Shown here in pieces: positions 1-64,000 of a stretch of DNA of 64,000 nt (its first letter is position 1; each line of letters begins with the position of its first letter). The position numbers were made by a program, and so were the translations under genes. The notes beneath the pieces are model-generated. The model saw nothing but the letters and a program-made list of their open reading frames with translations, ran no database searches and had not been told where the DNA came from. This DNA is from Shouchella miscanthi (GTDB lineage: Bacteria; Bacillota; Bacilli; Bacillales; Bacillaceae_D), in contig NZ_CP042163.1 of the NCBI RefSeq assembly GCF_007725405.1, positions 3,224,001-3,288,000 on the forward strand, in the 5' to 3' direction.

Positions 1-2
1 AC

Positions 3-437
3 GACTGGAAAGAACTTCAAGCTTTTGTTCAAGAGCATGGTCTTTTCCATAGCTATCGATTGGCCATTGCACCAACTGGTTCCATTTCTTATGTTCAATC
101 GGCTACCGCAAGCGTTATGCCAATTATGGAGCGTATTGAGGAACGAACATACGGAAACTCAAAGACGTACTACCCAATGCCAGGCTTAACAGCAAATAAC
201 TGGTTCTTCTTTAAAGAAGCATACGACATGGACATGTTTAAAGTCGTCGATATGATTGGAACGATCCAGCAGCATATCGATCAAGGGATTAGCTTTACGC
301 TATTCTTAAAAGACACGATGACGACAAGAGACTTAAACCGAATTGACCTCTACGCTCACCATAAAGGGGTTAAAACGATTTACTATGCACGAACGAAAGA
401 TACAGGCCAAGATGACTGCCTATCTTGTGTCGTTTAA
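3..437 (+). CDS. nrdE: Ribonucleoside-diphosphate reductase class Ib, alpha subunit (C-terminal part)
   Basis: This is the last 144 codons of the catalytic subunit of the class Ib ribonucleotide reductase, which reduces NDPs to dNDPs in the cytoplasm. The gene is cut by the left edge of the window and the frame is open from base 3. The segment LAIAPTGSISYVQSATASVMP is typical of the conserved end of the alpha-subunit barrel. The protein ends in DCLSCVV, whose C-x-x-C pair matches the C-terminal redox cysteines that thioredoxin or NrdH re-reduces. nrdF follows after 36 bases on the same strand, as in the usual nrdEF operon. Identification is very secure; nrdI, expected upstream, is outside the window. 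Confidence 0.96.
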   Translation, partial: DWKELQAFVQEHGLFHSYRLAIAPTGSISYVQSATASVMPIMERIEERTYGNSKTYYPMPGLTANNWFFFKEAYDMDMFKVVDMIGTIQQHIDQGISFTLFLKDTMTTRDLNRIDLYAHHKGVKTIYYARTKDTGQDDCLSCVV

Positions 438-473
438 GCTTATATCGTGCAACATCAAAAAGGAGCGCAACCT

Positions 474-1454
474 ATGACACACGTTTACGACGCAGCAAAT
501 TGGTCAAAGCACGAAGATGATTTTACGCAAATGTTTTACAACCAAAACGTTAAACAGTTTTGGCTTCCTGAAGAAGTCGCTTTAAATGGCGACCTTCTTA
601 CATGGAAGTACTTATCTGCTAACGAAAAGGATACGTATATGAAAGTGTTAGCCGGGCTAACCTTACTTGATACGGAGCAAGGCAATACAGGAATGCCCAT
701 TGTTGCTGAACATGTGAACGGTCATCAACGAAAAGCCGTTCTTAATTTTATGGCGATGATGGAAAATGCTGTTCATGCAAAATCCTATTCAAACATCTTT
801 ATGACTCTTGCCACAACCGAGCAAATTAATGATGTATTTGAATGGGTAAAAGAAAATCCTCGTTTGCAGAAAAAAGCAGATATGATCGTTTCTCTTTATA
901 AAGCGATTCAAACAGGCGATGAGATTTCACTATTTAAAGCAATGGTCGCATCGGTTTACTTAGAAAGTTTCTTGTTTTACAGTGGATTTTATTACCCTCT
1001 TTATTTCTATGGGCAAGGTAAGCTTATGCAAAGTGGAGAAATTATTAACTTAATTCTCCGTGACGAGGCTATTCATGGCGTATACGTTGGTTTACTGGCT
1101 CAAGAAATTTTCAATAAACAAACACCTGATACGCAAACAGCTTTAAAAGAGTTTTCAATTGATTTATTAAAAGAACTTTACAAGAATGAGCTTGCTTACA
1201 CAGAAGAATTGTATGACCCAGTTGGCTTGTCACACGATGTTAAAAAGTTTATTCGTTACAATGCAAACAAAGCACTAATGAACCTTGGATTTGATCCCTA
1301 CTTTGAAGATGAAGAGATTAATCCAATCGTTCTGAACGGCTTAAATACAAAAACAAAGTCACATGATTTCTTCTCAATGAAAGGAAACGGCTATAAAAAA
1401 GCAACAGTCGAGCCATTACGAGACGATGATTTCTTTTTTGCCGATCAAACATAA
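474..1454 (+). CDS. nrdF: Ribonucleoside-diphosphate reductase class Ib, beta subunit
   Basis: This 326-residue protein is the radical-carrying small subunit that works with NrdE. The ligands of the dinuclear metal site are all visible: D66, E97, H101, E164, E198 and H201, with the radical tyrosine at Y105 in HAKSYSNIF. The length matches the NrdF family. I chose ATG 474 because AAAAAGGAG ends 8 bases upstream; a GTG 27 bases earlier keeps the frame open but has no ribosome site. A rho-independent terminator follows directly, so nrdEF ends here. Class Ib enzymes use a dimanganese or diiron cofactor; the sequence does not tell which. Confidence 0.97.
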
Positions 1455-1464
1455 GTATACTAAA

Positions 1465-1500
1465 GAAAAAAGAGCAGGATCATCTTGCTCTTTTCTTCTT
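1465..1500 (+). terminator. Rho-independent terminator of nrdEF
   Basis: AAAGAGCA (1469-1476) pairs with TGCTCTTT (1486-1493) and is followed by a T-rich stretch. Confidence 0.85.
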
Positions 1501-1562
1501 GCGTCTTAAGATGCAGTGTAAGATAATGTAGAAGTTAATCGTTTTTTTGACAAGGAGGTACT

Positions 1563-2189
1563 ATGATGGGCAAGATGGATGAAATGATTGTTGTTGCACC
1601 ACGTAAACACGTTTTCCATGATGAGTCTCTTGCATTTCAAGGCGTTGTTAGTAACCATGAGCAAGTTGCGACCATTATGAATCGGATTAATCGCCATTTT
1701 AGCGAGATGAGACGAGGAAACGCTGAGGAAGACGAGTTATACAAGCAACCCATTCCATATGTCGTCATTCGTAAAGGATCAGCTATTTACGCATATGAGC
1801 GGTTAAAAGGCGGCGGAGAAGCGAGACTACACCAAAAGTTATCCATTGGTTTTGGTGGTCATATGAACGCTACATCGTCATCAGATTTTAAAGATATGCT
1901 TGAGGCGAATACAGAAAGAGAATTACATGAAGAACTTCAATTCGACCCTACACATATAAAAGGTATGAAAACCATTGGACTTATTAATGATGATGAAAGT
2001 GATGTCGGTCGTGTTCATATTGGTATTTTGTCTGTATTAGACCTAGCAGAAGAAGCAACCGTTACAGTAAAAGAAACCAATCAACTTGCGGGTATGTGGC
2101 TGACGGTTGAGCAGCTTAGCGAGAAAGAAACATTCGACCGCCTTGAAACATGGTCCCAATTCGTTATTGATATTTTGAAAAAGGGGTAA
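1563..2189 (+). CDS. Nudix-family hydrolase (predicted phosphoesterase)
   Basis: A Nudix-family protein of 208 residues, predicted to cleave a nucleoside diphosphate linked to another moiety. The Nudix helix is recognisable at about residues 98-125: GGH, then ANTERELHEEL with the REL-HEEL glutamates (E120, E123, E124) that bind metal. The stretch before the box is long, as in the COG4112 group of predicted phosphoesterases, which I think is the closest relative. AAGGAGG lies 4 bases before ATG 1563 and 7 bases before ATG 1566, so the second ATG may be the true start and would remove one residue. It stands alone between a terminator and the next small gene. The substrate cannot be told from sequence. 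Confidence 0.8.
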   Translation: MMGKMDEMIVVAPRKHVFHDESLAFQGVVSNHEQVATIMNRINRHFSEMRRGNAEEDELYKQPIPYVVIRKGSAIYAYERLKGGGEARLHQKLSIGFGGHMNATSSSDFKDMLEANTERELHEELQFDPTHIKGMKTIGLINDDESDVGRVHIGILSVLDLAEEATVTVKETNQLAGMWLTVEQLSEKETFDRLETWSQFVIDILKKG

Positions 2190-2230
2190 TACACCCTTTT
2201 TTCTTTATTCCATTCTAGGGAGTGAAACGA

Positions 2231-2422
2231 ATGAAAACCGTTCAACAATTAGAAAACGAGCTTGCAGAACTAAAGAGTGATTTTATTCGCATCCAAGGAG
2301 ACGTCGAAAAAATTGAAACGATAGGCGGTAATGTAGCAAAAGCCGTTGAACAGCTAGACGCTCTCGAAAAAGAAATTGCAGATGTTAGAAATCAGCTCCG
2401 CGAAGCACTTGCCGAAACATAA
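2231..2422 (+). CDS. Short coiled-coil protein (SE1832-like)
   Basis: A 63-residue, highly charged protein that is almost entirely predicted coiled coil, with regular leucine and isoleucine spacing (QQLENELAELKSDF, then LDALEKEIADV). The central motif IETIGGNVAKAVEQL resembles the short uncharacterised Firmicutes proteins annotated as the SE1832 family; I recall this from memory and give it moderate weight. ATG 2231 is preferred over GTG 2222 because TAGGGAGTGA precedes it at good spacing. It sits 32 bases behind the Nudix gene and ends at a strong terminator, so the two may be co-transcribed. No function is known. Confidence 0.75.
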   Translation: MKTVQQLENELAELKSDFIRIQGDVEKIETIGGNVAKAVEQLDALEKEIADVRNQLREALAET

Positions 2423-2429
2423 ACTGAAC

Positions 2430-2463
2430 GAAGCCTGTCGACTTTTTCGACAGGCTTTTTTTA
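2430..2463 (+). terminator. Rho-independent terminator
   Basis: AAGCCTGTCGA (2431-2441) pairs with TCGACAGGCTT around a short T-rich loop and is followed by TTTTTT. Confidence 0.92.
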
Positions 2464-2560
2464 GCTGTTCCATGACACATCTCCTCATTCACATTCTTCT
2501 TTTTTTCTCTTTTTACGCATACCTTTATACAATTACTAGTACTTACAGAGGTGATGAATC

Positions 2561-3853
2561 GTGCAAATTCATGTTGTGCAACAAGGAGAATCACTTTACG
2601 GCATTTCTCAAGCGTACAATACCTCAGCTGAAGAGGTCATTAACGCCAATGAATTAGATGCACCCAATGAGCTTGTCGTTGGGCAGACACTCGTTATTCC
2701 GATAAATGGCCGATATTACTTTGTCCAGCCAGGAGACACGCTCACCCTCCTTTCTAATCGCTATGGTCTTCCTGTTCAAGAGATCGCTCAATTGAATCAA
2801 CTTAACCCTAACCAAAACATTTATCCCGGCCAACGCCTTTACTTCCCCCCTTTACAGAAAAGCAACATTGAAACGAACGCCTACATTGAGCCTATTAATA
2901 ACGTATTAAGTGAGAGTCTTATTACGGCAGCTCAGAGCGCCGTTCCATCACTTACGTACTTAGCGCCTTTCAGCTACCAAATCGAACGAGATGGCAGCCT
3001 GAGTGATTTAAACCTCGGTCCTCTGCCTGACATAGCTAGCCAGGCAGGTGCATCATTAATGATGGTCATTACGAATCTGGAGGATGGAGCCTTTAGTGGC
3101 GATCTCGGTCAAACCGTTCTAGAAAATAATTCCCTTCAAAATGCTTTACTGGACTCCATTATTGCCGAGGCAAATCGTGTCGGACGTTTTTCAGATGTAC
3201 ATTTTGATTTCGAATTTCTTCCAGCAACTATGCGCGAACCGTATAATCAATTTTTACGAAAAGCAGTTGAACGTTTACACCCACAAGGATTGCTCGTTTC
3301 CACTGCTCTTGCACCAAAAACAAGCGCCACCCAAACGGGTCAATGGTATGAAGCCCATGATTACGGTGCGCATGGCACTATTGTTGATTTCGTCGTATTA
3401 ATGACATATGAATGGGGTTACTCAGGGGGGCCTCCTCTCGCTGTTTCCCCGATCGGTCCCGTTACCGACGTTGTCAATTATGCTCTGTCTGAGATGCCAT
3501 CTGAAAAAATAATGCTCGGTCAAAATTTGTACGGCTATGATTGGACATTGCCTTATGAACCAGGTGGTGAGTATGCTCGTGCTGTAAGTCCCCAACAAGC
3601 CATTACCATTGCACGGGAAAACAATGCCGTTATTCAATACGATGAAAGCGCACAGGCTCCTTATTACTTTTATGTTGGGGAAAATGGTGCTACCCATGAG
3701 GTGTGGTTCGAAGATGCTCGATCCATTAATGCAAAATTTAATCTTATTCGCGAAAAGGAATTGCGTGGTATTAGCTATTGGAAATTAGGGCTGTCTTTCC
3801 CGCAAAACTGGCTACTATTGAACGATCAATTTACAATCACTAAGCGTAGCTAA
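2561..3853 (+). CDS. sleL: Spore cortex-lytic N-acetylglucosaminidase, LysM plus GH18 (SleL/YaaH type)
   Basis: This 430-residue protein has two LysM peptidoglycan-binding modules (about residues 1-47 and 51-96) followed by a glycoside hydrolase 18 domain (about 105-425). The GH18 catalytic motif is HFDFEF at 215-219, making E218 the likely acid/base. Length and architecture match SleL/YaaH, which trims muramic-delta-lactam cortex fragments during germination. There is no cleavable signal peptide, as expected for a protein made in the mother cell and deposited on the spore. The start is GTG 2561, behind AGAGGTGATG; the first LysM begins at residue 2. It appears monocistronic. The paralogous YdhD and YvbX are less likely because of the double LysM and the length. 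Confidence 0.88.
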   Translation: MQIHVVQQGESLYGISQAYNTSAEEVINANELDAPNELVVGQTLVIPINGRYYFVQPGDTLTLLSNRYGLPVQEIAQLNQLNPNQNIYPGQRLYFPPLQKSNIETNAYIEPINNVLSESLITAAQSAVPSLTYLAPFSYQIERDGSLSDLNLGPLPDIASQAGASLMMVITNLEDGAFSGDLGQTVLENNSLQNALLDSIIAEANRVGRFSDVHFDFEFLPATMREPYNQFLRKAVERLHPQGLLVSTALAPKTSATQTGQWYEAHDYGAHGTIVDFVVLMTYEWGYSGGPPLAVSPIGPVTDVVNYALSEMPSEKIMLGQNLYGYDWTLPYEPGGEYARAVSPQQAITIARENNAVIQYDESAQAPYYFYVGENGATHEVWFEDARSINAKFNLIREKELRGISYWKLGLSFPQNWLLLNDQFTITKRS

Positions 3854-4014
3854 ATGAAACACACTTTAAACGAGAATTTACCCAATTGGCCTATATGCAT
3901 TCATCCTTACGGTTGGTGTTATAAGAAAAGGAAGTCATACGTTTTGGTGTGTTTAATTAGGTAAAAGGCGACATTTGTTCAAACAACGGTACAAAATTGC
4001 ATATTTCATTTCAC

Positions 4015-4056
4015 AAGTGATGAAAGCGCCACTCCATACGCTTTTATCACTTTTTC
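4015..4056 (+). terminator. Rho-independent terminator behind sleL
   Basis: AAGTGATGAAAGCG (4015-4028) pairs with CGCTTTTATCACTT (4039-4052), followed by TTTTTC. It lies about 160 bases past the sleL stop and ends just before the SDR gene, so it insulates the two. Confidence 0.75.
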
Positions 4057-4119
4057 TTTCTGTTTAAAAAAATGAAAATAGGGAACTACATGCGAATAAA
4101 GAAAACGAGGTGAATCGTC

Positions 4120-4872
4120 ATGAAGAATCTTGCCGTTATTACAGGTGCAGCTTCTGGAATTGGCCGTGCTACAGCAGATAAATTTATTAATCACAATGTC
4201 CCAGTAGCGTTAATTGATGCAAATGAAGAACAGTTAAATGAACTAAAACAAGCATACCCTCATCACTCTATTCTTGTGTATAAAGGAGATATCTCAAACA
4301 ATGATGAGATGGAGCGCATTTTTTCTTCCATTGGTACCTACACCTCGTCCATTTCAACATTGTTTGCTAACGCTGGAATAAATGGGAAAGTTACTTCCAT
4401 TGAAGCATTTCACCCTGATGACTGGGATCAAACCATAAACACGAACTTACGAGGTACTTTTTTAAGTGTGAAGCATGCCATTCCTTTCATGAAAAACGAC
4501 GGTGGGAGTATAATTTTAACAAGCTCAGTTAATGGGACAAGAACCTTTTCCAATATCGGGATGAGCGCCTACAGCGCTTCTAAAGCAGGAATCGCCGCTT
4601 TCGGAAAGATGGCTGCACTGGAGCTTTCTTCTTATCACATTCGAGTAAATACCATCTGTCCTGGTGCTATTAAAACGAGTATTGACGAACGGACCTATCG
4701 TGATGACACTTCTCTAGAAAACCTTACGTTCAAAAAAGAAATAAGCCCTTTTCCTGTACCCGCAGCGGATCCAAGTGAAGTGGCTAATACGGTCTATTTT
4801 CTTTCTTCTCCGGAAGCAAAACATATTAGTGGCACTGAAATTGTAATAGACGCTGCACAAACACTACTATAA
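4120..4872 (+). CDS. SDR-family oxidoreductase
   Basis: A classical short-chain dehydrogenase/reductase of 250 residues. The cofactor motif TGAASGIG is at 8-15, NAG at 84-86, the catalytic serine in LTSS (about 135-136), and the YxxxK pair at Y151 and K155. The acidic residue at the end of strand 2 (LIDANEE) suggests NAD rather than NADP. ATG 4120 follows GAGGTGAATCGTC. It is a single gene between two terminator-like structures, so no pathway can be read from its neighbours. The alcohol or ketone substrate is unknown. Confidence 0.88.
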   Translation: MKNLAVITGAASGIGRATADKFINHNVPVALIDANEEQLNELKQAYPHHSILVYKGDISNNDEMERIFSSIGTYTSSISTLFANAGINGKVTSIEAFHPDDWDQTINTNLRGTFLSVKHAIPFMKNDGGSIILTSSVNGTRTFSNIGMSAYSASKAGIAAFGKMAALELSSYHIRVNTICPGAIKTSIDERTYRDDTSLENLTFKKEISPFPVPAADPSEVANTVYFLSSPEAKHISGTEIVIDAAQTLL

Positions 4873-4948
4873 ATCCCAATGTGAAGCTCTATCTGTTTTA
4901 TCGAAGCATGAGCGAAATGGTTACAATCACAATGAGCCACATTGGGAT
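4873..4948. repeat. Interrupted inverted repeat between convergent genes
   Basis: ATCCCAATGTG (4873-4883) is the exact complement of CACATTGGGAT (4938-4948); inside it GCTC (4886-4889) pairs with GAGC (4934-4937), with a two-base bulge. The loop is about 44 bases. It starts right behind the SDR stop codon and runs into the 33-codon gene. No T-run follows on either side. Confidence 0.6.
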
Positions 4949-4999
4949 GCTTAAGAGTACGCCCCAAAATAAACCAACTAAAAAACGAGTTCCGTACAT
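4898..4999 (-). CDS. Small membrane protein, 33 residues
   Basis: Reading the minus strand from ATG 4999 gives 33 codons with a start-proximal YGTRF, then one hydrophobic span of about 24 residues containing tryptophans, then a terminal LMLR. GAGGG sits 7 bases before the ATG, a good ribosome site. The composition (one transmembrane helix with a basic end) is that of many real Bacillus mini-proteins and unlike a random frame. It converges on the SDR gene. Its 3' part is one arm of a 15-base-pair inverted repeat (4873-4889 with 4934-4948). I do not recognise the family. Confidence 0.55.
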   Translation of the reverse strand: MYGTRFLVGLFWGVLLSIPMWLIVIVTISLMLR

Positions 5000-5047
5000 A
5001 GGTCATCCCTCATTTGGATACGTTTTTATTTTAGTTTTGACGAAAAG

Positions 5048-5082
5048 ATGGACAGCTATGCATGCTATTGTCCATTTTTTCT
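5048..5082 (+). terminator. Candidate rho-independent terminator
   Basis: ATGGACA (5048-5054) pairs with TGTCCAT (5068-5074), followed by TTTTTTC. It could stop read-through from the SDR gene. The rest of 5083-5195 holds no gene I can support. Confidence 0.55.
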
Positions 5083-5195
5083 TTATACTATATGCGGCGC
5101 TTGTTTTTTTTGAACCATTTGTAAAAATTTTATGCAGGTGTTTAAATATCGAGTAAACGGGGAAAAGAAAAAATATGAGACAGATTTTTTACACA

Positions 5196-5227
5196 TACAA
5201 AAAGAGACAAGGTATATCCCTGTCTCT
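5196..5227 (-). terminator. Rho-independent terminator of the NYN gene
   Basis: On the minus strand AGAGACA pairs with TGTCTCT (5203-5209 and 5221-5227) and is followed by TTTTTG. It lies about 130 bases past the stop of the NYN-domain gene. Confidence 0.75.
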
Positions 5228-5354
5228 CGTAACGAATTTGTCTAACGCATAAATGTTTTATCGAATTGTAACGAATCATTTGTCTATCCCTATAATATGA
5301 GAGACTTATCTACAAGTCAACCCTTAAGATTCGACAAACATATCATTCAAATCA

Positions 5355-6227
5355 TTACGTTTTCGATAAGGGCGCTAACCAATTGCGTCCTTCTTCTGTT
5401 AACGCGATACTTGGCTTGACATCTCCGTTTTTCAACTCTTTGTTTTCCGACCCAATTAACTTTTCAATCTTTAATAAATCGATCAGTTCACTTGCAGAAT
5501 TTGCTGGTATACCGAACTTCACCGAATATTGATTTCGTAACCACGGTGCACCTAGGTACAATTCGTTCTCCGTTCCAAATCTTGCTTCCCACTCTTCAAT
5601 AAACCGTAAAGCGTCTAGTTTATAGGATTCTAAATGATATTCTTTTACTTCTAACTGTAAAAATTCTCTTAAGTCCTCACTATAATGAGAGTAATTCGTT
5701 ATATCCGTATGCTTTGGTGCGGCTTCAGATAAATAATAGAGTTCGACTCGCTTTCCTTTGTACATTAATCGGCTCATAATCGGTACCATATCACTATCCG
5801 CAGTGACAAACACATAACATGAAATATTTTCATCTTTATACGTCATTTCAATTGCATCTATACAAAGCTCAATATCAGAAGAGTTCTTCCGAGAGTCTCC
5901 TTCTTTATCATTTGAGTATACATGGCGTATTTGAACGCGTTGTTTTTGCAGATCCGTTAAGCTAGAACGGATTCGTTGAAAATCTGCATACGCTCGAAAC
6001 GTTCGCACTTGATCCTGACCATAACGTTCCCATAAAGAATTGAATAGATTCTTTTCTTCACTCTCATGATTTGGATTATGATTATAGCGATTCATTAATG
6101 TCCAATAGACATTATCATAATCAACAAAGATCGCAATGTTCTCGTGATCTCCTGTATGAAATGCACTTTCTATCTGTCCTCTACTCATTCTATTAACCGC
6201 CTTTGAACGATCGTACGTTGCCCTCAA
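5355..6227 (-). CDS. NYN-domain (PIN-like nuclease fold) protein
   Basis: The first half of this 290-residue protein is a NYN domain: FVDYDNVYW at 35-43 (D36, D38), SSDIELCID around 117-124 (D118, D124) and VTADSDMVPI at 141-150 (D144, D146). These aspartates form the metal-binding centre of PIN/NYN ribonucleases. The C-terminal 90 residues are helical with a winged-helix look and may bind nucleic acid. The listed start is TTG 6227, 11 bases behind AGGAGG; ATG 6188, behind a weaker AGGCGG, would drop 13 residues and is also possible. It is transcribed alone and divergently from the ABC operon. RNA cleavage is inferred from the fold. Confidence 0.8.
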   Translation of the reverse strand: MRATYDRSKAVNRMSRGQIESAFHTGDHENIAIFVDYDNVYWTLMNRYNHNPNHESEEKNLFNSLWERYGQDQVRTFRAYADFQRIRSSLTDLQKQRVQIRHVYSNDKEGDSRKNSSDIELCIDAIEMTYKDENISCYVFVTADSDMVPIMSRLMYKGKRVELYYLSEAAPKHTDITNYSHYSEDLREFLQLEVKEYHLESYKLDALRFIEEWEARFGTENELYLGAPWLRNQYSVKFGIPANSASELIDLLKIEKLIGSENKELKNGDVKPSIALTEEGRNWLAPLSKT

Positions 6228-6423
6228 TTGACGGTCTTCCTCCTATTCATTTCCATGAGGCACATGGCTTATCACGAATATGCTCAATTTCTTTAAGAAT
6301 ATCCTTAGTGTACGACAAAATCGAATCGTTGCCTACACGAATTTCGTAATTTTACATTGGGCAATATGACAGCCCCATGCTTATTAAATACCAGAAAAAA
6401 GTGAAAAAAAACAGAAAATAGGT

Positions 6424-6484
6424 TTGACAACTCACTGTATGAGTCATATAATACACACATCAAGTGTATGAACCAGATAATACA
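6424..6484 (+). promoter_or_regulatory. Sigma-A promoter with two GntR (YtrA-type) operators
   Basis: TTGACA (6424-6429) and TATAAT (6447-6452) are separated by exactly 17 bases. Two 20-base elements of the form TGTATGA-N2-CA-N-ATAATACA lie at 6436-6455 and 6465-6484; each has palindromic TGTAT/ATACA ends. The first covers the spacer and -10, the second the likely transcript start. The spacing of 29 bases puts them near three helical turns apart. The GntR regulator encoded in the operon is the obvious ligand, giving autorepression; this is inference by analogy with YtrA. Confidence 0.85.
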
Positions 6485-6499
6485 TACAGGGGGTTAGTT

Positions 6500-7324
6500 A
6501 TGTCGATTATTAAACTCATGATGTTTGAGTACAAACGAATTTGGAAACTCTATCTTGCCTTGGTAATAGCTGTTACCTGCATTCAATTGTTCTTTATATG
6601 GTACGGCTCTTATACCCATGCGGAGATGTATAAAGAACTTGCGAGAGAAAGTGGACGTACATACTATCAGATCGCACAGCAAGACCAGTTATCCTTTGTC
6701 CATGTCTTTAATAGCTTTCCTATCCATGCTTCTATCATGATATCCATTGCCGCTTTGTTGCTTTATAGCTGCTTCATTTGGTACAGAGATTGGGTTGGGA
6801 AATATCCGATGGCACAGCGACTCTTAACGCTCCCTATCCATCGATCTGCTCTTTACTTTTCAAAATTAGGTACGATTTTCACTTTTGTCTTAGGAATGAT
6901 TGCACTTCAATATCTTATTATACTTGCAGGAATAGGACTTGTTCACTTAACTGTCCCTAGCGAATTTTTACAGGGCAATCCACTTGTACTTTCATCGATT
7001 GCAAGATTTTCACAGGTATTTTCGGTAATTTTACCGCTTACATTTAAATCCTTTTTATTAATGTATGGAACTGGCTTCACGTTCTTAACCGTCGCTTTTA
7101 CTGTTATCGTCATTGAACGTTCGTTTCGGATGAAAGGGTGGTTTATTGGTGCAGCTTATATGGCTATTGCTGTGGCGTTCAATGGACTTGGCACGTACAT
7201 ATCGTTGAAATTACATTTATTTGAAAGTGAAGTCTTTATCGTATTCGGTTTCACATTAGTAATCACGAGCATTCTTTCTAGCCTGCTATGTATCTATCTC
7301 TTACAACGAAAGGTGACGGTTTAA
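6500..7324 (+). CDS. ABC transporter permease (YtrC/YtrD-like)
   Basis: A 274-residue integral membrane protein with about six hydrophobic segments, starting at roughly residues 14-36 and ending near 270. It opens with a cytoplasmic IIKLMMFEYKRIWK helix, typical of ABC-2 permeases. ATG 6500 follows AGGGGG at good spacing and lies just behind the operators; upstream in-frame codons overlap the operator and are unlikely starts. Its stop overlaps the next ATG by one base, so translation is coupled. With the ATPase at the end of the operon it should form an export or stress-response ABC complex. The cargo is unknown. Confidence 0.75.
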   Translation: MSIIKLMMFEYKRIWKLYLALVIAVTCIQLFFIWYGSYTHAEMYKELARESGRTYYQIAQQDQLSFVHVFNSFPIHASIMISIAALLLYSCFIWYRDWVGKYPMAQRLLTLPIHRSALYFSKLGTIFTFVLGMIALQYLIILAGIGLVHLTVPSEFLQGNPLVLSSIARFSQVFSVILPLTFKSFLLMYGTGFTFLTVAFTVIVIERSFRMKGWFIGAAYMAIAVAFNGLGTYISLKLHLFESEVFIVFGFTLVITSILSSLLCIYLLQRKVTV

Positions 7325-8475
7325 TGAAACAAAAACGGTATTTTTTATTTAGTTTCTTTTTTTTCTTTATCATAGCTACATTTGTGACAGTATTTACCGT
7401 TAACGCAATTGAAGAACGATTTGTTCAGCATCCACTTGAATGGGAGCTTGTTGAAGGGGATCGGCATTTCTTTGAACAGCTTTCTTTTGAAGGCTATGGA
7501 CTAGGAAATGGTTCTCGTTCTTACCTATTTCAAAAAGAACGTGATTCGATTGAATTGAGCCCTATCCGTCGATCACTTGATGGTCACATGAGCTATAGCG
7601 CGCAAGCTGAACACATTTTACACGAGGATCGAAGGTTTTTCCGACTTCCACCTATGGAGCGAAACCTTGTATTGGAGAGCGAGGACTACTTGATTGCTGT
7701 TGGATCAAAGGAATCCTACGATGATGGATATAAACAATTTTTAACAATTCATTCTAAGGAAAAACAAGGGGTCCAAAAAGAACCCCTTTCTATCCCTATT
7801 GATCAACACTATTTTTCCAACCTTGATGGCATCATTCAAGGGGATCGACTCCTTCTTTTAGCTGGAGACTATACGTATTTAGAACAAGAAGGCTTTCTTA
7901 ATGCATACGAAATCGATTTGGGGACGAATACAGTGGTTCATTCAGATACCATAGTCGGCCCACAATTCATCGAGGGACTAGGAACGGAATTTGATGATTT
8001 TCAGTATGCGCATGAACCTCATACCGTTACATTTCATCCAGATCAGCCTGTAGCAATTTACATCCATGAGCGTTCAGACGGCAAAATGGGCTACAGTATT
8101 TATCACTTTCAATCACAAAAACTCTATACACTTGAGACAAGTCAAACCTATCAAGATACACTGATTGCGCCTTCGCCTGATGGTTTTCACCTCTTAGAAA
8201 AACGAAATACAAAAGGGCATCTACTAACCGTCACACTAAATGATGATGGCATCGTTTCTGAAGAACTGCTTGAATTAGATTTACCTGCTTTGCGCCTTAC
8301 AAGTAGCTTTGCTTATCATAATAATCAGCTTGCGTTGCTTCGTCAGGAAGATGGATCAGAATATCAACTAGAGCTCTTTCATGTTTCTGATAACAATCCT
8401 TTACTATCAGCAAAACTACCAATTAAAAAAGAGCATGGAATTGTTCAGATTACATCTATGCAGTTCGAAGAATAA
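7324..8475 (+). CDS. Membrane-anchored extracellular protein, propeller-like
   Basis: A 383-residue protein with a single N-terminal transmembrane anchor (about residues 5-25, KRYFLFSFFFFFIIATF). The rest is a soluble, probably extracytoplasmic, beta-rich domain. Repeated short beta segments with WELVEGD, AGDYTYL and PSPDGFHLLEKR look like a beta-propeller or TolB-like sensor. ATG 7324 overlaps the stop of the permease gene. Position inside the GntR/ABC operon suggests an accessory or ligand-sensing subunit of the transporter. I do not recognise a named family. Confidence 0.65.
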   Translation: MKQKRYFLFSFFFFFIIATFVTVFTVNAIEERFVQHPLEWELVEGDRHFFEQLSFEGYGLGNGSRSYLFQKERDSIELSPIRRSLDGHMSYSAQAEHILHEDRRFFRLPPMERNLVLESEDYLIAVGSKESYDDGYKQFLTIHSKEKQGVQKEPLSIPIDQHYFSNLDGIIQGDRLLLLAGDYTYLEQEGFLNAYEIDLGTNTVVHSDTIVGPQFIEGLGTEFDDFQYAHEPHTVTFHPDQPVAIYIHERSDGKMGYSIYHFQSQKLYTLETSQTYQDTLIAPSPDGFHLLEKRNTKGHLLTVTLNDDGIVSEELLELDLPALRLTSSFAYHNNQLALLRQEDGSEYQLELFHVSDNNPLLSAKLPIKKEHGIVQITSMQFEE

Positions 8476-8495
8476 GAGGGGGGACAGAAAAAGAC

Positions 8496-8882
8496 ATGAA
8501 TATATTGTTTAACAACCGTGAACCCGTCTACATTCAAGTCATTCGACATTTTAAAGAACAAATCGCACTCGGTCATTTAGTCGCTGGTCAAGAGATCCCC
8601 TCTCGTCGTGAACTTGGCTCAACGTTAAAGATTAATCCGAACACCGCCCAACGTGCTTATAAAGAAATGGAGGAACAACAATTGATTGAAACGGAACGGA
8701 ATAAACCAAGTCGTATTACGCAAGATCAAGAGATTCTAAACCAAATTCGAGCGGAACTAATTCACGAATCCGTCGATCTCTTTCTCGATTCTATGAAAAC
8801 AATCAATGTGTCTGTTGATGAGCTCATTTCAATTATTCGCAATCGCTATGAGGACGGAGGTACATCCCATGATTCACGTTGA
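8496..8882 (+). CDS. GntR-family repressor, YtrA subfamily
   Basis: A 128-residue regulator with the winged helix of GntR proteins at about residues 7-75. The recognition segment IPSRRELGSTLKINPNTAQRAYKEME is typical of the short YtrA subfamily, which has only a small helical C-terminal extension and no large ligand domain. ATG 8496 follows GAGGGGGGACAG. The gene sits inside the ABC operon it probably controls, and two YtrA-like operators cover the operon promoter. In known relatives the repressor is relieved by cell-envelope-active agents; that trigger is not visible here. Confidence 0.88.
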   Translation: MNILFNNREPVYIQVIRHFKEQIALGHLVAGQEIPSRRELGSTLKINPNTAQRAYKEMEEQQLIETERNKPSRITQDQEILNQIRAELIHESVDLFLDSMKTINVSVDELISIIRNRYEDGGTSHDSR

Positions 8883-9564
8883 AAAGCTTTCAAAATCATT
8901 TGGTCGTAAGGTGATTTTTGATCAAATTCGTTTCACTGCCGAAAAAGGGGAAATCACTTGTTTGATTGGCATTAATGGGGTGGGGAAAACAACGTTACTA
9001 AAAGCTATTGCAAACTTAACGCCTGTTAACAGTGGCCAGGTTACAATTGACGGCGAGCCGCTGCGAGCACAACAGTATCGGGACATTGTCTTTATTCCAG
9101 ATGTACTTCCTATGGCACCTAGTTTTTCGATCCAAGAAGCCATTGACTTTATGAAAGACTTTTATCAGAATTGGAATAATGAGCGCTGTAGCGAACTGCT
9201 TACATTCTTTAGGCTAGATCAGCATCAAAAGCTTAGTCATTTATCGAAAGGGAATGTTGCAAAAGTCAATCTCGTTCTCGGTTTATCAGTAGATTCCTGC
9301 TATATTTTAATGGATGAGCCTTTCTCTGGTATTGACATTTTTAGTAGAGAAGAAATTGCCTCGCTCTTTTCAAGCGGATTTCTTGAAGACAAAGGAATTT
9401 TAGTGACGACCCATGAAATACGTGATATTGAGCACCTAATAGATAAAGCCGTATTATTAAAAGATGGAACAGTAGTGAAGGAGTTCTATACAGAAGATTT
9501 ACGACTAGAAGAAGGCAAATCGATTGAAGATGTGATGAGGGATATTTATATAAACCATGGCTAG
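8869..9564 (+). CDS. ABC transporter ATP-binding protein (YtrB-like)
   Basis: A 231-residue ATPase subunit. Walker A is GINGVGKTT at 34-42, the signature motif is LSKGN at 125-129 (a variant of LSGGQ), Walker B is YILMDEP with D149 and E150, and the H-loop is TTHE. The Q-loop position reads FIPDVLP, without the usual glutamine; this is seen in the YtrB/YhcG-type group. ATG 8869 follows GGACGGAGG and overlaps the end of the GntR gene by 14 bases. It powers the permease encoded at the start of the operon. Confidence 0.9.
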   Translation: MIHVEKLSKSFGRKVIFDQIRFTAEKGEITCLIGINGVGKTTLLKAIANLTPVNSGQVTIDGEPLRAQQYRDIVFIPDVLPMAPSFSIQEAIDFMKDFYQNWNNERCSELLTFFRLDQHQKLSHLSKGNVAKVNLVLGLSVDSCYILMDEPFSGIDIFSREEIASLFSSGFLEDKGILVTTHEIRDIEHLIDKAVLLKDGTVVKEFYTEDLRLEEGKSIEDVMRDIYINHG

Positions 9565-9581
9565 AGGATTATCCTCTAGCC
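9559..9581. terminator. Hairpin shared by convergent genes
   Basis: GGCTAGAGGA (9559-9568) pairs perfectly with TCCTCTAGCC (9572-9581). It includes both stop codons, of the ABC ATPase and of the MBL gene. The flanking T-richness is weak on both strands. Confidence 0.6.
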
Positions 9582-10333
9582 ACTTCTTTCACTTGATAAT
9601 CTGTTGCAACTTGAAAACCTTTTTCTTTGACTTCATTAGTAGGAAAGGTCTCATCCAAATGCATGCAGCAAATTGCGTGACGTTTCGCTGTTGGGATAAG
9701 GTCTTCAAGCTTTGAAAGCGAAAGATGCACGTTCCCAGGATAGTCTAAAAAGGATGTATCTTGGTAAACCATCTGATAAAAATCTTCATTCATCCGGTTT
9801 AAAACAGGTTGGGGTATGTTTTTTGCATCGCCACTATAATAAAAATGTTCGTTTTTCGCTTGGTGCACACATTCATAGCTATAACACTCTAAATGTGGAG
9901 CGTGTTCAGCAGGAAAAGCCGTTACATTGTATGGTCCAAAAGCCGAGTCTTCCTCTAATGATTGCCAAATGGCCTGTCCTTCTTCAACGCCCATTCGCAT
10001 CAGTAAATCTTTTGCATGCATAAGCAATGTCCGTGGTGCCTTAATGCAGAGCTTCGCCTTAAAGGCTGGCGCCATTTTTATGTAGGAATAAAAAATAAAA
10101 TCTCCTAATGAACCAATGTGATCGGGATGGGTATGGGTTAACATAACCGTTATTCTTTCAACATTTTCTAAGACACGAAAGCGAAGAAGTCGTTCAAATG
10201 TGGCACTCCCACAGTCAAACATGCCTAACTCCTGATTATGATAAAAATATCCGCCGTTATTTCCTAACGCTGTATGAAAAGCACTACCGCATCCTATAAA
10301 CGTTAGTGGTGATGTGAATCCTTCATCTGACAA
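9569..10333 (-). CDS. MBL-fold metallo-hydrolase
   Basis: A 254-residue metallo-beta-lactamase-fold protein. The zinc motif HTHPDH is at 67-72, followed by a later AEHAPH, YSGDAKN and CCMHLDE region giving the remaining ligands. It resembles the RNase Z-like YhfI group rather than true beta-lactamases; there is no signal peptide, so it acts in the cytoplasm. The start is a TTG at 10333 about 10 bases behind GAGAGGA. It converges with the ABC operon and is divergent from the Rrf2 gene. The substrate is unknown. Confidence 0.82.
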   Translation of the reverse strand: MSDEGFTSPLTFIGCGSAFHTALGNNGGYFYHNQELGMFDCGSATFERLLRFRVLENVERITVMLTHTHPDHIGSLGDFIFYSYIKMAPAFKAKLCIKAPRTLLMHAKDLLMRMGVEEGQAIWQSLEEDSAFGPYNVTAFPAEHAPHLECYSYECVHQAKNEHFYYSGDAKNIPQPVLNRMNEDFYQMVYQDTSFLDYPGNVHLSLSKLEDLIPTAKRHAICCMHLDETFPTNEVKEKGFQVATDYQVKEVARG

Positions 10334-10433
10334 TGGCTATCCATCCTCTCTTTTTTAAAAAGCATTTGCGTTGCTGTCTTGTTCACTTTATAGTAAAACA
10401 AAGAGCAATTTATTAAAAGGGTGCGATCCAATC

Positions 10434-10937
10434 ATGAAAGTAAAAAGTGGTGTTGAGCAAGCGGTTTGTATACTTGTTATGCTTGCGACGCAATCAAATC
10501 AACAATATGTTAAAAGCGATACCATCTCGACACGATTGCATGTCTCACCATCTTATTTAAAGAAAGTGATGCGCAAGCTTGTCGTTCACGAATTAATTAA
10601 ATCGACACCAGGAAACAGCGGAGGATTTTCACTAGCGCGTCCAGCTGAGTCGATTACGATGCTTGATATTGTACGAGCTATTGAAGGAGAAGGCTCTTTC
10701 ATGAAATCAGAAGGTTTAATCGAACGGGTCTTTCCAGAAACTGATGCTGCTAAAATTGGCTCTCTACAACTTGAAGCTATTTTTTTCGATGCACAAGATG
10801 CTTATTTTCATTCACTAAAAAAAGTCTCGTTAAAAGACGCTTTGCTGTCAACATTGAATCGAGACAGCATTCAGCTTGTGGATTGGAACGATTCATTTGG
10901 ACAAACAGATATTGAGAAACTTCAGAGTGAACGTTAA
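10434..10937 (+). CDS. Rrf2-family transcriptional regulator
   Basis: A 167-residue Rrf2 regulator. The N-terminal winged helix is clear (GVEQAVCILVMLA, then VSPSYLKKVMRKLV and GNSGGFSLARP). The three-cysteine Fe-S cluster found in IscR and NsrR is missing: the only cysteine is in the first helix. It is therefore more like the YwnA/CymR type. ATG 10434 follows AAGGGTGCG; upstream in-frame codons have no ribosome site. The metallophosphoesterase gene follows 17 bases downstream and may be co-transcribed. The effector is unknown. Confidence 0.85.
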   Translation: MKVKSGVEQAVCILVMLATQSNQQYVKSDTISTRLHVSPSYLKKVMRKLVVHELIKSTPGNSGGFSLARPAESITMLDIVRAIEGEGSFMKSEGLIERVFPETDAAKIGSLQLEAIFFDAQDAYFHSLKKVSLKDALLSTLNRDSIQLVDWNDSFGQTDIEKLQSER

Positions 10938-10954
10938 GAAAAGGAGCTATCCTG

Positions 10955-11800
10955 TTGTTTAGTCGCAAAACCATTCTTGTGTTACTCCTTCTATTCATTG
11001 TAGCCATATACTTTTTCTATACACAAAACCACAGAATCGTCCTGTCCAGTCATTCAATCGAAGTAGCACAAATGGATGCTGAACACAATGGTATCACCAT
11101 CGTCCATTTATCTGATCTACATTCAGCAGAATTCGGTGAAAAAAATGAACGTCTCATACAAATCGTACAGCAAGAAGACCCGAGCTTCATCTTCATGACC
11201 GGTGATTTGATTGATTCCTATACGTCGAACAATGGAGAAGGCGTTGATTTAATGAAGGAATTGGTTTCCATTGCACCAACCTATTATGTAACTGGAAATC
11301 ACGAATGGCGCTTAGGTATTGTCGAGGGGCTAGAAGAGACACTTGATGAAATTGGTGTAACGGTACTAAGAAATGAATCATTAACGATCGAGCACGAAGG
11401 GTTTTCTTTTCAACTAGTCGGTATTGATGATCCTGATTCTAGGGGGACTGCTTCTCCAGAAGAGATCGTAAGGGATTTATTGGATGAAGCGATTCCAGCT
11501 ACTGCAGCAGATTCTTATACGATACTCCTGTCCCACCGACCAGAAGTGTTTTCGATCTATCAAGATTCAAGTGCAGACTTGGTGTTTTCAGGGCATGCTC
11601 ATGGGGGTCAAGTTCGCCTTCCTTTTATTGGCGGTTTACTTGCTCCTGGTCAAGGGCTTTTTCCAGAATATAGCGAAGGCTTATATGAGGAAGAGGATAC
11701 TAAAATGATTGTGAGTAGAGGCTTAGGAAACAGTCTTTTTCCCCTTCGCTTATTTAATCGACCGGAAGTTATTCGAATTGATCTTCAACCCCCTTCATAA
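10955..11800 (+). CDS. Membrane-anchored metallophosphoesterase (YkuE-like)
   Basis: A 281-residue calcineurin-like phosphoesterase with an N-terminal transmembrane anchor at about residues 7-24. The metal motifs are complete: LSDLH, TGDLID, GNHEWR, LSHRPE and SGHAHGGQ. This pattern matches the YkuE/YpbG group. The start is TTG 10955 behind AAAGGAG, with the downstream residues giving a proper anchor. The catalytic domain would face outside if the anchor inserts in the usual way. A terminator shared with the convergent DJ-1/PfpI gene follows. Confidence 0.85.
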   Translation: MFSRKTILVLLLLFIVAIYFFYTQNHRIVLSSHSIEVAQMDAEHNGITIVHLSDLHSAEFGEKNERLIQIVQQEDPSFIFMTGDLIDSYTSNNGEGVDLMKELVSIAPTYYVTGNHEWRLGIVEGLEETLDEIGVTVLRNESLTIEHEGFSFQLVGIDDPDSRGTASPEEIVRDLLDEAIPATAADSYTILLSHRPEVFSIYQDSSADLVFSGHAHGGQVRLPFIGGLLAPGQGLFPEYSEGLYEEEDTKMIVSRGLGNSLFPLRLFNRPEVIRIDLQPPS

Positions 11801-11809
11801 GTAAAGGCA

Positions 11810-11848
11810 AAAAAACACACTCCGTTAGGAAATCGGAGTGTGTTCTTT
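11810..11848. terminator. Bidirectional rho-independent terminator
   Basis: ACACACTCCG (11815-11824) pairs with CGGAGTGTGT (11834-11843), with an A-run before and TTCTTTG after, serving both convergent genes. Confidence 0.88.
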
Positions 11849-11849
11849 G

Positions 11850-12512
11850 TTATATCGCTTTAATAAATTGTTTTGCCGTTTCAATGGATGATTGTGGATT
11901 TTGACCCGTCACAAGCTTCCCATCAGCGTATACATTTTCTTCCCAATCTCCTTTACCTACGAATAGAGCGCCCTCTTTTCTTAGACGCGTTTCTAATAGG
12001 AAAGGCATTTGATTGACTAATTCAACGCCTTCTTCTTCTGTATTCGTGAAGGACGTCACTTTTCGATTCGCAACAAGAAACTCACCATTTTCCAGCAATA
12101 CGCCTGTTAGTGCTGCCGGTCCGTGGCAAACAGCTCCAATCACTTTATCCGCTTCATAAAAATCACGTAATAGTTGCTGGAGTTCTGGGTTGTCTGCTAA
12201 ATCAAACATCGCCCCATGACCACCAGGCATAAAGATCCCATCATAATCAGCTGATTGAATCTCTGCCAATGGAATGGTTCGCTTTAACATCTCCGCTAGT
12301 TCATGCCATTGCTCAGGAATGATGCCATTCTCTAAACTGGCATCATCGATTGGTGATTCACCACCTTTTGGGCTTGCAACTGTTACATGGTAACCAGCTT
12401 TAGTAAATTCTTCATACGGCTCTGTAAACTCCGATAACCAAATTCCTGCAAACTGTTCATTATTCATTTTTGCGCCGTTTGTTACGACCATTAGTAGTTG
12501 TTTTGTACTCAA
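11850..12512 (-). CDS. DJ-1/PfpI-family type 1 glutamine amidotransferase-like protein
   Basis: A 220-residue DJ-1/PfpI superfamily protein. The nucleophile elbow GAVCHGPAAL gives C129 and H130; GGHGAMFDL at 98-105 and E28 in WLSEFTEP complete the usual pocket. Length and the WLSEFTEP motif place it near Hsp31/glyoxalase III-type proteins, which detoxify methylglyoxal or act as protein and nucleotide deglycases. The start is TTG 12512, 5 bases behind GGGAGAGG. It is a lone gene. The exact activity cannot be separated from sequence. Confidence 0.85.
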   Translation of the reverse strand: MSTKQLLMVVTNGAKMNNEQFAGIWLSEFTEPYEEFTKAGYHVTVASPKGGESPIDDASLENGIIPEQWHELAEMLKRTIPLAEIQSADYDGIFMPGGHGAMFDLADNPELQQLLRDFYEADKVIGAVCHGPAALTGVLLENGEFLVANRKVTSFTNTEEEGVELVNQMPFLLETRLRKEGALFVGKGDWEENVYADGKLVTGQNPQSSIETAKQFIKAI

Positions 12513-12650
12513 GATGACCTCTCCCTTTTTGTCTGCTACTCTTCTCTTCCCTTACCGTTTCTTCATTAAACAAGAAAAAGAAAGACAACATACGATTTAC
12601 GCATTCATCATCATGCTAGCGGACAGACCTCTACTCACCTGCTCTCGTAC

Positions 12651-12693
12651 AAAAAAGAAGTGCTCGATTAAGGTTAGAGACCTTAACGAACAC
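12651..12693 (-). terminator. Rho-independent terminator of prs-like/HAD operon
   Basis: On the minus strand GTGTTCGTTAAGGT pairs with ACCTTAATCGAGCAC (positions 12660-12693), followed by TTCTTTTTT. Confidence 0.85.
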
Positions 12694-12702
12694 CCCTCTC
12701 GG

Positions 12703-13512
12703 TTAATTCAACACATTCATTCGAATAGCATGTGCAACGCCATCTTCGTTATTTGACTTTGTAATATAATCAGCCGCTTCCTTTAATTCAGGAATGGCGT
12801 TTTCCATTGCTACGCCACAGCCTGCAAACTGTATCATCGACAAGTCATTCCCATTGTCTCCAATACACATGACTTCTTCTCGTGTGATGCCAAGCTTGCC
12901 TGCTAGCTGTTTGACCGCATTTCCTTTACTTGCCTCCGGATGGAGAATTTCCAAGAAGAAAGGAGCGCTTTGAACCATTTCATAACGTTCTTTTAATGAA
13001 GCTGGAATCGCCGCTTTTGTTTCCTCAAGACGATTTGGTTCATCAATGAACATGATCTTTGGTATGACAATATCTTTATCAAGTTCTTCCTTTGTTCGAA
13101 AACTTAGAGGCACTTGTGTAACATACGATTCATATATGGTATAAGGCGAAACGTCCTTATTAAATGTATATAACTTCGCTTGATCAAAGAAATGCATCGG
13201 TGTTTGAAGAGCTTCTGCCGTAGCAGACAATTCAAGTAAATCTTCATAGTGTAACGTTAGTGAGACAACATTTTCATTTGTATGCGTGTTTTGTACAAGT
13301 GAACCGTTGTACGCAATCACATAATCATCTTCATCCGTTAATTCTAATTCCTTTAAGTAGCGCGTAACGCCCCCAAGCGGTCTTCCTGTGCATAAAACAA
13401 CCGTTACTCCAGCTGCTTTAGCCTCTTGTAACGCAGCTTTCACTCCTGGGGTTACGTGATGTTGATCATTTAACAACGTTCCATCCATATCAATGGCAAT
13501 TAATTTATACAT
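12703..13512 (-). CDS. Cof-type HAD-IIB hydrolase
   Basis: A 269-residue haloacid dehalogenase-superfamily phosphatase. Motif I is DMDGTLL (nucleophile D8, acid D10), motif II is LCTGRP, and the C-terminal motif is CIGDNGNDLSMI. The large cap between residues 80 and 190 marks the Cof/YidA (IIB) group, which act on sugar phosphates or flavin and pyridoxal phosphates. ATG 13512 follows AAGGAGTGGAG; a GTG 24 bases earlier overlaps that ribosome site and is rejected. It is 32 bases behind the PRPP synthetase paralog and ends at a shared terminator. Confidence 0.88.
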   Translation of the reverse strand: MYKLIAIDMDGTLLNDQHHVTPGVKAALQEAKAAGVTVVLCTGRPLGGVTRYLKELELTDEDDYVIAYNGSLVQNTHTNENVVSLTLHYEDLLELSATAEALQTPMHFFDQAKLYTFNKDVSPYTIYESYVTQVPLSFRTKEELDKDIVIPKIMFIDEPNRLEETKAAIPASLKERYEMVQSAPFFLEILHPEASKGNAVKQLAGKLGITREEVMCIGDNGNDLSMIQFAGCGVAMENAIPELKEAADYITKSNNEDGVAHAIRMNVLN

Positions 13513-13544
13513 CTCTCTACTCCACTCCTTATTCACAAGCGAAC

Positions 13545-14495
13545 TTATTGAAACAACGTGCTAACAGATTGTTCCTTATAAATTCGATAGATCGCATCAG
13601 CTAACAAACCTGCCATTGATAAAATGGTCATATTATCAAGCTGTTTTTCTTTAGGTAATTCAATCGTATTCGTCACAACAATTTCTTTTATTGGTGCAAT
13701 GGCTAGCCGCTCGATTGCTGGTCCTGTCAGTACTGGATGGGTACAACACGTGTACACATCTTTAGCACCGTTTTCCACCAAAGAATGAGCAGCTAATGTT
13801 ACCGTTGCTGCTGTATCAATGAGGTCATCAATAATAATGGCATCCATTCCTTTTACTTCACCTACAATGTCAATCGCTTGCGCAAAACCAGGTTCAGGTT
13901 GACGCTTATCAACAAAAGCAATCGGTGCATCAATATATTCGGCTAGCTTCCTTGCTCGTCCTAAGCCCGATGTATTTGGAGCAACGACGACAGGATTCAC
14001 AAGATTTTTCTTGATATAATGCTGTGCCAGCAACGGTATTCCTTGCAATGGATCCACAGGAATATTAAAGAAACCTTGAATTTGTGGAGCATGTAAATCG
14101 ACTGTTACAACTCGGTCTGCCCCCGCAGTTTCAAGTAGATTCGCAATAAGCTTTGCAGCTATTGGCTCCCGAGAACGAGCTTTTCGATCCTGTCTAGCAT
14201 ACCCAAAGTAAGGTATAACAACATTAATTTCCCCTGCTGAAGCTCGTTTTAATGCGTCAATCATAATGAGTAATTCAATCACATGCTCATTTCCCGGCTG
14301 AGAAGTTGATTGTAAAATAAATACCTTAGCCCCACGAACACTTTCTTGAATATGAATTTGCACTTCACCGTCACTAAAGCGATTCACTGTGCATTCTCCA
14401 ATTGTACAACCAAGTTGATCGGCAACTTCTTGCGTTAACAATGGGTTTGATTGAATGGTAAACAGTTTAAATTTATCGTTCATTACATAACTCAC
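13545..14495 (-). CDS. Ribose-phosphate pyrophosphokinase paralog (atypical)
   Basis: A 316-residue protein with the full length and fold of class I PRPP synthetases: NRFSDGEVQIHI at 38-50, DRKARSREPI near 103-112, VDLHAPQIQGFF at 132-143 and the PRPP loop DDLIDTAAT at 223-231. Several positions differ from housekeeping Prs. SPDHGG is APNTSG (172-177), the catalytic KRRP loop is KRQP (197-200), DTAGT is DTAAT, and DLHAGQ is DLHAPQ. It also lacks the usual glmU and ctc neighbours. GTG 14495 follows GGAGG. It is probably a second, specialised or inactive Prs in an operon with a HAD phosphatase; a canonical prs should exist elsewhere. Confidence 0.82.
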   Translation of the reverse strand: MSYVMNDKFKLFTIQSNPLLTQEVADQLGCTIGECTVNRFSDGEVQIHIQESVRGAKVFILQSTSQPGNEHVIELLIMIDALKRASAGEINVVIPYFGYARQDRKARSREPIAAKLIANLLETAGADRVVTVDLHAPQIQGFFNIPVDPLQGIPLLAQHYIKKNLVNPVVVAPNTSGLGRARKLAEYIDAPIAFVDKRQPEPGFAQAIDIVGEVKGMDAIIIDDLIDTAATVTLAAHSLVENGAKDVYTCCTHPVLTGPAIERLAIAPIKEIVVTNTIELPKEKQLDNMTILSMAGLLADAIYRIYKEQSVSTLFQ

Positions 14496-14571
14496 GAAAC
14501 CGCCTCCTACTCGTCCTAAAATCGTCTTAATTGTAGCTTACTTTCGAGCGGAATACAAAGTGTTACACTAC

Positions 14572-14606
14572 AAAAAAAGCGTTCCTCTAATAAGAAGAAC
14601 ACTTTC
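14572..14606 (-). terminator. Rho-independent terminator of the Gfo/Idh/MocA gene
   Basis: On the minus strand AAAGTGTTCTTCT pairs with AGAGGAACGCTTT (two mismatches) and is followed by TTTTTTG. Confidence 0.75.
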
Positions 14607-14610
14607 ACTC

Positions 14611-15708
14611 TTAAAAACCTCTTGTCGTCATAGACAACGGCAATAATTCGGGGATGCTACATGTACTTACCATTTGATAATGCTTTTCTTCTATTGACGA
14701 ACGTAAAATGCCGTGCATCGCTTCAAGCACATGATAAGCTAGTGCATCACTTGCACGATGGGCACGCTTTTCCTTAATTGCCGCAACCATATCTAAAACA
14801 CCTAGACCTCGACTATTTTCTTGAAAACCATAAGTAAGCGGTACTTCTTGAAACGCAACCTCCCCTTGTTTCTTGAAGAAGAGAGGTCCTCCAAATGTAT
14901 TTGGATCTGGCAATATAAGAGAACCTCTTGTGCCATGTATTTCTAAATTCGGTGTTTGTGATCCCCATACATCAAAGCTCGTAATTAACGTTCCGATTGT
15001 TCCATTCTCAAAGTCTACTATACTAGACAAATGTGTCTCTACTTCTACTTGCATTGTCTCACCAAAACGGGGAAGGGATGTAATGTTACGTTCCTCAAAT
15101 GCCTTTCCTGTAGAGGATGTAAGTCGCTTAATCGGACCTAGTATTGATACAAGAGCTGTTAAGTAATAGGGACCCATATCAAATAAAGGTCCAGCACCTT
15201 CTTTATAAAAGAAGTCCGGGTTCGGATGCCAGCCCTCAGGTCCATGGCTCATCATAAATCCATTAGCCGATACTGGTCTGCCAATCCAACCATCTTCAAT
15301 TAGTTTCTTTGCCGTTTGAAGGCCACCACCTAAAAAAGTATCTGGGGCAGCTCCTAAATAAAGATTTTTTTCCTTGGCTAGTTTTCTAAGCTCCTCCGCT
15401 TCAGTTAGGGACAATGTTAACGGCTTTTCGCCATACGCATGTTTCCCAGCTTCTAATGCACGTTTATGAACGGCATAATGAGCAGAAGGAATCGTTAAGT
15501 TAATGACAAGCTCAATTCGCTCATCTTGAAAGAAATCGTCCATTGATAAGGCTTCTATTTCTTTGTAATCAGCTGCTTTTTGAGTTGCTTGAGCCATATT
15601 TAGATCGGTACAGGCAATAATTTGTATATCATCAAACCGATTATTTAATTGAAAATAGATATCGCTAATATTCCCACAACCAACTACTCCAGCTTTTAAA
15701 ACGCTCAC
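14611..15708 (-). CDS. Gfo/Idh/MocA-family oxidoreductase
   Basis: A 365-residue NAD(P)-dependent sugar or inositol dehydrogenase-like protein. The Rossmann motif is GVVGCGNISDIY (7-18), the cofactor/substrate motif AGKHAYGEKPL contains the conserved EKP, and the C-terminal substrate domain has the catalytic region FDMGPYYLTALV. The start is GTG 15708 behind GGGAGTGG. It stands alone, flanked by terminators. A second member of the same family is encoded 1.5 kb away, but the two are only distantly alike. The substrate is not known. Confidence 0.88.
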   Translation of the reverse strand: MSVLKAGVVGCGNISDIYFQLNNRFDDIQIIACTDLNMAQATQKAADYKEIEALSMDDFFQDERIELVINLTIPSAHYAVHKRALEAGKHAYGEKPLTLSLTEAEELRKLAKEKNLYLGAAPDTFLGGGLQTAKKLIEDGWIGRPVSANGFMMSHGPEGWHPNPDFFYKEGAGPLFDMGPYYLTALVSILGPIKRLTSSTGKAFEERNITSLPRFGETMQVEVETHLSSIVDFENGTIGTLITSFDVWGSQTPNLEIHGTRGSLILPDPNTFGGPLFFKKQGEVAFQEVPLTYGFQENSRGLGVLDMVAAIKEKRAHRASDALAYHVLEAMHGILRSSIEEKHYQMVSTCSIPELLPLSMTTRGF

Positions 15709-15787
15709 GTGAAATCCACTCCCTTAAAATCCTAACGTTTATTATAGCGCTTTCAAGAACAAACGACAATAACACATATTGTCTATA

Positions 15788-15842
15788 CAAAAAAGCACTA
15801 GGAGACGCTGTCGATTAGCCATTCGTCTCTCTAGCACTTTTC
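15788..15842 (-). terminator. Rho-independent terminator of the M15 peptidase gene
   Basis: On the minus strand AAAAGTGCTAG pairs with CTAGTGCTTTT and inner GAGACG pairs with CGTCTC; TTTTTTG follows. Confidence 0.85.
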
Positions 15843-15850
15843 GTAGTAAC

Positions 15851-16480
15851 TTATGGCCAGTAATAGCCTCCACCCGTGGTTTCTGCTCGACTATCCACAT
15901 GCGTAAATGTTTGATAAATAATGATGCCACTAAACCCACAAGTCCGTGCAGTATTTGCTTTCCTTGTTGGTGTTGTTGACGATGAGACATCTGCTGCTGA
16001 TCCATATAAATGCTGACTGTTACTTGCTCCACCTACACTTGAATTATGACTGCGACTACGGAAGCCGGAGTTTATCGTTAATGGGATGTTCCCTAATTTG
16101 CGCCTCTTTGCCTCAAGTTTATACATTAAACGACGGACATTTTCTTGTACTTGAGTAGCCGATACTGCGCCTCCTGTAAACCTTGATCCATCTCTTGAAT
16201 GAAACTCACTCCAGTTAAAATGTCTGGTCGAACCGTCAGCTGCTTCAAGATTGTTTAACGCGGTATGCGTTTGTGGTCCAGCAACTCCATCAGCAGATAA
16301 GTTGTAGCTTGATTGAAACCTACGAACAGCTCCTTCTGTTGCTGGTCCAAATTGACCGTCTACAGTAATATGAGTTCGACTTGCTGATGCAGCTGCATAG
16401 CCTGCCACCCGAATTTGTAATTCTCGAACATCATTCCCACTCATGCCACTTCTCAGTGTTCTCGTCCATTGATACGCCAT
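15851..16480 (-). CDS. Peptidoglycan-binding M15 D-Ala-D-Ala carboxypeptidase-like protein
   Basis: A 209-residue protein with an N-terminal peptidoglycan-binding domain 1 (about 12-72, with DVRELQIRV and VDGQFGPAT) and a C-terminal zinc peptidase domain of the M15A type. The zinc ligands are H157 and D164 in SQHLYGSAADV and H194 in THVDSR. The architecture is that of Streptomyces albus G DD-peptidase and of some phage endolysins. ATG 16480 follows GAGGGGTATAAAG; no signal peptide follows it. An in-frame GTG at 16573 would add a hydrophobic but ill-formed leader and is less likely. Release or an atypical export route would be needed for activity on the wall. Confidence 0.82.
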   Translation of the reverse strand: MAYQWTRTLRSGMSGNDVRELQIRVAGYAAASASRTHITVDGQFGPATEGAVRRFQSSYNLSADGVAGPQTHTALNNLEAADGSTRHFNWSEFHSRDGSRFTGGAVSATQVQENVRRLMYKLEAKRRKLGNIPLTINSGFRSRSHNSSVGGASNSQHLYGSAADVSSSTTPTRKANTARTCGFSGIIIYQTFTHVDSRAETTGGGYYWP

Positions 16481-16628
16481 CTTTATACCCCTCTTCTTTG
16501 ATTTAGCAAGCGCTTGCTGTTTTTTAAAGAGAAGCAAATGAAGAAAAATAAAACGATGTAAAAAACTTTTCACCCACTATCATGTACGATATAATGAATG
16601 AATAATCATTCATAAAAGGAGATGTAGC

Positions 16629-16958
16629 ATGAAGACAGAAGAGAAATTATATGCCCTCGCAAATCAAATAAACAATCATCCTGACAACATTCGTGATTTT
16701 AATCGTTCTTACCAATTTGAACTAAAACCAGAAGCTCGTTATAGCGTGACGTTTTCTAATGGCGCTGTAACGATTGAAAAAGAACCTATAAAGAACGAAG
16801 AAGCCTGTATACTGAAATTGAGCGAAGCGAACTTGCATAAGCTATTAGAGGGAAATTGGAATCCTACTGTCGCTTATATGACGGGACAATTAAAAGTAGA
16901 TGGTGATGTCCGTCACGCCCTTAAACTCCATGAGATCGTCAAACAGTACACAGGATGA
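16629..16958 (+). CDS. SCP2 sterol-binding domain protein
   Basis: A 109-residue single-domain SCP2 protein, a small lipid-binding fold. The typical end of the domain is visible: LHKLLEGNWNPTVAYMTGQLKVDGDVRHALKL, with MTGQLKVDGD the hallmark. ATG 16629 follows AAAAGGAGATGTAGC. It is monocistronic, with a terminator 6 bases past the stop. Bacterial stand-alone SCP2 proteins bind lipids or fatty acyl compounds, but their role in Bacillaceae is not established. Confidence 0.82.
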   Translation: MKTEEKLYALANQINNHPDNIRDFNRSYQFELKPEARYSVTFSNGAVTIEKEPIKNEEACILKLSEANLHKLLEGNWNPTVAYMTGQLKVDGDVRHALKLHEIVKQYTG

Positions 16959-16963
16959 ACACG

Positions 16964-16999
16964 AAAAAACCGACCTCGCTTATTGAGAGTCGGTTTTCT
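16964..16999. terminator. Bidirectional terminator between SCP2 and CsbD genes
   Basis: AAAACCGAC (16966-16974) pairs with GTCGGTTTT (16989-16997). Confidence 0.82.
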
Positions 17000-17011
17000 A
17001 ACATGGAAAGC

Positions 17012-17194
17012 TTATTCGTTTGTTTTATTTTTGATATCACCTTTAGTATCTTGTACTTCGCCTTTAACTTTATCTTTTTTTCCTTCTGCTTGCATTTTTT
17101 TATTATTCGTAAGGTTTCCTACTGCATCTTTCACAGCACCTTTTGCTTTATTGCCAGCACCTTTTGCTTTGTCTCCAGTTCCGTTATCACTCAT
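17012..17194 (-). CDS. CsbD-family stress protein
   Basis: A 60-residue, lysine- and glycine-rich hydrophilic protein of the CsbD family, with two repeats of the form GDKAKGAGNKAKGAVKDAVG and a downstream KKDKVKGEVQDTKG. CsbD proteins are abundant general-stress proteins, sigma-B controlled in B. subtilis. ATG 17194 follows AGAAGGAGG; the longer frame upstream has no ribosome site. I found no convincing sigma-B promoter in the short upstream region. The molecular function is unknown. Confidence 0.88.
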   Translation of the reverse strand: MSDNGTGDKAKGAGNKAKGAVKDAVGNLTNNKKMQAEGKKDKVKGEVQDTKGDIKNKTNE

Positions 17195-17257
17195 GAAAAA
17201 CGCCTCCTTCTTGTCTATTTCTTTATATAGACGTTTTCCAAGGTTTCTAAACATTTA

Positions 17258-18220
17258 TCAAGAAGAGCTCTGTTGACTCCACTGATGGCGCACTTCATCC
17301 ATTAACGTCATCACATCGGTTGAATAGGTTAGATAGGATTGATCCATTCCACTAACGCTTGATTCCATTGCTTTAATTTCATTCACTAATGCTTCCGCAG
17401 AGAGACCTGCTTTTATAACCTCTGAATTCCCATCATGCCATGTTAATGTAGCTTGTTCAGCACGTGGAAAATCGTCTACTGTAATAAAACCGTTCTCACA
17501 GGCAATTAATCCACGCTTTGGCATTTTCCCTCGAAATGCAAGCGAAATGGTTACAATTTCATCGGTTGGTGTTTTTAGTACAATGGCCGATTGTTCATCT
17601 ACGTTTGTTTCAGCTGCTTTCATTGTTGTTAGCACTTGCGTAGGCTGCTCTGAAAGAAAGAAACGAGCAAACGATAATGCGTATGTGCCAATATCCAAAA
17701 GCGCACCACCAGCTAAATCCGGGTTGTAAAAACGATTGCTCGGATCAAATGGTTTACGACTTCCGAATGTCACATTAATCGTTTTAACTGAACCTAATCG
17801 ATTGCTTTTCATTAAATCCTTCAGTGTATGATACAAAGGCATATGATAGATGGTCATTGCTTCCATTAAAATAAGGTTGTTCTTCTCAGCAAGCTGGATA
17901 AGTTCCTTTAACTCCCCACCATTAATAGTAATCGCTTTTTCACATAATACATGCTTCCCATTCTCTAGAGCTTCTTTTATGTATTTATGGTGACTCGCGT
18001 GTGGTGTAGCCACATAGATAATATCTATTTTTGGATCTGTCATTAACGATTTATATTGACCGTACGCTTTTGTGGCACGATGTTCACTAGCAAATGTCTT
18101 TGCTTTTTCGATTGAACGAGAACCGACAGCGTACAATTCCCCATGATAGGATGTTAATGCATTGGCAAAGTCTGCTGCAATTGAACCGAGACCAAGAATA
18201 CCCCAATTGTATGTATTCAT
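17258..18220 (-). CDS. Gfo/Idh/MocA-family oxidoreductase
   Basis: A 320-residue dehydrogenase-like protein with the nucleotide motif GILGLGSIAADF (8-19), the sugar-binding motif GKHVLCEKAI (a variant of EKP) and the C-terminal segment GGALLDIGTYAL. It is closest in style to the trans-1,2-dihydrobenzene-1,2-diol or glucose-fructose oxidoreductase type found in many Bacilli. ATG 18220 follows GAAGGAGTGG. Its stop is 63 bases from the CsbD start on the same strand, so they could share a transcript. The substrate is unknown. Confidence 0.88.
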   Translation of the reverse strand: MNTYNWGILGLGSIAADFANALTSYHGELYAVGSRSIEKAKTFASEHRATKAYGQYKSLMTDPKIDIIYVATPHASHHKYIKEALENGKHVLCEKAITINGGELKELIQLAEKNNLILMEAMTIYHMPLYHTLKDLMKSNRLGSVKTINVTFGSRKPFDPSNRFYNPDLAGGALLDIGTYALSFARFFLSEQPTQVLTTMKAAETNVDEQSAIVLKTPTDEIVTISLAFRGKMPKRGLIACENGFITVDDFPRAEQATLTWHDGNSEVIKAGLSAEALVNEIKAMESSVSGMDQSYLTYSTDVMTLMDEVRHQWSQQSSS

Positions 18221-18387
18221 AAAATAACCACTCCTTCTTTCAATACGTTCATTGTACAGAAGACGAGAGGGAACGACTACTAAAACGTATTGATCGACAA
18301 GCCAGGCACTAGAATTCTATCTAGTCATCCTATATAATGAACTATTGACTTCTTCTTACATGCATACAAGTCGAAAGGGTGGAACAC

Positions 18388-18636
18388 ATGGGCATAATTG
18401 TTGTGGAAGTCTGTGATGGAAACCTGATGAGTCGAGTAGACCTAGAAAATCTATTGGAGTCAGAGTACCCAGAAGTTGCCGTCATGGATAATGAATGCCT
18501 TTCCTTTTGCGGGCTTTGTGCGGTTAGACCGTACGCAATTGTAAATGGTACCCGTATTTTTGGTGCCACCGCAGAAGAATGCATATCAAAAATAAAACAC
18601 CGTATTGAGTTGGAGCTTGCGTTGTACGAGCTTTAA
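18388..18636 (+). CDS. DUF1450 (YuzB-like) protein
   Basis: An 82-residue protein of the DUF1450/YuzB type. The core is CLSFCGLC, a cysteine cluster that could bind a metal, preceded by VEVCDGN and followed by a conserved YAIVNGTRIFGAT stretch. ATG 18388 follows AAAGGGTGG; GTG 18379 overlaps that ribosome site. It is a single gene closed by a terminator. No function has been assigned to this family. Confidence 0.78.
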   Translation: MGIIVVEVCDGNLMSRVDLENLLESEYPEVAVMDNECLSFCGLCAVRPYAIVNGTRIFGATAEECISKIKHRIELELALYEL

Positions 18637-18646
18637 TTTATAAATA

Positions 18647-18672
18647 AACGTCACATACCGTGGCGTTTTTTC
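18647..18672 (+). terminator. Rho-independent terminator
   Basis: AACGTCAC (18647-18654) pairs with GTGGCGTT (18660-18667), followed by TTTTTC. Confidence 0.8.
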
Positions 18673-18768
18673 ACTGCTTTCACTTGATAAACACATACAT
18701 AGTCGACTACGTTTTTCATTATAGGCAACACTAAAAATGATTTTAACGAATGTATAGGAGTTTAACCA

Positions 18769-20520
18769 ATGTTTGAATTACTTCTTCTTATGCTAGAGAG
18801 GCTTGGCCTCATTGTCATGCTTGCTTTTATTGCCACACGATTTCGCTTTTTCCGCAAGATGGCTTCTTCCATTGAATTATCTATTAAGCAAAAAACAACT
18901 GCCATTTTATTTTTCGGAGTGTTTGGCATTATTGGAACCTATTCTGGGGTGACATTTCAACCAGAGTCACTTGCATTAGAACGCTTTACCTTCGCCATTC
19001 CAGATGATGCGGCCATCGCTAATTTTCGTGTTATTGGCGTCATGCTCGCTGGCTTATTTGGAGGTATGAAAGTTGGTTTAGGTGCAGGCTTAATTGCTGG
19101 CATTCACCGAATGATGCTTGGCGGATTTACAGCGGTAGCGTGTGGCGTCGCTTCCATTTTAGCTGGTGTATTAGCGGCCTATTACCGAAAAAAAAATCCC
19201 CAAGTCATTTACCAACCACTACACATTATGATCCTTGGTGCTTTAGCAGAAGCCATGCAAATGGGGTTAATCGCCATTCTTGCTACACCAACAACGAGAG
19301 CGATTGAACTTGTACAGCTTATTGGAATACCGATGATTATCGCAAACGGGATTGGCTGTGTATTGTTCTTTCTTATAATTCAAAGTGTATCAAAAGAAGA
19401 GCAAAAGGCAGGGGCGTTGCAAGCGCAGAAAAGTTTGCGAATTGCTGAACAAACACTTGTTTATTTAAAGCATGGCCTGAGCAACCAATCTGCCTTTAAC
19501 GTGTGCACGATTCTGTATAAAGAATTAAATGCTTGTGCAGTCGCTATGACGGACCGCAGCCTTATTTTATCCCATATTGGTGTAGGAGCCGATCACCATA
19601 AAGCAAATATGGTGATCCAAACGCAGTTAACATCAGAGGTCATGAAGCAGAAAAGAATGATCATTGCTAGTGACGACGAAATACATTGCAAGGAATCTCA
19701 ATGCCCGTTAGGAGCAGCTGTTATTGCACCGCTTATTATTCGCGATAACGTTGTTGGAACGTTAAAGTTTTATTATCATTCTAAAAAAGACATTACAGCC
19801 CTTGAGACTGAAATGCTTTCTGGACTGACAAAATTGCTGAGCAGTCAGCTTGAATTAGCTGAGGCCGACCGAGCATACCAGTTAGCAAAAGATGCTGAGG
19901 TAAACGCACTTCAAGCGCAAATTAGTCCGCATTTTCTCTTTAACACACTCAATACTGTTATTTCGCTTATTCGACTAGACCCTAAAAAAGCAAGAACGAT
20001 GCTACACTCATTATCGCAGTTTTTACGTCACAACGTTTCTGCTACAACTGTGACTTTTCACTCTTTAAAAGAAGAACTTCAGCATATACAAGCTTATTTA
20101 TCAATTGAAGAAGTGCGGTTTGAAGATCGTTTATCAGTTACGTATACCATTGAGGAAGAACTACAAGCCGTCTCCATCCCCCCATTAACGTTGCAACCTT
20201 TGGTGGAAAACGCCGTTAAACATGGCTTTCGCAATAAACGCTTTAACTGTGAACTTACCATCCACGTATTTCATCATGGTGACAAGGTTGGACTACGTGT
20301 ACGTGATAATGGTGAAGGGTTCGACGAATCGATGCTAAACCTAAATGAACGTGGACAAAAGACTGACTCAAGCACAGGAATTGGTATCTACAATAGTAAT
20401 AAACGCTTGCAGATGATGTTCGGAGAGTCTGCCTCACTCCGTTTCAGTACGGAACTTGGAAAAGGCACGACGGTTGAATGTTATATTCCAAAATCAACTC
20501 GAAAGGAGACGGTAGAATGA
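18769..20520 (+). CDS. Sensor histidine kinase, LytS/BtsS type
   Basis: A 583-residue LytS-family kinase: an N-terminal multi-span LYT domain (about 1-205, with GVMLAGLFGGMKVGLGAGLIAGIHR typical of 5TM-5TMR_LYT), a GAF domain (about 230-370), the HisKA_LytTR block with phospho-acceptor H388 in ISPHFLFNT, and a HATPase with LVENAVKHG and GIGIYNSNKR. LYT kinases sense extracellular pyruvate in E. coli (BtsS, PyrS) and control pyruvate uptake through LytST in B. subtilis. Its gene overlaps the LytTR regulator by 4 bases and is followed by cstA, which supports a pyruvate-sensing role. ATG 18769 has AGGAG upstream. Confidence 0.9.
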   Translation: MFELLLLMLERLGLIVMLAFIATRFRFFRKMASSIELSIKQKTTAILFFGVFGIIGTYSGVTFQPESLALERFTFAIPDDAAIANFRVIGVMLAGLFGGMKVGLGAGLIAGIHRMMLGGFTAVACGVASILAGVLAAYYRKKNPQVIYQPLHIMILGALAEAMQMGLIAILATPTTRAIELVQLIGIPMIIANGIGCVLFFLIIQSVSKEEQKAGALQAQKSLRIAEQTLVYLKHGLSNQSAFNVCTILYKELNACAVAMTDRSLILSHIGVGADHHKANMVIQTQLTSEVMKQKRMIIASDDEIHCKESQCPLGAAVIAPLIIRDNVVGTLKFYYHSKKDITALETEMLSGLTKLLSSQLELAEADRAYQLAKDAEVNALQAQISPHFLFNTLNTVISLIRLDPKKARTMLHSLSQFLRHNVSATTVTFHSLKEELQHIQAYLSIEEVRFEDRLSVTYTIEEELQAVSIPPLTLQPLVENAVKHGFRNKRFNCELTIHVFHHGDKVGLRVRDNGEGFDESMLNLNERGQKTDSSTGIGIYNSNKRLQMMFGESASLRFSTELGKGTTVECYIPKSTRKETVE

Positions 20521-21251
20521 CGATTACTAAGATACGAACAATTATTGTTGATGACGAAAAATATGGACGTGAAGAGCTCCATTATTTACTCCGAGTTTTT
20601 CCGAACATTGTTATCGTTGGTGAAGCTCAATCGGGTACAGAAGCGATTGCCAAGGTGATGGAATTGCAGCCAGACCTGCTCTTTCTTGATATTGAGATGC
20701 CAGAAATGAACGGGAAAGATGTGGCGACCATCATTAAGCAGATGAAGCAACCACCTTATATTGTTTTTGCTACTGCTTATCCACAGTTCGCCGTTGACGC
20801 GTTTCAACTACAAGCAAAAGGCTATCTTGTCAAGCCCATTGATGAGGTACAGCTCGCTGAAACCATTTCACAAGTAGAAGATGCTTTAGATATAAAAAGC
20901 ACACAGGAAAAAACAAACCTAACAGCAAAGCTCGCTGTTGATAAAGAGGATACCATTCATTTTCTCGATCCTGAGTCCATTCTTTACGCATATCGAGACG
21001 ATAAAAATACAAAAGTCCAAACAAACATAGCCGCTTACGAAAGCAAGTTAACGTTAAAAGAGTTAGAACATCGACTCGCTCCCTACGCTTTTTTCCGGGT
21101 TCACAAAAGCTATTTAGTGAACACTGCCTACATTTCAGAAATGAATGCATGGTTTAATGGAGCGTATCAATTAACGTTAACAGGCGTTTCAGAACAAATA
21201 CCAGTAAGTCGTAATTATGTCAAACCATTGCGAAAAATGATTGAATTATAG
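20517..21251 (+). CDS. LytTR-family response regulator
   Basis: A 244-residue response regulator. The receiver domain has the acidic pair VDDE near residue 11, phospho-acceptor D58 in FLDIEMPEM, and the conserved lysine in VKPID. The LytTR DNA-binding domain occupies about 140-242 (FFRVHKSYLVNTAYISEM, then ISVSRNYVKPL-like end). It is the partner of the overlapping LytS-type kinase. The downstream cstA promoter region carries CATGTT direct repeats 21 bases apart, a plausible target. ATG 20517 follows AAAGGAGACGG and overlaps the kinase stop (ATGA). Confidence 0.92.
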   Translation: MTITKIRTIIVDDEKYGREELHYLLRVFPNIVIVGEAQSGTEAIAKVMELQPDLLFLDIEMPEMNGKDVATIIKQMKQPPYIVFATAYPQFAVDAFQLQAKGYLVKPIDEVQLAETISQVEDALDIKSTQEKTNLTAKLAVDKEDTIHFLDPESILYAYRDDKNTKVQTNIAAYESKLTLKELEHRLAPYAFFRVHKSYLVNTAYISEMNAWFNGAYQLTLTGVSEQIPVSRNYVKPLRKMIEL

Positions 21252-21276
21252 AGCCGACACTTTGGCTCTATTTTTC
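21248..21276 (+). terminator. Rho-independent terminator behind the two-component operon
   Basis: ATAGAGCC (21248-21255) pairs with GGCTCTAT (21264-21271), followed by TTTTC. It includes the regulator stop codon and separates cstA transcription. Confidence 0.85.
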
Positions 21277-21278
21277 TG

Positions 21279-21305
21279 CATGTTGATCACTAATTTTGAC
21301 ATGTT
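21279..21305 (+). promoter_or_regulatory. Candidate LytTR binding repeats upstream of cstA
   Basis: CATGTT occurs at 21279-21284 and again at 21300-21305, exactly 21 bases apart. Tandem half-sites two helical turns apart are the usual arrangement for LytTR regulators. The match to the general LytTR half-site is partial, so this is a prediction. Confidence 0.5.
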
Positions 21306-21339
21306 ACGACAAAATCAGCCTTTCTGATGGTAAATCCCT

Positions 21340-21366
21340 TACAATACGACTATGAAAACGCATTCA
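21340..21366 (+). promoter_or_regulatory. cstA -10 element and CcpA cre site
   Basis: ATGAAAACGCATTCA (21352-21366) fits the cre consensus WTGNAANCGNWNNCW at every position. It lies 24 bases before the cstA ATG and just downstream of a plausible -10, TACAAT (21340-21345). A cre here would block transcription when glucose is present. cstA of B. subtilis is a known CcpA target; operation here is inferred. Confidence 0.65.
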
Positions 21367-21389
21367 CTCATGGTGAAGGGAGAACAATT

Positions 21390-22841
21390 ATGATTACTTT
21401 TTTAATTGCTTTAGCCCTCTTATTTGTCGGCTACTTTACGTACGGCAAATTTGTAGAAAGAGTTTTTCAACCTAAAGCAGAGCGACCAACTCCAGCTTAT
21501 ACACAAGCTGATGGCGTTGATTACTTGCCAATGGGTAAAAATAAAAATGCTTTAATCCAATTAATTAGTATTGCTGGTGTTGGTCCGATTTTTGGACCAA
21601 TTATGGGAGCGCTTTATGGTCCTGTAGCATTCATTTGGATCGTACTAGGTTGTATTTTCGCTGGTGCGGTTCACGATTACTTAACTGGTATGATTTCCAT
21701 CCGAAACGGTGGTGCTCATTTACCTGAACTTGCAGGTCGCTTTTTAGGAAAAGCGATGAAGCATGTCGTAAACGCTTTCTCTATCTTACTATTATTACTT
21801 GTTGGTACGGTGTTCGTTGCATCACCAGCGGACTTACTTTACGATCTTGTAAATGGTTCAGTACCTGTTCTGATTTTTGTTATTTTCATTTTCATTTACT
21901 TCTTATTAGCAACGATCTTACCAATAAATAAAATTATCGGCAGTGTTTACCCTTATATTGGTGCATTATTATTATTTAGTACAGTTGGTATTGGGATTGC
22001 CCTCGTTTGGCATCAAGCTCCCATCCCAGAGCTCTCGTTTGAAAACACACACCCAGCAGGTGCGGCTATTTTCCCACTCTTATTCTTAACCATTTCATGT
22101 GGAGCTTTATCTGGGTTTCACGCAACACAATCACCAATTATTTCGCGGACAACGCAGAACGAAAGTCAGGGGCGCAGAATTTTTTACGGAATGATGATTG
22201 CAGAAGGCATGATTGCGATGATTTGGGCTGCTGCTGCAATGAGCTTATTTGATGGTCCGATTACACTAAATGAATTAATTAATACCATTGGTACAGGTGG
22301 TATTGTGTCTGAAATCTCAACAGCCATGTTAGGACCGATTGTCGGTACACTCGCTATATTAGGTGTCATTATTCTGCCAATCACTTCTGGAGATACAGCT
22401 TTCCGAAGTGCACGAATGATCATCGCCGACTATATTAAAGTCCCACAAAAGAAAATGATGAATCGAATATGGATTGCCATGCCTCTATTCATCCTGTCTA
22501 TTTTCTTAACAACCGTTGATTTCACCATGCTTTGGCAATACTTTAACTGGGCAAATCAATCAACAGCCGTTATCGCACTCTGGATCGGCGCTATGTTCTT
22601 ATATATCTCTCGTCGAAATTACTGGATTGCTATTTTTCCAGCATGGTTTATGAGCGTAACAGCAACAACGTATATTATGAATGCACCGATCGGGTTAAAC
22701 CTATCCATGCAGACATCTGTCATCATCGGCGTCGTGTTCACTATCTTTTTAACGATCTTATTCTTCAAGGCTGCAAGCAAGCGCCGTGGGAATAATCACC
22801 CGTTAGAAGATGATGTATCGAATTGGAAGCAGAGCGCATAA
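21390..22841 (+). CDS. cstA: CstA-family (carbon starvation/pyruvate) transporter
   Basis: A 483-residue polytopic membrane protein of the short CstA family, with about 14 hydrophobic segments. Family hallmarks are ISIAGVGPIFGPIMGALYGP near residue 60, HDYLTGM, SGFHATQSPI and TSGDTAFRSAR. CstA proteins take up pyruvate or peptides under carbon limitation; E. coli BtsT and CstA are the studied members, about 700 residues long, while many Gram-positives have this shorter form. ATG 21390 follows AAGGGAG. The upstream LytS/LytTR genes, direct repeats and cre site fit pyruvate-induced, glucose-repressed expression. Confidence 0.92.
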   Translation: MITFLIALALLFVGYFTYGKFVERVFQPKAERPTPAYTQADGVDYLPMGKNKNALIQLISIAGVGPIFGPIMGALYGPVAFIWIVLGCIFAGAVHDYLTGMISIRNGGAHLPELAGRFLGKAMKHVVNAFSILLLLLVGTVFVASPADLLYDLVNGSVPVLIFVIFIFIYFLLATILPINKIIGSVYPYIGALLLFSTVGIGIALVWHQAPIPELSFENTHPAGAAIFPLLFLTISCGALSGFHATQSPIISRTTQNESQGRRIFYGMMIAEGMIAMIWAAAAMSLFDGPITLNELINTIGTGGIVSEISTAMLGPIVGTLAILGVIILPITSGDTAFRSARMIIADYIKVPQKKMMNRIWIAMPLFILSIFLTTVDFTMLWQYFNWANQSTAVIALWIGAMFLYISRRNYWIAIFPAWFMSVTATTYIMNAPIGLNLSMQTSVIIGVVFTIFLTILFFKAASKRRGNNHPLEDDVSNWKQSA

Positions 22842-22844
22842 TTC

Positions 22845-22888
22845 AAAAAAAGAGGAGTACGGATGCTTCATCCCTACTCCTCTTTTTT
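22845..22888. terminator. Bidirectional rho-independent terminator
   Basis: AAAAAAGAGGAGTA (22845-22858) pairs with TACTCCTCTTTTTT (22875-22888). It serves cstA and the convergent decarboxylase, whose stop codon it includes. Confidence 0.92.
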
Positions 22889-24529
22889 AAATGCTCTTAT
22901 TTGTTTTACATAATCAGGTGCATCCATTGGATCATCGACTACAATCTCCACTACACATAAACAGTCATTCTTTTCAATTTGACGAAGCACATGTTGTAGT
23001 TCTGTTGTTGTTTTAGCTTTAAAATGTGTAGCACCACCACCGAAGCCTTCAAGTAGAGAGCTATAGTTCCATGTTGGAATATCGTTATAAACTTGTTCCT
23101 TTGTTTCTGTGTTCAAATACCTCTCAATCGTATAACCAGCATTATTTAACACGAAGATAATAGGTTTACAGTCATAATAAAGCATGGAACTTATTTCCTG
23201 AACCGTAAGCTGCATTGACCCATCACCTGTAAATAACAACGTTCTACGATTAGGTTCTGCGATAGAGGCACCAAATGTAGCTGCCGTTGCAAATCCTATT
23301 GATTGCCATCCGCCTTGCTTTAAATAACTAACCCCTTTTTTCATTCGAGCTTGGGACATACCGTAGAAAAACGTTCCTGTCTCCACGATAACGATATCTT
23401 CTTCCTTGATAAAATCTTGCAAGATTGGATAATAATTAGACGCACGTAAAGCTTTGTCTTCTGTTTCCAATGCTGTAGCATAAGGGAAAGTAATTGGAGA
23501 AGCTACGGTATCTATTGAAATTTCTAACGTCCCAATTTCTTTTAATACATCATAGGCTTTCACATTCTCATACGTAGCATGCTCTACCCTTACATAGTGT
23601 GGTTGTATATCAATTAACTGCTCTTTCTTTAAAGAAGCTGTAAAATTAGCTGTATTTGTATCCGCCCAAACAAGTCCAACAGCGATGACACAATCTGCAT
23701 GTTCTACTCGATCCCTTACTTCATGGCTCCCAAAATCACCTGCATACATACCGATGTACTGATCTGAGCTTTCATCCACTGAGCCTTTTCCATATACCAT
23801 GCTCGCTACTGGAATACGAAGTGATTCTGTTACTTCCTGAATTAGCTTTTCCAATTCAAAACTTTTCACTTTCGTATCAACTAACAAAATAGGCTTTTGA
23901 CTGTCACTTACTTTTTTTTCAATGTGGCGCATCGCTTGTGCAAACGTTTCTTTATCCGTTTTAAAGCGTAAAATGTCTTCCGCTTCCTTCTCTGTTATCG
24001 GTTCATTCGCATGATCATCTGCCACCATCATGTAAACAGGCTTTTGATAATCTTTTGCCATTTGTATCGCTTTTGCTACTTCCGTTTTTGCGTTGGAAGG
24101 TGTAACCACCGTACTATAAGCTGAAATTTCAGTAAACATCCGTTTGAATACATGAAAGTCCCCGTTCATTAACGTATGGTGCACGTGTAACCCTTTTGCT
24201 TGTTTGTCATAGTCAGGCGCTCCGACAATATGGATAATTGGGATGTTCTCGCAATTCGCACCCGCTATCGCGTTCGCTGCACTTAATTCCCCAACGCCAA
24301 ACGTTGTTATAAGGGCAGAAATTCCATGCAAACGTGCGTATGCATCAGCTGCATACCCAGCATTTAATTCATTTCGGTTGTGAATAAATTGTAAGCCATC
24401 TGTTCTTTCAAGCGTATCGAGTAAAGCAAAGTTATAATCACCTGGAACACCGAACACATCTCGAATTCCCTCATTATACAAAGATTCATACAAGTAGTCT
24501 CCAACAGTTTGTTGGTTAGCTCTATCCAT
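22874..24529 (-). CDS. Thiamine-diphosphate-dependent 2-oxoacid decarboxylase (pyruvate/indolepyruvate type)
   Basis: A 551-residue ThDP enzyme of the pyruvate/indolepyruvate decarboxylase group. Catalytic E54 is in NRNELNAGYAADAYAR, the diagnostic pair H117-H118 in GLHVHHTL distinguishes decarboxylases from acetolactate synthase, and the ThDP-Mg site is GDGSMQLTVQE followed by NNAGYTIE. It should convert pyruvate, branched-chain or aromatic 2-oxoacids to aldehydes and CO2. ATG 24529 follows GGAGGGAG; an earlier in-frame codon overlaps that site. It converges with cstA, so pyruvate brought in by CstA could be a substrate; that link is inference. Confidence 0.88.
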   Translation of the reverse strand: MDRANQQTVGDYLYESLYNEGIRDVFGVPGDYNFALLDTLERTDGLQFIHNRNELNAGYAADAYARLHGISALITTFGVGELSAANAIAGANCENIPIIHIVGAPDYDKQAKGLHVHHTLMNGDFHVFKRMFTEISAYSTVVTPSNAKTEVAKAIQMAKDYQKPVYMMVADDHANEPITEKEAEDILRFKTDKETFAQAMRHIEKKVSDSQKPILLVDTKVKSFELEKLIQEVTESLRIPVASMVYGKGSVDESSDQYIGMYAGDFGSHEVRDRVEHADCVIAVGLVWADTNTANFTASLKKEQLIDIQPHYVRVEHATYENVKAYDVLKEIGTLEISIDTVASPITFPYATALETEDKALRASNYYPILQDFIKEEDIVIVETGTFFYGMSQARMKKGVSYLKQGGWQSIGFATAATFGASIAEPNRRTLLFTGDGSMQLTVQEISSMLYYDCKPIIFVLNNAGYTIERYLNTETKEQVYNDIPTWNYSSLLEGFGGGATHFKAKTTTELQHVLRQIEKNDCLCVVEIVVDDPMDAPDYVKQIRAFKKEE

Positions 24530-25351
24530 GATTCGTCTCCCTCCAGTCATCTTACAGAACCTATACCCTAATCTCGCATTTGCACACCTTTTATTACATC
24601 CATCAAAACAGTTCCAATGATCTAATAAAAAATAGTTATTTTTTCCTTTTTATAGAAGGTATTTAACAATTTATGCAGAATTATCTATATGCAAAACCAT
24701 TTTTCGACGAAAATACTGCACGCTCTACTTCTTTAGACATACACAACTTCTCGTGTTGCTCTGTTCCTCTACCTTCCTTGGCCTTGTAATCCTTACCCTT
24801 TAGTCTCTGTTAGTTTGTAATCCAATAGGAAAGGAGGTGAGTGCTTATGTAAAAGCACAACCCCCGCACTAAAACCGCATTCTGTAGAATTACTTCTACA
24901 CTCCTCCTGCTTCACAAACGATGTATGGTGCCAACCTCTTCCAGCATTCTCTTACTCGTAATGGTCTCTTCCTCCATGACCAATTTGTAAACTTATTCGG
25001 AACGTTTTATAAAAAAAGAGCTCTACTAACCACAATACAGCGGTTCTTAGAGCTCTTTTTCATATAATCATTCTGGTTTTCTGTTCAACGAAATGATGAC
25101 GGCTAACAAACATATGCGCATAGGTATGAGCTTCATGTCTTACGTTAATCGGTGGCTTAGTACTTACAATCTAGCAAGAAATGCAATAGCTAGCTCCTAA
25201 AAGTAATTTAATCGCTTTTGCGGGTTTCAGCATTACAATATCTTATTGCCTCAAAAATTAAGACTTATAGCTCTCTCCGAAATCACTCCCTCTCACACCT
25301 ATAAGGGTTGCTATATGAGCATGTTAGAGTAAGAAGAATAAATATGATTGC
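24530..25351. other. Intergenic region with a start-stop mini-frame and a terminator
   Basis: No full-length gene is visible in these 822 bases. At 24831-24849 a perfect ribosome site, AAAGGAGGTGA, leads into GTGCTT and then ATG followed at once by TAA; the same frame then stays open for 45 codons. The ATG lies in the loop of a hairpin formed by GTGCTT and AAGCAC. TTGTAATCC occurs twice upstream (24784 and 24815). It may be a decayed small gene such as a type I toxin, or a ribosome-binding leader. The 25061-25351 part shows no recognisable gene. Confidence 0.45.
25014..25060. terminator. Strong bidirectional terminator
   Basis: AAAAGAGCTCTA pairs with TAGAGCTCTTTT, with A-run before and T-run after (25014-25060). 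It closes the short transcription unit that begins near 24800. Confidence 0.85.
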
Positions 25352-25837
25352 TTATAAATTTTTAATACAATAAATAGCTTGCTCTTCTCCAAACCTTAGT
25401 ACGGTTTCTTGTAATTTCATACCTAGTTTTTCTAATAGTCTACAAGATGCTTTATTCGCTAGCTGTGTTTCAGCAACAATTTCAGTTAAGTTTAGTTTAT
25501 GAAAAGCATAGTAGATAAATTCTTTAACAATTTCGGTAGCATATCCCTCTCCCCACCATTTTGGGAGCAACTGATATGAGACTTCAGTTGATACGCCATC
25601 GTAATGAGTGTCTAAGGAAATTAGCCCTATGAACCTATTTGTATCGTTCTCTCTAACCACAAAGTATGCGGAATCTTTCGAGGATAAATTCATCTCATTA
25701 AACCTTACTTGAATGGACTCCTCTTTCAAAGTACCTCCAAGATATTTTCTTACACTCTCATCAACATAAAGTAATTTTACATCTTCATAATCATCTTCTT
25801 GTAATTTGGAAAGCAAGCATCTATTTGTTTTTATCAC
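25352..25837 (-). CDS. GNAT-family N-acetyltransferase (RimJ/RimL-like)
   Basis: A 161-residue acetyltransferase. The order TNRCLLSKLQEDD, then YQLLPKWWGEGYATEIVKEFI and ANKASCRLLEKLGMK is characteristic of the RimJ/RimL type, with the acetyl-CoA loop around GEGYATE (Q/R-x-x-G-x-G/A variant) and the conserved N-x-x-S-x-x-L-L-E-K-x-G-M end. GTG 25837 follows GGAGGG. It is a lone gene between two long non-coding stretches. The acceptor could be a protein N terminus, an antibiotic or a small molecule. Confidence 0.85.
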   Translation of the reverse strand: MIKTNRCLLSKLQEDDYEDVKLLYVDESVRKYLGGTLKEESIQVRFNEMNLSSKDSAYFVVRENDTNRFIGLISLDTHYDGVSTEVSYQLLPKWWGEGYATEIVKEFIYYAFHKLNLTEIVAETQLANKASCRLLEKLGMKLQETVLRFGEEQAIYCIKNL

Positions 25838-26150
25838 GAATCTACCCTCCTAAAATAACCTCTTCTCTTTTTTTTATTTTTGATGGAATTCTTGTTGGTT
25901 ATCCTTTAAAGCTCTGTTGTCAAACTTTTCTCCCTATAATCTCACGTAAGAGTCCTCTCATTATTAAAGGCCTTCTTAGGCATGAAGGTAGTGAAACGAC
26001 ATAGGCCTTTATATTCAAACAGTAACGTTGAAGCTACTCATAAATTGAAAGGTGTTGGGTATCGTTCTCCAACAAAGAAAAATCCTTCGCCTAAATATCA
26101 GTTCACTTTTAGCTTCTGTTTGAAAAACTACAATAAAAGTGCAGTAAAAT
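25838..26150. other. Intergenic stretch, no supported gene
   Basis: This stretch holds AAAGGCCT (25966-25973) paired with AGGCCTTT (26003-26010), which makes a stem with a 29-base loop. An open frame on the plus strand from about 25998 to 26150 has no start codon and no ribosome site. It could be a worn gene fragment, but I cannot name a source. Confidence 0.35.
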
Positions 26151-26196
26151 AAGAAGAGCCAAAAACCCTTGATAGAAAAGGGTTTCTAGCTCTCCT
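26150..26196 (-). terminator. Rho-independent terminator of guaA
   Basis: On the minus strand AGAGCTAGAAACCCTT pairs with AAGGGTTTTTGGCTCT, followed by TCTTATTTT. Confidence 0.88.
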
Positions 26197-26200
26197 GCGA

Positions 26201-27748
26201 TTATTCCCACTCAATTGTGGATGGTGGCTTGCTCGTTACATCGTAGACGATGCGGTTGACGTGTGCAACTTCATTAACAATACGTGTTGAAATGATCTCT
26301 AACACATCCCAAGGAATACGTGCCCAGTCAGATGTCATCCCATCAATGGATGTTACAGCACGAATGCCGACTGTATAGTCATACGTACGTGCGTCACCCA
26401 TAACGCCAACACTTCTCATGTTCGGTAGTGCAGTGAAATACTGCCAAATTTCGCGCTCAAGACCAGCTTTTTTAATCTCTTCACGAAGGATCGCATCACT
26501 TTCGCGAACAATCGTCAGCTTTTCATCTGTAATTTCACCAAGAACACGAATCCCTAAACCTGGTCCTGGGAACGGCTGACGCCAAACGATTTCGTCTGCA
26601 ATGCCTAGCTCAGAACCTAGCGCACGCACTTCGTCTTTAAATAAAGCATTTAAAGGCTCGATTAGCTCAAATTTCATATCTTCTGGTAATCCACCTACAT
26701 TGTGGTGTGATTTTATCGTTTGAGCTGTATCTGTACCTGATTCAATAATATCTGTATAGAGGGTCCCTTGTGCTAAGAAGTCCATTTTCTTGTCTTTTAA
26801 CTTAGCTGCTTCTTCATCAAAAACATAAATAAATTCATTCCCAATAATTTTACGTTTTTGCTCCGGATCTGTTACGCCTCTCAATTTCCCTAAGAAACGA
26901 TCTGCTGCATCGATTTTGACAACGTTCATGTTGAAACCTTCACTAAAGGTTTCCATAACGCTTTCTGCTTCGCCTTTACGTAGCAAGCCGTGGTCAATAA
27001 ACATACACGTTAATTGATCCCCAATTGCTTTATGAAGAAGCACTGCAACAACAGAAGAATCGACGCCACCGCTTAATGCACAAAGCACATGACGGTCGCC
27101 CACTTGCTCACGAATCTTCCTAATCTCTTCTTCAATGAAATTCTCCATTGACCATTCGCCTTTTGCTTTACAGATTTCAAAAGCAAAGTTCTTTAATAAG
27201 TCATTTCCAAATTCGGAGTGACGTACTTCTGGGTGAAATTGTACACCATAAAAGCGTCTTGATTCATCGCTCATTGCAGCTACTGGACATGAAGGGTTCG
27301 ATCCATCAACTGTGAATCCTTCTGGAGGAGCAATAATTTTATCACCATGACTCATCCAAACCGTTTGTTCAATTGGCAACCCTTTAAATAAATCTGATTG
27401 ATTTTCCACTTTTAAAACAGCTTTTCCATACTCACGATGAGATGCTTTTTCAACTTTTCCGCCAAAATGATGGGTCATAAGCTGAACACCATAACAAATA
27501 CCTAGGATTGGAATACCTAACTCATAGATGGCAGGATCGCAAGAAGGTGCTCCTTCTACGTATGCACTATTTGGTCCGCCAGAGAAAATAATTCCAATAG
27601 GATTCATAGCCTTAATTTCTTCGGCAGTGATTTTATGTGAATGTAGCTCACTATAAACCCCTAAATCACGAATTCGTCGTGTAATTAGTTGATTGTACTG
27701 CCCTCCAAAATCAAGGACAACAATCGTTTCATGATTCGTCACTTGCAT
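26201..27748 (-). CDS. guaA: GMP synthase (glutamine-hydrolysing)
   Basis: A 515-residue two-domain enzyme that converts XMP, glutamine and ATP to GMP. The N-terminal class I amidotransferase has nucleophile C85 in GICYGVQL and the HPE motif in [11 protein letters not shown]. The synthetase domain has the ATP pyrophosphatase loop LSGGVDSSV, and the C terminus ends in the conserved PSTIEWE. ATG 27748 follows AAAGGGTGG; the GTG three codons earlier overlaps it. It follows the moxR-DUF58-transglutaminase genes as in B. subtilis yeaC-yeaD-yebA-guaA. No purine riboswitch is evident upstream. Confidence 0.97.
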
Positions 27749-27791
27749 CTTATCCACCCTTTACCATATAATCTATCTTTTATTTAAAAAG

Positions 27792-27881
27792 TTAAGAAGC
27801 TTCCCATGCAAACAAAACGGCTACAAAAACAATGAATGACGCTCCATTGAATTGCAGCCCTAACGTTGCGCTAGCTTTCAA
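27792..27881 (-). pseudogene. Small membrane-protein frame upstream of guaA, possibly frameshifted
   Basis: On the minus strand a 29-codon frame with a strong transmembrane span (LQFNGASFIVFVAVLFAW) ends at 27792. In this frame it can only begin at a TTG that overlaps its own weak ribosome site. A frame with better starts (TTG 27922 or ATG 27901) runs into it but stops one base out of register at an A5 run near 27890. One extra A would make a 36- to 43-residue membrane protein. Either the gene is broken or a non-standard start is used. Confidence 0.35.
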
Positions 27882-27953
27882 ACTCTTTTTAGTATGTGCA
27901 TTCTTTCATACAGTTCATTCAAATTTAATCATAACAAGCAAGTAAACGATCGG

Positions 27954-30134
27954 TCAAGAAGTGATTTGATTCAGCATCTTTTTCCAATTTTCATCAAATT
28001 TATTTTTATCGAACCGTTGGTTATCGTGACTATAAATATACCGTTCATACACCTCTACCAAACGCATCATTGTTCGATCCTCTAAGCCTAATTCATTCTC
28101 TACATTATGAGCATATTCTTTCAATGTTTGATGGGATTGTCTCTTGATTCCGTATAGATGCAGTACCCACATTAATCGCTCAAATGACGTCGCATAGTCG
28201 TCTACCGTTTTAGCCGTTTGTTGTTTTGCCTTAATATAGCGTATTGCAAACGTTTTTCTAAAAAGAAACACGACAATCGCTCCTACAAGTGCAAGTGCTA
28301 AACTACCAAAAACAAAAAGACCGGTTGTTCCACGCTCTGTTTGCGCAGATGTCTCTGCCACTTCATCCTCTTGAACGTCTTCTTGCTGGCTTTCTTCTTG
28401 CTGTTCTTCTGAATCATTTTGATCTTCTGAAGTCGGAATGTCTTCAGCTTCATCTACATTTGAATCCACTTGTTCTTGTTCAAATTCAAATCCAGAAAAA
28501 CTGGGTGTTGGTTCAAATGAAACCCATCCAGCACTTGGAAAATACACTTCAACCCATGAATGCGCGTTGTTGTTTGAAATTAAATATTCCTCGTATTCAT
28601 CATTTACTTCAACTCGTTCTCCTTCAGTAAAGCCTTTTACCCATCGAGTAGGTATATCAAGGGTACGAAGCATGACAGCCATTGCTGTTGAGAAATTATC
28701 ACAATACCCTCTTTGTGTCTCAAACAAAAATTGATCAACATAATCTTGATTTCCACTCGGCACAGGTACATCTTCTGTTTCATACGAGAATGACGGACCA
28801 CGTAAATAGAGCTCAATGGCCATCACTTGATCATAAACCGTGTCTCTACCTTCAGTCAGTTCTTCAGCAAGCTCCCTCACTCTATCGGGCAGGTCATCTG
28901 GTAGTTGCGTGTAAAGATCCATTTCAAGATCAGAGACTTGATCATCTTCTCTTAAACCAGCGACTTGGAACGTTTGCTCATAATACGTTACATCGTATTG
29001 ATTCGGTGGAGCTTGTCCATCTACTAACGTTGCTTGATTGGAAATCGGATGAATGACAATCGCTTCTGATTCACCTGTGTTCATCAGCTCAAGTTCACTG
29101 GACACCAGCTCACCAGGGTAAAAAAGATGGTTAAATCGTTGCTCTCCCTCACCATAAAACTGTAGTTGAGCTTCTTTTTCTTCACGAATAACAGAGATTA
29201 GCTCTTCCTCTTGTAATGGTGGAGTTTGGCCGGTATCATTCGTATCGTCCAAAGAAAGTTCCCAGCCTGAGCCTGTATACACATTTTTCGCCTCCCCTTT
29301 CCAATAAGAGCCTTCCTCTATACGGGCATAAAAGACTGGGGTATCGTCGTCTACAAAACCTCCACCTAACCTACTGTCATCTTCACTGTAGCCAATGCGC
29401 TGAGTTGGTGTACCACCGCTTGAAAAACCGAGGATGGATTCAAGATACGGTACAGGATCAGACCACTGCGGCTCGGGTTTTGGCATCACAAAGCTAATAG
29501 CGGCGGCAGTTAGAATAAAAATGCTGCTAAATGCCATCACCTTACCTAATCGGCCAAAGGAAAAAGCCGTATTTCCTTCCCCATTTTTCAATACTCGCAA
29601 TGTGACAAGTAGTATTAGGCCAACCACAAAAATGCGTACAATAGATGCATCTCCACTATATTCAGTAAAGGAGTCAATCGCACCTACATAAATAATACTT
29701 ACAATTAGAAACAGCAAAATTCTACGAGCATGAATAATCCAGTAATGGAGCAAGTAGCTTAATATTGACAATAAGACAATAAAGAGAAACGTTCTAAAAA
29801 GAGCAGACAATTCGACGACATTTCCTGAAAGAATAAAGACACTGTTTTCAAAGAAGTGTTGTGCCAATAAAGCAAACCAAGAATCCGATGAGCCAGGCTC
29901 AGGTGGGAATAACCAGAACAAGGCACCGATAATGATGACTGCTCTGAGAAAAAACGATACGATCATGGGTAAACGTACTAATGTAACGAGAAAAAATAGC
30001 CCTGAAATGGTAATAAAAGCAGGAATATCGCCGCCATTCGTAATATAAGGAACTGGGTATAGCCATTCTAGCAGCAAAATAAAACCGAGAGCATACAAAA
30101 AAACATCTCGAAATAAAAAGCTTTTAGGCTCCAT
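27954..30134 (-). CDS. Transglutaminase-like membrane protein (TgpA/YebA type)
   Basis: A 726-residue membrane protein. It has an N-terminal block of about six to seven transmembrane segments (1-215), an extracytoplasmic transglutaminase-like domain with the triad in RGYCDNFSTAMAVM (Cys), NNAHSWVEVYF (His) and SFEPTP (Asp position occupied by the usual FEPT), an acidic QEESQQEDVQEDE linker, one more membrane helix and a C-terminal DUF4129-like cytoplasmic part. ATG 30134 follows AAAGGGGTGA and overlaps the DUF58 gene by 11 bases. With the MoxR ATPase and DUF58 protein it forms a conserved, poorly understood module. Confidence 0.9.
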   Translation of the reverse strand: MEPKSFLFRDVFLYALGFILLLEWLYPVPYITNGGDIPAFITISGLFFLVTLVRLPMIVSFFLRAVIIIGALFWLFPPEPGSSDSWFALLAQHFFENSVFILSGNVVELSALFRTFLFIVLLSILSYLLHYWIIHARRILLFLIVSIIYVGAIDSFTEYSGDASIVRIFVVGLILLVTLRVLKNGEGNTAFSFGRLGKVMAFSSIFILTAAAISFVMPKPEPQWSDPVPYLESILGFSSGGTPTQRIGYSEDDSRLGGGFVDDDTPVFYARIEEGSYWKGEAKNVYTGSGWELSLDDTNDTGQTPPLQEEELISVIREEKEAQLQFYGEGEQRFNHLFYPGELVSSELELMNTGESEAIVIHPISNQATLVDGQAPPNQYDVTYYEQTFQVAGLREDDQVSDLEMDLYTQLPDDLPDRVRELAEELTEGRDTVYDQVMAIELYLRGPSFSYETEDVPVPSGNQDYVDQFLFETQRGYCDNFSTAMAVMLRTLDIPTRWVKGFTEGERVEVNDEYEEYLISNNNAHSWVEVYFPSAGWVSFEPTPSFSGFEFEQEQVDSNVDEAEDIPTSEDQNDSEEQQEESQQEDVQEDEVAETSAQTERGTTGLFVFGSLALALVGAIVVFLFRKTFAIRYIKAKQQTAKTVDDYATSFERLMWVLHLYGIKRQSHQTLKEYAHNVENELGLEDRTMMRLVEVYERYIYSHDNQRFDKNKFDENWKKMLNQITS

Positions 30135-31308
30135 AAAATTCACCCCTTTGACGATCCTCAGTATGTTGATATTGGGGGATAAAGACCTGTCCTCCTGCTT
30201 TGCTCACCTCAAAAACGGCTTCTTGTGATAGGGCTTCTGTGGTAACGATAAATACGCGTCGTTGGTGCGAGACGTTTCTTCGAATAACATCTATCGCCAT
30301 TTCTGAATAGCGAGGTGTCACAATGAAACAAATCCCTTGATCCTTTTCTAAATGAGGGAGAGTGGTATCATTAGTGGGGACTGGATTAATTAATGCAAAC
30401 AATCGTAAAGAATGCCTCCAATCGTTGAACGTGACAAAAGTACGAATCCATTCTTGATTGTACACATATATCGTTGTATGAACATGGTCCTGGATGAAAG
30501 CTGCATGAATAGATACAGCCTCTTTTATGCTTTCTTCATATTGTATAGGATCCTCTAGCGCATCCACCTCTTGTGCCACATGTACAATTTCCACATGCTG
30601 GTCTTCTTCTGTTTCAAATTCTTTTGTTAAAAGTCCATTCACACCAGCAGAACGCTTCCAATCAATTTTACTTAAACGATCTCCCGAAATATACGGACGA
30701 ATACTTGAGAGGACATCATCGTGAAAGCCTTTATGGAAATGGTCGGCTTTATTCGCATATGCAAATAACGCTTTTTTATTTGTAATGGGGTAAAAAGCTG
30801 GCGATATCACAATTTCTGTATCGGAATGTAACGTTCGTTTTACACTTATTAACCCAAACAGATCGTTGGCGTGTACAATCGTTTCATTGAATTGATAAAC
30901 CCCACGTTGTAATGCCTTTGCTTCATAAGAGAGCATTAACTGTTTATCGAATGAAAAAGAAAACAGTTGATGGTTTCTCTCCGATACAAATGTTTCAGGT
31001 GTGGTGTCAGACAAATGATAATAGAAGAATGGCGTATAGACAGGTTTTTCTACGATCACATCAATAGTTAGAACTTCTCCAACTTCAATGTTACTTTCCG
31101 TAACCGTTCGCTTTAGCTTTAGTCCAATAATGGATAAGAACGGGATGATACTAGAAAAAAGAAAAACGACGACTAGACCGTAAAATAAAAACCAACTAAC
31201 AAATCCACCTTGAAACATTGCAAAGCTAAACGACAGCAAAAAAATGGCGATGGCAAGAATCCACCTAAAAAGAAAACGGCTCGTTTTGCTTAGCGAGGAG
31301 GTCTTCAT
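30124..31308 (-). CDS. DUF58 domain protein (YeaD-like)
   Basis: A 394-residue protein with two N-terminal transmembrane helices (about 11-65), then a DUF58/von Willebrand A-like domain. The DUF58 hallmark is RPYISGDRLSKIDWKRSA. In other bacteria such proteins pair with MoxR-type ATPases that act as chaperones for complex assembly. ATG 31308 overlaps the moxR stop by 4 bases and its end overlaps the transglutaminase start, so all three are translationally coupled. Confidence 0.9.
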   Translation of the reverse strand: MKTSSLSKTSRFLFRWILAIAIFLLSFSFAMFQGGFVSWFLFYGLVVVFLFSSIIPFLSIIGLKLKRTVTESNIEVGEVLTIDVIVEKPVYTPFFYYHLSDTTPETFVSERNHQLFSFSFDKQLMLSYEAKALQRGVYQFNETIVHANDLFGLISVKRTLHSDTEIVISPAFYPITNKKALFAYANKADHFHKGFHDDVLSSIRPYISGDRLSKIDWKRSAGVNGLLTKEFETEEDQHVEIVHVAQEVDALEDPIQYEESIKEAVSIHAAFIQDHVHTTIYVYNQEWIRTFVTFNDWRHSLRLFALINPVPTNDTTLPHLEKDQGICFIVTPRYSEMAIDVIRRNVSHQRRVFIVTTEALSQEAVFEVSKAGGQVFIPQYQHTEDRQRGEFYGA

Positions 31309-32273
31309 TTCACTTTTTCCTTTTTATCGACTAACGGGACGCGAATATGGGCGATAACGTCCTCTAGCACCGCATCTACCTTTTTCACTTTTAATAGAGA
31401 TTCATTGGTTAATCGGATCCGGTGTCCAAGTACGGATAAAGCAATATCTTTTACATCGTCAGGGCTCACATAATCGCGACCATTAATGAGTGCATTGGCT
31501 TGACTCGCTTTCATAAGCGCAATGGTTGCTCTTGGACTAGCACCGAGCTCGATATCTCGATTGGTTCTTGTAGCATGTATTAGGTTAACAATATACGTTT
31601 TTACACTTTCATGAATAAAAATATCCCGAGCTACCTTTTGCAGTTCAATGACTTGATCTAAATTAATGACAGTTGTAATGGCATCAATTGGATGCTCTCT
31701 TTCAACTCGATTCAGTAATTCCAATTCTTCTTCCACAGTAGGGTACCCAAGATGAATCTTAACTAAAAATCGATCAAGCTGTGCCTCTGGCAAAGGGAAT
31801 GTTCCTGCATATTCAATTGGGTTTTGAGTTGCAAGAACGAAAAAGGGAGCATGAATGTGCATCGTCTCACCATCAACTGTCACATTTCCCTCTTCCAATG
31901 CTTCAAGTAAAGCAGATTGTGTTTTAGGTGAGGTACGATTAATTTCATCGGCAAGTACGACATTTGCCATAATAGGTCCTGGTTTAAATTCAAATAATTG
32001 AGTCTTTTGATTATAAATGGCGGCACCTGTTACATCGGAAGGTAATAAATCTGGTGTAAATTGAATTCGCTTAAATTCTCCACCGATGGTTTTTGCCATT
32101 GCTCGTACAAATACAGTCTTCCCCACACCTGGTACGTCTTCCAGCAGCACGTGACCACCTGCAAGTAAGGCTACTAATGAGAGTTTAATCTCTTTACGCT
32201 TGCCAATAATTACTTTTTCAACGTTATCAATAATTGTGTCTATCGTGTTAATGTACGAATGGAAAGTGGTCAT
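31305..32273 (-). CDS. MoxR-family AAA ATPase (YeaC-like)
   Basis: A 322-residue AAA+ ATPase. Walker A is EDVPGVGKTVFVRA, Walker B is VVLADEINRTSPKTQSALLEAMEE-like (VLADEINR), sensor 1 is ATQNPIEYAGTFPLPEAQLDRF, with the arginine finger region following. This is the MoxR Proper/YeaC subfamily. ATG 32273 aligns with the start of homologues; ATG 32309 is also in frame but has no ribosome site. It leads the operon with DUF58, transglutaminase and possibly guaA. It is thought to act as a metal-insertion or assembly chaperone. Confidence 0.92.
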   Translation of the reverse strand: MTTFHSYINTIDTIIDNVEKVIIGKRKEIKLSLVALLAGGHVLLEDVPGVGKTVFVRAMAKTIGGEFKRIQFTPDLLPSDVTGAAIYNQKTQLFEFKPGPIMANVVLADEINRTSPKTQSALLEALEEGNVTVDGETMHIHAPFFVLATQNPIEYAGTFPLPEAQLDRFLVKIHLGYPTVEEELELLNRVEREHPIDAITTVINLDQVIELQKVARDIFIHESVKTYIVNLIHATRTNRDIELGASPRATIALMKASQANALINGRDYVSPDDVKDIALSVLGHRIRLTNESLLKVKKVDAVLEDVIAHIRVPLVDKKEKVK

Positions 32274-32479
32274 GAATCCTGTTGTCCCCCTATAACTGCA
32301 CTTTTTCATATTGTACCATCTTCATCTTGTAGAATAATAGTAGCAGACTCGCAACATCCTCATTTACATGTACCCTATTATCAATTGTATTCGCAATAAG
32401 ATTAAGTCAATGTCCTATCTATACAACGTGATCATCATTTAATCTTAAAAGCCCTATTTAGTAAGAGAAAAAGGATAAG

Positions 32480-32540
32480 CGGCGCTTAAATGGTGAGGCA
32501 GCACCGCCGAAGTAGGTTGAGGATGAGAACTCCTCTTTAT
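32480..32540 (+). ncRNA. Unassigned structured element
   Basis: CGGC (about 32480-32483) pairs with GCCG (32505-32508), enclosing GGTG-AGGCAG-CACC. A second hairpin GAGGA/TCCTC (32519-32535) is followed by TTTATT on the plus strand. The phrase GCACCGCCGAAG recalls parts of known riboswitches, but the rest does not fit. It lies between the thioredoxin-like gene and moxR, both on the minus strand. It may be a small RNA or only a chance fold. Confidence 0.3.
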
Positions 32541-32564
32541 TAAGATGCTTATTTTTACAATCCG

Positions 32565-33122
32565 TTACAATTGGCGAAAGACTTGCACTAAGTCTTTTTC
32601 AATCGTTGCCCACGTAGTTTCCTGTTTAAACAGTTGATGCATTTTTGGAATGAACGTCTCTTTAAACGCAAGCTCATATTGAGGAGAATCTTTTTCAGGT
32701 AACAAAGCCTTATAGTTTGAAACGATTTCCTCTACCGCTGCAGCCCTCGGTCCCCATTTCGCTATTTCTTCCCCTTTTTCGTTTATAAAAATGATAATCG
32801 GTATTGAACGGGCTGTTCCGTTCGTTAAATAACGATCCATTAATTCTACATTCTCATCGCGAATTAAAAACCGGCACTCCATTAAGCTATTGTTTGCTAA
32901 CTTTAGCAAAATCGGAATATTCACCATGGCATCCCCACACCAATCAGCAGTTAGCACGATGGCTTTTATTCCTTTTCCTGTGACAGCTTGTGTAACATTC
33001 TCAGCTTCTTGACTCAATTGATACGTATGGTATATCGACCGTAACGTCTCTTGATTTACTTGCATCGATTCGACATATTCTTGAGCAGTCATTCCTTTTT
33101 TAAACCATTCGAATAAATTCAC
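32565..33122 (-). CDS. Thioredoxin-family protein with a single-cysteine WCGDA site
   Basis: A 185-residue thioredoxin-fold protein. The active-site loop reads TADWCGDAMVNIP, so the second redox cysteine is replaced by alanine; the cis-proline region is ARSIPIIIF. Proteins of this type (Thioredoxin_9-like) are common in Bacilli and cannot form the usual CxxC disulfide. The start is GTG 33122 behind AAAGGAG; upstream in-frame ATGs overlap that site. No signal peptide is present. It is a single gene of unknown role, possibly a monothiol redox or bacillithiol-linked protein. Confidence 0.82.
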   Translation of the reverse strand: MNLFEWFKKGMTAQEYVESMQVNQETLRSIYHTYQLSQEAENVTQAVTGKGIKAIVLTADWCGDAMVNIPILLKLANNSLMECRFLIRDENVELMDRYLTNGTARSIPIIIFINEKGEEIAKWGPRAAAVEEIVSNYKALLPEKDSPQYELAFKETFIPKMHQLFKQETTWATIEKDLVQVFRQL

Positions 33123-33282
33123 TATAGATACTCCTTTACCGTTCATCATTTGGCTATAGTTTACCACAGTTTCAATGCTTAAGCCCCAAGAATGATTGCA
33201 GACGTTTTTTTCTTACAGAATCGGTTATAATTCCTCTTCTTTTCACACACACTATTGAAAAATGAGGAGGAGTAATTATAAA

Positions 33283-34230
33283 ATGGGTCACCTAAAGAAA
33301 ACGATTGCAATCCTATCCTTTGTTATGCTACTTCTTGGGCTACTCATCCAATCGTCTCACCCCGTTGAAGCGAAAAATGATCGCCCTTTTTCCTTTGTAT
33401 GGATGTCCGATACACAATACTACTCACAGAAATACCCTTATATTTATGATCAAATGACATCTTGGATTGTTGACCACTCAAAAGAAGAGAATCTTAAGTA
33501 TGTTATACACACTGGGGATATTATCGACCGAATGAACAATGAGTTTGAATGGATCCAAGCTGATGTTGCCATGAAGAAACTGGATCAAGCAAATATGCCT
33601 TACGGAGTCCTAGCTGGCAATCACGACATCAATCATAACGATCGCGATTATACTTTGTTCAAAACCTACTTTGGGGAAGAGCGCTTTAAACCGATGAAAG
33701 CATTTAAAGGATCGTACCAGAACAATGAGGCTCACTACGATATAATAGAAGTAAACCGACATAAAATCCTTATTTTGTACATTGGCTTTGGCTGGAATCA
33801 GCAAACCATTTCCTGGGCTGAAGATGTGTTACAGACGCACCCTGATCATCCTGTCATACTAGCAACTCATCGGTATTTACAAGTTGATGGACAGCGCTCG
33901 AAAGATGGCGAAACACTCTTTAGAAAACTTGTCATGCCTTATGAAAATGTTCAGCTTGTACTGAGCGGACACTACCATGGACATGCACAGCGGTTTGATA
34001 GATTGGATCAAGATGGGGACGGTATAAACGAACGAATGGTTGTTCAATTGTTATCTGATTATCAAAGCTATGATAAAGGCGGTAACGGATTTATGAGAAT
34101 CTTAACGTTTCATCCTGCTACTTCTTCAGTAGCCATTCGAACATATTCACCATTCACAGGTGAACATTTACTTGAAGATGAAGAATTCCAAAAAATTCCA
34201 ATGAGTTTTCATTTTCCATTTGCTTTTTAA
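33283..34230 (+). CDS. Secreted metallophosphoesterase
   Basis: A 315-residue calcineurin-like phosphoesterase with a signal peptide (KK, hydrophobic core to about residue 25, then VEA before KNDRPF). The metal motifs are WMSDTQYY, HTGDIID, LAGNHDIN, ATHRYL and LSGHYHGHAQR. ATG 33283 follows GAGGAGGAG. It probably releases phosphate from an extracellular substrate. The monocistronic gene is followed 83 bases later by the small glycine-rich gene. Confidence 0.87.
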   Translation: MGHLKKTIAILSFVMLLLGLLIQSSHPVEAKNDRPFSFVWMSDTQYYSQKYPYIYDQMTSWIVDHSKEENLKYVIHTGDIIDRMNNEFEWIQADVAMKKLDQANMPYGVLAGNHDINHNDRDYTLFKTYFGEERFKPMKAFKGSYQNNEAHYDIIEVNRHKILILYIGFGWNQQTISWAEDVLQTHPDHPVILATHRYLQVDGQRSKDGETLFRKLVMPYENVQLVLSGHYHGHAQRFDRLDQDGDGINERMVVQLLSDYQSYDKGGNGFMRILTFHPATSSVAIRTYSPFTGEHLLEDEEFQKIPMSFHFPFAF

Positions 34231-34313
34231 CATATCGCCCAAATTCCATTCCGCGTTCACCTTTTTAAGTGTACAGCCATATTGTGTACTAACCAAGAAA
34301 GGTGGTGCTTAAT

Positions 34314-34556
34314 ATGAGCTATTATCAAGCTGGTTACGGAAATCCTTGTTGTCCTCCACCACCTTGTGGAGGATATGGTTACGGTCCAGGTCCAGGCGGT
34401 TACGGACCTGGATACGGTGGGTACGGTGGTGGCTGGGCTATTGGCATTGTCGTCGTACTGTTCATCCTTATCATTATTATTGGTGGGGCTGGCTTCTGGG
34501 GTGGCGGCTTTGGTGCTGGTGGTTATGGCCCAGGCCCAGGTGGTAAACCTTGCTAA
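34314..34556 (+). CDS. YjcZ-type glycine-rich sporulation protein
   Basis: An 80-residue protein with a glycine/tyrosine-rich N-terminal half (GGYGYGPGPGGYGPGYGG), a single hydrophobic segment (AIGIVVVLFILIIIIGGAGF) and a glycine-rich tail. The hydrophobic signature with VVLFILxIIxG marks the YjcZ family of small sporulation proteins. ATG 34314 follows AAAGGTGGTG. It faces a second glycine/tyrosine-rich gene and shares its terminator. The role is likely in the spore coat or membrane. Confidence 0.78.
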   Translation: MSYYQAGYGNPCCPPPPCGGYGYGPGPGGYGPGYGGYGGGWAIGIVVVLFILIIIIGGAGFWGGGFGAGGYGPGPGGKPC

Positions 34557-34594
34557 CAAAAAGACATCAGCACATGTGCTGATGTCTTTTTGTT
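34555..34594. terminator. Perfect bidirectional terminator
   Basis: AACAAAAAGACATCAGCAC and its exact complement form an uninterrupted 19-base-pair stem serving both convergent glycine-rich genes. Confidence 0.93.
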
Positions 34595-34838
34595 AATAAT
34601 AGTATCCTCCGCCATACGGTGGATACCCATACGGTGGATAACCGCCATAGCCATAGCCATAACCGGGACCGCCGCCAAAAAGATAGGGCGCAACAAGCGC
34701 TCCTCCTAAGCCACCAACGAAACCACCTAACAGTGCATTTCCCCCTCCATAAAAGGGTCTTCTACCATAGCCACCGTATCCAAAGGGTCTGCGGAAATCT
34801 TGAGGCGTTTGCCTCATATATCTATATGGTGGATGCAT
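34593..34838 (-). CDS. Glycine/tyrosine-rich small protein, probable spore-coat type
   Basis: An 81-residue protein of low complexity: a basic N-terminal part (MRQTPQDFRRPFGYGGYGRR), a hydrophobic glycine-rich centre (ALLGGFVGGLGGALVAPYL) and a repetitive GGYPPYGYPPYGGGYYY tail. Such proteins are typical of Bacillus spore coat or crust. ATG 34838 follows AGGAGG at 10 bases. It is convergent with the YjcZ-type gene. No specific family was recognised; placement in the coat is inference from composition and neighbour. Confidence 0.72.
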   Translation of the reverse strand: MHPPYRYMRQTPQDFRRPFGYGGYGRRPFYGGGNALLGGFVGGLGGALVAPYLFGGGPGYGYGYGGYPPYGYPPYGGGYYY

Positions 34839-34915
34839 GTGTATGAAACCTCCTAGCCAGTTATGAGGTATACTATGCGGAGACAACCAGGCATGTGCTG
34901 AGCAAAAAGAAAAAT

Positions 34916-36892
34916 TTAATCAAGAAACGTGTTATACATGTGGTCAATAATCGGAAGCACGTCACCACTTCCAACTCCCTCTTGCATGATCGCGAGCAGT
35001 AAATTTGATTCATCACTCTCATAACTCACTACCCAGCCGAGTGTATCTTCACCTACCTCAGCTGTTCCTGTTTTTGCCGCAATGGCATAATCGTTTCGTT
35101 CTAAAGAATGTGCTGTTCCATGGTCGCTAGATACAACATACTTTAATGCCTCATCAACCAATGTAGCAGTCTCAGCCGATACAGGCTCCATTAACACTTG
35201 CCCCGTCTCTTCTTCTTGCTCCAAGATAGGCTGAATAAGTTGGCCTTCATTTATGAATGTTGTAAACATCGCTGCTAGATGAACAGGGTTTGTTAAGATT
35301 TCTCCTTGGCCATAACCCGTATCGGCAAGCTGAATCTCTGATTTAAATCCTTCTTCTCCTGTAAGCAGTGATTGCTGAAGAGAATAGGTAAATGCAAACG
35401 TTTCGTTAAACCCAAACGCCTCTGCTCCAGCTAGCAGTTCCTCCTCCCCTATTGCAAGCGCAGCTTGGGCAAAATAAATATTATCTGAATACGCCATGGC
35501 ATCAAATAAGTCGACTGCTCCATTTGGATCTGTCACACGTCGAACGTGATAACCGCCCCAATCTGAATCGGCTGGCTGCCATTCGTGTCCAGGTTCATCA
35601 ACCGTTTCATTCGGATCTACCGTACCTGAATCTACTCCAATTGCGGCAGTGATAGCTTTCATTGTAGAACCAGGTGAAAAACGATTTGAAAACCGGTTCA
35701 ACAATGGCTGGTCTTCGTTTTCTTCCAGCTCCTCACGCTGAGCACTAGGCAGCCCTAAGGTCATTTGGTTTGGATCATAACTAGGTGAACTTACTAACGC
35801 TAGCGTTTCTCCTGTTTCAGAATCAAGGGCAACAGCAGTGCCAGGCTCTCCGTCTAATTCGTTCATTAGCTCTTCTTGTAGATCCATTCGAATCGTAAGA
35901 TGGACATTATCACCATCCTCCGCTTCTCGTTCCACAATCGTTTCTTTTCGTTCACCATCAGCATCGACGATAACGATTTCCCCACCAGGAGCACCACGTA
36001 GCTGTTCTTCCTTTATTAGTTCTAAACCTGTTTGCCCTACAAGAGATTGTTCTGTGTACCCTTCCTCTCTTCGCTCTTCAAGCTGCTCTGCGGTTATAGG
36101 GCGTATGTAGCCTATTAGGTGCGCCGCCGCTTCACCGAAAGGATAGACCCGTCCTTCACTCATTTGATACGTGAATCCAGGCACGTCCTCATATAGCGCT
36201 TCAATCGCCTCCAATTCAGAGGCTGGCATTTGGCCAATTAAGACAAGGCTACCTTCTTCCACCCAGCTTTGATCTAACGCTTGCTCAATTGACTCCTTTG
36301 AACGTCCCAATCGATCCGCGATTTCTGCTATTTCAGACTCTTCCTCTTCAAATCGATTCGGTACAACCGCTAAATCAATGACTTCCCCATTGATAGCTAA
36401 ACCCTGCCCCTCTTTATCAAAGATTTCTCCACGTTTTTGTTTAGAAGCGTTGTACCTAACTGAATCTTCATCACTCAAATCAGGAAAGATGAGTTGAGAA
36501 CCCCACTCTAGTTTCCAACTAGGATCGTCTTCTCGTTCATCCCAAACGAAAGAAAGCTGCTCTTCAAATTCGTACTCGCCAGCAACTGTGGTCATAGAAA
36601 CGTTTACAGGAATTTGTTCTTCATTTTCTCCTGTAAACTCCTCAGGAACAATCGCTTCTATAGTAAAGTCATTTATTAATCCATCATAAATATTTTCATA
36701 ACGCGCTATAAAATCTTCTTCCGATATAGACTCTTGAACGTCACTTGTTACCATCTGATACATAGAAGCATAGTCACGATTTTCCCAATGGTCGATAAAT
36801 GACTGAGCTGAATTTTCTGGTGTCTCTGTTGAACATGCTGCTAAAAATATGCTAATAATTGAAAAAGTGCTAAATACGGCTGCTTTCTTCAA
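34916..36892 (-). CDS. pbpC: Penicillin-binding protein, PBP3/MecA-like lipoprotein
   Basis: A 658-residue class B transpeptidase. The leader ends in the lipobox FLAAC, followed by an NTF2-like MecA_N domain (about 25-145), a PBP dimerisation domain, and a transpeptidase with S409-x-x-K412 in SPGSTMK, SDN in YSDNIYF and KTGTAE. This order matches PbpC (PBP3) of B. subtilis and PBP2a of Staphylococcus. The start is TTG 36892, 10 bases behind AAAAAAGGGG; TTG 36901 is too close to that site. It cross-links peptidoglycan outside the membrane. Low beta-lactam affinity is known for relatives but cannot be read here. Confidence 0.92.
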   Translation of the reverse strand: MKKAAVFSTFSIISIFLAACSTETPENSAQSFIDHWENRDYASMYQMVTSDVQESISEEDFIARYENIYDGLINDFTIEAIVPEEFTGENEEQIPVNVSMTTVAGEYEFEEQLSFVWDEREDDPSWKLEWGSQLIFPDLSDEDSVRYNASKQKRGEIFDKEGQGLAINGEVIDLAVVPNRFEEEESEIAEIADRLGRSKESIEQALDQSWVEEGSLVLIGQMPASELEAIEALYEDVPGFTYQMSEGRVYPFGEAAAHLIGYIRPITAEQLEERREEGYTEQSLVGQTGLELIKEEQLRGAPGGEIVIVDADGERKETIVEREAEDGDNVHLTIRMDLQEELMNELDGEPGTAVALDSETGETLALVSSPSYDPNQMTLGLPSAQREELEENEDQPLLNRFSNRFSPGSTMKAITAAIGVDSGTVDPNETVDEPGHEWQPADSDWGGYHVRRVTDPNGAVDLFDAMAYSDNIYFAQAALAIGEEELLAGAEAFGFNETFAFTYSLQQSLLTGEEGFKSEIQLADTGYGQGEILTNPVHLAAMFTTFINEGQLIQPILEQEEETGQVLMEPVSAETATLVDEALKYVVSSDHGTAHSLERNDYAIAAKTGTAEVGEDTLGWVVSYESDESNLLLAIMQEGVGSGDVLPIIDHMYNTFLD

Positions 36893-37010
36893 TCCATTCA
36901 ATCCCCTTTTTTACATTTCAATTTCCTTTCCATTACATTCACTTTACCATACTCCAAATCCGGTTTGAACCATTTCACTTTGATAAACGTAAGCAGTAAA
37001 CACAAAAAAC

Positions 37011-37080
37011 ACGAAAAACAGGCAGATGATTCCGAGCGCATTCCCCTCGCCTATCATGCCCTATCTCGCGTGTTTTTCGT
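37011..37080. terminator. Long imperfect hairpin between pbpC and nitroreductase genes
   Basis: ACGAAAAACA (37011-37020) pairs with TGTTTTTCGT (37071-37080). Inside, GGCA and ATGAT pair with ATCAT and GCC. It directly follows the nitroreductase stop on the minus strand and probably terminates that gene. Confidence 0.65.
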
Positions 37081-37086
37081 CCTTGT

Positions 37087-37659
37087 TCAGTTATTCGTTA
37101 CAATCGTTAGTTTATCTTTAATGCTTGTACGCTCTTTCGCTTCTGGTACGAAATCCGCATACCCAATCATTAACGTTCCAATAATTTTTTCGCCACTTTC
37201 CACTCCAATTGCTTCTCGAAAGATAGGATCGTAAATCCAATCATTCGTTCGCCAAATCATGCCAATACCTCTTGCCCATGCTGCTAATTGGAAGTTTTGT
37301 ATCATGGCACTTACAGCTCCGTAATCTTCATCCCATGTTTTTTGACGTGGGTGCTCAGGCATTACAACAACGAGATGAAGGGGGATTTGGTTGAAATAAG
37401 CTGCTTTCTTTTTCGCTTTTTCAGGTAAGGTTTGATCTGCACCCAATTGTGATTTTTTATAAGCGTCTATAAACGCTTCTTTGCCTTCATCAGCAAATAA
37501 AATAAAGCGCCATGGTTCTGTTAATTTGTGATTCGGCGCCCATTTTGCCACTTCTAGCAGTGAAATGATTTCATCTATTGATACAGCATCAGATTTAAAT
37601 TTTTTAATGGAACGTCTACCTTTTATAATAGAATCAATTGTCGTTATGTGATTCGTCAT
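37087..37659 (-). CDS. Nitroreductase-family protein (YdjA-like)
   Basis: A 190-residue FMN-dependent nitroreductase-fold protein. The FMN phosphate/ribityl motif RRSIKKFK is at about 15-22, NHKLTEPWRF near 42-51 is typical of the YdjA group, and MIQNFQLAAWARGIGMIW is the conserved dimer helix. It should reduce nitro, quinone or enone substrates with NAD(P)H. ATG 37659 follows AAAAGGATGG. It is a single gene. Confidence 0.88.
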   Translation of the reverse strand: MTNHITTIDSIIKGRRSIKKFKSDAVSIDEIISLLEVAKWAPNHKLTEPWRFILFADEGKEAFIDAYKKSQLGADQTLPEKAKKKAAYFNQIPLHLVVVMPEHPRQKTWDEDYGAVSAMIQNFQLAAWARGIGMIWRTNDWIYDPIFREAIGVESGEKIIGTLMIGYADFVPEAKERTSIKDKLTIVTNN

Positions 37660-37794
37660 TGTATAACCATCCTTTTATCTAGCATTACGTTTAGTGTAGC
37701 GAATGCTTGAATCGAAAGCAAGGAATGATTCTCATTTTCAATTAGAAAATTGTATCGACACCTTTACAGTCTTCCCTATAAGGATGTCGCTAGA

Positions 37795-38586
37795 TTAAGA
37801 ATGAAACCGACCTAAAAACGATTTCAATCGCTCCGTTTGTGGATGTTGAATGACTTGACTCGGCGTACCTTGTTCAGCTATTCTTCCTGCATCTAAAAAG
37901 AAAACCCTATCGGCTACATCAAGTGCGAAATCCATCTCATGGGTGATGAGCATCATCGTCGTTTCTCCTTCAGCTGCAATATCGCGTATGACTTCTAATA
38001 CTTCCCCTACAAGTTCGGGGTCAAGGGCAGCCGTCACCTCATCAAACAACAGAACCTTTGGCTGCATCACGAGCGAGCGAGCAATCGCCACCCGTTGTTG
38101 TTGTCCACCAGAAAGCTGTGAGGGATACATATCTATTTTGTCTTCGAGTCCTACTTTCATTAGCATTTCCCTTGCCCTAGCCTGTGCTTCTTCCTTACTC
38201 AACCCTAGCACATGGATAGGCGCCTCTGTACAGTTTCTCATTATTGTCATGTGAGGAAATAGATTGTACTGTTGAAACACCATTCCAATATTGCCTCTCA
38301 CTCTACGCAAATGCTTCTCATCAGCAGGTAGTAGTTTCCCATCGACCTCCTTATGCCACAGCATCTCACCATCTACTTCAATCGTACCTTCTGTCGGTTG
38401 CTCAAGGGTCATTAACATTCGAATAATCGTTGTTTTCCCAGAGCCTGAGGGACCAATTAAAGCAATTTTCTCTCCTTTTTTCACGTCAATATTTAATTCA
38501 TTTAAGACAACCGTATCGTCGAATGCTTTTTTTATATTCCGGTACCGTACAATGACATCTTGGTCTGTTTTGTCTTCTACACTCAC
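37795..38586 (-). CDS. ehuA: Ectoine/hydroxyectoine-type ABC transporter ATP-binding protein
   Basis: A 263-residue polar-amino-acid-type ATPase. Walker A is GPSGSGKTT, Q-loop VFQQYNLFPH, signature LSGGQQQRVAIARS, Walker B LLFDEVTAALDPE and H-loop LITHEMDFA. It energises the two permeases encoded just upstream. GTG 38586 overlaps the EhuD stop and follows GGGGATG. On its own it could be any amino-acid transporter ATPase; the assignment to ectoine rests on the adjacent binding protein. Confidence 0.85.
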   Translation of the reverse strand: MSVEDKTDQDVIVRYRNIKKAFDDTVVLNELNIDVKKGEKIALIGPSGSGKTTIIRMLMTLEQPTEGTIEVDGEMLWHKEVDGKLLPADEKHLRRVRGNIGMVFQQYNLFPHMTIMRNCTEAPIHVLGLSKEEAQARAREMLMKVGLEDKIDMYPSQLSGGQQQRVAIARSLVMQPKVLLFDEVTAALDPELVGEVLEVIRDIAAEGETTMMLITHEMDFALDVADRVFFLDAGRIAEQGTPSQVIQHPQTERLKSFLGRFHS

Positions 38587-39263
38587 GTTTTCATCCCCCT
38601 TGTTTCTACTTTATTTCCATGTAAATTGCCGACTTTCCGCTCTAGGTACCGAATAAATAAAGCAGATGGATAACTTAAAATAAGAAATAGAAAACCGACA
38701 ATGGTTATTGGTTCCACAAAGCTATACGTCTGAGAACCGATTGCACGAGCCGTTGACATCATCTCCATTACAAATACACCTAGTAACAAAGGGGTTTCTT
38801 TAAACAAGACGATTAAATAATTTCCTAGCATTGGAATCACTGGAGGAACAGCTTGAGGGAGAATAATTTTCTTCCACATCTGTGCCTTTGAAAAGTTGAG
38901 TGCTTTTCCTGCTTCCCATTGACTGTTCGGAACAGCGTTAATACCAGACCGATAAATTTCCGACACGTATGTAGCATAATGGATACCGAGAACAAGAACT
39001 CCTGTTTGAAAACCCGTTAAAGGAGTTGTATAGAATACAAAAAACAATTGAACAAGTGGTGGTGTTGCACGAATAAACTCAATGATGCCAGCAATCGATA
39101 GTGCTAACGGCTTAAAAGTCGAGCGCCTTAGTAAAGCAAATACTAATCCGACTGTTAACGACAAAAAATATGCACTAATGGTTACAGAAATGGTTACTGT
39201 AATGGCCGATAAAATGTCAGGGAAGATTTCCCATGCAAAAGCCCAATCCCATACATCACTCAT
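38583..39263 (-). CDS. ehuD: Ectoine/hydroxyectoine-type ABC transporter permease
   Basis: A 226-residue inner-membrane permease with about five transmembrane helices and the amino-acid permease EAA loop QWEAGKALNFSKAQMWKKIILPQA. It overlaps the EhuC gene upstream and the EhuA gene downstream by 4 bases each, so translation of the complex is coupled. Assigned as the second permease by gene order ehuB-C-D-A. Confidence 0.83.
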   Translation of the reverse strand: MSDVWDWAFAWEIFPDILSAITVTISVTISAYFLSLTVGLVFALLRRSTFKPLALSIAGIIEFIRATPPLVQLFFVFYTTPLTGFQTGVLVLGIHYATYVSEIYRSGINAVPNSQWEAGKALNFSKAQMWKKIILPQAVPPVIPMLGNYLIVLFKETPLLLGVFVMEMMSTARAIGSQTYSFVEPITIVGFLFLILSYPSALFIRYLERKVGNLHGNKVETRGMKT

Positions 39264-39931
39264 GAAAGTGTCACCCCTTTAGAAGCACGTTTTTCTAAAT
39301 ACCGAGCGAGTACAATAAGTGGCAGTGCAAGTAAGAAATAAGCAACTAATAAATACGTGTAAATTTCTACTTGGCTACTAATAGCAGTATTGCTACCTCT
39401 CAAAACGTTCGCATTAAAGGTTAAGTCGGCAAGTCCAATAAAATACACAAGGGAAGTCCCTTTTAACAGTTCAATCGCATTATTGCCAAAGCCAGGTAAC
39501 ATTAAGCGAAAAGCCTGTGGCAAAATGACTAGGCGCAATCGTTGAAAACGCGACATATTCAGAGAGATCGCCGCTTCAGTTTGACCAATATGTATCGAGT
39601 TAATCGCACTTCTTACCACTTCAGAAGCATAAGCGCCGTAATTTAACCCTACTGCTAATGAACCGGCTAGCATTAAACTCATGGAGATTCCATCAATCAG
39701 TTGGGGTAACGCATAATACAAAAAGAACATTTGCACGAGTAGAGACGTGCCTCGAAATAACTCAACAAAAACAGCAGCTATCGTACGAACAATAGCAAAT
39801 TGAGACGTCCGCATTAATCCTGCTATGATGGCAATAGAATAAGCAAGAAGCGCACCATAAAGAAACACCATCACAGTTGTTGTCAGCCCTTGTAAAATAA
39901 AGGGAGCAAACGTCATAAAATTTGAAAACAT
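39260..39931 (-). CDS. ehuC: Ectoine/hydroxyectoine-type ABC transporter permease
   Basis: A 223-residue permease of the same family, with the EAA loop IGQTEAAISLNMSRFQRLRLVILPQAFR and about five membrane segments. ATG 39931 follows AGAGGTGTGATGG. It is separated from the binding-protein gene by 78 bases that hold a hairpin with a T-run, which would lower permease expression relative to the binding protein. Confidence 0.83.
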   Translation of the reverse strand: MFSNFMTFAPFILQGLTTTVMVFLYGALLAYSIAIIAGLMRTSQFAIVRTIAAVFVELFRGTSLLVQMFFLYYALPQLIDGISMSLMLAGSLAVGLNYGAYASEVVRSAINSIHIGQTEAAISLNMSRFQRLRLVILPQAFRLMLPGFGNNAIELLKGTSLVYFIGLADLTFNANVLRGSNTAISSQVEIYTYLLVAYFLLALPLIVLARYLEKRASKGVTLS

Positions 39932-39951
39932 CCATCACACCTCTTTTTCTA

Positions 39952-39991
39952 CGAAAAAAAGCATGGGTAACGGTTGTGCATCACCATGCTT
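39952..39991 (-). terminator. Intercistronic hairpin between ehuB and ehuC
   Basis: On the minus strand AAGCATGG pairs with CCATGCTT and is followed by TTTTTC. Inside the ehu operon this is best read as a partial terminator, leaving more ehuB than ehuCDA message. Confidence 0.75.
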
Positions 39992-40009
39992 CCCTCATAC
40001 TATTTCCTA

Positions 40010-40864
40010 TTAGCCATTCCTCTCACAACGGTCTTCAGTTGTTAGATTATCTGGAGGCAAATTCGCTTCTGTAAAACCAAATTCTTCGATAATAGCAAGA
40101 AGTTCACCGGACTCAATTAATTCTTGTAACCCTTCATTGTAGGCTTCTCTTAATTCGTCATCTGCAAACACAGCAGCACCATAAGCTGTGACAGGCTCAC
40201 CATCTATAATCGGTTGTTCAAATTCCTCAACGAACTCCACTTCACCTGAGGTATTATTTTGAGCTGCTGAATTTGCTGTAGCATCGGTGGCAACCATAAC
40301 ATCAGCCATCCCACTTTCAACTGCCGCAATATTGTCGGCGATGCTTGATCCCTGCATGAATTGACTCGAATCAATCCCTAAGTTTTCAAGCATCCCAATC
40401 TGATTTGCACCTGACATCACGGCTACCGTCACATCAGGATTTGCTACAATATCTTCATAACTATGCAAATTAAGAGGGTTTCCTGTTTGAACGACAATCC
40501 CTTCTCCATATTGAATTTCAATATCGCCGAAGTTCCCCATTTCACAGCGCTGAGGTTGTACATCCATTGCAGCAGTTGCCATATCAAATGAACCAGAATT
40601 TACCCCTTCAATTAATGCACCAAAATCATTTACAGTTCCTTCGATATCGTCATAACCAATCCGTTGCAACACGGCACGAGCAATCTCAGGAGCCGCTCCA
40701 GTTACTTCATTATTCTCAATGTCGATGTATCCGTATGGCTCTTCGTTCGCTACACCAACGGAAATAATGCCACCGCCGTCTCCATCTGTTTCATCACTGC
40801 TACCGCAAGCAACGAGGGCTATAGATGTCACAACCAAAAATCCGAACATTCCTACTTTTCTCAA
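40010..40864 (-). CDS. ehuB: Ectoine/hydroxyectoine-type substrate-binding lipoprotein
   Basis: A 284-residue solute-binding lipoprotein. The signal peptide ends in the lipobox ALVACG. The mature part is a family 3 binding fold with GVANEEPYGYID and EVTGAAPEIARAVL at the start, the PQRCEMGNF region, and the C-terminal LPPDNLTTEDRCERNG, which matches EhuB proteins (paired cysteines in PQRC and EDRC). The start is TTG 40864 behind AAAGGGGGA. It captures ectoine or hydroxyectoine as osmoprotectant or nutrient. A general amino-acid ligand is the alternative. Confidence 0.8.
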   Translation of the reverse strand: MRKVGMFGFLVVTSIALVACGSSDETDGDGGGIISVGVANEEPYGYIDIENNEVTGAAPEIARAVLQRIGYDDIEGTVNDFGALIEGVNSGSFDMATAAMDVQPQRCEMGNFGDIEIQYGEGIVVQTGNPLNLHSYEDIVANPDVTVAVMSGANQIGMLENLGIDSSQFMQGSSIADNIAAVESGMADVMVATDATANSAAQNNTSGEVEFVEEFEQPIIDGEPVTAYGAAVFADDELREAYNEGLQELIESGELLAIIEEFGFTEANLPPDNLTTEDRCERNG

Positions 40865-40973
40865 TATAAATCCCCCTTTTACAAGATCGTTTAACAAAAA
40901 ACAAGTTGTTCCTTTTCGCTCTTTCTATTTCCCAACAACCTCTTTTTCATTGAACAAGTCTACTATGAGTACC

Positions 40974-41000
40974 ATCATAGCATATTCACAAGTTTGTTAA
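40974..41000 (-). promoter_or_regulatory. Probable sigma-A promoter of ehuBCDA
   Basis: On the minus strand TTAACA (41000-40995) and an extended -10 TGCTATGAT (TATGAT at 40979-40974) are 15 bases apart; the TG extension offsets the short spacer. It lies about 110 bases before ehuB. The rest of 40865-41160 shows no gene. Confidence 0.5.
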
Positions 41001-41163
41001 AAATCAATTATTCAGCATATTCCTCCTTCTTTTTGCTTATTTTCCCTTTAGCCTCTTTCTCATTAAAATACATCTGAATAACTTAAAAATAATCAACTTT
41101 CCAAAAAATAACGCAGTTTGTTTGTTTATTTTCGCCTTATATAAGTATGATTAGTGTAAGAAA

Positions 41164-41196
41164 CAGAAAAGAGCAAGGAATCTCCCTGCTCTTTTA
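41164..41196 (-). terminator. Rho-independent terminator of the lipoprotein gene
   Basis: On the minus strand AAAAGAGCAGGG pairs with CCTTGCTCTTTT, followed by CTG and TTTC. Confidence 0.78.
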
Positions 41197-41201
41197 CGAT
41201 A

Positions 41202-41999
41202 TTACTCTTCTTGTTCTTCCATTTCTTGTTCTAAATCTGCTTGCATCTCTGCCATTTTTTCTTGTGCCTCTTCAAGTGTAATAGCTTGTTCAATTGCGTC
41301 TTCATCATAATCAACCTCTTCTAGCTGATCAAACTGACTAAATTCGTACACAACCTCTTCCGAAAACAGTTGCCCAACTTCGGCTATTTCACCTTCCATA
41401 GATAATTCACTTCGTTCTTGCGTGAAGTTGTCTTTTTGAATAAGTAATTCAAAATTAAAATCTTGAAGGTCAACCTCTAACTCTTCCGGGCTTTCACCCA
41501 TAAAGGCTAATGCAAGATTTTTTACCTCGTCGTCCGTACCTGATGCCGATAGATGGTAATGGTCTTCTGTTTCTTCTAGGCTCAGTGCATCAGTATGATT
41601 TGCTAAAGTTGTTAATTGATCCTCGGCTGGTTGAAAAGACTCTGATCCAGAAATGCCGCTTTCTTCTGCAGAAAGTTGAATCCATTCCTCAAGCATTGGC
41701 TCTTCCGTATAAAACGCTCCATCATGCATAAAGGTCATCGCCGGTTGACCTTCCTCTTCGTTTTCAGCTTGTTGCTCCGATATGGAAAAAGCAAACGGTT
41801 CCCGTATAATCTTCGTTGTTGTTACAGAACCTTGTCCCTCTTGACCGCTGGCCGTTGTATCCATTTGGTAACTCGTTTTTTCTGCCATCTGTTCTTGTGC
41901 ATTTTCTAAGATTGTATCAATTTCACCTTGATCTGCTTGATCATCTTGACATCCAGCTAGCGCGATCGCTGCAATAAAAATAAATGGTGTTTTTTTCAC
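41202..41999 (-). CDS. Acidic surface lipoprotein (DUF6612/LppX-like)
   Basis: A 265-residue lipoprotein. KKTPFIFIAAIALAGC gives the signal peptide and lipobox. The mature protein is very acidic and starts with LENAQEQMAEKTSYQMDTTASG, the pattern of DUF6612-type LolA/LppX-fold lipoproteins in Bacilli. Its C terminus ends in a glutamate-rich helix. The start is GTG 41999 behind AACGAGGTG. It is a single gene; the role at the outer membrane face is unknown. Confidence 0.75.
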   Translation of the reverse strand: MKKTPFIFIAAIALAGCQDDQADQGEIDTILENAQEQMAEKTSYQMDTTASGQEGQGSVTTTKIIREPFAFSISEQQAENEEEGQPAMTFMHDGAFYTEEPMLEEWIQLSAEESGISGSESFQPAEDQLTTLANHTDALSLEETEDHYHLSASGTDDEVKNLALAFMGESPEELEVDLQDFNFELLIQKDNFTQERSELSMEGEIAEVGQLFSEEVVYEFSQFDQLEEVDYDEDAIEQAITLEEAQEKMAEMQADLEQEMEEQEE

Positions 42000-42173
42000 G
42001 CTTAGCACCTCGTTTTATTTGACTTCCTCGTCACTCTAACATATGAACAAAGAAGAGAACGACGACTTCATCAAATTCCCCTATTTTTATAGACTTTACG
42101 TCATTTCAACAGAACGCCACCTATTTTTTTAGAATCAACCATAATTTACAATATTTCTTTAAACGAACCGTAA

Positions 42174-42199
42174 GATTCATTTATGGTCGCGAAGGGTAT
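42174..42199 (+). promoter_or_regulatory. Candidate sigma-B-type promoter of the csbB cassette
   Basis: GATTCA (42174-42179) is followed 14 bases later by a perfect sigma-B -10, GGGTAT (42194-42199). The -35 matches GTTTAA at four of six positions. csbB is sigma-B and sigma-X controlled in B. subtilis. The overlapping TATAAT could instead serve sigma-A. Confidence 0.45.
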
Positions 42200-42235
42200 A
42201 ATAGTCCATATTACTCATTATGGAGGATTTCTTTT

Positions 42236-43192
42236 ATGAATAAACCACTTCTTTCTGTTATTGTTCCTTCATTTAACGAAGAACAAAATGTCGAGCCCTT
42301 TTACTTTGCTTTAAAAGAAGTGCTTGACCAAAGCCATTATCGCTTTGAAGTGATTTATATTGATGACGGTAGTTCTGATTCCACCCTTTCTTTACTCCAA
42401 CGTCTCTCTACTTGGCACCCCCAAGTAAATTATATTTCATTTACAAGAAATTTCGGTAAAGAAGCAGCCATTTTAGCCGGATTTCAACATTCGAAAGGGG
42501 ATTGTGTGATTGTCATTGATGCCGACCTTCAGCACCCAGTCGAAATGATTCACGAGCTTCTTGATGGGTACGAGGAAGGATACGACCAGGTCATTGCGTG
42601 CCGAAATCGAAAAGGAGACAATTTTGTTAAAACGGCTTTGTCAAAGGTCTACTATAAACTTATTAACAAAGTCGTCGACGTTCAGCTCGAAGATGGGGCT
42701 GGCGATTTTCGCTTGTTAAGTCGAAGAGCTGTTGATGCCTTACTCATTTTAAGTGAAGGGAATCGTTTTTCAAAAGGATTGTTCTCATGGATTGGTTTTG
42801 ATCAAAAAGTGGTTCATTATGAAAACGTCAGTCGCCAAAATGGTGAATCAAAATGGTCCATACAGAAACTTATTAATTATGGAATTGACGGGATTGTATC
42901 ATTTAACTTAAAACCGCTTCGTATTTGTTTCTATATGGGCGGTATGATCTTGTTAGCTGCACTTGCTTACATTCTTGTCATGCTCACACAAATCGTTCGA
43001 ACAGGTATCGACGTCCCTGGGTATTTCACCATTATTTCAGCTGTTTTATTCCTTGGAGGGATTCAATTATTATCACTAGGTATTATTGGCGAATATATTG
43101 GCCGAATTTACAATGAAACAAAAAAAAGACCGCATTATTTAGTTAAAGAATCCAATGCTACAAAAGGAAAACGATATGAACGCATTCAGTAA
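42236..43192 (+). CDS. csbB: Family 2 glycosyltransferase, CsbB-like
   Basis: A 318-residue polyprenyl-phosphate glycosyltransferase. The GT2 domain has VIVPSFNEEQN, the DxD-type DDGSSD and DADLQHP, and the SKWSIQKLINYG motif typical of GtrB/CsbB proteins. Two C-terminal membrane helices (about 230-285) anchor it. CsbB loads N-acetylglucosamine or glucose onto undecaprenyl phosphate on the inner face. It overlaps the GtrA-family gene by 17 bases, and yfhO follows, the same functional set that glycosylates lipoteichoic acid in B. subtilis. Confidence 0.9.
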   Translation: MNKPLLSVIVPSFNEEQNVEPFYFALKEVLDQSHYRFEVIYIDDGSSDSTLSLLQRLSTWHPQVNYISFTRNFGKEAAILAGFQHSKGDCVIVIDADLQHPVEMIHELLDGYEEGYDQVIACRNRKGDNFVKTALSKVYYKLINKVVDVQLEDGAGDFRLLSRRAVDALLILSEGNRFSKGLFSWIGFDQKVVHYENVSRQNGESKWSIQKLINYGIDGIVSFNLKPLRICFYMGGMILLAALAYILVMLTQIVRTGIDVPGYFTIISAVLFLGGIQLLSLGIIGEYIGRIYNETKKRPHYLVKESNATKGKRYERIQ

Positions 43193-43595
43193 TTTTTGTC
43201 AGAAAATCTATCGAAACCAATTTATGCGATTCGCTTTTGTTGGAGGGATTAATACACTTGTATTTTATTCCCTCTTCTTGCTTTTTCATCAAGTCTTTTC
43301 CCTGTTTTATTTAGTTGCTCACATCTTAGCCTTTATTCTTTCAATGATTGTTTCTTATTTTTTAAATGTTTTTTTTACGTTTGGTGTGAAACCATCTATA
43401 AAAACATTTTTACAATTCCCGCTAACACAAGTGGTAAATTTCACTGTATCAACGAGCCTCGTCTTTGTATTCGTTGAACTATTTAACTTATCTCCTGTTA
43501 TTGCGCCGATATTTGCAGTATTTCTAACAGTACCCATTACGTTCGTTATTACAGCGAAAATTTTAAAACGAGATGGAGTTTCACATGAATCTTAA
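43176..43595 (+). CDS. GtrA/GtcA-family flippase
   Basis: A 139-residue protein with four transmembrane helices and the GtrA-family start QFMRFAFVGGINTLVFY. GtcA/GtrA proteins are thought to flip the undecaprenyl-phosphate sugar across the membrane. ATG 43176 follows AAAAGGAAAACG and lies inside the end of the glycosyltransferase gene; its own end overlaps yfhO by 11 bases. The tight overlaps show a single translationally coupled unit. Confidence 0.88.
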   Translation: MNAFSNFCQKIYRNQFMRFAFVGGINTLVFYSLFLLFHQVFSLFYLVAHILAFILSMIVSYFLNVFFTFGVKPSIKTFLQFPLTQVVNFTVSTSLVFVFVELFNLSPVIAPIFAVFLTVPITFVITAKILKRDGVSHES

Positions 43596-46170
43596 AAAAG
43601 CACTCATTCTTGTTAGTTTAAGCCTAGTGGTCGCGTTTCTTGCCCACGGTTTCTTTCTGTATCAACTACTACATGGGCAATTTATGGTTGGGCCTAATGA
43701 CGGAACAGCTCAAATGCTGCCTTTTAAGCAATTTTTATATAGTCAGTTCAGCCAAGGGAACTTCTTTTATTCTCACCAGTTTGGTCTTGGTGGAGGAATT
43801 TTTAGTCAGCTTGCTTATTATTTTTCCACAAGCACCGTTTTTTTTCTCACTTTTCTAGTAGTCTTGATTGGCGAATGGATGCAATTATTTCAGAACCCAG
43901 ACAATATTCTTTTCTGGGCAAATGCTGCTGTTATTGTAAACAGCCTTCGATTAGCTCTTGTTATCATCATCACTACCTATGTGTTGCGCTACTTTAAAAT
44001 AGCCTTTCCGTTTGCTTTTCTTGGCGCCGTTTTATATGGCGCGAGTGTCATGTATTTTCGTCATGCCTCCTTCTGGGAATTTTTTGCGGATGCCTATTTA
44101 TGGTTACCTTTACTCGTTTTTGGGGTAGAGAAGATTATACGGGAGAAAAAACCGTGGTGGTTTATTTTCGCAATTGCCCTTTCCATCATTAATAATTTTT
44201 ATTTTGCCTATATGAATTTTATTTTCATTGGCATTTATGCGATTTTGCGCTTTTTCATTAAGTTTTCTAAAGAGGAAATTTCTATTAAACATCAGCTGTA
44301 TACATATATTCCTGCAACCATGCTCGGTTTTTTTATTGGCTCATTTGCTTTTGTACCAGCTGTATATGGCTTTTTAAACAATCAAAGACCACCATTTGAG
44401 CAGTCAATCGAGTGGATCGATTTTCATGATGAAATCTTTTTTACAAGTCGCTATCTGCTGATCCCAGCTTTGTTTATTTTATTTATCTGTTGTAAAAGTT
44501 TATATCGGTTTAAGCCTTTTCTTTTGTTTTCTTTGCTCTCATGCCTATTTATTCTTTTTCATTATAGTCCAATGATTGGAAGTATATTTAACGGCTTTTC
44601 CGCCCCTCAATATCGGTTTCAATACATGGGATCCTTTGCTCTAGCAGCAGCTGTTGTTTTTGGCTTAAGCAAATTTTGGCATATTCCTAAAAAAGAAAAA
44701 GTACTTGCTAGTAGCGTGACAGGAGTTGTATATACAGGATTGTTCATTAGTGGTCTCATTACGGATAGAGACGCTTTTCTTTCCATTCAAGCGATTACGC
44801 TTTTTGGAACGGCTATTCTAACGGTGCTCATGATCGTTTTTCTAGTAAATGGTCGACGGAAGCACCTATTGTACGGACTGGTAGGCATCACTCTAGTCTT
44901 ACATATCGGTTTAACGAATGCGTATCAGAAAGAATGGTTATTTGAACGAGGGGATCTACAAGCCACCTCGGCAGAATTCCTGCAAAGCCATGCGTATGAT
45001 CATCGACTGCAAAGAGACTTACTGAATGAAGTGGAGGAACATGCACCTTTATCGAGAATTGAATGGGTCGCTGATTTCCGCAATAACACGCCGCTTGTTC
45101 AAGACTTTAACGGAGTTAGTGCGTATTCAAGTGTATTAAATAGTGAACTGCTTTTCTTTTATTACACGGATTTGGAGATTGACATGAATCGGGAAAGTGT
45201 CAGCAGGTATTCAGGATTCGGTGACCGTGTGAACCTCCATAGCTTGTACCAAGTCTCACATAAGTTGATTGACAAAGAAGATCCAGACCCCGTTCCGTAC
45301 GGATTTACTGAAGTAAGCGAAAATGAACGTTATTATCTGTTTGAAAATGAACAATTGCTTCCTTTCGCGCGAACAGCTTCCACCCTTTATGGAAGAGACC
45401 AACTGTCTTCTTATAGCGTGCTAGATAAAGAACACGCTATGCTTACTGGTGCTATTGTGGATGAAGAGCTCGCTACCGAAGAGTTCCGTTCAACAGTGCA
45501 AAACCGTATCGACGACACAACCATCACAGCGATTGGCGGGGAGTACCATGATGGTCAATTAACAGTAACGGATGATATAGGTGGAATTGACATTGAAGTT
45601 GGTGAACGGCAAGACGACGAAGTCGATGATTATCTATCCTTTTACTTGCTAAATAACGCGGAGACAGCTCCTCTATTCCCGCTAACAGTAAATGAATTTG
45701 AAACGGATCGAAAATCACGTCAATCAATTTACAAAACGGATATGAATCACCTAACGATAAGAGTTGAAGCAAGTGAAACGATTTCATTAAGAGTGCCACA
45801 AGGGGAATATACATTAACAGAACTAGCACTGTACACAGAAAACTATGACATTCTCCAAGCACAACAACAAGAGTCGACAGACATGCATACCGCTATCGAT
45901 GGAAGACATATTATAATTGATATCGATAACCAGTCAAACGATGAACTATTGATTTTACCCGTCCCTCATGAAAAGGGTTGGGAAGTGAAAAGAAATGGGC
46001 AGACAGTAGATGTTGAACAAGTCAATTATGCGTTTCTCGGGGTCAAACTTGAAGAAGGTGAAAACGAAATACGGTTTTCTTATTTACCACCTTTCTTTAA
46101 ACCAACATTGCTCTTAGCGATTGTAGGATTGATCCTTACCTTTAGTTGGATGTATGCAAGAAGAAAGTAA
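43585..46170 (+). CDS. yfhO: YfhO-family GT-C membrane glycosyltransferase
   Basis: An 861-residue membrane protein with about a dozen transmembrane helices in the first 450 residues, a large extracytoplasmic domain (about 455-830) and one C-terminal helix ending in ARRK. The first loop has GPNDGTAQMLPFKQFLY, with an acidic residue typical of GT-C enzymes, and the YfhO signatures HQFGLGGG and PVPHEKGWEVKRNG. YfhO uses the flipped lipid-linked sugar to decorate lipoteichoic acid. ATG 43585 follows GAGATGGAG. An AT-rich inverted repeat covers the stop codon. Confidence 0.9.
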   Translation: MNLKKALILVSLSLVVAFLAHGFFLYQLLHGQFMVGPNDGTAQMLPFKQFLYSQFSQGNFFYSHQFGLGGGIFSQLAYYFSTSTVFFLTFLVVLIGEWMQLFQNPDNILFWANAAVIVNSLRLALVIIITTYVLRYFKIAFPFAFLGAVLYGASVMYFRHASFWEFFADAYLWLPLLVFGVEKIIREKKPWWFIFAIALSIINNFYFAYMNFIFIGIYAILRFFIKFSKEEISIKHQLYTYIPATMLGFFIGSFAFVPAVYGFLNNQRPPFEQSIEWIDFHDEIFFTSRYLLIPALFILFICCKSLYRFKPFLLFSLLSCLFILFHYSPMIGSIFNGFSAPQYRFQYMGSFALAAAVVFGLSKFWHIPKKEKVLASSVTGVVYTGLFISGLITDRDAFLSIQAITLFGTAILTVLMIVFLVNGRRKHLLYGLVGITLVLHIGLTNAYQKEWLFERGDLQATSAEFLQSHAYDHRLQRDLLNEVEEHAPLSRIEWVADFRNNTPLVQDFNGVSAYSSVLNSELLFFYYTDLEIDMNRESVSRYSGFGDRVNLHSLYQVSHKLIDKEDPDPVPYGFTEVSENERYYLFENEQLLPFARTASTLYGRDQLSSYSVLDKEHAMLTGAIVDEELATEEFRSTVQNRIDDTTITAIGGEYHDGQLTVTDDIGGIDIEVGERQDDEVDDYLSFYLLNNAETAPLFPLTVNEFETDRKSRQSIYKTDMNHLTIRVEASETISLRVPQGEYTLTELALYTENYDILQAQQQESTDMHTAIDGRHIIIDIDNQSNDELLILPVPHEKGWEVKRNGQTVDVEQVNYAFLGVKLEEGENEIRFSYLPPFFKPTLLLAIVGLILTFSWMYARRK

Positions 46171-46184
46171 AATTCTTCTTGCAT
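46154..46184 (+). terminator. Hairpin at the yfhO stop codon
   Basis: ATGCAAGAAGAA (46154-46165) pairs perfectly with TTCTTCTTGCAT (46173-46184). There is no T-run after it, so termination is uncertain. Confidence 0.45.
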
Positions 46185-46289
46185 CCCAATTGAATAAATG
46201 GTAATATGGAGTTTAAACCCATGGAAATCGACCGATTTCGAATTATTCATAGGATTTTAAAAATTAATTTAACACGGAGGTGATATGAT

Positions 46290-46454
46290 TTGAAACGACT
46301 TTATATTGGTTATGTAACACTGCTCTTGGCTCTAGGTATTGTGCTAATTGCATTCGGTGTCTTAGATAGCATTGCACCAACAATTGTATTTACATTGCTT
46401 ATTCTTGGTTCAGTCCTCTCTTTATTATTCAAACCTCGTAAAGCGCATAGCTAA
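46290..46454 (+). CDS. Small two-helix membrane protein, 54 residues
   Basis: TTG 46290 behind ACACGGAGGTGATA opens a 54-codon frame: two hydrophobic segments (about 5-24 and 29-46) separated by LDSIAP, and a basic FKPRKAHS end. Ribosome site, composition and positive-inside layout support a real gene. The next small gene has a similar plan (FDSIP between two helices), so the two may be distant paralogs. It is downstream of yfhO. No family was recognised. Confidence 0.72.
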   Translation: MKRLYIGYVTLLLALGIVLIAFGVLDSIAPTIVFTLLILGSVLSLLFKPRKAHS

Positions 46455-46484
46455 AGCCTTTCCCGAGCCTGTTATTTCAACTTT

Positions 46485-46513
46485 TTGACCTAACTCATTT
46501 CGTTCGCTACAAT
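46485..46513 (+). promoter_or_regulatory. Sigma-A promoter
   Basis: TTGACC (46485-46490) and TACAAT (46508-46513) are 17 bases apart, 33 bases before the ATG of the next small gene. Confidence 0.75.
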
Positions 46514-46545
46514 ACTCTTAGTAGTTATTACGGCGGAGGTCTAAC

Positions 46546-46725
46546 ATGTCCAAAAAACCAAACGAAAACCCACCAAATGAAGCACTCGGAATGATCATCG
46601 GATTACTGATTGCAGTCGGCGCTAGCATTATTTTTGATAGTATTCCTATTGGAATTATTGTCGGGATTATTGTTGGTTCAATGATTAGTTTCTATAGTAG
46701 GAAACCAAATAAGAAAAATCAATAA
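46546..46725 (+). CDS. Small two-helix membrane protein, 59 residues
   Basis: ATG 46546 behind GGCGGAGG opens a 59-codon frame. It has a hydrophilic start (KKPNENPPNEA), two hydrophobic segments (about 14-31 and 33-50) joined by FDSIPIG, and a lysine-rich end. It has its own sigma-A promoter and terminator, which makes it a solid gene. It resembles the 54-residue gene just upstream in layout. Function unknown. Confidence 0.75.
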   Translation: MSKKPNENPPNEALGMIIGLLIAVGASIIFDSIPIGIIVGIIVGSMISFYSRKPNKKNQ

Positions 46726-46755
46726 CCGGCTCATGCAAGAGTCGGTTATTTTCAT
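46721..46755 (+). terminator. Rho-independent terminator
   Basis: AATAACCG (46721-46728) pairs with CGGTTATT (46743-46750), followed by TTC and T-rich sequence; it includes the stop codon of the 59-residue gene. Confidence 0.8.
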
Positions 46756-46823
46756 ATTTTTTCTTTCGGCGCATACTATAAGTATGAAACATTTTGAAGA
46801 CAAACCAATAGGGAGGTATTCTT

Positions 46824-47366
46824 TTGTTATTCAAAAAAAAGAAAGCTCCGTCCTTTGATCAACCTCAACCGTCTCAGCCATCATTTCGCCAACCACCACC
46901 GCCAACAACTAGCAGTCCATCTCAAGGATCCCAAATAAACCAGCCAAAGCCTTTAAGCTCAGACCAGCTACAGCACCTTCAACAGTTCATACAACATGCT
47001 TATCAAGCCGTAACAGACTATGAATACTTATATGAAAAAGTCCCAACGGAACACACCGCACATACCATTCGTGGCATTATTGATGATAATAAAAAACACT
47101 ATCAAACTCTCCTTCATTTGTATCGCAAGCAAGCGAATAAAGATCCTGAAGTGACAGAAGCTATGTTAAATCGAAATGCTTATACTCCTGCTCTAAAGAA
47201 AGCATTTGAACAGGAACAGCAGTACACGCATTTATTCGAAGAAGCAGCTCGCTTATCAGACAATCGACAGCTACGTGATATTTATACATCTATAGCCAGA
47301 GATCATCAGCGACACGCACTATGGTTCCTTTCTTATTTAACCATTTATACAAACGACAAAACCTAA
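46824..47366 (+). CDS. Ferritin-like four-helix protein with proline-rich leader
   Basis: A 180-residue protein. The first 45 residues are proline/glutamine/serine-rich and disordered; the rest is helical with YEYLYEKVP, RGIIDDNKKHYQTLLHLY, FEQEQQYTHLFEEAA and ARDHQRHALWF. The spaced E and H residues (EYLYE, DNKKH, EQE, RDHQRH) suggest a ferritin-like diiron fold, though I cannot place each ligand with certainty. The start is TTG 46824 behind GGGAGG. A shared terminator separates it from fdhD. Confidence 0.65.
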   Translation: MLFKKKKAPSFDQPQPSQPSFRQPPPPTTSSPSQGSQINQPKPLSSDQLQHLQQFIQHAYQAVTDYEYLYEKVPTEHTAHTIRGIIDDNKKHYQTLLHLYRKQANKDPEVTEAMLNRNAYTPALKKAFEQEQQYTHLFEEAARLSDNRQLRDIYTSIARDHQRHALWFLSYLTIYTNDKT

Positions 47367-47403
47367 ATAGAAGCTAAGGTTATTAGCCTGAGCTTCTATT
47401 TAT
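47364..47403. terminator. Bidirectional terminator
   Basis: AAATAGAAGCT (47365-47375) pairs with AGCTTCTATTT (47391-47401), between the ferritin-like gene and the convergent fdhD. Confidence 0.82.
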
Positions 47404-48189
47404 CCGTTCAGGAACTGTATATACGTTCATAGATTGATGTCGAATAAAACCAACTGTTGTAATCTCCAGCTCTTCTGCAATTTCAAGAGCTCGATTGGTA
47501 GGTGCCGATTTGGATAAAATCACTTCACATCCAATTTTCGCTACTTTAAGAACGATTTCAGATGATAGCCTCCCGCTAAAGATGATAACCTTATCCTCTA
47601 GGCTAAGCTGATGACGTAAACAGTATCCATACAATTTATCGAGGGCGTTATGACGACCGATATCTGTTCGCATTAACACAATGCCACTTGGCGTTGCTAG
47701 TGCTGCATTATGCACACCACCTGTTTCTTTAAAGGTAGTTGCCCCTGCTTGAAGTTCATTCATTAGCGTCATACACTCAGCAGGTGATAGAAACACATTA
47801 CGTGTCTTCATTGTTTTCGTTGTTTTGGCATCTGCGGCAAATATAAAACTTTGTCGACTCATACCACAACAGGATGTCAAATACCGCTTTGTTTGCAACT
47901 GATGATGAAATGGATTCAGCGCTTGCTTTAACGTTACATGAACAAATCCACTTGCAGCTTCATAGCGAAGATGCATGATTTTAGCGACGGATACAATAAA
48001 CCCTTCTGAAACTAAATAACCAACGACCATATCTTCAATGTGATCTGGAGAAGAAATCATCGTCACAACTTCTTCCCCATTTATTTTTACAGTGATCGGT
48101 ATTTCCGTTGCAACCATGTCTTCTACAACGTGTTCTTTGCCATTTACAAACCGGACAATGGTCCGGTTTGTTTGTTTTGAATAAGCCAT
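47383..48189 (-). CDS. fdhD: Formate dehydrogenase accessory sulfurtransferase
   Basis: A 268-residue FdhD protein, which passes sulfur from a cysteine desulfurase to the molybdenum cofactor of formate dehydrogenase. Conserved blocks are DMVVGYLVSEGFI, TSCCGMSRQ (the sulfur-carrying cysteine loop; Gram-positive CCG form instead of CGxC), KETGGVHNAAL, RTDIGRHNALDKLYG and LSKSAPTNRALEIA. ATG 48189 lies 3 bases after the DUF1641 stop; the ribosome site is weak, which suggests coupling. It is the last gene of the fdh operon. Confidence 0.93.
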   Translation of the reverse strand: MAYSKQTNRTIVRFVNGKEHVVEDMVATEIPITVKINGEEVVTMISSPDHIEDMVVGYLVSEGFIVSVAKIMHLRYEAASGFVHVTLKQALNPFHHQLQTKRYLTSCCGMSRQSFIFAADAKTTKTMKTRNVFLSPAECMTLMNELQAGATTFKETGGVHNAALATPSGIVLMRTDIGRHNALDKLYGYCLRHQLSLEDKVIIFSGRLSSEIVLKVAKIGCEVILSKSAPTNRALEIAEELEITTVGFIRHQSMNVYTVPERINRSSG

Positions 48190-48191
48190 AT

Positions 48192-48836
48192 CTATTTTCG
48201 TTTCAATAAAAGTGGTAAAGCGAAAGCGAAAGCTCCGGCAGCAATCACATACCATTTTGTTCCTGATGATTCAGTTGACTCTTGCTTTTGAGGCTGCTGA
48301 TACGTCTCATTTGCAATCGTGGACAATTCCGCTTGCGGTTGATTCGTTTCGTTTGACGATTGATCTTCTCCCATTCCTTTTAAAAGAGCTAACAGTGTAT
48401 TCATGCCTTCTAACGTTTTCGGGTCTTTTAGTGATTTTAACAAATAGCCCGCGCTAGATTGGTTTTGCTGATGGTTATGCTCGTACTCAGACACATAATT
48501 TAAAGCTGAATTGATTTTAAACAACATGGGCTCTAAATCTGCTAATTTAATGGACCCAAGTGACTGCACAATAACAAGCATATTTTTTAGTGCCTGTGTG
48601 ATATGAGGATCGTCTAGTTTCGTTACAAGTTGATGTAACAACGGGTTTTTTTGATCCAAAAGGGAGTGAGCAATATTGAGCGCTTCTGTTTGTTCAAGCT
48701 TACGAAGAAGAGATAGGACACTTGTTAAAGCATCCTTGTTCTCGAGCAAAGCATTCTCTAATTCTCGTAGCTCCTTTTCTCGTTCTGCATTAGGATCGAC
48801 GGGCTTTTTTCGAATAACCGTTGCTGCTTTAGCCAT
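48192..48836 (-). CDS. DUF1641 protein of the formate dehydrogenase operon (YrhD-like)
   Basis: A 214-residue helical protein with a DUF1641 core (LRKLEQTEALNIAHSLLDQK through LADLEPMLFKINSALNYVSEYE) and a C-terminal hydrophobic segment ending in LLLKRK that could anchor it in the membrane. B. subtilis yrhD has the same place after the yrhE formate dehydrogenase gene. It overlaps fdhA by 8 bases. Its role is not established; membrane tethering of the dehydrogenase is a reasonable guess. Confidence 0.85.
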   Translation of the reverse strand: MAKAATVIRKKPVDPNAEREKELRELENALLENKDALTSVLSLLRKLEQTEALNIAHSLLDQKNPLLHQLVTKLDDPHITQALKNMLVIVQSLGSIKLADLEPMLFKINSALNYVSEYEHNHQQNQSSAGYLLKSLKDPKTLEGMNTLLALLKGMGEDQSSNETNQPQAELSTIANETYQQPQKQESTESSGTKWYVIAAGAFAFALPLLLKRK

Positions 48837-51783
48837 TTTTCGCCTTCCTCCTTGCTTCCACTAAATCGCCAGGGAAAATATAATCCCGTCTTGCCCATTT
48901 CGCTTCGACGTTTACACCCATTTGCGGCTGTGGGTTTCCATTACGGTAATTAATCCGTGGCAGCGGGCTTTCACCTTTAGGTTCAAGAATTTCCATCTTC
49001 GCAGATATTTCTTTATACGCTGGAGTATCCGTATCTTTATCTGAATGAGAGCTTGTCAAATAGTTAATCGCTCCTTCTCCACTTGTATTCATCGGTAAAT
49101 AGACTTCTTTTCCTTTTACTCGATCGGTTACAAGACAGCGGACAAAAACATGCCCGTATGGTGATGTAAGCTTCACTTTCGTTCCATCCTCAAGTCCTCG
49201 TTCTTGGGCTAATTCAGGCGAGACTTCAAGGAATTCATTTGGCGTTTTTCGGCTGATCGCTTTTGATTTATAGGTCATATTGCCTTCATGAAAATGCTCG
49301 AGCAACCGACCGTTGTTAATGTGCAAATCATATTCGTCATCAAACGATAACGGCTTCGTCCACTCTACTGGCCATAACCTTGCCTTGCCTCCAGGGAGAG
49401 CAAAGCCATCTGTGAACAGCAGTGGTGTATCCGTTCCATCTTCTTTTACCGGCCATTGCAAACTGTTATAGCCTTCTAGACGTTCGTAGCTAACACCTGC
49501 AAATAAGGGTGTTAACGAAGCTGCTTCAGCCATAATTTCACTTGGATGTGTATAAGTCCAATTCGCTTCCAAACGGTTAGCAATCTCTTGTATAATCTTC
49601 CAATCTGGCTTCGAATCGCCTAATGGCTCAAGTACTTGATACAGTCGCTGAAAACGACGTTCTGTATTCGTGAACGTTCCTTCTTTTTCTAAACTAGGGC
49701 TTGCCGGTAAAATGACATCAGCATACTGGGCAGTTTTCGTGAAAAAGATATCTTGAACAACAAAGAATGAAAGCTTTTCAAACCCATCTTGCACATAGTT
49801 AAGGTTTGAATCAACAATCCCCATATCTTCTCCTTTTAAATAGAGAACATTAAGGTTTCCATCATGCATGGCATCAACCATTTCATGATTGTTTAAGCCT
49901 GGTTCTGCAGGCAAATCTACGCCCCAACGCTTTTCAAAGCGCGTTCGCACCTCGTCATCTGTTACATATTGATAACCAGGGAAGCGGTCAGGCATGCTTC
50001 CAAAATCGCTTGCTCCTTGAACGTTATTATGGCCTCTTAGTGGATAAGAGCCGGCACCCGGTTTCATATAATTTCCTGTAACAAGTAATAAATTTGAGAT
50101 GGCTGTACTCGTATCCGATCCTCCACCGTGTTGCGTTACGCCCATTGCCCATAAAACAGACGTTGTATTGGCTTCGTGAATGGACGTTGCAATCCCAATA
50201 AGCTCCTCTTTCGAGAGATTCGTAACTTCAGATGCGTAATCTAAGGTGTAGGAGTCCAAGCTTTTTAGATAGTCTTCAACATCTGTCACGTGCTGTTCTA
50301 AAAAGGCAACATCATGCCACCCTTGATCAACAATATATTTTGTCACCGCTGATAACCAGACAAGGTCGCTTCCTGGCGCAGGTTGAACAAACAAATCGGC
50401 ACGGTCCGCTAGATCATGCTTTCGAATATCAGCTACAATTACTTTTTGTCCGTGCAGCTTCTGCGAACGTTTCACTCTTGTCGCTAATACAGGGTGGGAT
50501 TCGACTGTATTGGAGCCAATTGAGATAATTAATTCTGCATTGGCAATATCCTCAATACTACCAGAGTCCCCACCATAGCCAACAGTACGCCAAAGCCCCA
50601 TCGTTGCTGGAGATTGACAGTAACGTGAGCAGTTATCAACATTGTTTGTTCCAACGACTCCCCGTGCTAGCTTTTGCATTAAGTACGACTCTTCGTTTGT
50701 ACATTTAGATGAAGAAATAAATGCCAGTGCATCTGGACCTTTTGCTTTCAGCGTTTCAGTAAATTTAGCCGCTATGAGATCAAGTGCTTCTTCCCACTCC
50801 GCTTCACGGAATTCATTTCCGTCACGAATTAATGGTTTTGTGATTCGTTCCTCGCTATTGACAAAATCCCAGCCAAATTTCCCTTTAATACACGTAGAAA
50901 TTCCATTTGCCGGTGCTTCCGCTTGAGGTTCTATTTTTAATATCTGTCTATCTTTTGTCCAAACATCAAATGAGCAACCGACACCACAGTACGTACAGAC
51001 GGTTTTTGTCTTTTTGATTCTCGATTCCCGCATCTGTGCTTCTAAATCAGAAATCGTCATTAACGATTGATAGCCTGTTTCCACATGTTTTGTAATATTA
51101 ATCATTGGTCGCATGGATTCATCTTGAATGCCCGTTAAAAAGCCTGCTTCACCTTCCATACCCACTTCCATCATGGCATTACAAGGGCAGACAGTCGAAC
51201 AATGTCCACAGTTTACACACGAAGATTCATCAATTGGAGAATCCTTGTCCCAAATGACTCTTGGTCTTTCCAAATTCCAATCAATCGAAAGGGTTTCTGT
51301 TACTTGTAAATCTTGACAGGCTTCTACACATCGACCACATAAAATACATTGGTCAGGATCGTAACGGTAAAATTGATTACGCTGAACAGCGGATTCTTTC
51401 GAGCTGTGTTCAGTATCTTGATGCGTCACTTTCATTTCTTTAACAGCATTATGTATCTCACATCCGCCGTTATTATAATCACAGACCGTGCAATAGAGTT
51501 CGTGATTGCCTAAAATCCGATCCATTGCAATAAGTTGTGCTTCATGCACATCATCTGTTCGCGTTTCCACTACATCACCAGGCTTAATTTCTGTTGAACA
51601 TGAACGCACATACTCGCCATTTACTTTCACAATACACGTGTCACATGTTTCAATTGGCCCTAGGCTAGGATGATAGCAAAGACTTGGAATATCTACTGAT
51701 TCATGATTCAAAGTCTGAAGAACTGAATCCGATTGAACCGTTTTCTTTTTTCCATTTAACGTAACCTCAAAAAATTCAGCCAA
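48829..51783 (-). CDS. Formate dehydrogenase, molybdopterin-containing alpha subunit (YrhE/YjgC type)
   Basis: A 984-residue multi-domain enzyme. It has an N-terminal [2Fe-2S] domain (CYHPSLGPIETCDTC), a Fe-S helix, two [4Fe-4S] clusters (CILCGRCVEAC, CVNCGHCSTVC), and a molybdopterin part beginning with CTYCGVGCSFD and CIKGKFGWD. The molybdenum ligand is C389 in NCSRYCQSP, where E. coli FdhF has selenocysteine; the next residue is Q rather than H. It oxidises formate to CO2 in the cytoplasm, probably with NAD as acceptor. The start is TTG 51783 behind GGGAGGG. The Moco genes nearby supply its cofactor. Confidence 0.93.
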   Translation of the reverse strand: MAEFFEVTLNGKKKTVQSDSVLQTLNHESVDIPSLCYHPSLGPIETCDTCIVKVNGEYVRSCSTEIKPGDVVETRTDDVHEAQLIAMDRILGNHELYCTVCDYNNGGCEIHNAVKEMKVTHQDTEHSSKESAVQRNQFYRYDPDQCILCGRCVEACQDLQVTETLSIDWNLERPRVIWDKDSPIDESSCVNCGHCSTVCPCNAMMEVGMEGEAGFLTGIQDESMRPMINITKHVETGYQSLMTISDLEAQMRESRIKKTKTVCTYCGVGCSFDVWTKDRQILKIEPQAEAPANGISTCIKGKFGWDFVNSEERITKPLIRDGNEFREAEWEEALDLIAAKFTETLKAKGPDALAFISSSKCTNEESYLMQKLARGVVGTNNVDNCSRYCQSPATMGLWRTVGYGGDSGSIEDIANAELIISIGSNTVESHPVLATRVKRSQKLHGQKVIVADIRKHDLADRADLFVQPAPGSDLVWLSAVTKYIVDQGWHDVAFLEQHVTDVEDYLKSLDSYTLDYASEVTNLSKEELIGIATSIHEANTTSVLWAMGVTQHGGGSDTSTAISNLLLVTGNYMKPGAGSYPLRGHNNVQGASDFGSMPDRFPGYQYVTDDEVRTRFEKRWGVDLPAEPGLNNHEMVDAMHDGNLNVLYLKGEDMGIVDSNLNYVQDGFEKLSFFVVQDIFFTKTAQYADVILPASPSLEKEGTFTNTERRFQRLYQVLEPLGDSKPDWKIIQEIANRLEANWTYTHPSEIMAEAASLTPLFAGVSYERLEGYNSLQWPVKEDGTDTPLLFTDGFALPGGKARLWPVEWTKPLSFDDEYDLHINNGRLLEHFHEGNMTYKSKAISRKTPNEFLEVSPELAQERGLEDGTKVKLTSPYGHVFVRCLVTDRVKGKEVYLPMNTSGEGAINYLTSSHSDKDTDTPAYKEISAKMEILEPKGESPLPRINYRNGNPQPQMGVNVEAKWARRDYIFPGDLVEARRKAKNG

Positions 51784-51888
51784 TTATTTACCCTCCCTTT
51801 TGACAGTAAAACAATCCATTATTTACATATGGACCTATTACGTTCACCTTTCCCTTATTCTATTTCCAATAAACCTGACTGCGTCATA

Positions 51889-51914
51889 GTTTAATTGAGC
51901 AAGAGGTTGGGTAT
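51889..51914 (+). promoter_or_regulatory. Consensus sigma-B promoter of the formate channel gene
   Basis: GTTTAA (51889-51894), 14 bases, GGGTAT (51909-51914): both hexamers match the general-stress sigma-B consensus exactly. It lies 31 bases before the ATG. Confidence 0.85.
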
Positions 51915-51944
51915 ATTCGGTAACAGATAAAAAGGAGGGATACG

Positions 51945-52754
51945 ATGTATAAAGACACCTTACATACATTAAATTCACAGGCGAAAAAAAAGTATGGGTT
52001 GCTCCAACATTCACCGATCCGTTATTTATTTGGCGCCATTCTAGCAGGTGCTTACGTCGGAATCGGATCATTAGTTCTGTTTGCAGTCGGTCAACCTCTT
52101 TATGAAGCAGATTCACCATTCGTTAGCATCATGACTGGGGCAACATTTGGCGTTGCTCTCGCTCTTGTCTTATGGGCTGGATCAGAACTTTTCACTGGAA
52201 ATAACATGATTTTTACCGTGTCTTCCTTATCAAAAATCACTAGCTGGCGACAAACGTTTCTTATTTGGGGTTGGAGTTATATCGGGAATCTTATCGGTGC
52301 CCTCGCTTTATCACTTCTCGTGTTAGTATCAGGAATTTTTGCATCTGTCGGGCCAGATGATTACATGATGTCGCTTGCTTCAGATAAAATGAACGCACCG
52401 ATGATGGAGTTGTTTTTTCGAGGGATCCTGTGCAACTGGATCGTCTGTTTAGCCATTTGGACATCGTTACGAGCAGAAGGCGACATTGCTAAGCTATTTT
52501 TAATTTTTATTTTGATTTTCGCTTTCATCGCAGCCGGTTTTGAACATAGTGTAGCAAATATGTCGTTACTTGGGATGGCACTTATGCATGGAGGATCGGA
52601 GACCGTTACATTAAATGGGTTCTTTCATAATTTAATTCCCGTATCGTTAGGGAACATTATCGGCGGGGGCGTTTTTGTAGCTAGTATTTATTACTTTATT
52701 AGTTATACGAAAAAAGAATATCAAGAAGAGAATTTCGATAAAAAAAGTAGTTGA
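51945..52754 (+). CDS. Formate/nitrite transporter-family channel (YrhG/FocA-like)
   Basis: A 269-residue membrane protein with six transmembrane helices. Family motifs are LFGAILAGAYVGIGS, ELFTGNNM, GILCNWIVCLAIW and FEHSVANM, which match the formate-nitrite transporter signature; the central histidine lies in FEHS. It is divergent from the formate dehydrogenase operon, so formate is the likely substrate. ATG 51945 follows AAAAAGGAGGG, and a perfect sigma-B promoter lies just upstream. Confidence 0.9.
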   Translation: MYKDTLHTLNSQAKKKYGLLQHSPIRYLFGAILAGAYVGIGSLVLFAVGQPLYEADSPFVSIMTGATFGVALALVLWAGSELFTGNNMIFTVSSLSKITSWRQTFLIWGWSYIGNLIGALALSLLVLVSGIFASVGPDDYMMSLASDKMNAPMMELFFRGILCNWIVCLAIWTSLRAEGDIAKLFLIFILIFAFIAAGFEHSVANMSLLGMALMHGGSETVTLNGFFHNLIPVSLGNIIGGGVFVASIYYFISYTKKEYQEENFDKKSS

Positions 52755-52781
52755 TGCGTGTAATGCATCAACTCTTTTTTA
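52749..52781 (+). terminator. Rho-independent terminator
   Basis: AGTTGATGC (52749-52757) pairs with GCATCAACT (52765-52773), followed by CTTTTTT. It ends the formate channel gene and abuts the moaD stop. Confidence 0.88.
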
Positions 52782-53018
52782 TCCTCCACTCACCGGCGGG
52801 ATAAACGCCACGGTATCCTGTTCGACTAGCACCGTATCATTTGTTGCAAATTCTTCATTTACAGCCACCATCATCCCTTGAAGAGTGTCGTTTTCAAGCT
52901 CATACACTTCTTCTATATGTGCCTTGAGCTGAAAAATCGCTTTTCCTGCAAATGGTAATGCCAATCTTGGCTGTCCAATTCGTTCTTCTAAGCCAGCAAA
53001 CAATAAAACGGTAATCAT
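52779..53018 (-). CDS. moaD: Molybdopterin synthase small subunit
   Basis: A 79-residue ubiquitin-fold protein ending in FIPPVSGG; the terminal GG is where the thiocarboxylate forms. It donates sulfur to precursor Z within molybdopterin synthase. ATG 53018 follows AAAGGGAGG and overlaps the moaE stop by 4 bases. The moeB/ThiF-type activating enzyme is not in this window. Confidence 0.93.
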   Translation of the reverse strand: MITVLLFAGLEERIGQPRLALPFAGKAIFQLKAHIEEVYELENDTLQGMMVAVNEEFATNDTVLVEQDTVAFIPPVSGG

Positions 53019-53461
53019 AGTGTCGGTCCTCCCTTTGGGTAGGCTTGCTGCTCTAATTGATCGCCAACCCACTCTGTTCCGTCTTCCCAATGCTCTTTTT
53101 TCCAAATCGGCACTAATTCTTTTATTCGTTCGATTGCGTATTCGTTGCCTTCATACGCCGCTTTACGATGAGGTGAACTAACGGCAATAACGATAGCAAT
53201 ATCACTAATATCTAGAATGCCTAGTCGATGAATAATGGCAATCGTTGTACCTGGCCATCTCTCTTCCACTTCTTCCCCTATCTTTTGCAACATCTTTATC
53301 GCCATCGTTTCATAAGCGTGATACTCAAGTCGAATGGTTTTCTTTCCATGTGTCAGTTCCCTGACTGTCCCAATAAATGTCGTGATGGCACCACAATTTC
53401 TATCAAGCACATAATCAATTGCTGCTTGTACTTTAATTGGCTCTTTTGTTAGTTCATACAT
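53015..53461 (-). CDS. moaE: Molybdopterin synthase catalytic subunit
   Basis: A 148-residue MoaE protein that binds precursor Z and builds the dithiolene. Conserved features are GAITTFIGTVRE, LEYHAYETMA, HRLGILDI, VAVSSPHRKAAYE and the catalytic lysine in PIWKKEHWEDG. ATG 53461 follows AGAAGGAGG and overlaps the mobB end. Confidence 0.95.
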   Translation of the reverse strand: MYELTKEPIKVQAAIDYVLDRNCGAITTFIGTVRELTHGKKTIRLEYHAYETMAIKMLQKIGEEVEERWPGTTIAIIHRLGILDISDIAIVIAVSSPHRKAAYEGNEYAIERIKELVPIWKKEHWEDGTEWVGDQLEQQAYPKGGPTL

Positions 53462-53967
53462 GAATGAACCTCCTTCTCTCTATCCAGAAACTCTTTTATA
53501 AACCTTAAAGCAGCAGGATCATCACGTTGAAAATGAGGAAACGGCACGGTCTCTTCCAAAAATGAAGAAGTCGTAAGCACACAACAAATAGTATCAAGGG
53601 ATAAAAGACTTTTATCCTGATCATCACGCAAGCAAACAACTTTAGGGAAGTGGGCTTGTTTCCATCCTTCTATAAGAATGAGGTCTGGCTGACAAATTTG
53701 CTCTTGCATCTGTACGAGCTGTTTCAAGGACCCATCTCCCGCTGTTGTGGCTAGATGGATGGTGCCATCTCCTTCTACCAAGGAAGCCGTCGCTCCTTTT
53801 TCTAAAAAACGCCGGCTATCCGTCATTCCATCAGGCTCTCCTCCATGACCATGATGCTTTATCGTCGCTATCTTATAGTGATCGCGTTGCAAATAAACAA
53901 GCAACGCTTCAATAAACGTCGTTTTACCTGCGTTCTTATAGCCTACAACTTGAAGAACGTTTCCCAC
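53449..53967 (-). CDS. mobB: Molybdopterin-guanine dinucleotide biosynthesis protein B
   Basis: A 172-residue GTP-binding protein with the P-loop variant VGYKNAGKTTFIEAL and HHGHGGEPDG, as in MobB. It assists MobA in forming the guanine dinucleotide cofactor. GTG 53967 lies within the 3' end of moeA (25-base overlap). Its C terminus shows a tail resembling degraded switch sequence, normal for the family. Confidence 0.92.
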   Translation of the reverse strand: MGNVLQVVGYKNAGKTTFIEALLVYLQRDHYKIATIKHHGHGGEPDGMTDSRRFLEKGATASLVEGDGTIHLATTAGDGSLKQLVQMQEQICQPDLILIEGWKQAHFPKVVCLRDDQDKSLLSLDTICCVLTTSSFLEETVPFPHFQRDDPAALRFIKEFLDREKEVHSCMN

Positions 53968-55214
53968 GTAGCATCACTTCCTGCATGACTATTAAGAAGC
54001 AGAATATCCACATCTGCTCCTTTTTCATACCCTCTTGTACCACCAGGTAATAAAATAAGAACATCTGCTTCTGCTAAAGATACCACTGAACCAGATTTAT
54101 CAAGCCCAGAAGGATAGACAATGTGCTGACCGGTCTGCTCGTCCAATTTCCCACGTACCAATCGTGTAAAAGGGTTTGGCTTTGGAAAGTCTATCCCTAA
54201 TTTCCCTTTACTGATCGGTAAATGTGCGGGTGCTCGCATTGAACGCCTCATGATCGGGCGTACAAACAATTCAAAACCAACAAAACAAGCCCCAGGATTA
54301 CCAGAGAGACCAAAGAACAATTTCCCATCTTTAACAGCTGCTGTTGTGACGCTTCCTGGCCTCATTGCGACTTTATTAAACAAGGTTTCCGCTTCTAATT
54401 GCTGTACAATGCCTGGCACTAAATCAAAATCACCGACAGATGCGCCTCCAGTCGTAATCATACAGTCCACTTTATGAAAATGTTCATGAATTCTTTCCAT
54501 GCATGCGTCCATTTCATCTGGTACTTGACCCAGCATAAGTGGCACCCCTCCAGCCCGCAACACTTGAGCTGCTACCATGTAGGCATTACTATTCCGAATC
54601 TTACCTGGTTCAAGGGGTTCGTTTACTTCTAGAAGCTCACTCCCTGTTGCTAAAATCCCAACAACTGGTCGAGACGCTACAGAAACTTCAGCTTGTCCAA
54701 AAGTCGCGAGCTGAGCCATTACACCTGGGTGAATGACCGTACCGGCCTTCGCAATCAACTCATGTTCCTTTGTATCTTCACCGATGAAGGAAATATTATC
54801 ATGTTGCTTCACTGTTCGAACAATCTCTATTTCTGTTTTGCTCCGCTCATGAACAAGTTCTAACATGATGACTGCGTCACAACCACTTGGAATCATAGCA
54901 CCGGTCATAATACGAACAGCTTCATGTTGACCAACCTCTTCTTTAAATACTTGTCCTGCTCCAATCTCGCCAATAACAGTAAAGAAAGCAGGAGTATCTC
55001 TTGAAGCGGTGGCTGTATCAATTGATCGGATTGCATAGCCATCATACGGAGAACGATTAAAGGATGGTACTGGATGTGTCGCTCTCACATCCTTCATCAG
55101 CACTCTTTCATAGCTTTCAACAATGGGAACGATTTCTACCTTTTCCTTTAGCGGATACGCCATTATCTGTTCGACTGCTTCGTGTATTTGAATCGGTTTT
55201 CTTCTTTCTACCAT
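53943..55214 (-). CDS. moeA: Molybdopterin molybdenumtransferase
   Basis: A 423-residue MoeA that inserts molybdate into adenylylated molybdopterin. Conserved elements are PSFNRSPYDGYAI, GAGQ, RIMTGAMIPSGCDAVIMLE, LATGSELLE, TTGGASVGDFD and FGLSGNPGACFVGF. ATG 55214 follows GGAGG, and that ribosome site is formed by the last two glycine codons of moaA. Confidence 0.95.
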   Translation of the reverse strand: MVERRKPIQIHEAVEQIMAYPLKEKVEIVPIVESYERVLMKDVRATHPVPSFNRSPYDGYAIRSIDTATASRDTPAFFTVIGEIGAGQVFKEEVGQHEAVRIMTGAMIPSGCDAVIMLELVHERSKTEIEIVRTVKQHDNISFIGEDTKEHELIAKAGTVIHPGVMAQLATFGQAEVSVASRPVVGILATGSELLEVNEPLEPGKIRNSNAYMVAAQVLRAGGVPLMLGQVPDEMDACMERIHEHFHKVDCMITTGGASVGDFDLVPGIVQQLEAETLFNKVAMRPGSVTTAAVKDGKLFFGLSGNPGACFVGFELFVRPIMRRSMRAPAHLPISKGKLGIDFPKPNPFTRLVRGKLDEQTGQHIVYPSGLDKSGSVVSLAEADVLILLPGGTRGYEKGADVDILLLNSHAGSDATWETFFKL

Positions 55215-55217
55215 GCG

Positions 55218-56231
55218 CTATCCTCCAATATAGGACATTTCAATTTTCTTTCTATTTTTAGACGTCTCGGCTGTTCTCAGTTCAGAATAGCGATCAGACC
55301 GCTGTTCCCATACTTCTTTTATCTTAGTAAATAAAAATTCATCGGTTTTACCTACTCGTAAATCCTGTTTTAAATCAATGCCATCTTCAGAAAATAAACA
55401 AGTAAATATCTTACCGTCAGCAGATAAACGCGCTCTTGTACACGTACCACAAAACGTTTCTGTTACAGATGAAATAAAGCCAACTTGTACATCGGAATCC
55501 TCATAACGATAACGACTCGCTACCTCCCCGAAGTAATAAGGGTCTAAAGGCTGTAATGAACCAATTTCAGATACAGCGTCATAAAGCTCTTTTTTGGAAA
55601 CAACTTTTGAATAATCCCATCCGTTCGTTTGGCCGACATCCATAAATTCAATAAACCGAAGCATCACACCTCGTTCTTTACAGTACCTAGCCATGGGGAT
55701 AACTTCATGCTCATTTAAGCCTCTTTTGACGACCATATTCACCTTCACACCTAATCCAGCTTCTAGAGCAGCGTCAATACCTCGTAACACAATCTCTGCT
55801 TTCGTTTGACGTCCGCTCATTTCTTGAAACACAGCTGTGTCTAGGGCATCTAAACTAACGTTTACGCGCTTTAATCCCGCTTTCTTTAAGTCCTTTGCGA
55901 ATTTCGGTAATAGAACGCCGTTAGTTGTTAACGCGATATCGTCAATTCCTGGAATATCATGTAGTTCACGGATAAGAAGGGACGCATTTTTTCTTAAAAG
56001 CGGCTCCCCGCCAGTTATTCTTAGTTTATTCACGCCTAATTGGGCAAATTGTTTTGCTGTACGAACAATTTCTGTAAACGATAATAATTCTTCTTCTTTC
56101 ATGAAGACATAGTCTTTTCCAAATACTTCTTTTGGCATGCAGTATGTACACCTAAAATTGCATTGATCCATAATCGATATACGTAAGTCCCTTAATGGTC
56201 TCGACAATTGATCGTTGATCTTCATGCTCAT
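55218..56231 (-). CDS. moaA: GTP 3',8-cyclase (radical SAM)
   Basis: A 337-residue MoaA that starts molybdenum-cofactor synthesis from GTP. The radical-SAM cluster is CNFRCTYC, the SAM-binding GGEP is present, the second cluster is FCGTCTRARLSADGKIFTC, and the protein ends in the functional GG tail (SYIGG). ATG 56231 follows AAAGGAG. It is first in the operon moaA-moeA-mobB-moaE-moaD and divergent from moaB. Confidence 0.97.
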   Translation of the reverse strand: MSMKINDQLSRPLRDLRISIMDQCNFRCTYCMPKEVFGKDYVFMKEEELLSFTEIVRTAKQFAQLGVNKLRITGGEPLLRKNASLLIRELHDIPGIDDIALTTNGVLLPKFAKDLKKAGLKRVNVSLDALDTAVFQEMSGRQTKAEIVLRGIDAALEAGLGVKVNMVVKRGLNEHEVIPMARYCKERGVMLRFIEFMDVGQTNGWDYSKVVSKKELYDAVSEIGSLQPLDPYYFGEVASRYRYEDSDVQVGFISSVTETFCGTCTRARLSADGKIFTCLFSEDGIDLKQDLRVGKTDEFLFTKIKEVWEQRSDRYSELRTAETSKNRKKIEMSYIGG

Positions 56232-56325
56232 ACTTTACGACTCCTTTCTACTCACTTACTATAGGAGATAAGCAAATGCTAACTAGTCTAACTGGATATG
56301 TATATGGAAAGGAAAGGATAACCCT

Positions 56326-56817
56326 ATGATGCACCATTCAAACGACGTTGTTCATGCTACTATTGCCATCGTAACACTTTCCGACTCACGCACAGTGGCA
56401 GAAGATAAAAGCGGTCAATTGATTCGCCAATTAATTGGTGATCACCATACAATTGGTTCTTATGCACTTATACCCGATGATCCTCAGCTCCTAACATCGA
56501 ATCTCCTTGAGCTAGTAGCAGATCCAGAGATTGATGTCATTCTATGTAATGGTGGAACCGGCATGAGTAAACGTGATTATACTTATGCTACCATAAAAAA
56601 ACTCTTGGATAAGGAATTAGTAGGCTTTGGTGAACAATTTCGACAGCAAAGCTATGAAGAGATTGGTGTAAAAGGACTTTTTAGCAACGCTATAGCTGGC
56701 ACAATAAACGAGACAGCCCTTTTCGCATTACCTGGTTCAACTAACGCTGTCAAGCTTGGTATGGAAGCCTTTATTCTCCCTATGCTTCCTCATTTACTAG
56801 GAGAGCTTCGCAAATGA
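56326..56817 (+). CDS. moaB: Molybdopterin adenylyltransferase-like protein MoaB
   Basis: A 163-residue MoaB/MogA-type protein. The motifs are VTLSDSRTVAEDKSG, CNGGTGMSKRDYT and ALPGSTNAVKLGME. It adenylylates molybdopterin before molybdate insertion in organisms lacking MogA, which appears to be the case here. ATG 56326 follows GGAAAGGAT. It overlaps mobA by 4 bases. Confidence 0.93.
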   Translation: MMHHSNDVVHATIAIVTLSDSRTVAEDKSGQLIRQLIGDHHTIGSYALIPDDPQLLTSNLLELVADPEIDVILCNGGTGMSKRDYTYATIKKLLDKELVGFGEQFRQQSYEEIGVKGLFSNAIAGTINETALFALPGSTNAVKLGMEAFILPMLPHLLGELRK

Positions 56818-57380
56818 CTGGCGTTGGATTAATTTTGGCTGGTGGACAATCTAAACGATATGGCAAACAAAAATTATTTGAAAACTACCACAACCAACCG
56901 CTTGTGTTTCAAAGCATTCAAGCCTTTAAGCAAGCACATATGCCTTACTTCATTGTAACAAACAATGAACTTGCGAACGATTTTAATGGTGACGTTCCGA
57001 TAATAGTAGAACAAACCGCTCACCTAGGACCACTTTCGGCCTTATGTACAGGTCTCGAACATATCGAACCATATGGATATTCCTATGTACATGTTTTAGC
57101 TGGTGACCTCCCCTATATAGAGGCTTCGTTTGTCTTAACGATGCAACGGTACGCACAGACATTTCCAGAGTCGACAATTTTATTACCTGTACAGAATGAA
57201 CGTGAACAACCATTACACGCTATCTACCGATTGGGCTGCTTACAAGCTATCCGAGCTTTATTGCCTGAGCAAACGAGTATGCGCGCCCTTTACAAGGGAC
57301 AGAACACAAAGCGATTGTCGTTTCCAAATGACGTCCGGTTTTTTAAGAATATTAATAGAACAACGGATTGGAGAGATTAA
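56814..57380 (+). CDS. mobA: Molybdenum cofactor guanylyltransferase
   Basis: A 188-residue nucleotidyltransferase with the MobA signature LILAGGQSKRYGKQKLFE, the metal aspartate in LAGDLPYIEA and the C-terminal region PNDVRFFKNINRTTDW. It transfers GMP from GTP to the cofactor to give the guanine dinucleotide form used by formate dehydrogenase. ATG 56814 overlaps the moaB stop (ATGA). Confidence 0.93.
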   Translation: MTGVGLILAGGQSKRYGKQKLFENYHNQPLVFQSIQAFKQAHMPYFIVTNNELANDFNGDVPIIVEQTAHLGPLSALCTGLEHIEPYGYSYVHVLAGDLPYIEASFVLTMQRYAQTFPESTILLPVQNEREQPLHAIYRLGCLQAIRALLPEQTSMRALYKGQNTKRLSFPNDVRFFKNINRTTDWRD

Positions 57381-57381
57381 C

Positions 57382-57894
57382 ATGAATTCTTTTTCCCATT
57401 TTAATGAGGAAGGTCGAGCAAAAATGGTGAATGTTTCTCAAAAAGCTGAAACCGAAAGAACAGCAACTGCTCGTACTAAAGTAAGGCTTTCTGCCACTCT
57501 TTACGACGCTATCCATGATCAAGGCTTAAAGAAAGGCGACCCTTTAGCAGTTGCACAAATAGCCGGTATTATGGCCGCAAAGAAAACAGCCGACTGGATA
57601 CCTATGTGCCATCCCATTACGATACAAGGAACGGACTTGCAGTTTTCTTTTAGAAAAGACGAGGAAACCACTGATTATGTGTTAGTCATTCATGCGACGG
57701 TAACGGTCAAAAGTAACACTGGCGTTGAAATGGAGGCTCTTACTGCCGTTAGTGCTGCTGCTTTAACGTTTTATGATATGTGTAAAGCAATTGATAAAGG
57801 GATGATAATCGAAGAAACGTTGCTCGTTGAAAAAACAGGAGGAAAGAACGGCAATTTCTATCATCCTCTTTTACAAAAAGAGAGAAGTCGTTAA
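57382..57894 (+). CDS. moaC: Cyclic pyranopterin monophosphate synthase
   Basis: A 170-residue MoaC that completes formation of cyclic pyranopterin monophosphate after MoaA. Conserved parts are FSHFNEEGRAKMVNVS, AAKKTADWIPMCHPI, SNTGVEMEALTAVSAAALTFYDMCKAIDK. ATG 57382 follows TTGGAGAG and lies one base after the mobA stop; the longer frame upstream is inside mobA and rejected. It ends in a hairpin shared with the convergent HpaB-type gene. Confidence 0.96.
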   Translation: MNSFSHFNEEGRAKMVNVSQKAETERTATARTKVRLSATLYDAIHDQGLKKGDPLAVAQIAGIMAAKKTADWIPMCHPITIQGTDLQFSFRKDEETTDYVLVIHATVTVKSNTGVEMEALTAVSAAALTFYDMCKAIDKGMIIEETLLVEKTGGKNGNFYHPLLQKERSR

Positions 57895-57911
57895 TTACTT
57901 CTCTCTTTCAA
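57875..57911. terminator. Bidirectional terminator overlapping two stop codons
   Basis: AAAGAGAGAAGT (57877-57888) pairs with ACTTCTCTCTTT (57897-57908). The stop codons of moaC and of the convergent gene lie back to back in the loop and stem. Confidence 0.88.
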
Positions 57912-59334
57912 AAAAATCGCTTATCCGCATTTGTAACTCTTCTTTCTTTTTGCTATACAATCCGTTCAAGGAGGATAGCACGCGAACCGGGTCGCCATAG
58001 AAGTATCGCTCATAAAGTAATTGCCTTGTGCCAAACTCTGTCATTGTCATATCCCGCGCGAGCTGAATGAGCTGAAATTTATCATAGGCGCTTACATATT
58101 CTCCTTTTATAAATCGCTCTAAATAAGGCGCAATCGAAGAAGCAAAATCTTTTTCACTCGGTGCCGCAATAAAATGACTCGCTCCTAAAAGTTGAATGAT
58201 TTCAATTAATCGTGGGTACGTCGTCTGGTAGTAAGATGCACATGCTTTTAAGGTTTCTAATTTCGGCACCATTATGCCAAAGTCATTGACCTCTGCCTGA
58301 GCTTCGGAAGAATAAACGAAACCAACCATCGCCTCCAATGCAATAATCATTTCGCCAAGTTTTCCTTGGATATGCTGATGACGTTCAATATCAAGCATTG
58401 TTACGAGTGCCTGAGCAATACCGAGTAACCACTCTGTTTTAACAATTTGTCTGTTGACTGCTTGATATAACAAGAACGATTCCATTCCTGTTTTCATAAA
58501 TAAATCGTTCATTAGCCATTCATTCCTGTATAAAAAAACCCGGTTCCAAGGCACAAGAACGTGGTCAAAGACAACGATAGCGTCACCTTCTTCAAATTGT
58601 GAGCTGAGAGGCGAATCAAATGTGCTTTCCTTTTTGTAAGGAGGACGGTTAATAAAAGTTAGACCTTTTGTGTCTGATGGAATCGTACAACCAAATAAGT
58701 AATCACTATCAATAAATGCGGCTGAAGGGATAACAAGTAGCTCATCCGTCATACCCCCTTGGGTTGCTAACAGTCTTGCCCCATCAACTATGATGCCTTC
58801 TTCTGTTTCTTCAATGATCTTAGTAGCAATCGGCTGATCTTTGCCTTGACCATCTGGGAAAAAGGGCTTTCTACTGATAGAAGGATTAACAAACGTATGT
58901 GTAAACGTTAAGTCTACTTCTTTTGCACGCTTATAGATCGCATCAATATTTTCTCCAAACTGTGGGTCTGCTTCAGCAAAGAATTTCTTTGCGCCTGCCA
59001 TAATGGCGATCATCGTATTCACATAGTCTGGGGATCGCCCTAGCACCCCTAATGTTTCATTCGCCCATAATTGCGTCGCTTTTCTCCGTTTTACTAAATC
59101 TTCTTTTGTACGAGGAATGTCGTATGAAAAGTTAATTTTTTGATCCTTCCCCTGGAGAGTAGATGCATATCGTTCATCATGAACCATGTCATAGAGCTTT
59201 CCTTTTGCTTTAAAAACGGATTGAAATGGTTCCACATCTGTTAAAGGGCGTTCAATTCGTTTGCCGTCCATCCATACATTGCTTTTTAGGCATGCCATTC
59301 TTTTTAAATACTCCGCACCTGTAACGATTCCCAT
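57895..59334 (-). CDS. 4-hydroxyphenylacetate 3-monooxygenase (HpaB) family protein
   Basis: A 479-residue flavin-dependent aromatic hydroxylase of the HpaB/YoaI family. Family blocks are TGAEYLKRM, NFSYDIPRTKEDLVKRR, THTFVNPSISRKPF, GARLLATQGGMTDELLVIP, VPWNRVFLYRN and LGASHFIAAPSEKDF. It uses reduced FAD from a separate reductase, which is not encoded nearby. ATG 59334 follows GAAGGAGTGTG. The true phenol substrate is uncertain, and some relatives act on other aromatics. Confidence 0.88.
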   Translation of the reverse strand: MGIVTGAEYLKRMACLKSNVWMDGKRIERPLTDVEPFQSVFKAKGKLYDMVHDERYASTLQGKDQKINFSYDIPRTKEDLVKRRKATQLWANETLGVLGRSPDYVNTMIAIMAGAKKFFAEADPQFGENIDAIYKRAKEVDLTFTHTFVNPSISRKPFFPDGQGKDQPIATKIIEETEEGIIVDGARLLATQGGMTDELLVIPSAAFIDSDYLFGCTIPSDTKGLTFINRPPYKKESTFDSPLSSQFEEGDAIVVFDHVLVPWNRVFLYRNEWLMNDLFMKTGMESFLLYQAVNRQIVKTEWLLGIAQALVTMLDIERHQHIQGKLGEMIIALEAMVGFVYSSEAQAEVNDFGIMVPKLETLKACASYYQTTYPRLIEIIQLLGASHFIAAPSEKDFASSIAPYLERFIKGEYVSAYDKFQLIQLARDMTMTEFGTRQLLYERYFYGDPVRVLSSLNGLYSKKKEELQMRISDFFEREK

Positions 59335-59487
59335 CTTTCACACTCCTTCTTCGTCGCTATAGCCTATGCACATTCGCCTATCACCGTGATTTGTCCTGTT
59401 GAACATTCACATCTGTTTTAAAACCAAATAAGCGGGTAAACAAACAAAACGATAGACTAGTTTTATAAAAAAGGAGCGAATGTTTAC

Positions 59488-60306
59488 ATGGCACATCGAA
59501 TTGAAGTCGAGCACGGAACCACTCTTTTTGTAGAGGATATTGGTAGCGGCCAACCCGTTATTTTTCTACATGGCTGGCCAGTCAACCATAGAATGTTCGA
59601 ACACCAAATGGCAACATTACCAGAAAAAGGTTTCCGCTTTATTGGTGTAGATTTAAGAGGCTATGGACAATCGGATAAACCAGCTTATGGCTATGATTAT
59701 GACCGAATGGCGGATGACCTTCGTGTTGTCATTGATACACTTGAACTTAAGGATGCCGTATTATGTGGATTCTCAATGGGAGGAGCCATTGCAATACGCT
59801 ATATGGCAAAGCACGGCGAAAAAGGTGTTTCTCGTCTCGCGCTATTAGGCGCAGCAGCACCGGTATTTACGCAGCGAGATGATTTTAAATTTGGTTTACC
59901 TAAGGAAAATGTGGATGACTTAATTTTAGGTGCATATGCGGACCGCGCCGACATGTTAAAAGACTTTGGCGGTCTATTCTTCGGCAAAGAACCAAGCACC
60001 CATTTTAATAGCTGGTTCCACTCACTTGGTATGCAAGCAGGACCTCACGCGACGATTGAATCGGCTCGAACCCTTCGAGATGCTGATTTGCGTGGTGACT
60101 TAAGTGCTATTTCCGTACCAACTGCCATTTTACACGGTCGAAACGATGAAATCTGTCCGTTTGATTTAGCAGAACAAATGGAAGCAGGTATTGCCAACGC
60201 CACTATTATCCCTTTTGAAGAGAGCGGTCATAGCTTGTTCCATGATGAAAGAGAGAAATTTAACGAAACCATCATTCAATTTATATCAGAACCTGTTAAA
60301 TCGTAA
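59488..60306 (+). CDS. Alpha/beta hydrolase (non-heme peroxidase-like)
   Basis: A 272-residue alpha/beta hydrolase. The oxyanion motif is LHGWPVNHRMF, the nucleophile S96 is in CGFSMGGA, the acid is in HGRNDEICP and the histidine in ESGHSLF. VDLRGYGQSDKP is typical of the group that includes cofactor-free haloperoxidases and arylesterases. ATG 59488 follows AAAAAAGGAGCG. No signal peptide. Substrate unknown. Confidence 0.88.
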   Translation: MAHRIEVEHGTTLFVEDIGSGQPVIFLHGWPVNHRMFEHQMATLPEKGFRFIGVDLRGYGQSDKPAYGYDYDRMADDLRVVIDTLELKDAVLCGFSMGGAIAIRYMAKHGEKGVSRLALLGAAAPVFTQRDDFKFGLPKENVDDLILGAYADRADMLKDFGGLFFGKEPSTHFNSWFHSLGMQAGPHATIESARTLRDADLRGDLSAISVPTAILHGRNDEICPFDLAEQMEAGIANATIIPFEESGHSLFHDEREKFNETIIQFISEPVKS

Positions 60307-60317
60307 GAAGATGTTTA

Positions 60318-60349
60318 AGACCAGTACAGTTGATGTACTGGTTTTTTGT
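60318..60349 (+). terminator. Rho-independent terminator
   Basis: ACCAGTACA (60320-60328) pairs with TGTACTGGT (60334-60342), followed by TTTTTG. Confidence 0.92.
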
Positions 60350-60350
60350 C

Positions 60351-60379
60351 TGTACAATTATGTGGACTTGTGGTAAAGT
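60351..60379 (+). promoter_or_regulatory. Probable promoter of the riboswitch-controlled transporter
   Basis: TGTACA (60351-60356) and TAAAGT (60374-60379) are 17 bases apart, with TG before the -10. The transcript would start shortly before the riboswitch at 60402. Confidence 0.55.
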
Positions 60380-60401
60380 GTCTTTCGTTCCTATGAAAAC
60401 A

Positions 60402-60442
60402 CGCAGTTCGTAACCTTCCTGCGTTATCAAAACTAAAGGAGA
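60402..60442 (+). promoter_or_regulatory. preQ1-I riboswitch (translational type)
   Basis: CGCAG (60402-60406) pairs with CTGCG (60419-60423), enclosing the 12-base loop TTCGTAACCTTC. The A-rich tail TTATCAAAACTAAAGG runs straight into the ribosome site AAAGGAG (60435-60441). CCTT in the loop can pair with AAGG of the ribosome site to form the H-type pseudoknot. Loop, tail and size closely follow the Thermoanaerobacter tengcongensis preQ1-I aptamer. Ligand binding would hide the ribosome site and stop synthesis of the downstream YhhQ-type transporter. Confidence 0.88.
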
Positions 60443-60448
60443 TAAATC

Positions 60449-61123
60449 ATGTCCACAGAACTATTAGGGCTATTGTTTGCCCTCGCAAATTTTTCCTTCC
60501 TGCTCTTATTTTATAAGTTGTTTGGAAAAACAGGTATTATCGCCTGGATCGGCTTTGCAGCCATTTTAGCTAATTTACAAGTCTTAAAGACAATTGAACT
60601 GTTCGGCTTTATCGTAACAATGGGGAATGTGATGTATGCGACAACCTTTCTCGCAACAGATCTATTAAATGAAAAGTATGGGAAAGCCCTCGCCAAAAAA
60701 GCCGTTTGGCTAGGCTTCTCAACCTTACTCGTTTCAACGATTATCATGCAATTTGTACTGTTATTCCCACCTCATGGAGAAGACCTAGCACATCCGCACC
60801 TTGCTTTTATTTTTGACTTCGCTTTACGCGTTGCGTTAGGAAGCTTAACGGCTTTTATCATTAGTAATCATATTAACATCTACATCTTTGCGTTCTTTAA
60901 AAAGCTGTTACCAAAAATGCTTTGGCTGCGAAACATCGTTTCCAGTATTTTTGGACAAGCGTTGGATACATTGATTTTCTGTGCAATTGCGTTTCTAGGT
61001 GTGTATTCGATGGGCATCTGGTTTGAAATTGCCCTAACAACATATCTGATGAAATTTATCGTTTCTCTGCTTGCGATGCCTTTTATTTACTGGGCTCGAA
61101 GCATCAAGCCTCTGCAAGATTAA
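60449..61123 (+). CDS. Queuosine precursor transporter (YhhQ/YpdP, VUT family)
   Basis: A 224-residue membrane protein with about six transmembrane helices and the VUT/DUF165 motifs NVMYATTFLATDLLNEKYGK and SSIFGQALDTLIFCAIAF. Members import preQ0, preQ1 or queuine for tRNA modification. ATG 60449 lies 7 bases after a ribosome site that is part of a preQ1-I riboswitch, which strongly supports the function. It is monocistronic and closed by a perfect terminator. Confidence 0.92.
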   Translation: MSTELLGLLFALANFSFLLLFYKLFGKTGIIAWIGFAAILANLQVLKTIELFGFIVTMGNVMYATTFLATDLLNEKYGKALAKKAVWLGFSTLLVSTIIMQFVLLFPPHGEDLAHPHLAFIFDFALRVALGSLTAFIISNHINIYIFAFFKKLLPKMLWLRNIVSSIFGQALDTLIFCAIAFLGVYSMGIWFEIALTTYLMKFIVSLLAMPFIYWARSIKPLQD

Positions 61124-61153
61124 AAAAACGGCCTGTCCCCAGGCCGTTTTTAC
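61122..61153. terminator. Bidirectional terminator
   Basis: AAAAACGGCCTG (61124-61135) and CAGGCCGTTTTT (61140-61151) form a perfect stem between convergent genes; it includes the stop codon region of both. Confidence 0.92.
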
Positions 61154-61503
61154 ATTTCCTTCTGAAACGCATTTATCATAATCTTAATGTTCGCAATGTC
61201 TGCTTCATTTTTTTCTTCAATTTCTTCTTTCAATTCAAGTAAAAATGTCTTCTTCGCACGTAAATTATCAAGAGCAGACTGGTACTGGTGATACACTTCT
61301 CCTTCTTGTTGATCACTTTGTTCAATACTCGCGTAAACAGCCTCCATAAACCGATATTCGGATAGCTTATCATTTACATTAATGGTCCCTTCATCCTGTT
61401 CATTTAACACTTCCGGTGTTTCAATTGTATAAATGTCTTTTAATTGTTTTTGTAAAGCAACCATATGTTCTTCGCAAAATTTTTGTACTAACTCATCGTT
61501 CAT
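61150..61503 (-). CDS. Uncharacterised helical protein, 117 residues
   Basis: A cytoplasmic, acidic, mostly helical protein. It has a short N-terminal helix (QKFCEEHMVALQKQLKDIY), a loop, and a long C-terminal coiled coil (SALDNLRAKKTFLLELKEEIEEKN). One cysteine, no membrane segment. ATG 61503 follows AAAGGAGTCGG, so the start is secure. It lies downstream of the small secreted-peptide gene on the same strand but a terminator separates them. I do not recognise a family. Confidence 0.7.
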   Translation of the reverse strand: MNDELVQKFCEEHMVALQKQLKDIYTIETPEVLNEQDEGTINVNDKLSEYRFMEAVYASIEQSDQQEGEVYHQYQSALDNLRAKKTFLLELKEEIEEKNEADIANIKIMINAFQKEM

Positions 61504-61585
61504 ATAACCGACTCCTTTCTTTTTACCCTATTCCCAATAAGTATACAGGAAAAACCGTAAAGTAAAGCGGTCTTTAGAAGAAAAA

Positions 61586-61616
61586 ACAACCACTCCTTAA
61601 AAGGAAAGTGGTTATT
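61586..61616 (-). terminator. Rho-independent terminator behind the small peptide gene
   Basis: On the minus strand AACCACTTTCCTT pairs with AAGGAGTGGTT (61588-61613), followed by GTTTTTTC. It ends the transcript of the small peptide gene about 145 bases past its stop. Confidence 0.8.
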
Positions 61617-61645
61617 AAAAAAGTGTGCAGGCACATTACGATACC

Positions 61646-61756
61646 TTAAACCGCATCACCTGTTTTTATAGATCCTATGTATCTTTGTTCATTGCTCTTA
61701 CCTTTAAAATCCTCTACTAAATTCAATTTTCCTGATTCATGAACCAATACATCGGC
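61646..61756 (-). other. In-frame open extension after the peptide stop codon
   Basis: Directly after the TAA at 61757-61759 the same frame reads 36 sense codons (beginning ADVLVHESGKLNLVEDF) and ends at a second TAA. The composition looks like soluble protein. It may be the lost C-terminal part of an 86-residue protein or a chance frame. It has no start codon or ribosome site of its own. Confidence 0.35.
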
Positions 61757-61906
61757 TTATGTCCCGGGACGCGTTGGACCATCTGTTAATTCAGCAACTG
61801 AACTTGCAGGTCCAGTACCTGGTCTTGTAGGGCCACTTAAATCAATAACAGAAGTTGTTGATAAAACGATCCCCATTGCAATTAGCAACGATACTACCTG
61901 TTTCAC
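61757..61906 (-). CDS. Secreted small-peptide precursor with duplicated GPTRPGT (Phr-like)
   Basis: A 49-residue precursor. GTG 61906 follows AAGGGGGTGA at ideal spacing. Residues 1-20 form a signal-peptide-like start (MKQ, then VVSLLIAMGIVLS). GPTRPGT occurs at 25-31 and again at 43-49, where it is the exact C terminus. All seven codons differ synonymously between the copies. A C-terminal pentapeptide TRPGT, basic at its second residue and ending in T, fits the look of Phr signalling pentapeptides such as ARNQT, ERGMT and SRNVT. No Rap-type TPR gene is adjacent, so the receptor is unknown. Downstream of the stop the frame stays open for 36 more codons, so truncation of a longer protein is the main alternative. 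Confidence 0.65.
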   Translation of the reverse strand: MKQVVSLLIAMGIVLSTTSVIDLSGPTRPGTGPASSVAELTDGPTRPGT

Positions 61907-62112
61907 ATCTTCACCCCCTTTTCATCATGTACTCTTTCGTAAATCTTTAGCATAACTTGCAAAGAAAAATCGACCACTACTTATTTCTTACCATATCATA
62001 ACGCTCGAAAATCAAGTAGCGACTAGTACTAAGTTATCCCATATAAACAGTCAAGCAACGTTCATTCATCTTTAGTATCATGGTTTAGCAAAACACTCTA
62101 AGGGGTGATTAA

Positions 62113-62163
62113 ATGAGTAGTTACATACGATGCACCTCTGTTACCCCAAGCAGGATCATGTAA
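62113..62163 (+). CDS. Very small ORF, 16 residues, with strong ribosome site
   Basis: CTAAGGGGTGATTAA precedes ATG 62113, giving a near-perfect ribosome site. The 16-codon frame (MSSYIRCTSVTPSRIM) ends in tandem stops TAA-TAA and is followed 32 bases later by a hairpin with a T-run. It could be a leader peptide, a tiny translated peptide or the remnant of a gene. It does not resemble an amino-acid-rich attenuator. Confidence 0.4.
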   Translation: MSSYIRCTSVTPSRIM

Positions 62164-62194
62164 TAACCCATCGGCTTTATTAGCCCCCTTGAGA

Positions 62195-62222
62195 CCTCGA
62201 AAAAAGCGGGGTTTTGTTTATT
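62195..62222 (+). terminator. Candidate terminator behind the 16-codon frame
   Basis: ACCTCG pairs with CGGGGT (one G-U) around AAAAAAG, followed by TTTGTTTATT. Confidence 0.5.
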
Positions 62223-62260
62223 CTCTTATTGTTCATTTATTTCTATTGGACAGAAAGTAT

Positions 62261-62452
62261 CTACTTTAAGTCTCTTAACCTTAATTTAACCTGCCAATAT
62301 TCTAACCGCTCCTGTAACTGCTCTTGCATCAAAATAACCACCGTAACCCCTCTCTTCATCCAGCCTGAGTCAAAAAATTCTTTTAGAAAACCATTGCAAT
62401 TGATTGAGGGACCGCGCACGGTAACGTGATCAGCTCTTTTTTTATTTTGATC
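62261..62452 (-). other. Open frame without start, possible gene remnant
   Basis: The minus strand is open for 63 codons here and ends with a helical EQLQERLEYWQVKLRLRDLK stretch. There is no start codon with a ribosome site at its 5' end; ATG codons inside would give 32 or 22 residues. A second overlapping frame ends RAVTGAVRILAG. I cannot support either as a gene, and the rest of 62223-62556 shows nothing else. Confidence 0.25.
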
Positions 62453-62556
62453 TTATGTGTGTTCGTGACGATGTAATTCCGCGTTTTACCGCGCTCTCCA
62501 AGGGTAATGAATTAAAAGCGTTCACTAAACCTTAACTTTCAGAAGTATCTATAGAA

Positions 62557-62751
62557 ATGGAGGTAATTAAAATTAAAAACGCATTATCAAAAACGTTAGT
62601 CACTTCCTTTATCACAGTTGTAGGCATTTTAATCATATTGCTCATCTTCAATGGGGCATCTGTATTTAATAACACTCTATTAATGTCAGCACTGGCGTTT
62701 ATTGTACTAATACATTTTATTATTATACTCTTCCGCAACCGTTCCACTTAG
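62557..62751 (+). CDS. Small two-helix membrane protein, 59-64 residues
   Basis: The frame encodes a basic start (KIKNALSKTLV), two hydrophobic segments (about 16-33 and 41-58) and a FRNRST end. The start is unusual: ATG 62557 overlaps the only good ribosome site, GGAGG (62559-62563), while an in-frame ATT at 62572 sits 8 bases behind it. ATT initiation would give 59 residues. It is the first of three small membrane-protein genes in a row, each with a GGAGG site. Function unknown. Confidence 0.6.
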   Translation: MEVIKIKNALSKTLVTSFITVVGILIILLIFNGASVFNNTLLMSALAFIVLIHFIIILFRNRST

Positions 62752-62802
62752 ACTGATTCAACCTATTTATTAAATCGTAGTAAATGAATTGGAGGTCTTC
62801 TT

Positions 62803-62907
62803 ATGAATGAGAATAATGATAGAAAACCATTCCGCAGCAAGAAAGATATGTTCCTGTGGTTACTTGCAGGGATACTAGGCACTCTCATAGCTATAATAAT
62901 ATTTTGA
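62803..62907 (+). CDS. Small single-helix membrane protein, 34 residues
   Basis: ATG 62803 follows TTGGAGG at ideal spacing. The protein has a charged N-terminal half (ENNDRKPFRSKKD) and a C-terminal membrane helix (FLWLLAGILGTLIAIIIF) that ends at the stop codon. This tail-anchored layout and the strong ribosome site support a real gene. It lies between two other small membrane-protein genes. Function unknown. Confidence 0.65.
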   Translation: MNENNDRKPFRSKKDMFLWLLAGILGTLIAIIIF

Positions 62908-62940
62908 TACTCCAGTTAAACAAGATTTAGGAGGTATTCG

Positions 62941-63138
62941 ATGTATCGTTTTAACAGATGGACCTATTCCCTGACACTAGCTCTCATATGCGGTGCCGTT
63001 TACTTAGCATTGAGTTATTTTAATAACAATCAAGCGGAATGGCTAAACACCCTTATCCTAACCACCGCTTTATTCCTTACATGGGTGTTTCTTTTTCCAA
63101 GATTCTATAAAAATAAAAATGGTGAAGTTAAAAAGTGA
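62941..63138 (+). CDS. Small two-helix membrane protein, 65 residues
   Basis: ATG 62941 follows TAGGAGGTATTCG. The protein has two hydrophobic spans (about 8-26 and 35-52) separated by NNNQAEWLN, with a lysine-rich PRFYKNKNGEVKK tail inside. It resembles many small Bacillus proteins of unknown function. It probably shares a transcript with the two small genes before it. Confidence 0.68.
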   Translation: MYRFNRWTYSLTLALICGAVYLALSYFNNNQAEWLNTLILTTALFLTWVFLFPRFYKNKNGEVKK

Positions 63139-63163
63139 TACTCCCTATAGAGGAGAGCGTTAA

Positions 63164-63451
63164 TCAACAATTACAAAAATTCACGGTGAGGGGAGGATTC
63201 GAGATCGTAAAAATACTCTAAGCGTGAATTCTATGGAACAATTAGGAACTCAAGAAGAAAGAGGTACAAGAAATACTGAAGTTGTTGATATTCAAAATTG
63301 AGGAACGACTTTTGAAAACCCTACCAATTATACGAGCGATCGAAGTAACGATGAACTATTAGAGATCGAAATCTACAATGTAGGACACTCTTCTGTTGAA
63401 GTGTTTCCACCAACCGAGCTAACCCTGATTCGACAGAAGAGTGATTTTTAA
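63164..63451 (+). pseudogene. Broken gene with an in-frame TGA
   Basis: One frame runs from 63164 to the stop at 63449-63451 and is interrupted only by TGA at 63299-63301. After the TGA it reads GTTFENPTNYTSDRSNDELL and IYNVGHSSVEVFPPTELTL, which looks like real protein. A change from TGG (Trp) would explain the stop. A strong ribosome site, GGGGAGG (63190-63196), has no normal start codon behind it in this frame, so the 5' end is damaged too. GTG 63224 and ATG 63233 are the only in-frame starts. No family recognised. Confidence 0.55.
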
Positions 63452-63453
63452 CG

Positions 63454-63482
63454 TATAGGGTATTCTCCCATACTTGCATTTT
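63454..63482 (+). terminator. Candidate terminator behind the broken gene
   Basis: GTATAGGG pairs with CCCATAC (one bulge) around TATTCT, followed by TTGCATTTT. Confidence 0.45.
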
Positions 63483-63522
63483 ATAACGACTTTAGGACTA
63501 AAAACTGCAACTATACTGCAAA

Positions 63523-63789
63523 TCAGTTATTTTCTTTTTTAGAGTCTTCATCTTTCCACTCAAAAAACACTACTAATAGGAAAGAAATTATTGCTAAAGG
63601 TAAAGTTACCATCAGTGCAATAAGACCAAAAGTATAAGTCCAAAATAAAGCGTTATTTCCAGTTTGATTCTGTATAAATTGTTCGTAAAGGTCAATTGCA
63701 AGAAAGAAAAGAAATATCGGAACTATAGTAATGACAATAGTCCAAAGTATTGTCTTAATTAATCTTTTAGAGAAAGATTTTGACTTCAA
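63523..63789 (-). CDS. Small two-helix membrane protein, 88 residues
   Basis: An 88-residue protein with a basic start (KSKSFSKRLIK), two membrane helices (about 12-32 and 47-74), an external loop YEQFIQNQTGNNALFW, and an acidic/basic cytoplasmic end (EWKDEDSKKENN). The start is TTG 63789 behind GAGG. It follows the gene at the right edge after 20 bases, so they are probably one operon. Function unknown; it could be an immunity or accessory protein, but nothing here proves that. Confidence 0.7.
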   Translation of the reverse strand: MKSKSFSKRLIKTILWTIVITIVPIFLFFLAIDLYEQFIQNQTGNNALFWTYTFGLIALMVTLPLAIISFLLVVFFEWKDEDSKKENN

Positions 63790-63809
63790 ATTGTTTTACC
63801 TCACTTAAA

Positions 63810-64000
63810 TTAGAAGGAAGCATTAAATCTTTGATTTCCATGTGTAGGGAATAAGTTGTTAAATCCTTCATTATCTTTTGTATATACTAAGAAACTCATT
63901 CCTGATTTCGGTATATAAACAGCCACTTCATGCGCAGGTGCTAAATCATGGACTCCAGATACACTTCCAGATCCATTAGAAGTAATATTTACTGAGTAAT
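63810..64000 (-). CDS. Unknown protein, C-terminal part, cut by the right edge
   Basis: The minus strand is open from the window edge to TAA at 63810-63812, giving 62 residues. The sequence (VNITSNGSGSVSGVHDL, AVYIPKSGMSFLVYTKDNEG, LFPTHGNQRFNASF) is beta-rich, without cysteines or charged clusters, and looks extracellular. It precedes the 88-residue membrane-protein gene by 20 bases on the same strand. The start and any signal peptide lie outside the window. No family recognised. Confidence 0.6.
   Translation of the reverse strand, partial: YSVNITSNGSGSVSGVHDLAPAHEVAVYIPKSGMSFLVYTKDNEGFNNLFPTHGNQRFNASF

Follow-up and report, generated by a model that had tools for sequence, protein, structure and literature searches.

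The window (the whole 64,000-nucleotide stretch analysed here, G000:C1:3224001-3288000, from the 4.25 Mb single-contig genome that we denote G000) carries on its minus strand, at 61757..61906, an orphan gene for an AimP-like propeptide of 49 aa with a GTG start and a TAA stop, delimited by the sequence itself and by orthologues in two further genomes, G060 and G003. The heptapeptide GPTRPGT occurs in it twice: at residues 25-31 (61814..61834), encoded by identical DNA in all three genomes, and at residues 43-49, the exact C terminus (61760..61780), where G003 shows one silent difference. Read by eye, the first part (61835..61906) resembles a signal peptide, with a Lys followed by a hydrophobic core, and ahead of the GTG lies a strong Shine-Dalgarno sequence, a AAGGGGGTG-like ribosome-binding site at 61912..61920 (GGGGG at 61914-61918) that is unchanged in the three genomes. 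The frame, its start and stop, both repeat positions and a good ribosome site are as the original prediction had given them. Judged from its sequence, the gene would thus encode a short propeptide with an exportable N terminus and a C-terminal mature peptide, the layout expected of AimP. The stop codon looks genuine, because the TAA is kept in all three carrier genomes and because, in G003, a gap of 1 nt puts the DNA beyond it out of frame; on the same observations we rejected read-through into a longer protein, the case that had been named beforehand as a refutation.

No minus-strand sigma-70 site was found upstream of the gene, and the 7.5 kb searched against Rfam gave no match. In the 801 bases scanned, three terminator-like sites were found against 0.5 expected; the scan gave an intrinsic-terminator-like hairpin of 12 pairs behind the gene at 61585..61616 (minus strand), which could alternatively be an old host terminator. 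Further downstream, at 61150..61503 on the same strand, lies a conserved neighbour gene of 117 aa, present in 7 of 13 genomes of the genus.

Repeat copies and conservation

The two GPTRPGT copies share no codon, the seven pairs being GGC/GGT, CCT/CCA, ACA/ACG, AGA/CGT, CCA/CCC, GGT/GGG and ACT/ACA, just as first described. Independent draws from the codon usage of the window give all-different codons with P of about 0.10; therefore the copies have reached silent saturation but do not exceed it, and we dropped the difference at every codon as evidence for anything more. The informative point is not codon non-identity but that all 8 nucleotide differences between the copies are silent: among random sets of 8 substitutions under a uniform substitution model, 1 in 400,000 left the peptide unchanged. 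That the copies have saturated at silent sites shows that the peptide has long been under selection, which may predate the loss of the receptor, and the earlier claim of selection rather than recent duplication is borne out by the 8 silent differences. By the measure of shared codons, seven other double-copy propeptides (5/9, 7/8, 2/6, 4/8, 7/10, 8/10 and 6/9 codons in common) are younger than the orphan. The window has 620 ORFs with lengths of 25-90 aa, and 4 of them, the orphan included, contain an exact repeated 5-mer; the other three appear by eye to be of low complexity.

Between genomes, the ORF is free of gaps in the three-way alignment. G060 differs from G000 in one residue (A34V) and G003 by 9 changes in 150 nt, falling in nine codons (4 silent, 5 non-silent, one of the latter being the change between a GTG and a TTG start), none of which alters a residue within the repeats. 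Compared with G003, the ORF of G000 diverges by 6.0% and the 117-aa gene by 7.8%; the figure is 13.5% for the upstream DNA, which also has 40 gap columns, and 4.4% for the downstream intergenic DNA. The downstream non-coding DNA thus diverges no more than the ORF. These changes between species are too few, and the power too small, for demonstrating selection on the repeats; the strong evidence for selection is within the gene, between its copies, and not between species.

Relatives of the propeptide and their AimR receptors

In its own genome, a single-sequence search with the orphan peptide returned one match besides itself (E 0.00116, 39% identity), a 57-aa propeptide at L019:6758-6931 that carries GPTQPGTGT twice, 3.9 kb from the orphan (65758-65931 in window numbering, past the window end). 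The 57-aa propeptide overlaps by 4 nt the gene of a 363-aa AimR-family protein, which scores 84.5 bits with Pfam AimR (cut-off 26.7), 135 bits with PHROGs 1728 and 157.8 bits with NCBIfam lysogeny_AimR (cut-off 70). The clade profile A1 matches the AimR chains 5zvw and 5zvv in the PDB at 5-8e-11. AimR-family matches over the cut-off are present in 13 of 13 genomes of the genus compared to 1 of 14 control genomes. Of four AimR-family matches in G000, three exceed the cut-off and the fourth, with 66.6 bits vs 70, falls narrowly short. The 2.6 Mb genome G007 has sixteen AimR-family matches, and many of those fetched come with a predicted propeptide.

Among 30 AimR loci compared, the 363-aa receptor (L036) and its nearest relatives form a group of 12 (BLAST of at least 131 bits). 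At 11 of these 12 loci a downstream propeptide with a GPxxP-type motif follows, most loosely in L035; behind the receptor of L027 no propeptide is visible. The predicted signals are GPTQPGTGT twice (L036), GPTQPGGS (L046, L030), GPTQPGGT (L029), GPSNPIQGS (L024, L034), GPTNPPVD twice (L026), GPNQPIIE twice plus GPTQPIIN (L021), GPSHPIIDT (L022), GPINPVD/GPTNPVD (L023) and GPTNVPH/GPGNIIH (L035), so that 5 of the 11 propeptides hold 2-3 signal copies, imperfect in L023 and L035. By sequence the GPTRPGT of the orphan fits this series, and the unit common to it and its relatives, as judged from the motifs, is GPxxP (GPTRPGT) and not the pentapeptide TRPGT that had been put forward as the signal. 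An RGA-type C terminus is absent: the orphan ends in PGT, and none of the 11 AimR-linked propeptides of the clade ends in RGA.

Beyond its own genome the orphan is rare. In a search of 60 relatives, matches at E<=10 occur in 17 genomes, of which G000 and G003 alone pass 1e-3; G060, searched separately, also carries the gene. Among the 15 weak matches, that in G006 (E 0.56) is the AimR-linked propeptide of L026, and we took the remainder as noise. The GPTRPGT-stop pattern (TAA or TAG) is found in 3 of 397 genomes of the order, always as the orphan gene, while the reversed control matched 1. A profile built from eleven propeptides, two orphan sequences included, yielded, at E<=1e-4, 14 matches in 13 genomes. 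A distance of 30-42 nt separates 11 of these from an AimR match, and the orphan of G000, G060 and G003 accounts for the other 3. Nearly all of these matches are themselves in the profile, which makes the search partly circular; its added value is that it brought up no other orphan. With this reservation for the profile, the peptide is homologous to AimR-linked propeptides. The new peptide family that had been suggested thus finds no support; the nearest kin are a GPxxP group of AimP-like propeptides in Shouchella. Outside the bacterial genomes, tblastn of the peptide against phages gave just 2 Aeromonas records at E 2. In viral contigs, the GPTRPGT-stop pattern occurs in 4 rows, with frames of 13-29 residues and no signal peptide by eye, and a scan for GPTxPGTG (at least 120 rows) gave no propeptide by eye among the small ORFs listed.

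Behind the propeptides of L036, L024 and L026 we found a terminator-like hairpin and an inverted repeat, CACATNTGCATATGA-N8..16-TTCCTATTTANATGTG, followed by a small ORF; the small ORFs of L036 and L024 look alike by eye. This operator-like element thus sits between the propeptide terminator and the next small ORF (L019:6637-6744, and likewise in L024 and L026). Its core pattern, which was derived from those same three places, occurs three times in 13 genomes, at these loci only, with 0 control matches. It was not seen behind six other propeptides examined (L046, L029, L022, L021, L023, L035). Neither an AimR operator with an aimX-like gene behind the orphan nor an operator-like element anywhere in the window was found; as the element was also not found behind most other propeptides of the clade, its absence at the orphan is weak evidence. 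A half-site-like stretch upstream of the gene in G060 was discarded, since in the alignment it is not conserved in G000 or G003.

Like AimP of SPbeta and phi3T, the orphan is a small propeptide whose N terminus looks exportable and whose signal stands at the C terminus, and its homologues lie directly behind AimR-family receptors; unlike them, it has two copies and lacks an adjacent aimR, an operator-like element and an RGA end. GPTRPG shares Gly1 and Arg4 with the peptide GMPRGA (PMC6458997), perhaps by chance. The propeptide of the G000 prophage resembles the orphan in its two GPT-x-PGT copies, at a spacing of 17 vs 18 codons in the orphan, and in a similar N terminus, the same strand and the same chromosomal region. 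It differs in having Gln for Arg at position 4 of both copies and a terminal GT extension, in overlapping an intact AimR gene, and in that its copies share 5 of 9 codons as against 0 of 7 in the orphan.

A prophage-like island and the groEL site

The orphan lies at the edge of a decayed prophage-like island that holds integrase, FtsK and amidase fragments; in G003 the amidase and FtsK fragments have the order and orientation of the G000 prophage. The 117-aa neighbour gene adjoins a gene that we take to be groEL, recognised from its sequence by eye, in G005, G001 and G006, and does not do so in G009. In G060, about 7 kb that include an integrase fragment separate groEL from the 117-aa gene, and the orphan lies at the end far from groEL. 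The G000 prophage, which is also present in a 50 kb IMG/VR contig, contains an 18-nt copy of the groEL 3' end, TTACATCATGCCGCCCAT (L019:6081-6098), about 660 nt from its propeptide gene; this copy is likely its attachment site. The groEL site therefore appears to have served related elements more than once, and the orphan plausibly comes from one of the earlier elements, as its pheromone gene. Near the orphan in G060 we found no second copy of the 3' end of groEL that could be an attachment site, the longest shared stretches being 10 nt on the same strand and 11 nt on the other. Also in G060, a stretch 4.7 kb from the orphan matches, at 84% over 109 bases, the DNA that directly follows the propeptide in the G000 prophage; one arbitrium module or more, the orphan's own or another, seems to have been lost there.

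Two further genes may be mentioned. A small membrane protein encoded next to the orphan in the window (62941-63138, plus strand, opposite to the orphan) has 50-53% identical relatives at L188:4569-4820 and L192:13042-13221, in regions that carry the L046 and L029 AimR genes, and is perhaps cargo common to these elements. Within the G000 prophage, L019:12907-13902 encodes a protein with DUF3644 and a restriction-endonuclease-like domain, possibly a defence gene.

Candidate receptor and competing explanations

The orphan does not lie directly downstream of an aimR gene: no AimR match was found at the locus in G000, G060 or G003, and no AimR remnant was detected there in G000 or G003. The predicted orphan status therefore holds in all three genomes. 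In G000 the nearest AimR match lies at about 4 kb and has its own pheromone; in G060 and G003 the distance exceeds 1.7 Mb. The best candidate for reading GPTRPGT is the L046-type AimR (L046, L030, L029; own pheromone GPTQPGG[ST]), which occurs in the same three genomes. Among 60 AimR loci compared, a set that left out a few weaker AimR matches, receptors at least 95% identical to it are found in G000, G060 and G003 only, and in every other genome identity is at most 34%. This co-occurrence is weak evidence, because the three carriers are close relatives. The L046-type AimR is 51% identical to that of L036. In the SPbeta AimR, as reported in PMC6458997, N202 anchors the peptide backbone and the N202A variant shows only a residual response. 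At the aligned position, as we read the alignments, L036 has Phe and L046 has Tyr, and L024, L026 and L022 keep Asn; binding is therefore not transferable from the known AimR. The difference of Q to R at position 4 may abolish recognition. Searched with tblastn, AimR matched only Staphylococcus phage SpaA1 among phages (2 records, 21.7%) and nothing among plasmids.

That the gene encodes an AimP-type propeptide is, in our judgement, highly probable. Going by the sequence comparisons, the best overall explanation, which we hold by a modest preference, is an arbitrium propeptide that has lost its former neighbouring receptor gene, the remnant of a module, and that would act in trans. The propeptide would be exported by the Sec pathway and cut by extracellular proteases into GPTRPGT-type peptides, two per precursor, which would then be re-imported. 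An earlier prophage at the groEL locus would have brought the arbitrium module of which this gene is the remainder, and the peptide would now act on a resident AimR, in trans only, as no receptor is adjacent. Such a working role on the resident AimR, taken by itself, we regard as slightly doubtful. It competes with the idea of a relic, in which the gene would be a pheromone gene whose prophage is lost and which stays intact by chance and has no function; to this we give a substantial though clearly minor share of belief. In favour of a relic are the position of the gene, which borders a decayed island and has no AimR or operator with it, its restriction to three close genomes and its modest divergence from G003, which is not clearly under that of the flanks; yet several neighbouring phage genes are fragmentary, whereas ORF, ribosome site, stop and repeats of the orphan are intact in 3 of 3 genomes, and the saturated silent differences argue for long selection, possibly before the receptor was lost.

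The original prediction had likened the terminal TRPGT to a Phr/RRNPP-type signal. We too find a signal propeptide of the RRNPP type whose N terminus looks suited to export, although its nearest relatives lie directly behind AimR-family receptors (11 of 11 homologous propeptides other than the orphan), so that a Phr peptide for a Rap encoded elsewhere in the genome is very improbable. TRPGT does resemble Phr peptides, and Phr105 of phage phi105 carries its ERPVGT signal in two identical copies, one within the propeptide and one at its C terminus (PMC11343458); Phr105, however, belongs to a Rap-Phr family with its own rap and has a 4-residue spacer. The genome holds 11 RapH_N matches over the cut-off, some with multi-copy Phr-like peptides beside them, but each of the nine full-length Raps has its own Phr-like propeptide, none with GPxxP by eye, and the remaining two matches fall in short or broken frames that lack one. 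Every intact Rap therefore already has a peptide. The nearest match is about 104 kb away, in line with the earlier statement that no Rap lies beside the gene. Equally hard to credit is a secreted peptide with another role, for instance a bacteriocin-like one, or a chance ORF. The orphan peptide has no NCBIfam match and its best PHROGs match has E 0.081, as such an origin would allow; against it stand the kinship to AimR-linked propeptides and the repeat itself, since among 20,000 codon shuffles 50 gave a repeat of at least 5 residues, 4 of at least 6 and none of at least 7.

The unusual part is the receptor-less state. Multi-copy propeptides are already known for AimR, NprR, PlcR and Rap, and AimR receptors without pheromones ('eavesdroppers') have been counted, both according to PMC9765709. 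A selected AimP-type propeptide without a receptor would be the reverse of the eavesdropper case and would offer a natural test case for signal manipulation, either among prophages or between a host and its phage. We found no report of orphan or receptor-less AimP or Phr, or of arbitrium in Shouchella or B. clausii, in a literature that was partially covered. RRNPP_detector, as described in PMC10075063, needs an adjacent receptor and propeptide and would therefore miss the orphan. A host-fixed decoy, in which the bacterium would retain and express a pheromone of phage origin but not the receptor, is an unlikely variant: related arbitrium phages or prophages would read a false signal of many infected neighbours and turn to lysogeny, and the G000 prophage with its near-identical GPTQPGT signal sits 4 kb away. 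At this locus the peptide is defined, a candidate receptor is encoded in the same cell, and the related prophage is present in some sister genomes and absent from others. The GPxxP clade and its operator-like element would extend the arbitrium code beyond RGA peptides.

Repeated signals are also seen in Rap-linked pheromones, with KHDFH five times (L270, G000:C1:1976500-1978600), PKQE three times (L268) and KADGR twice (L266).
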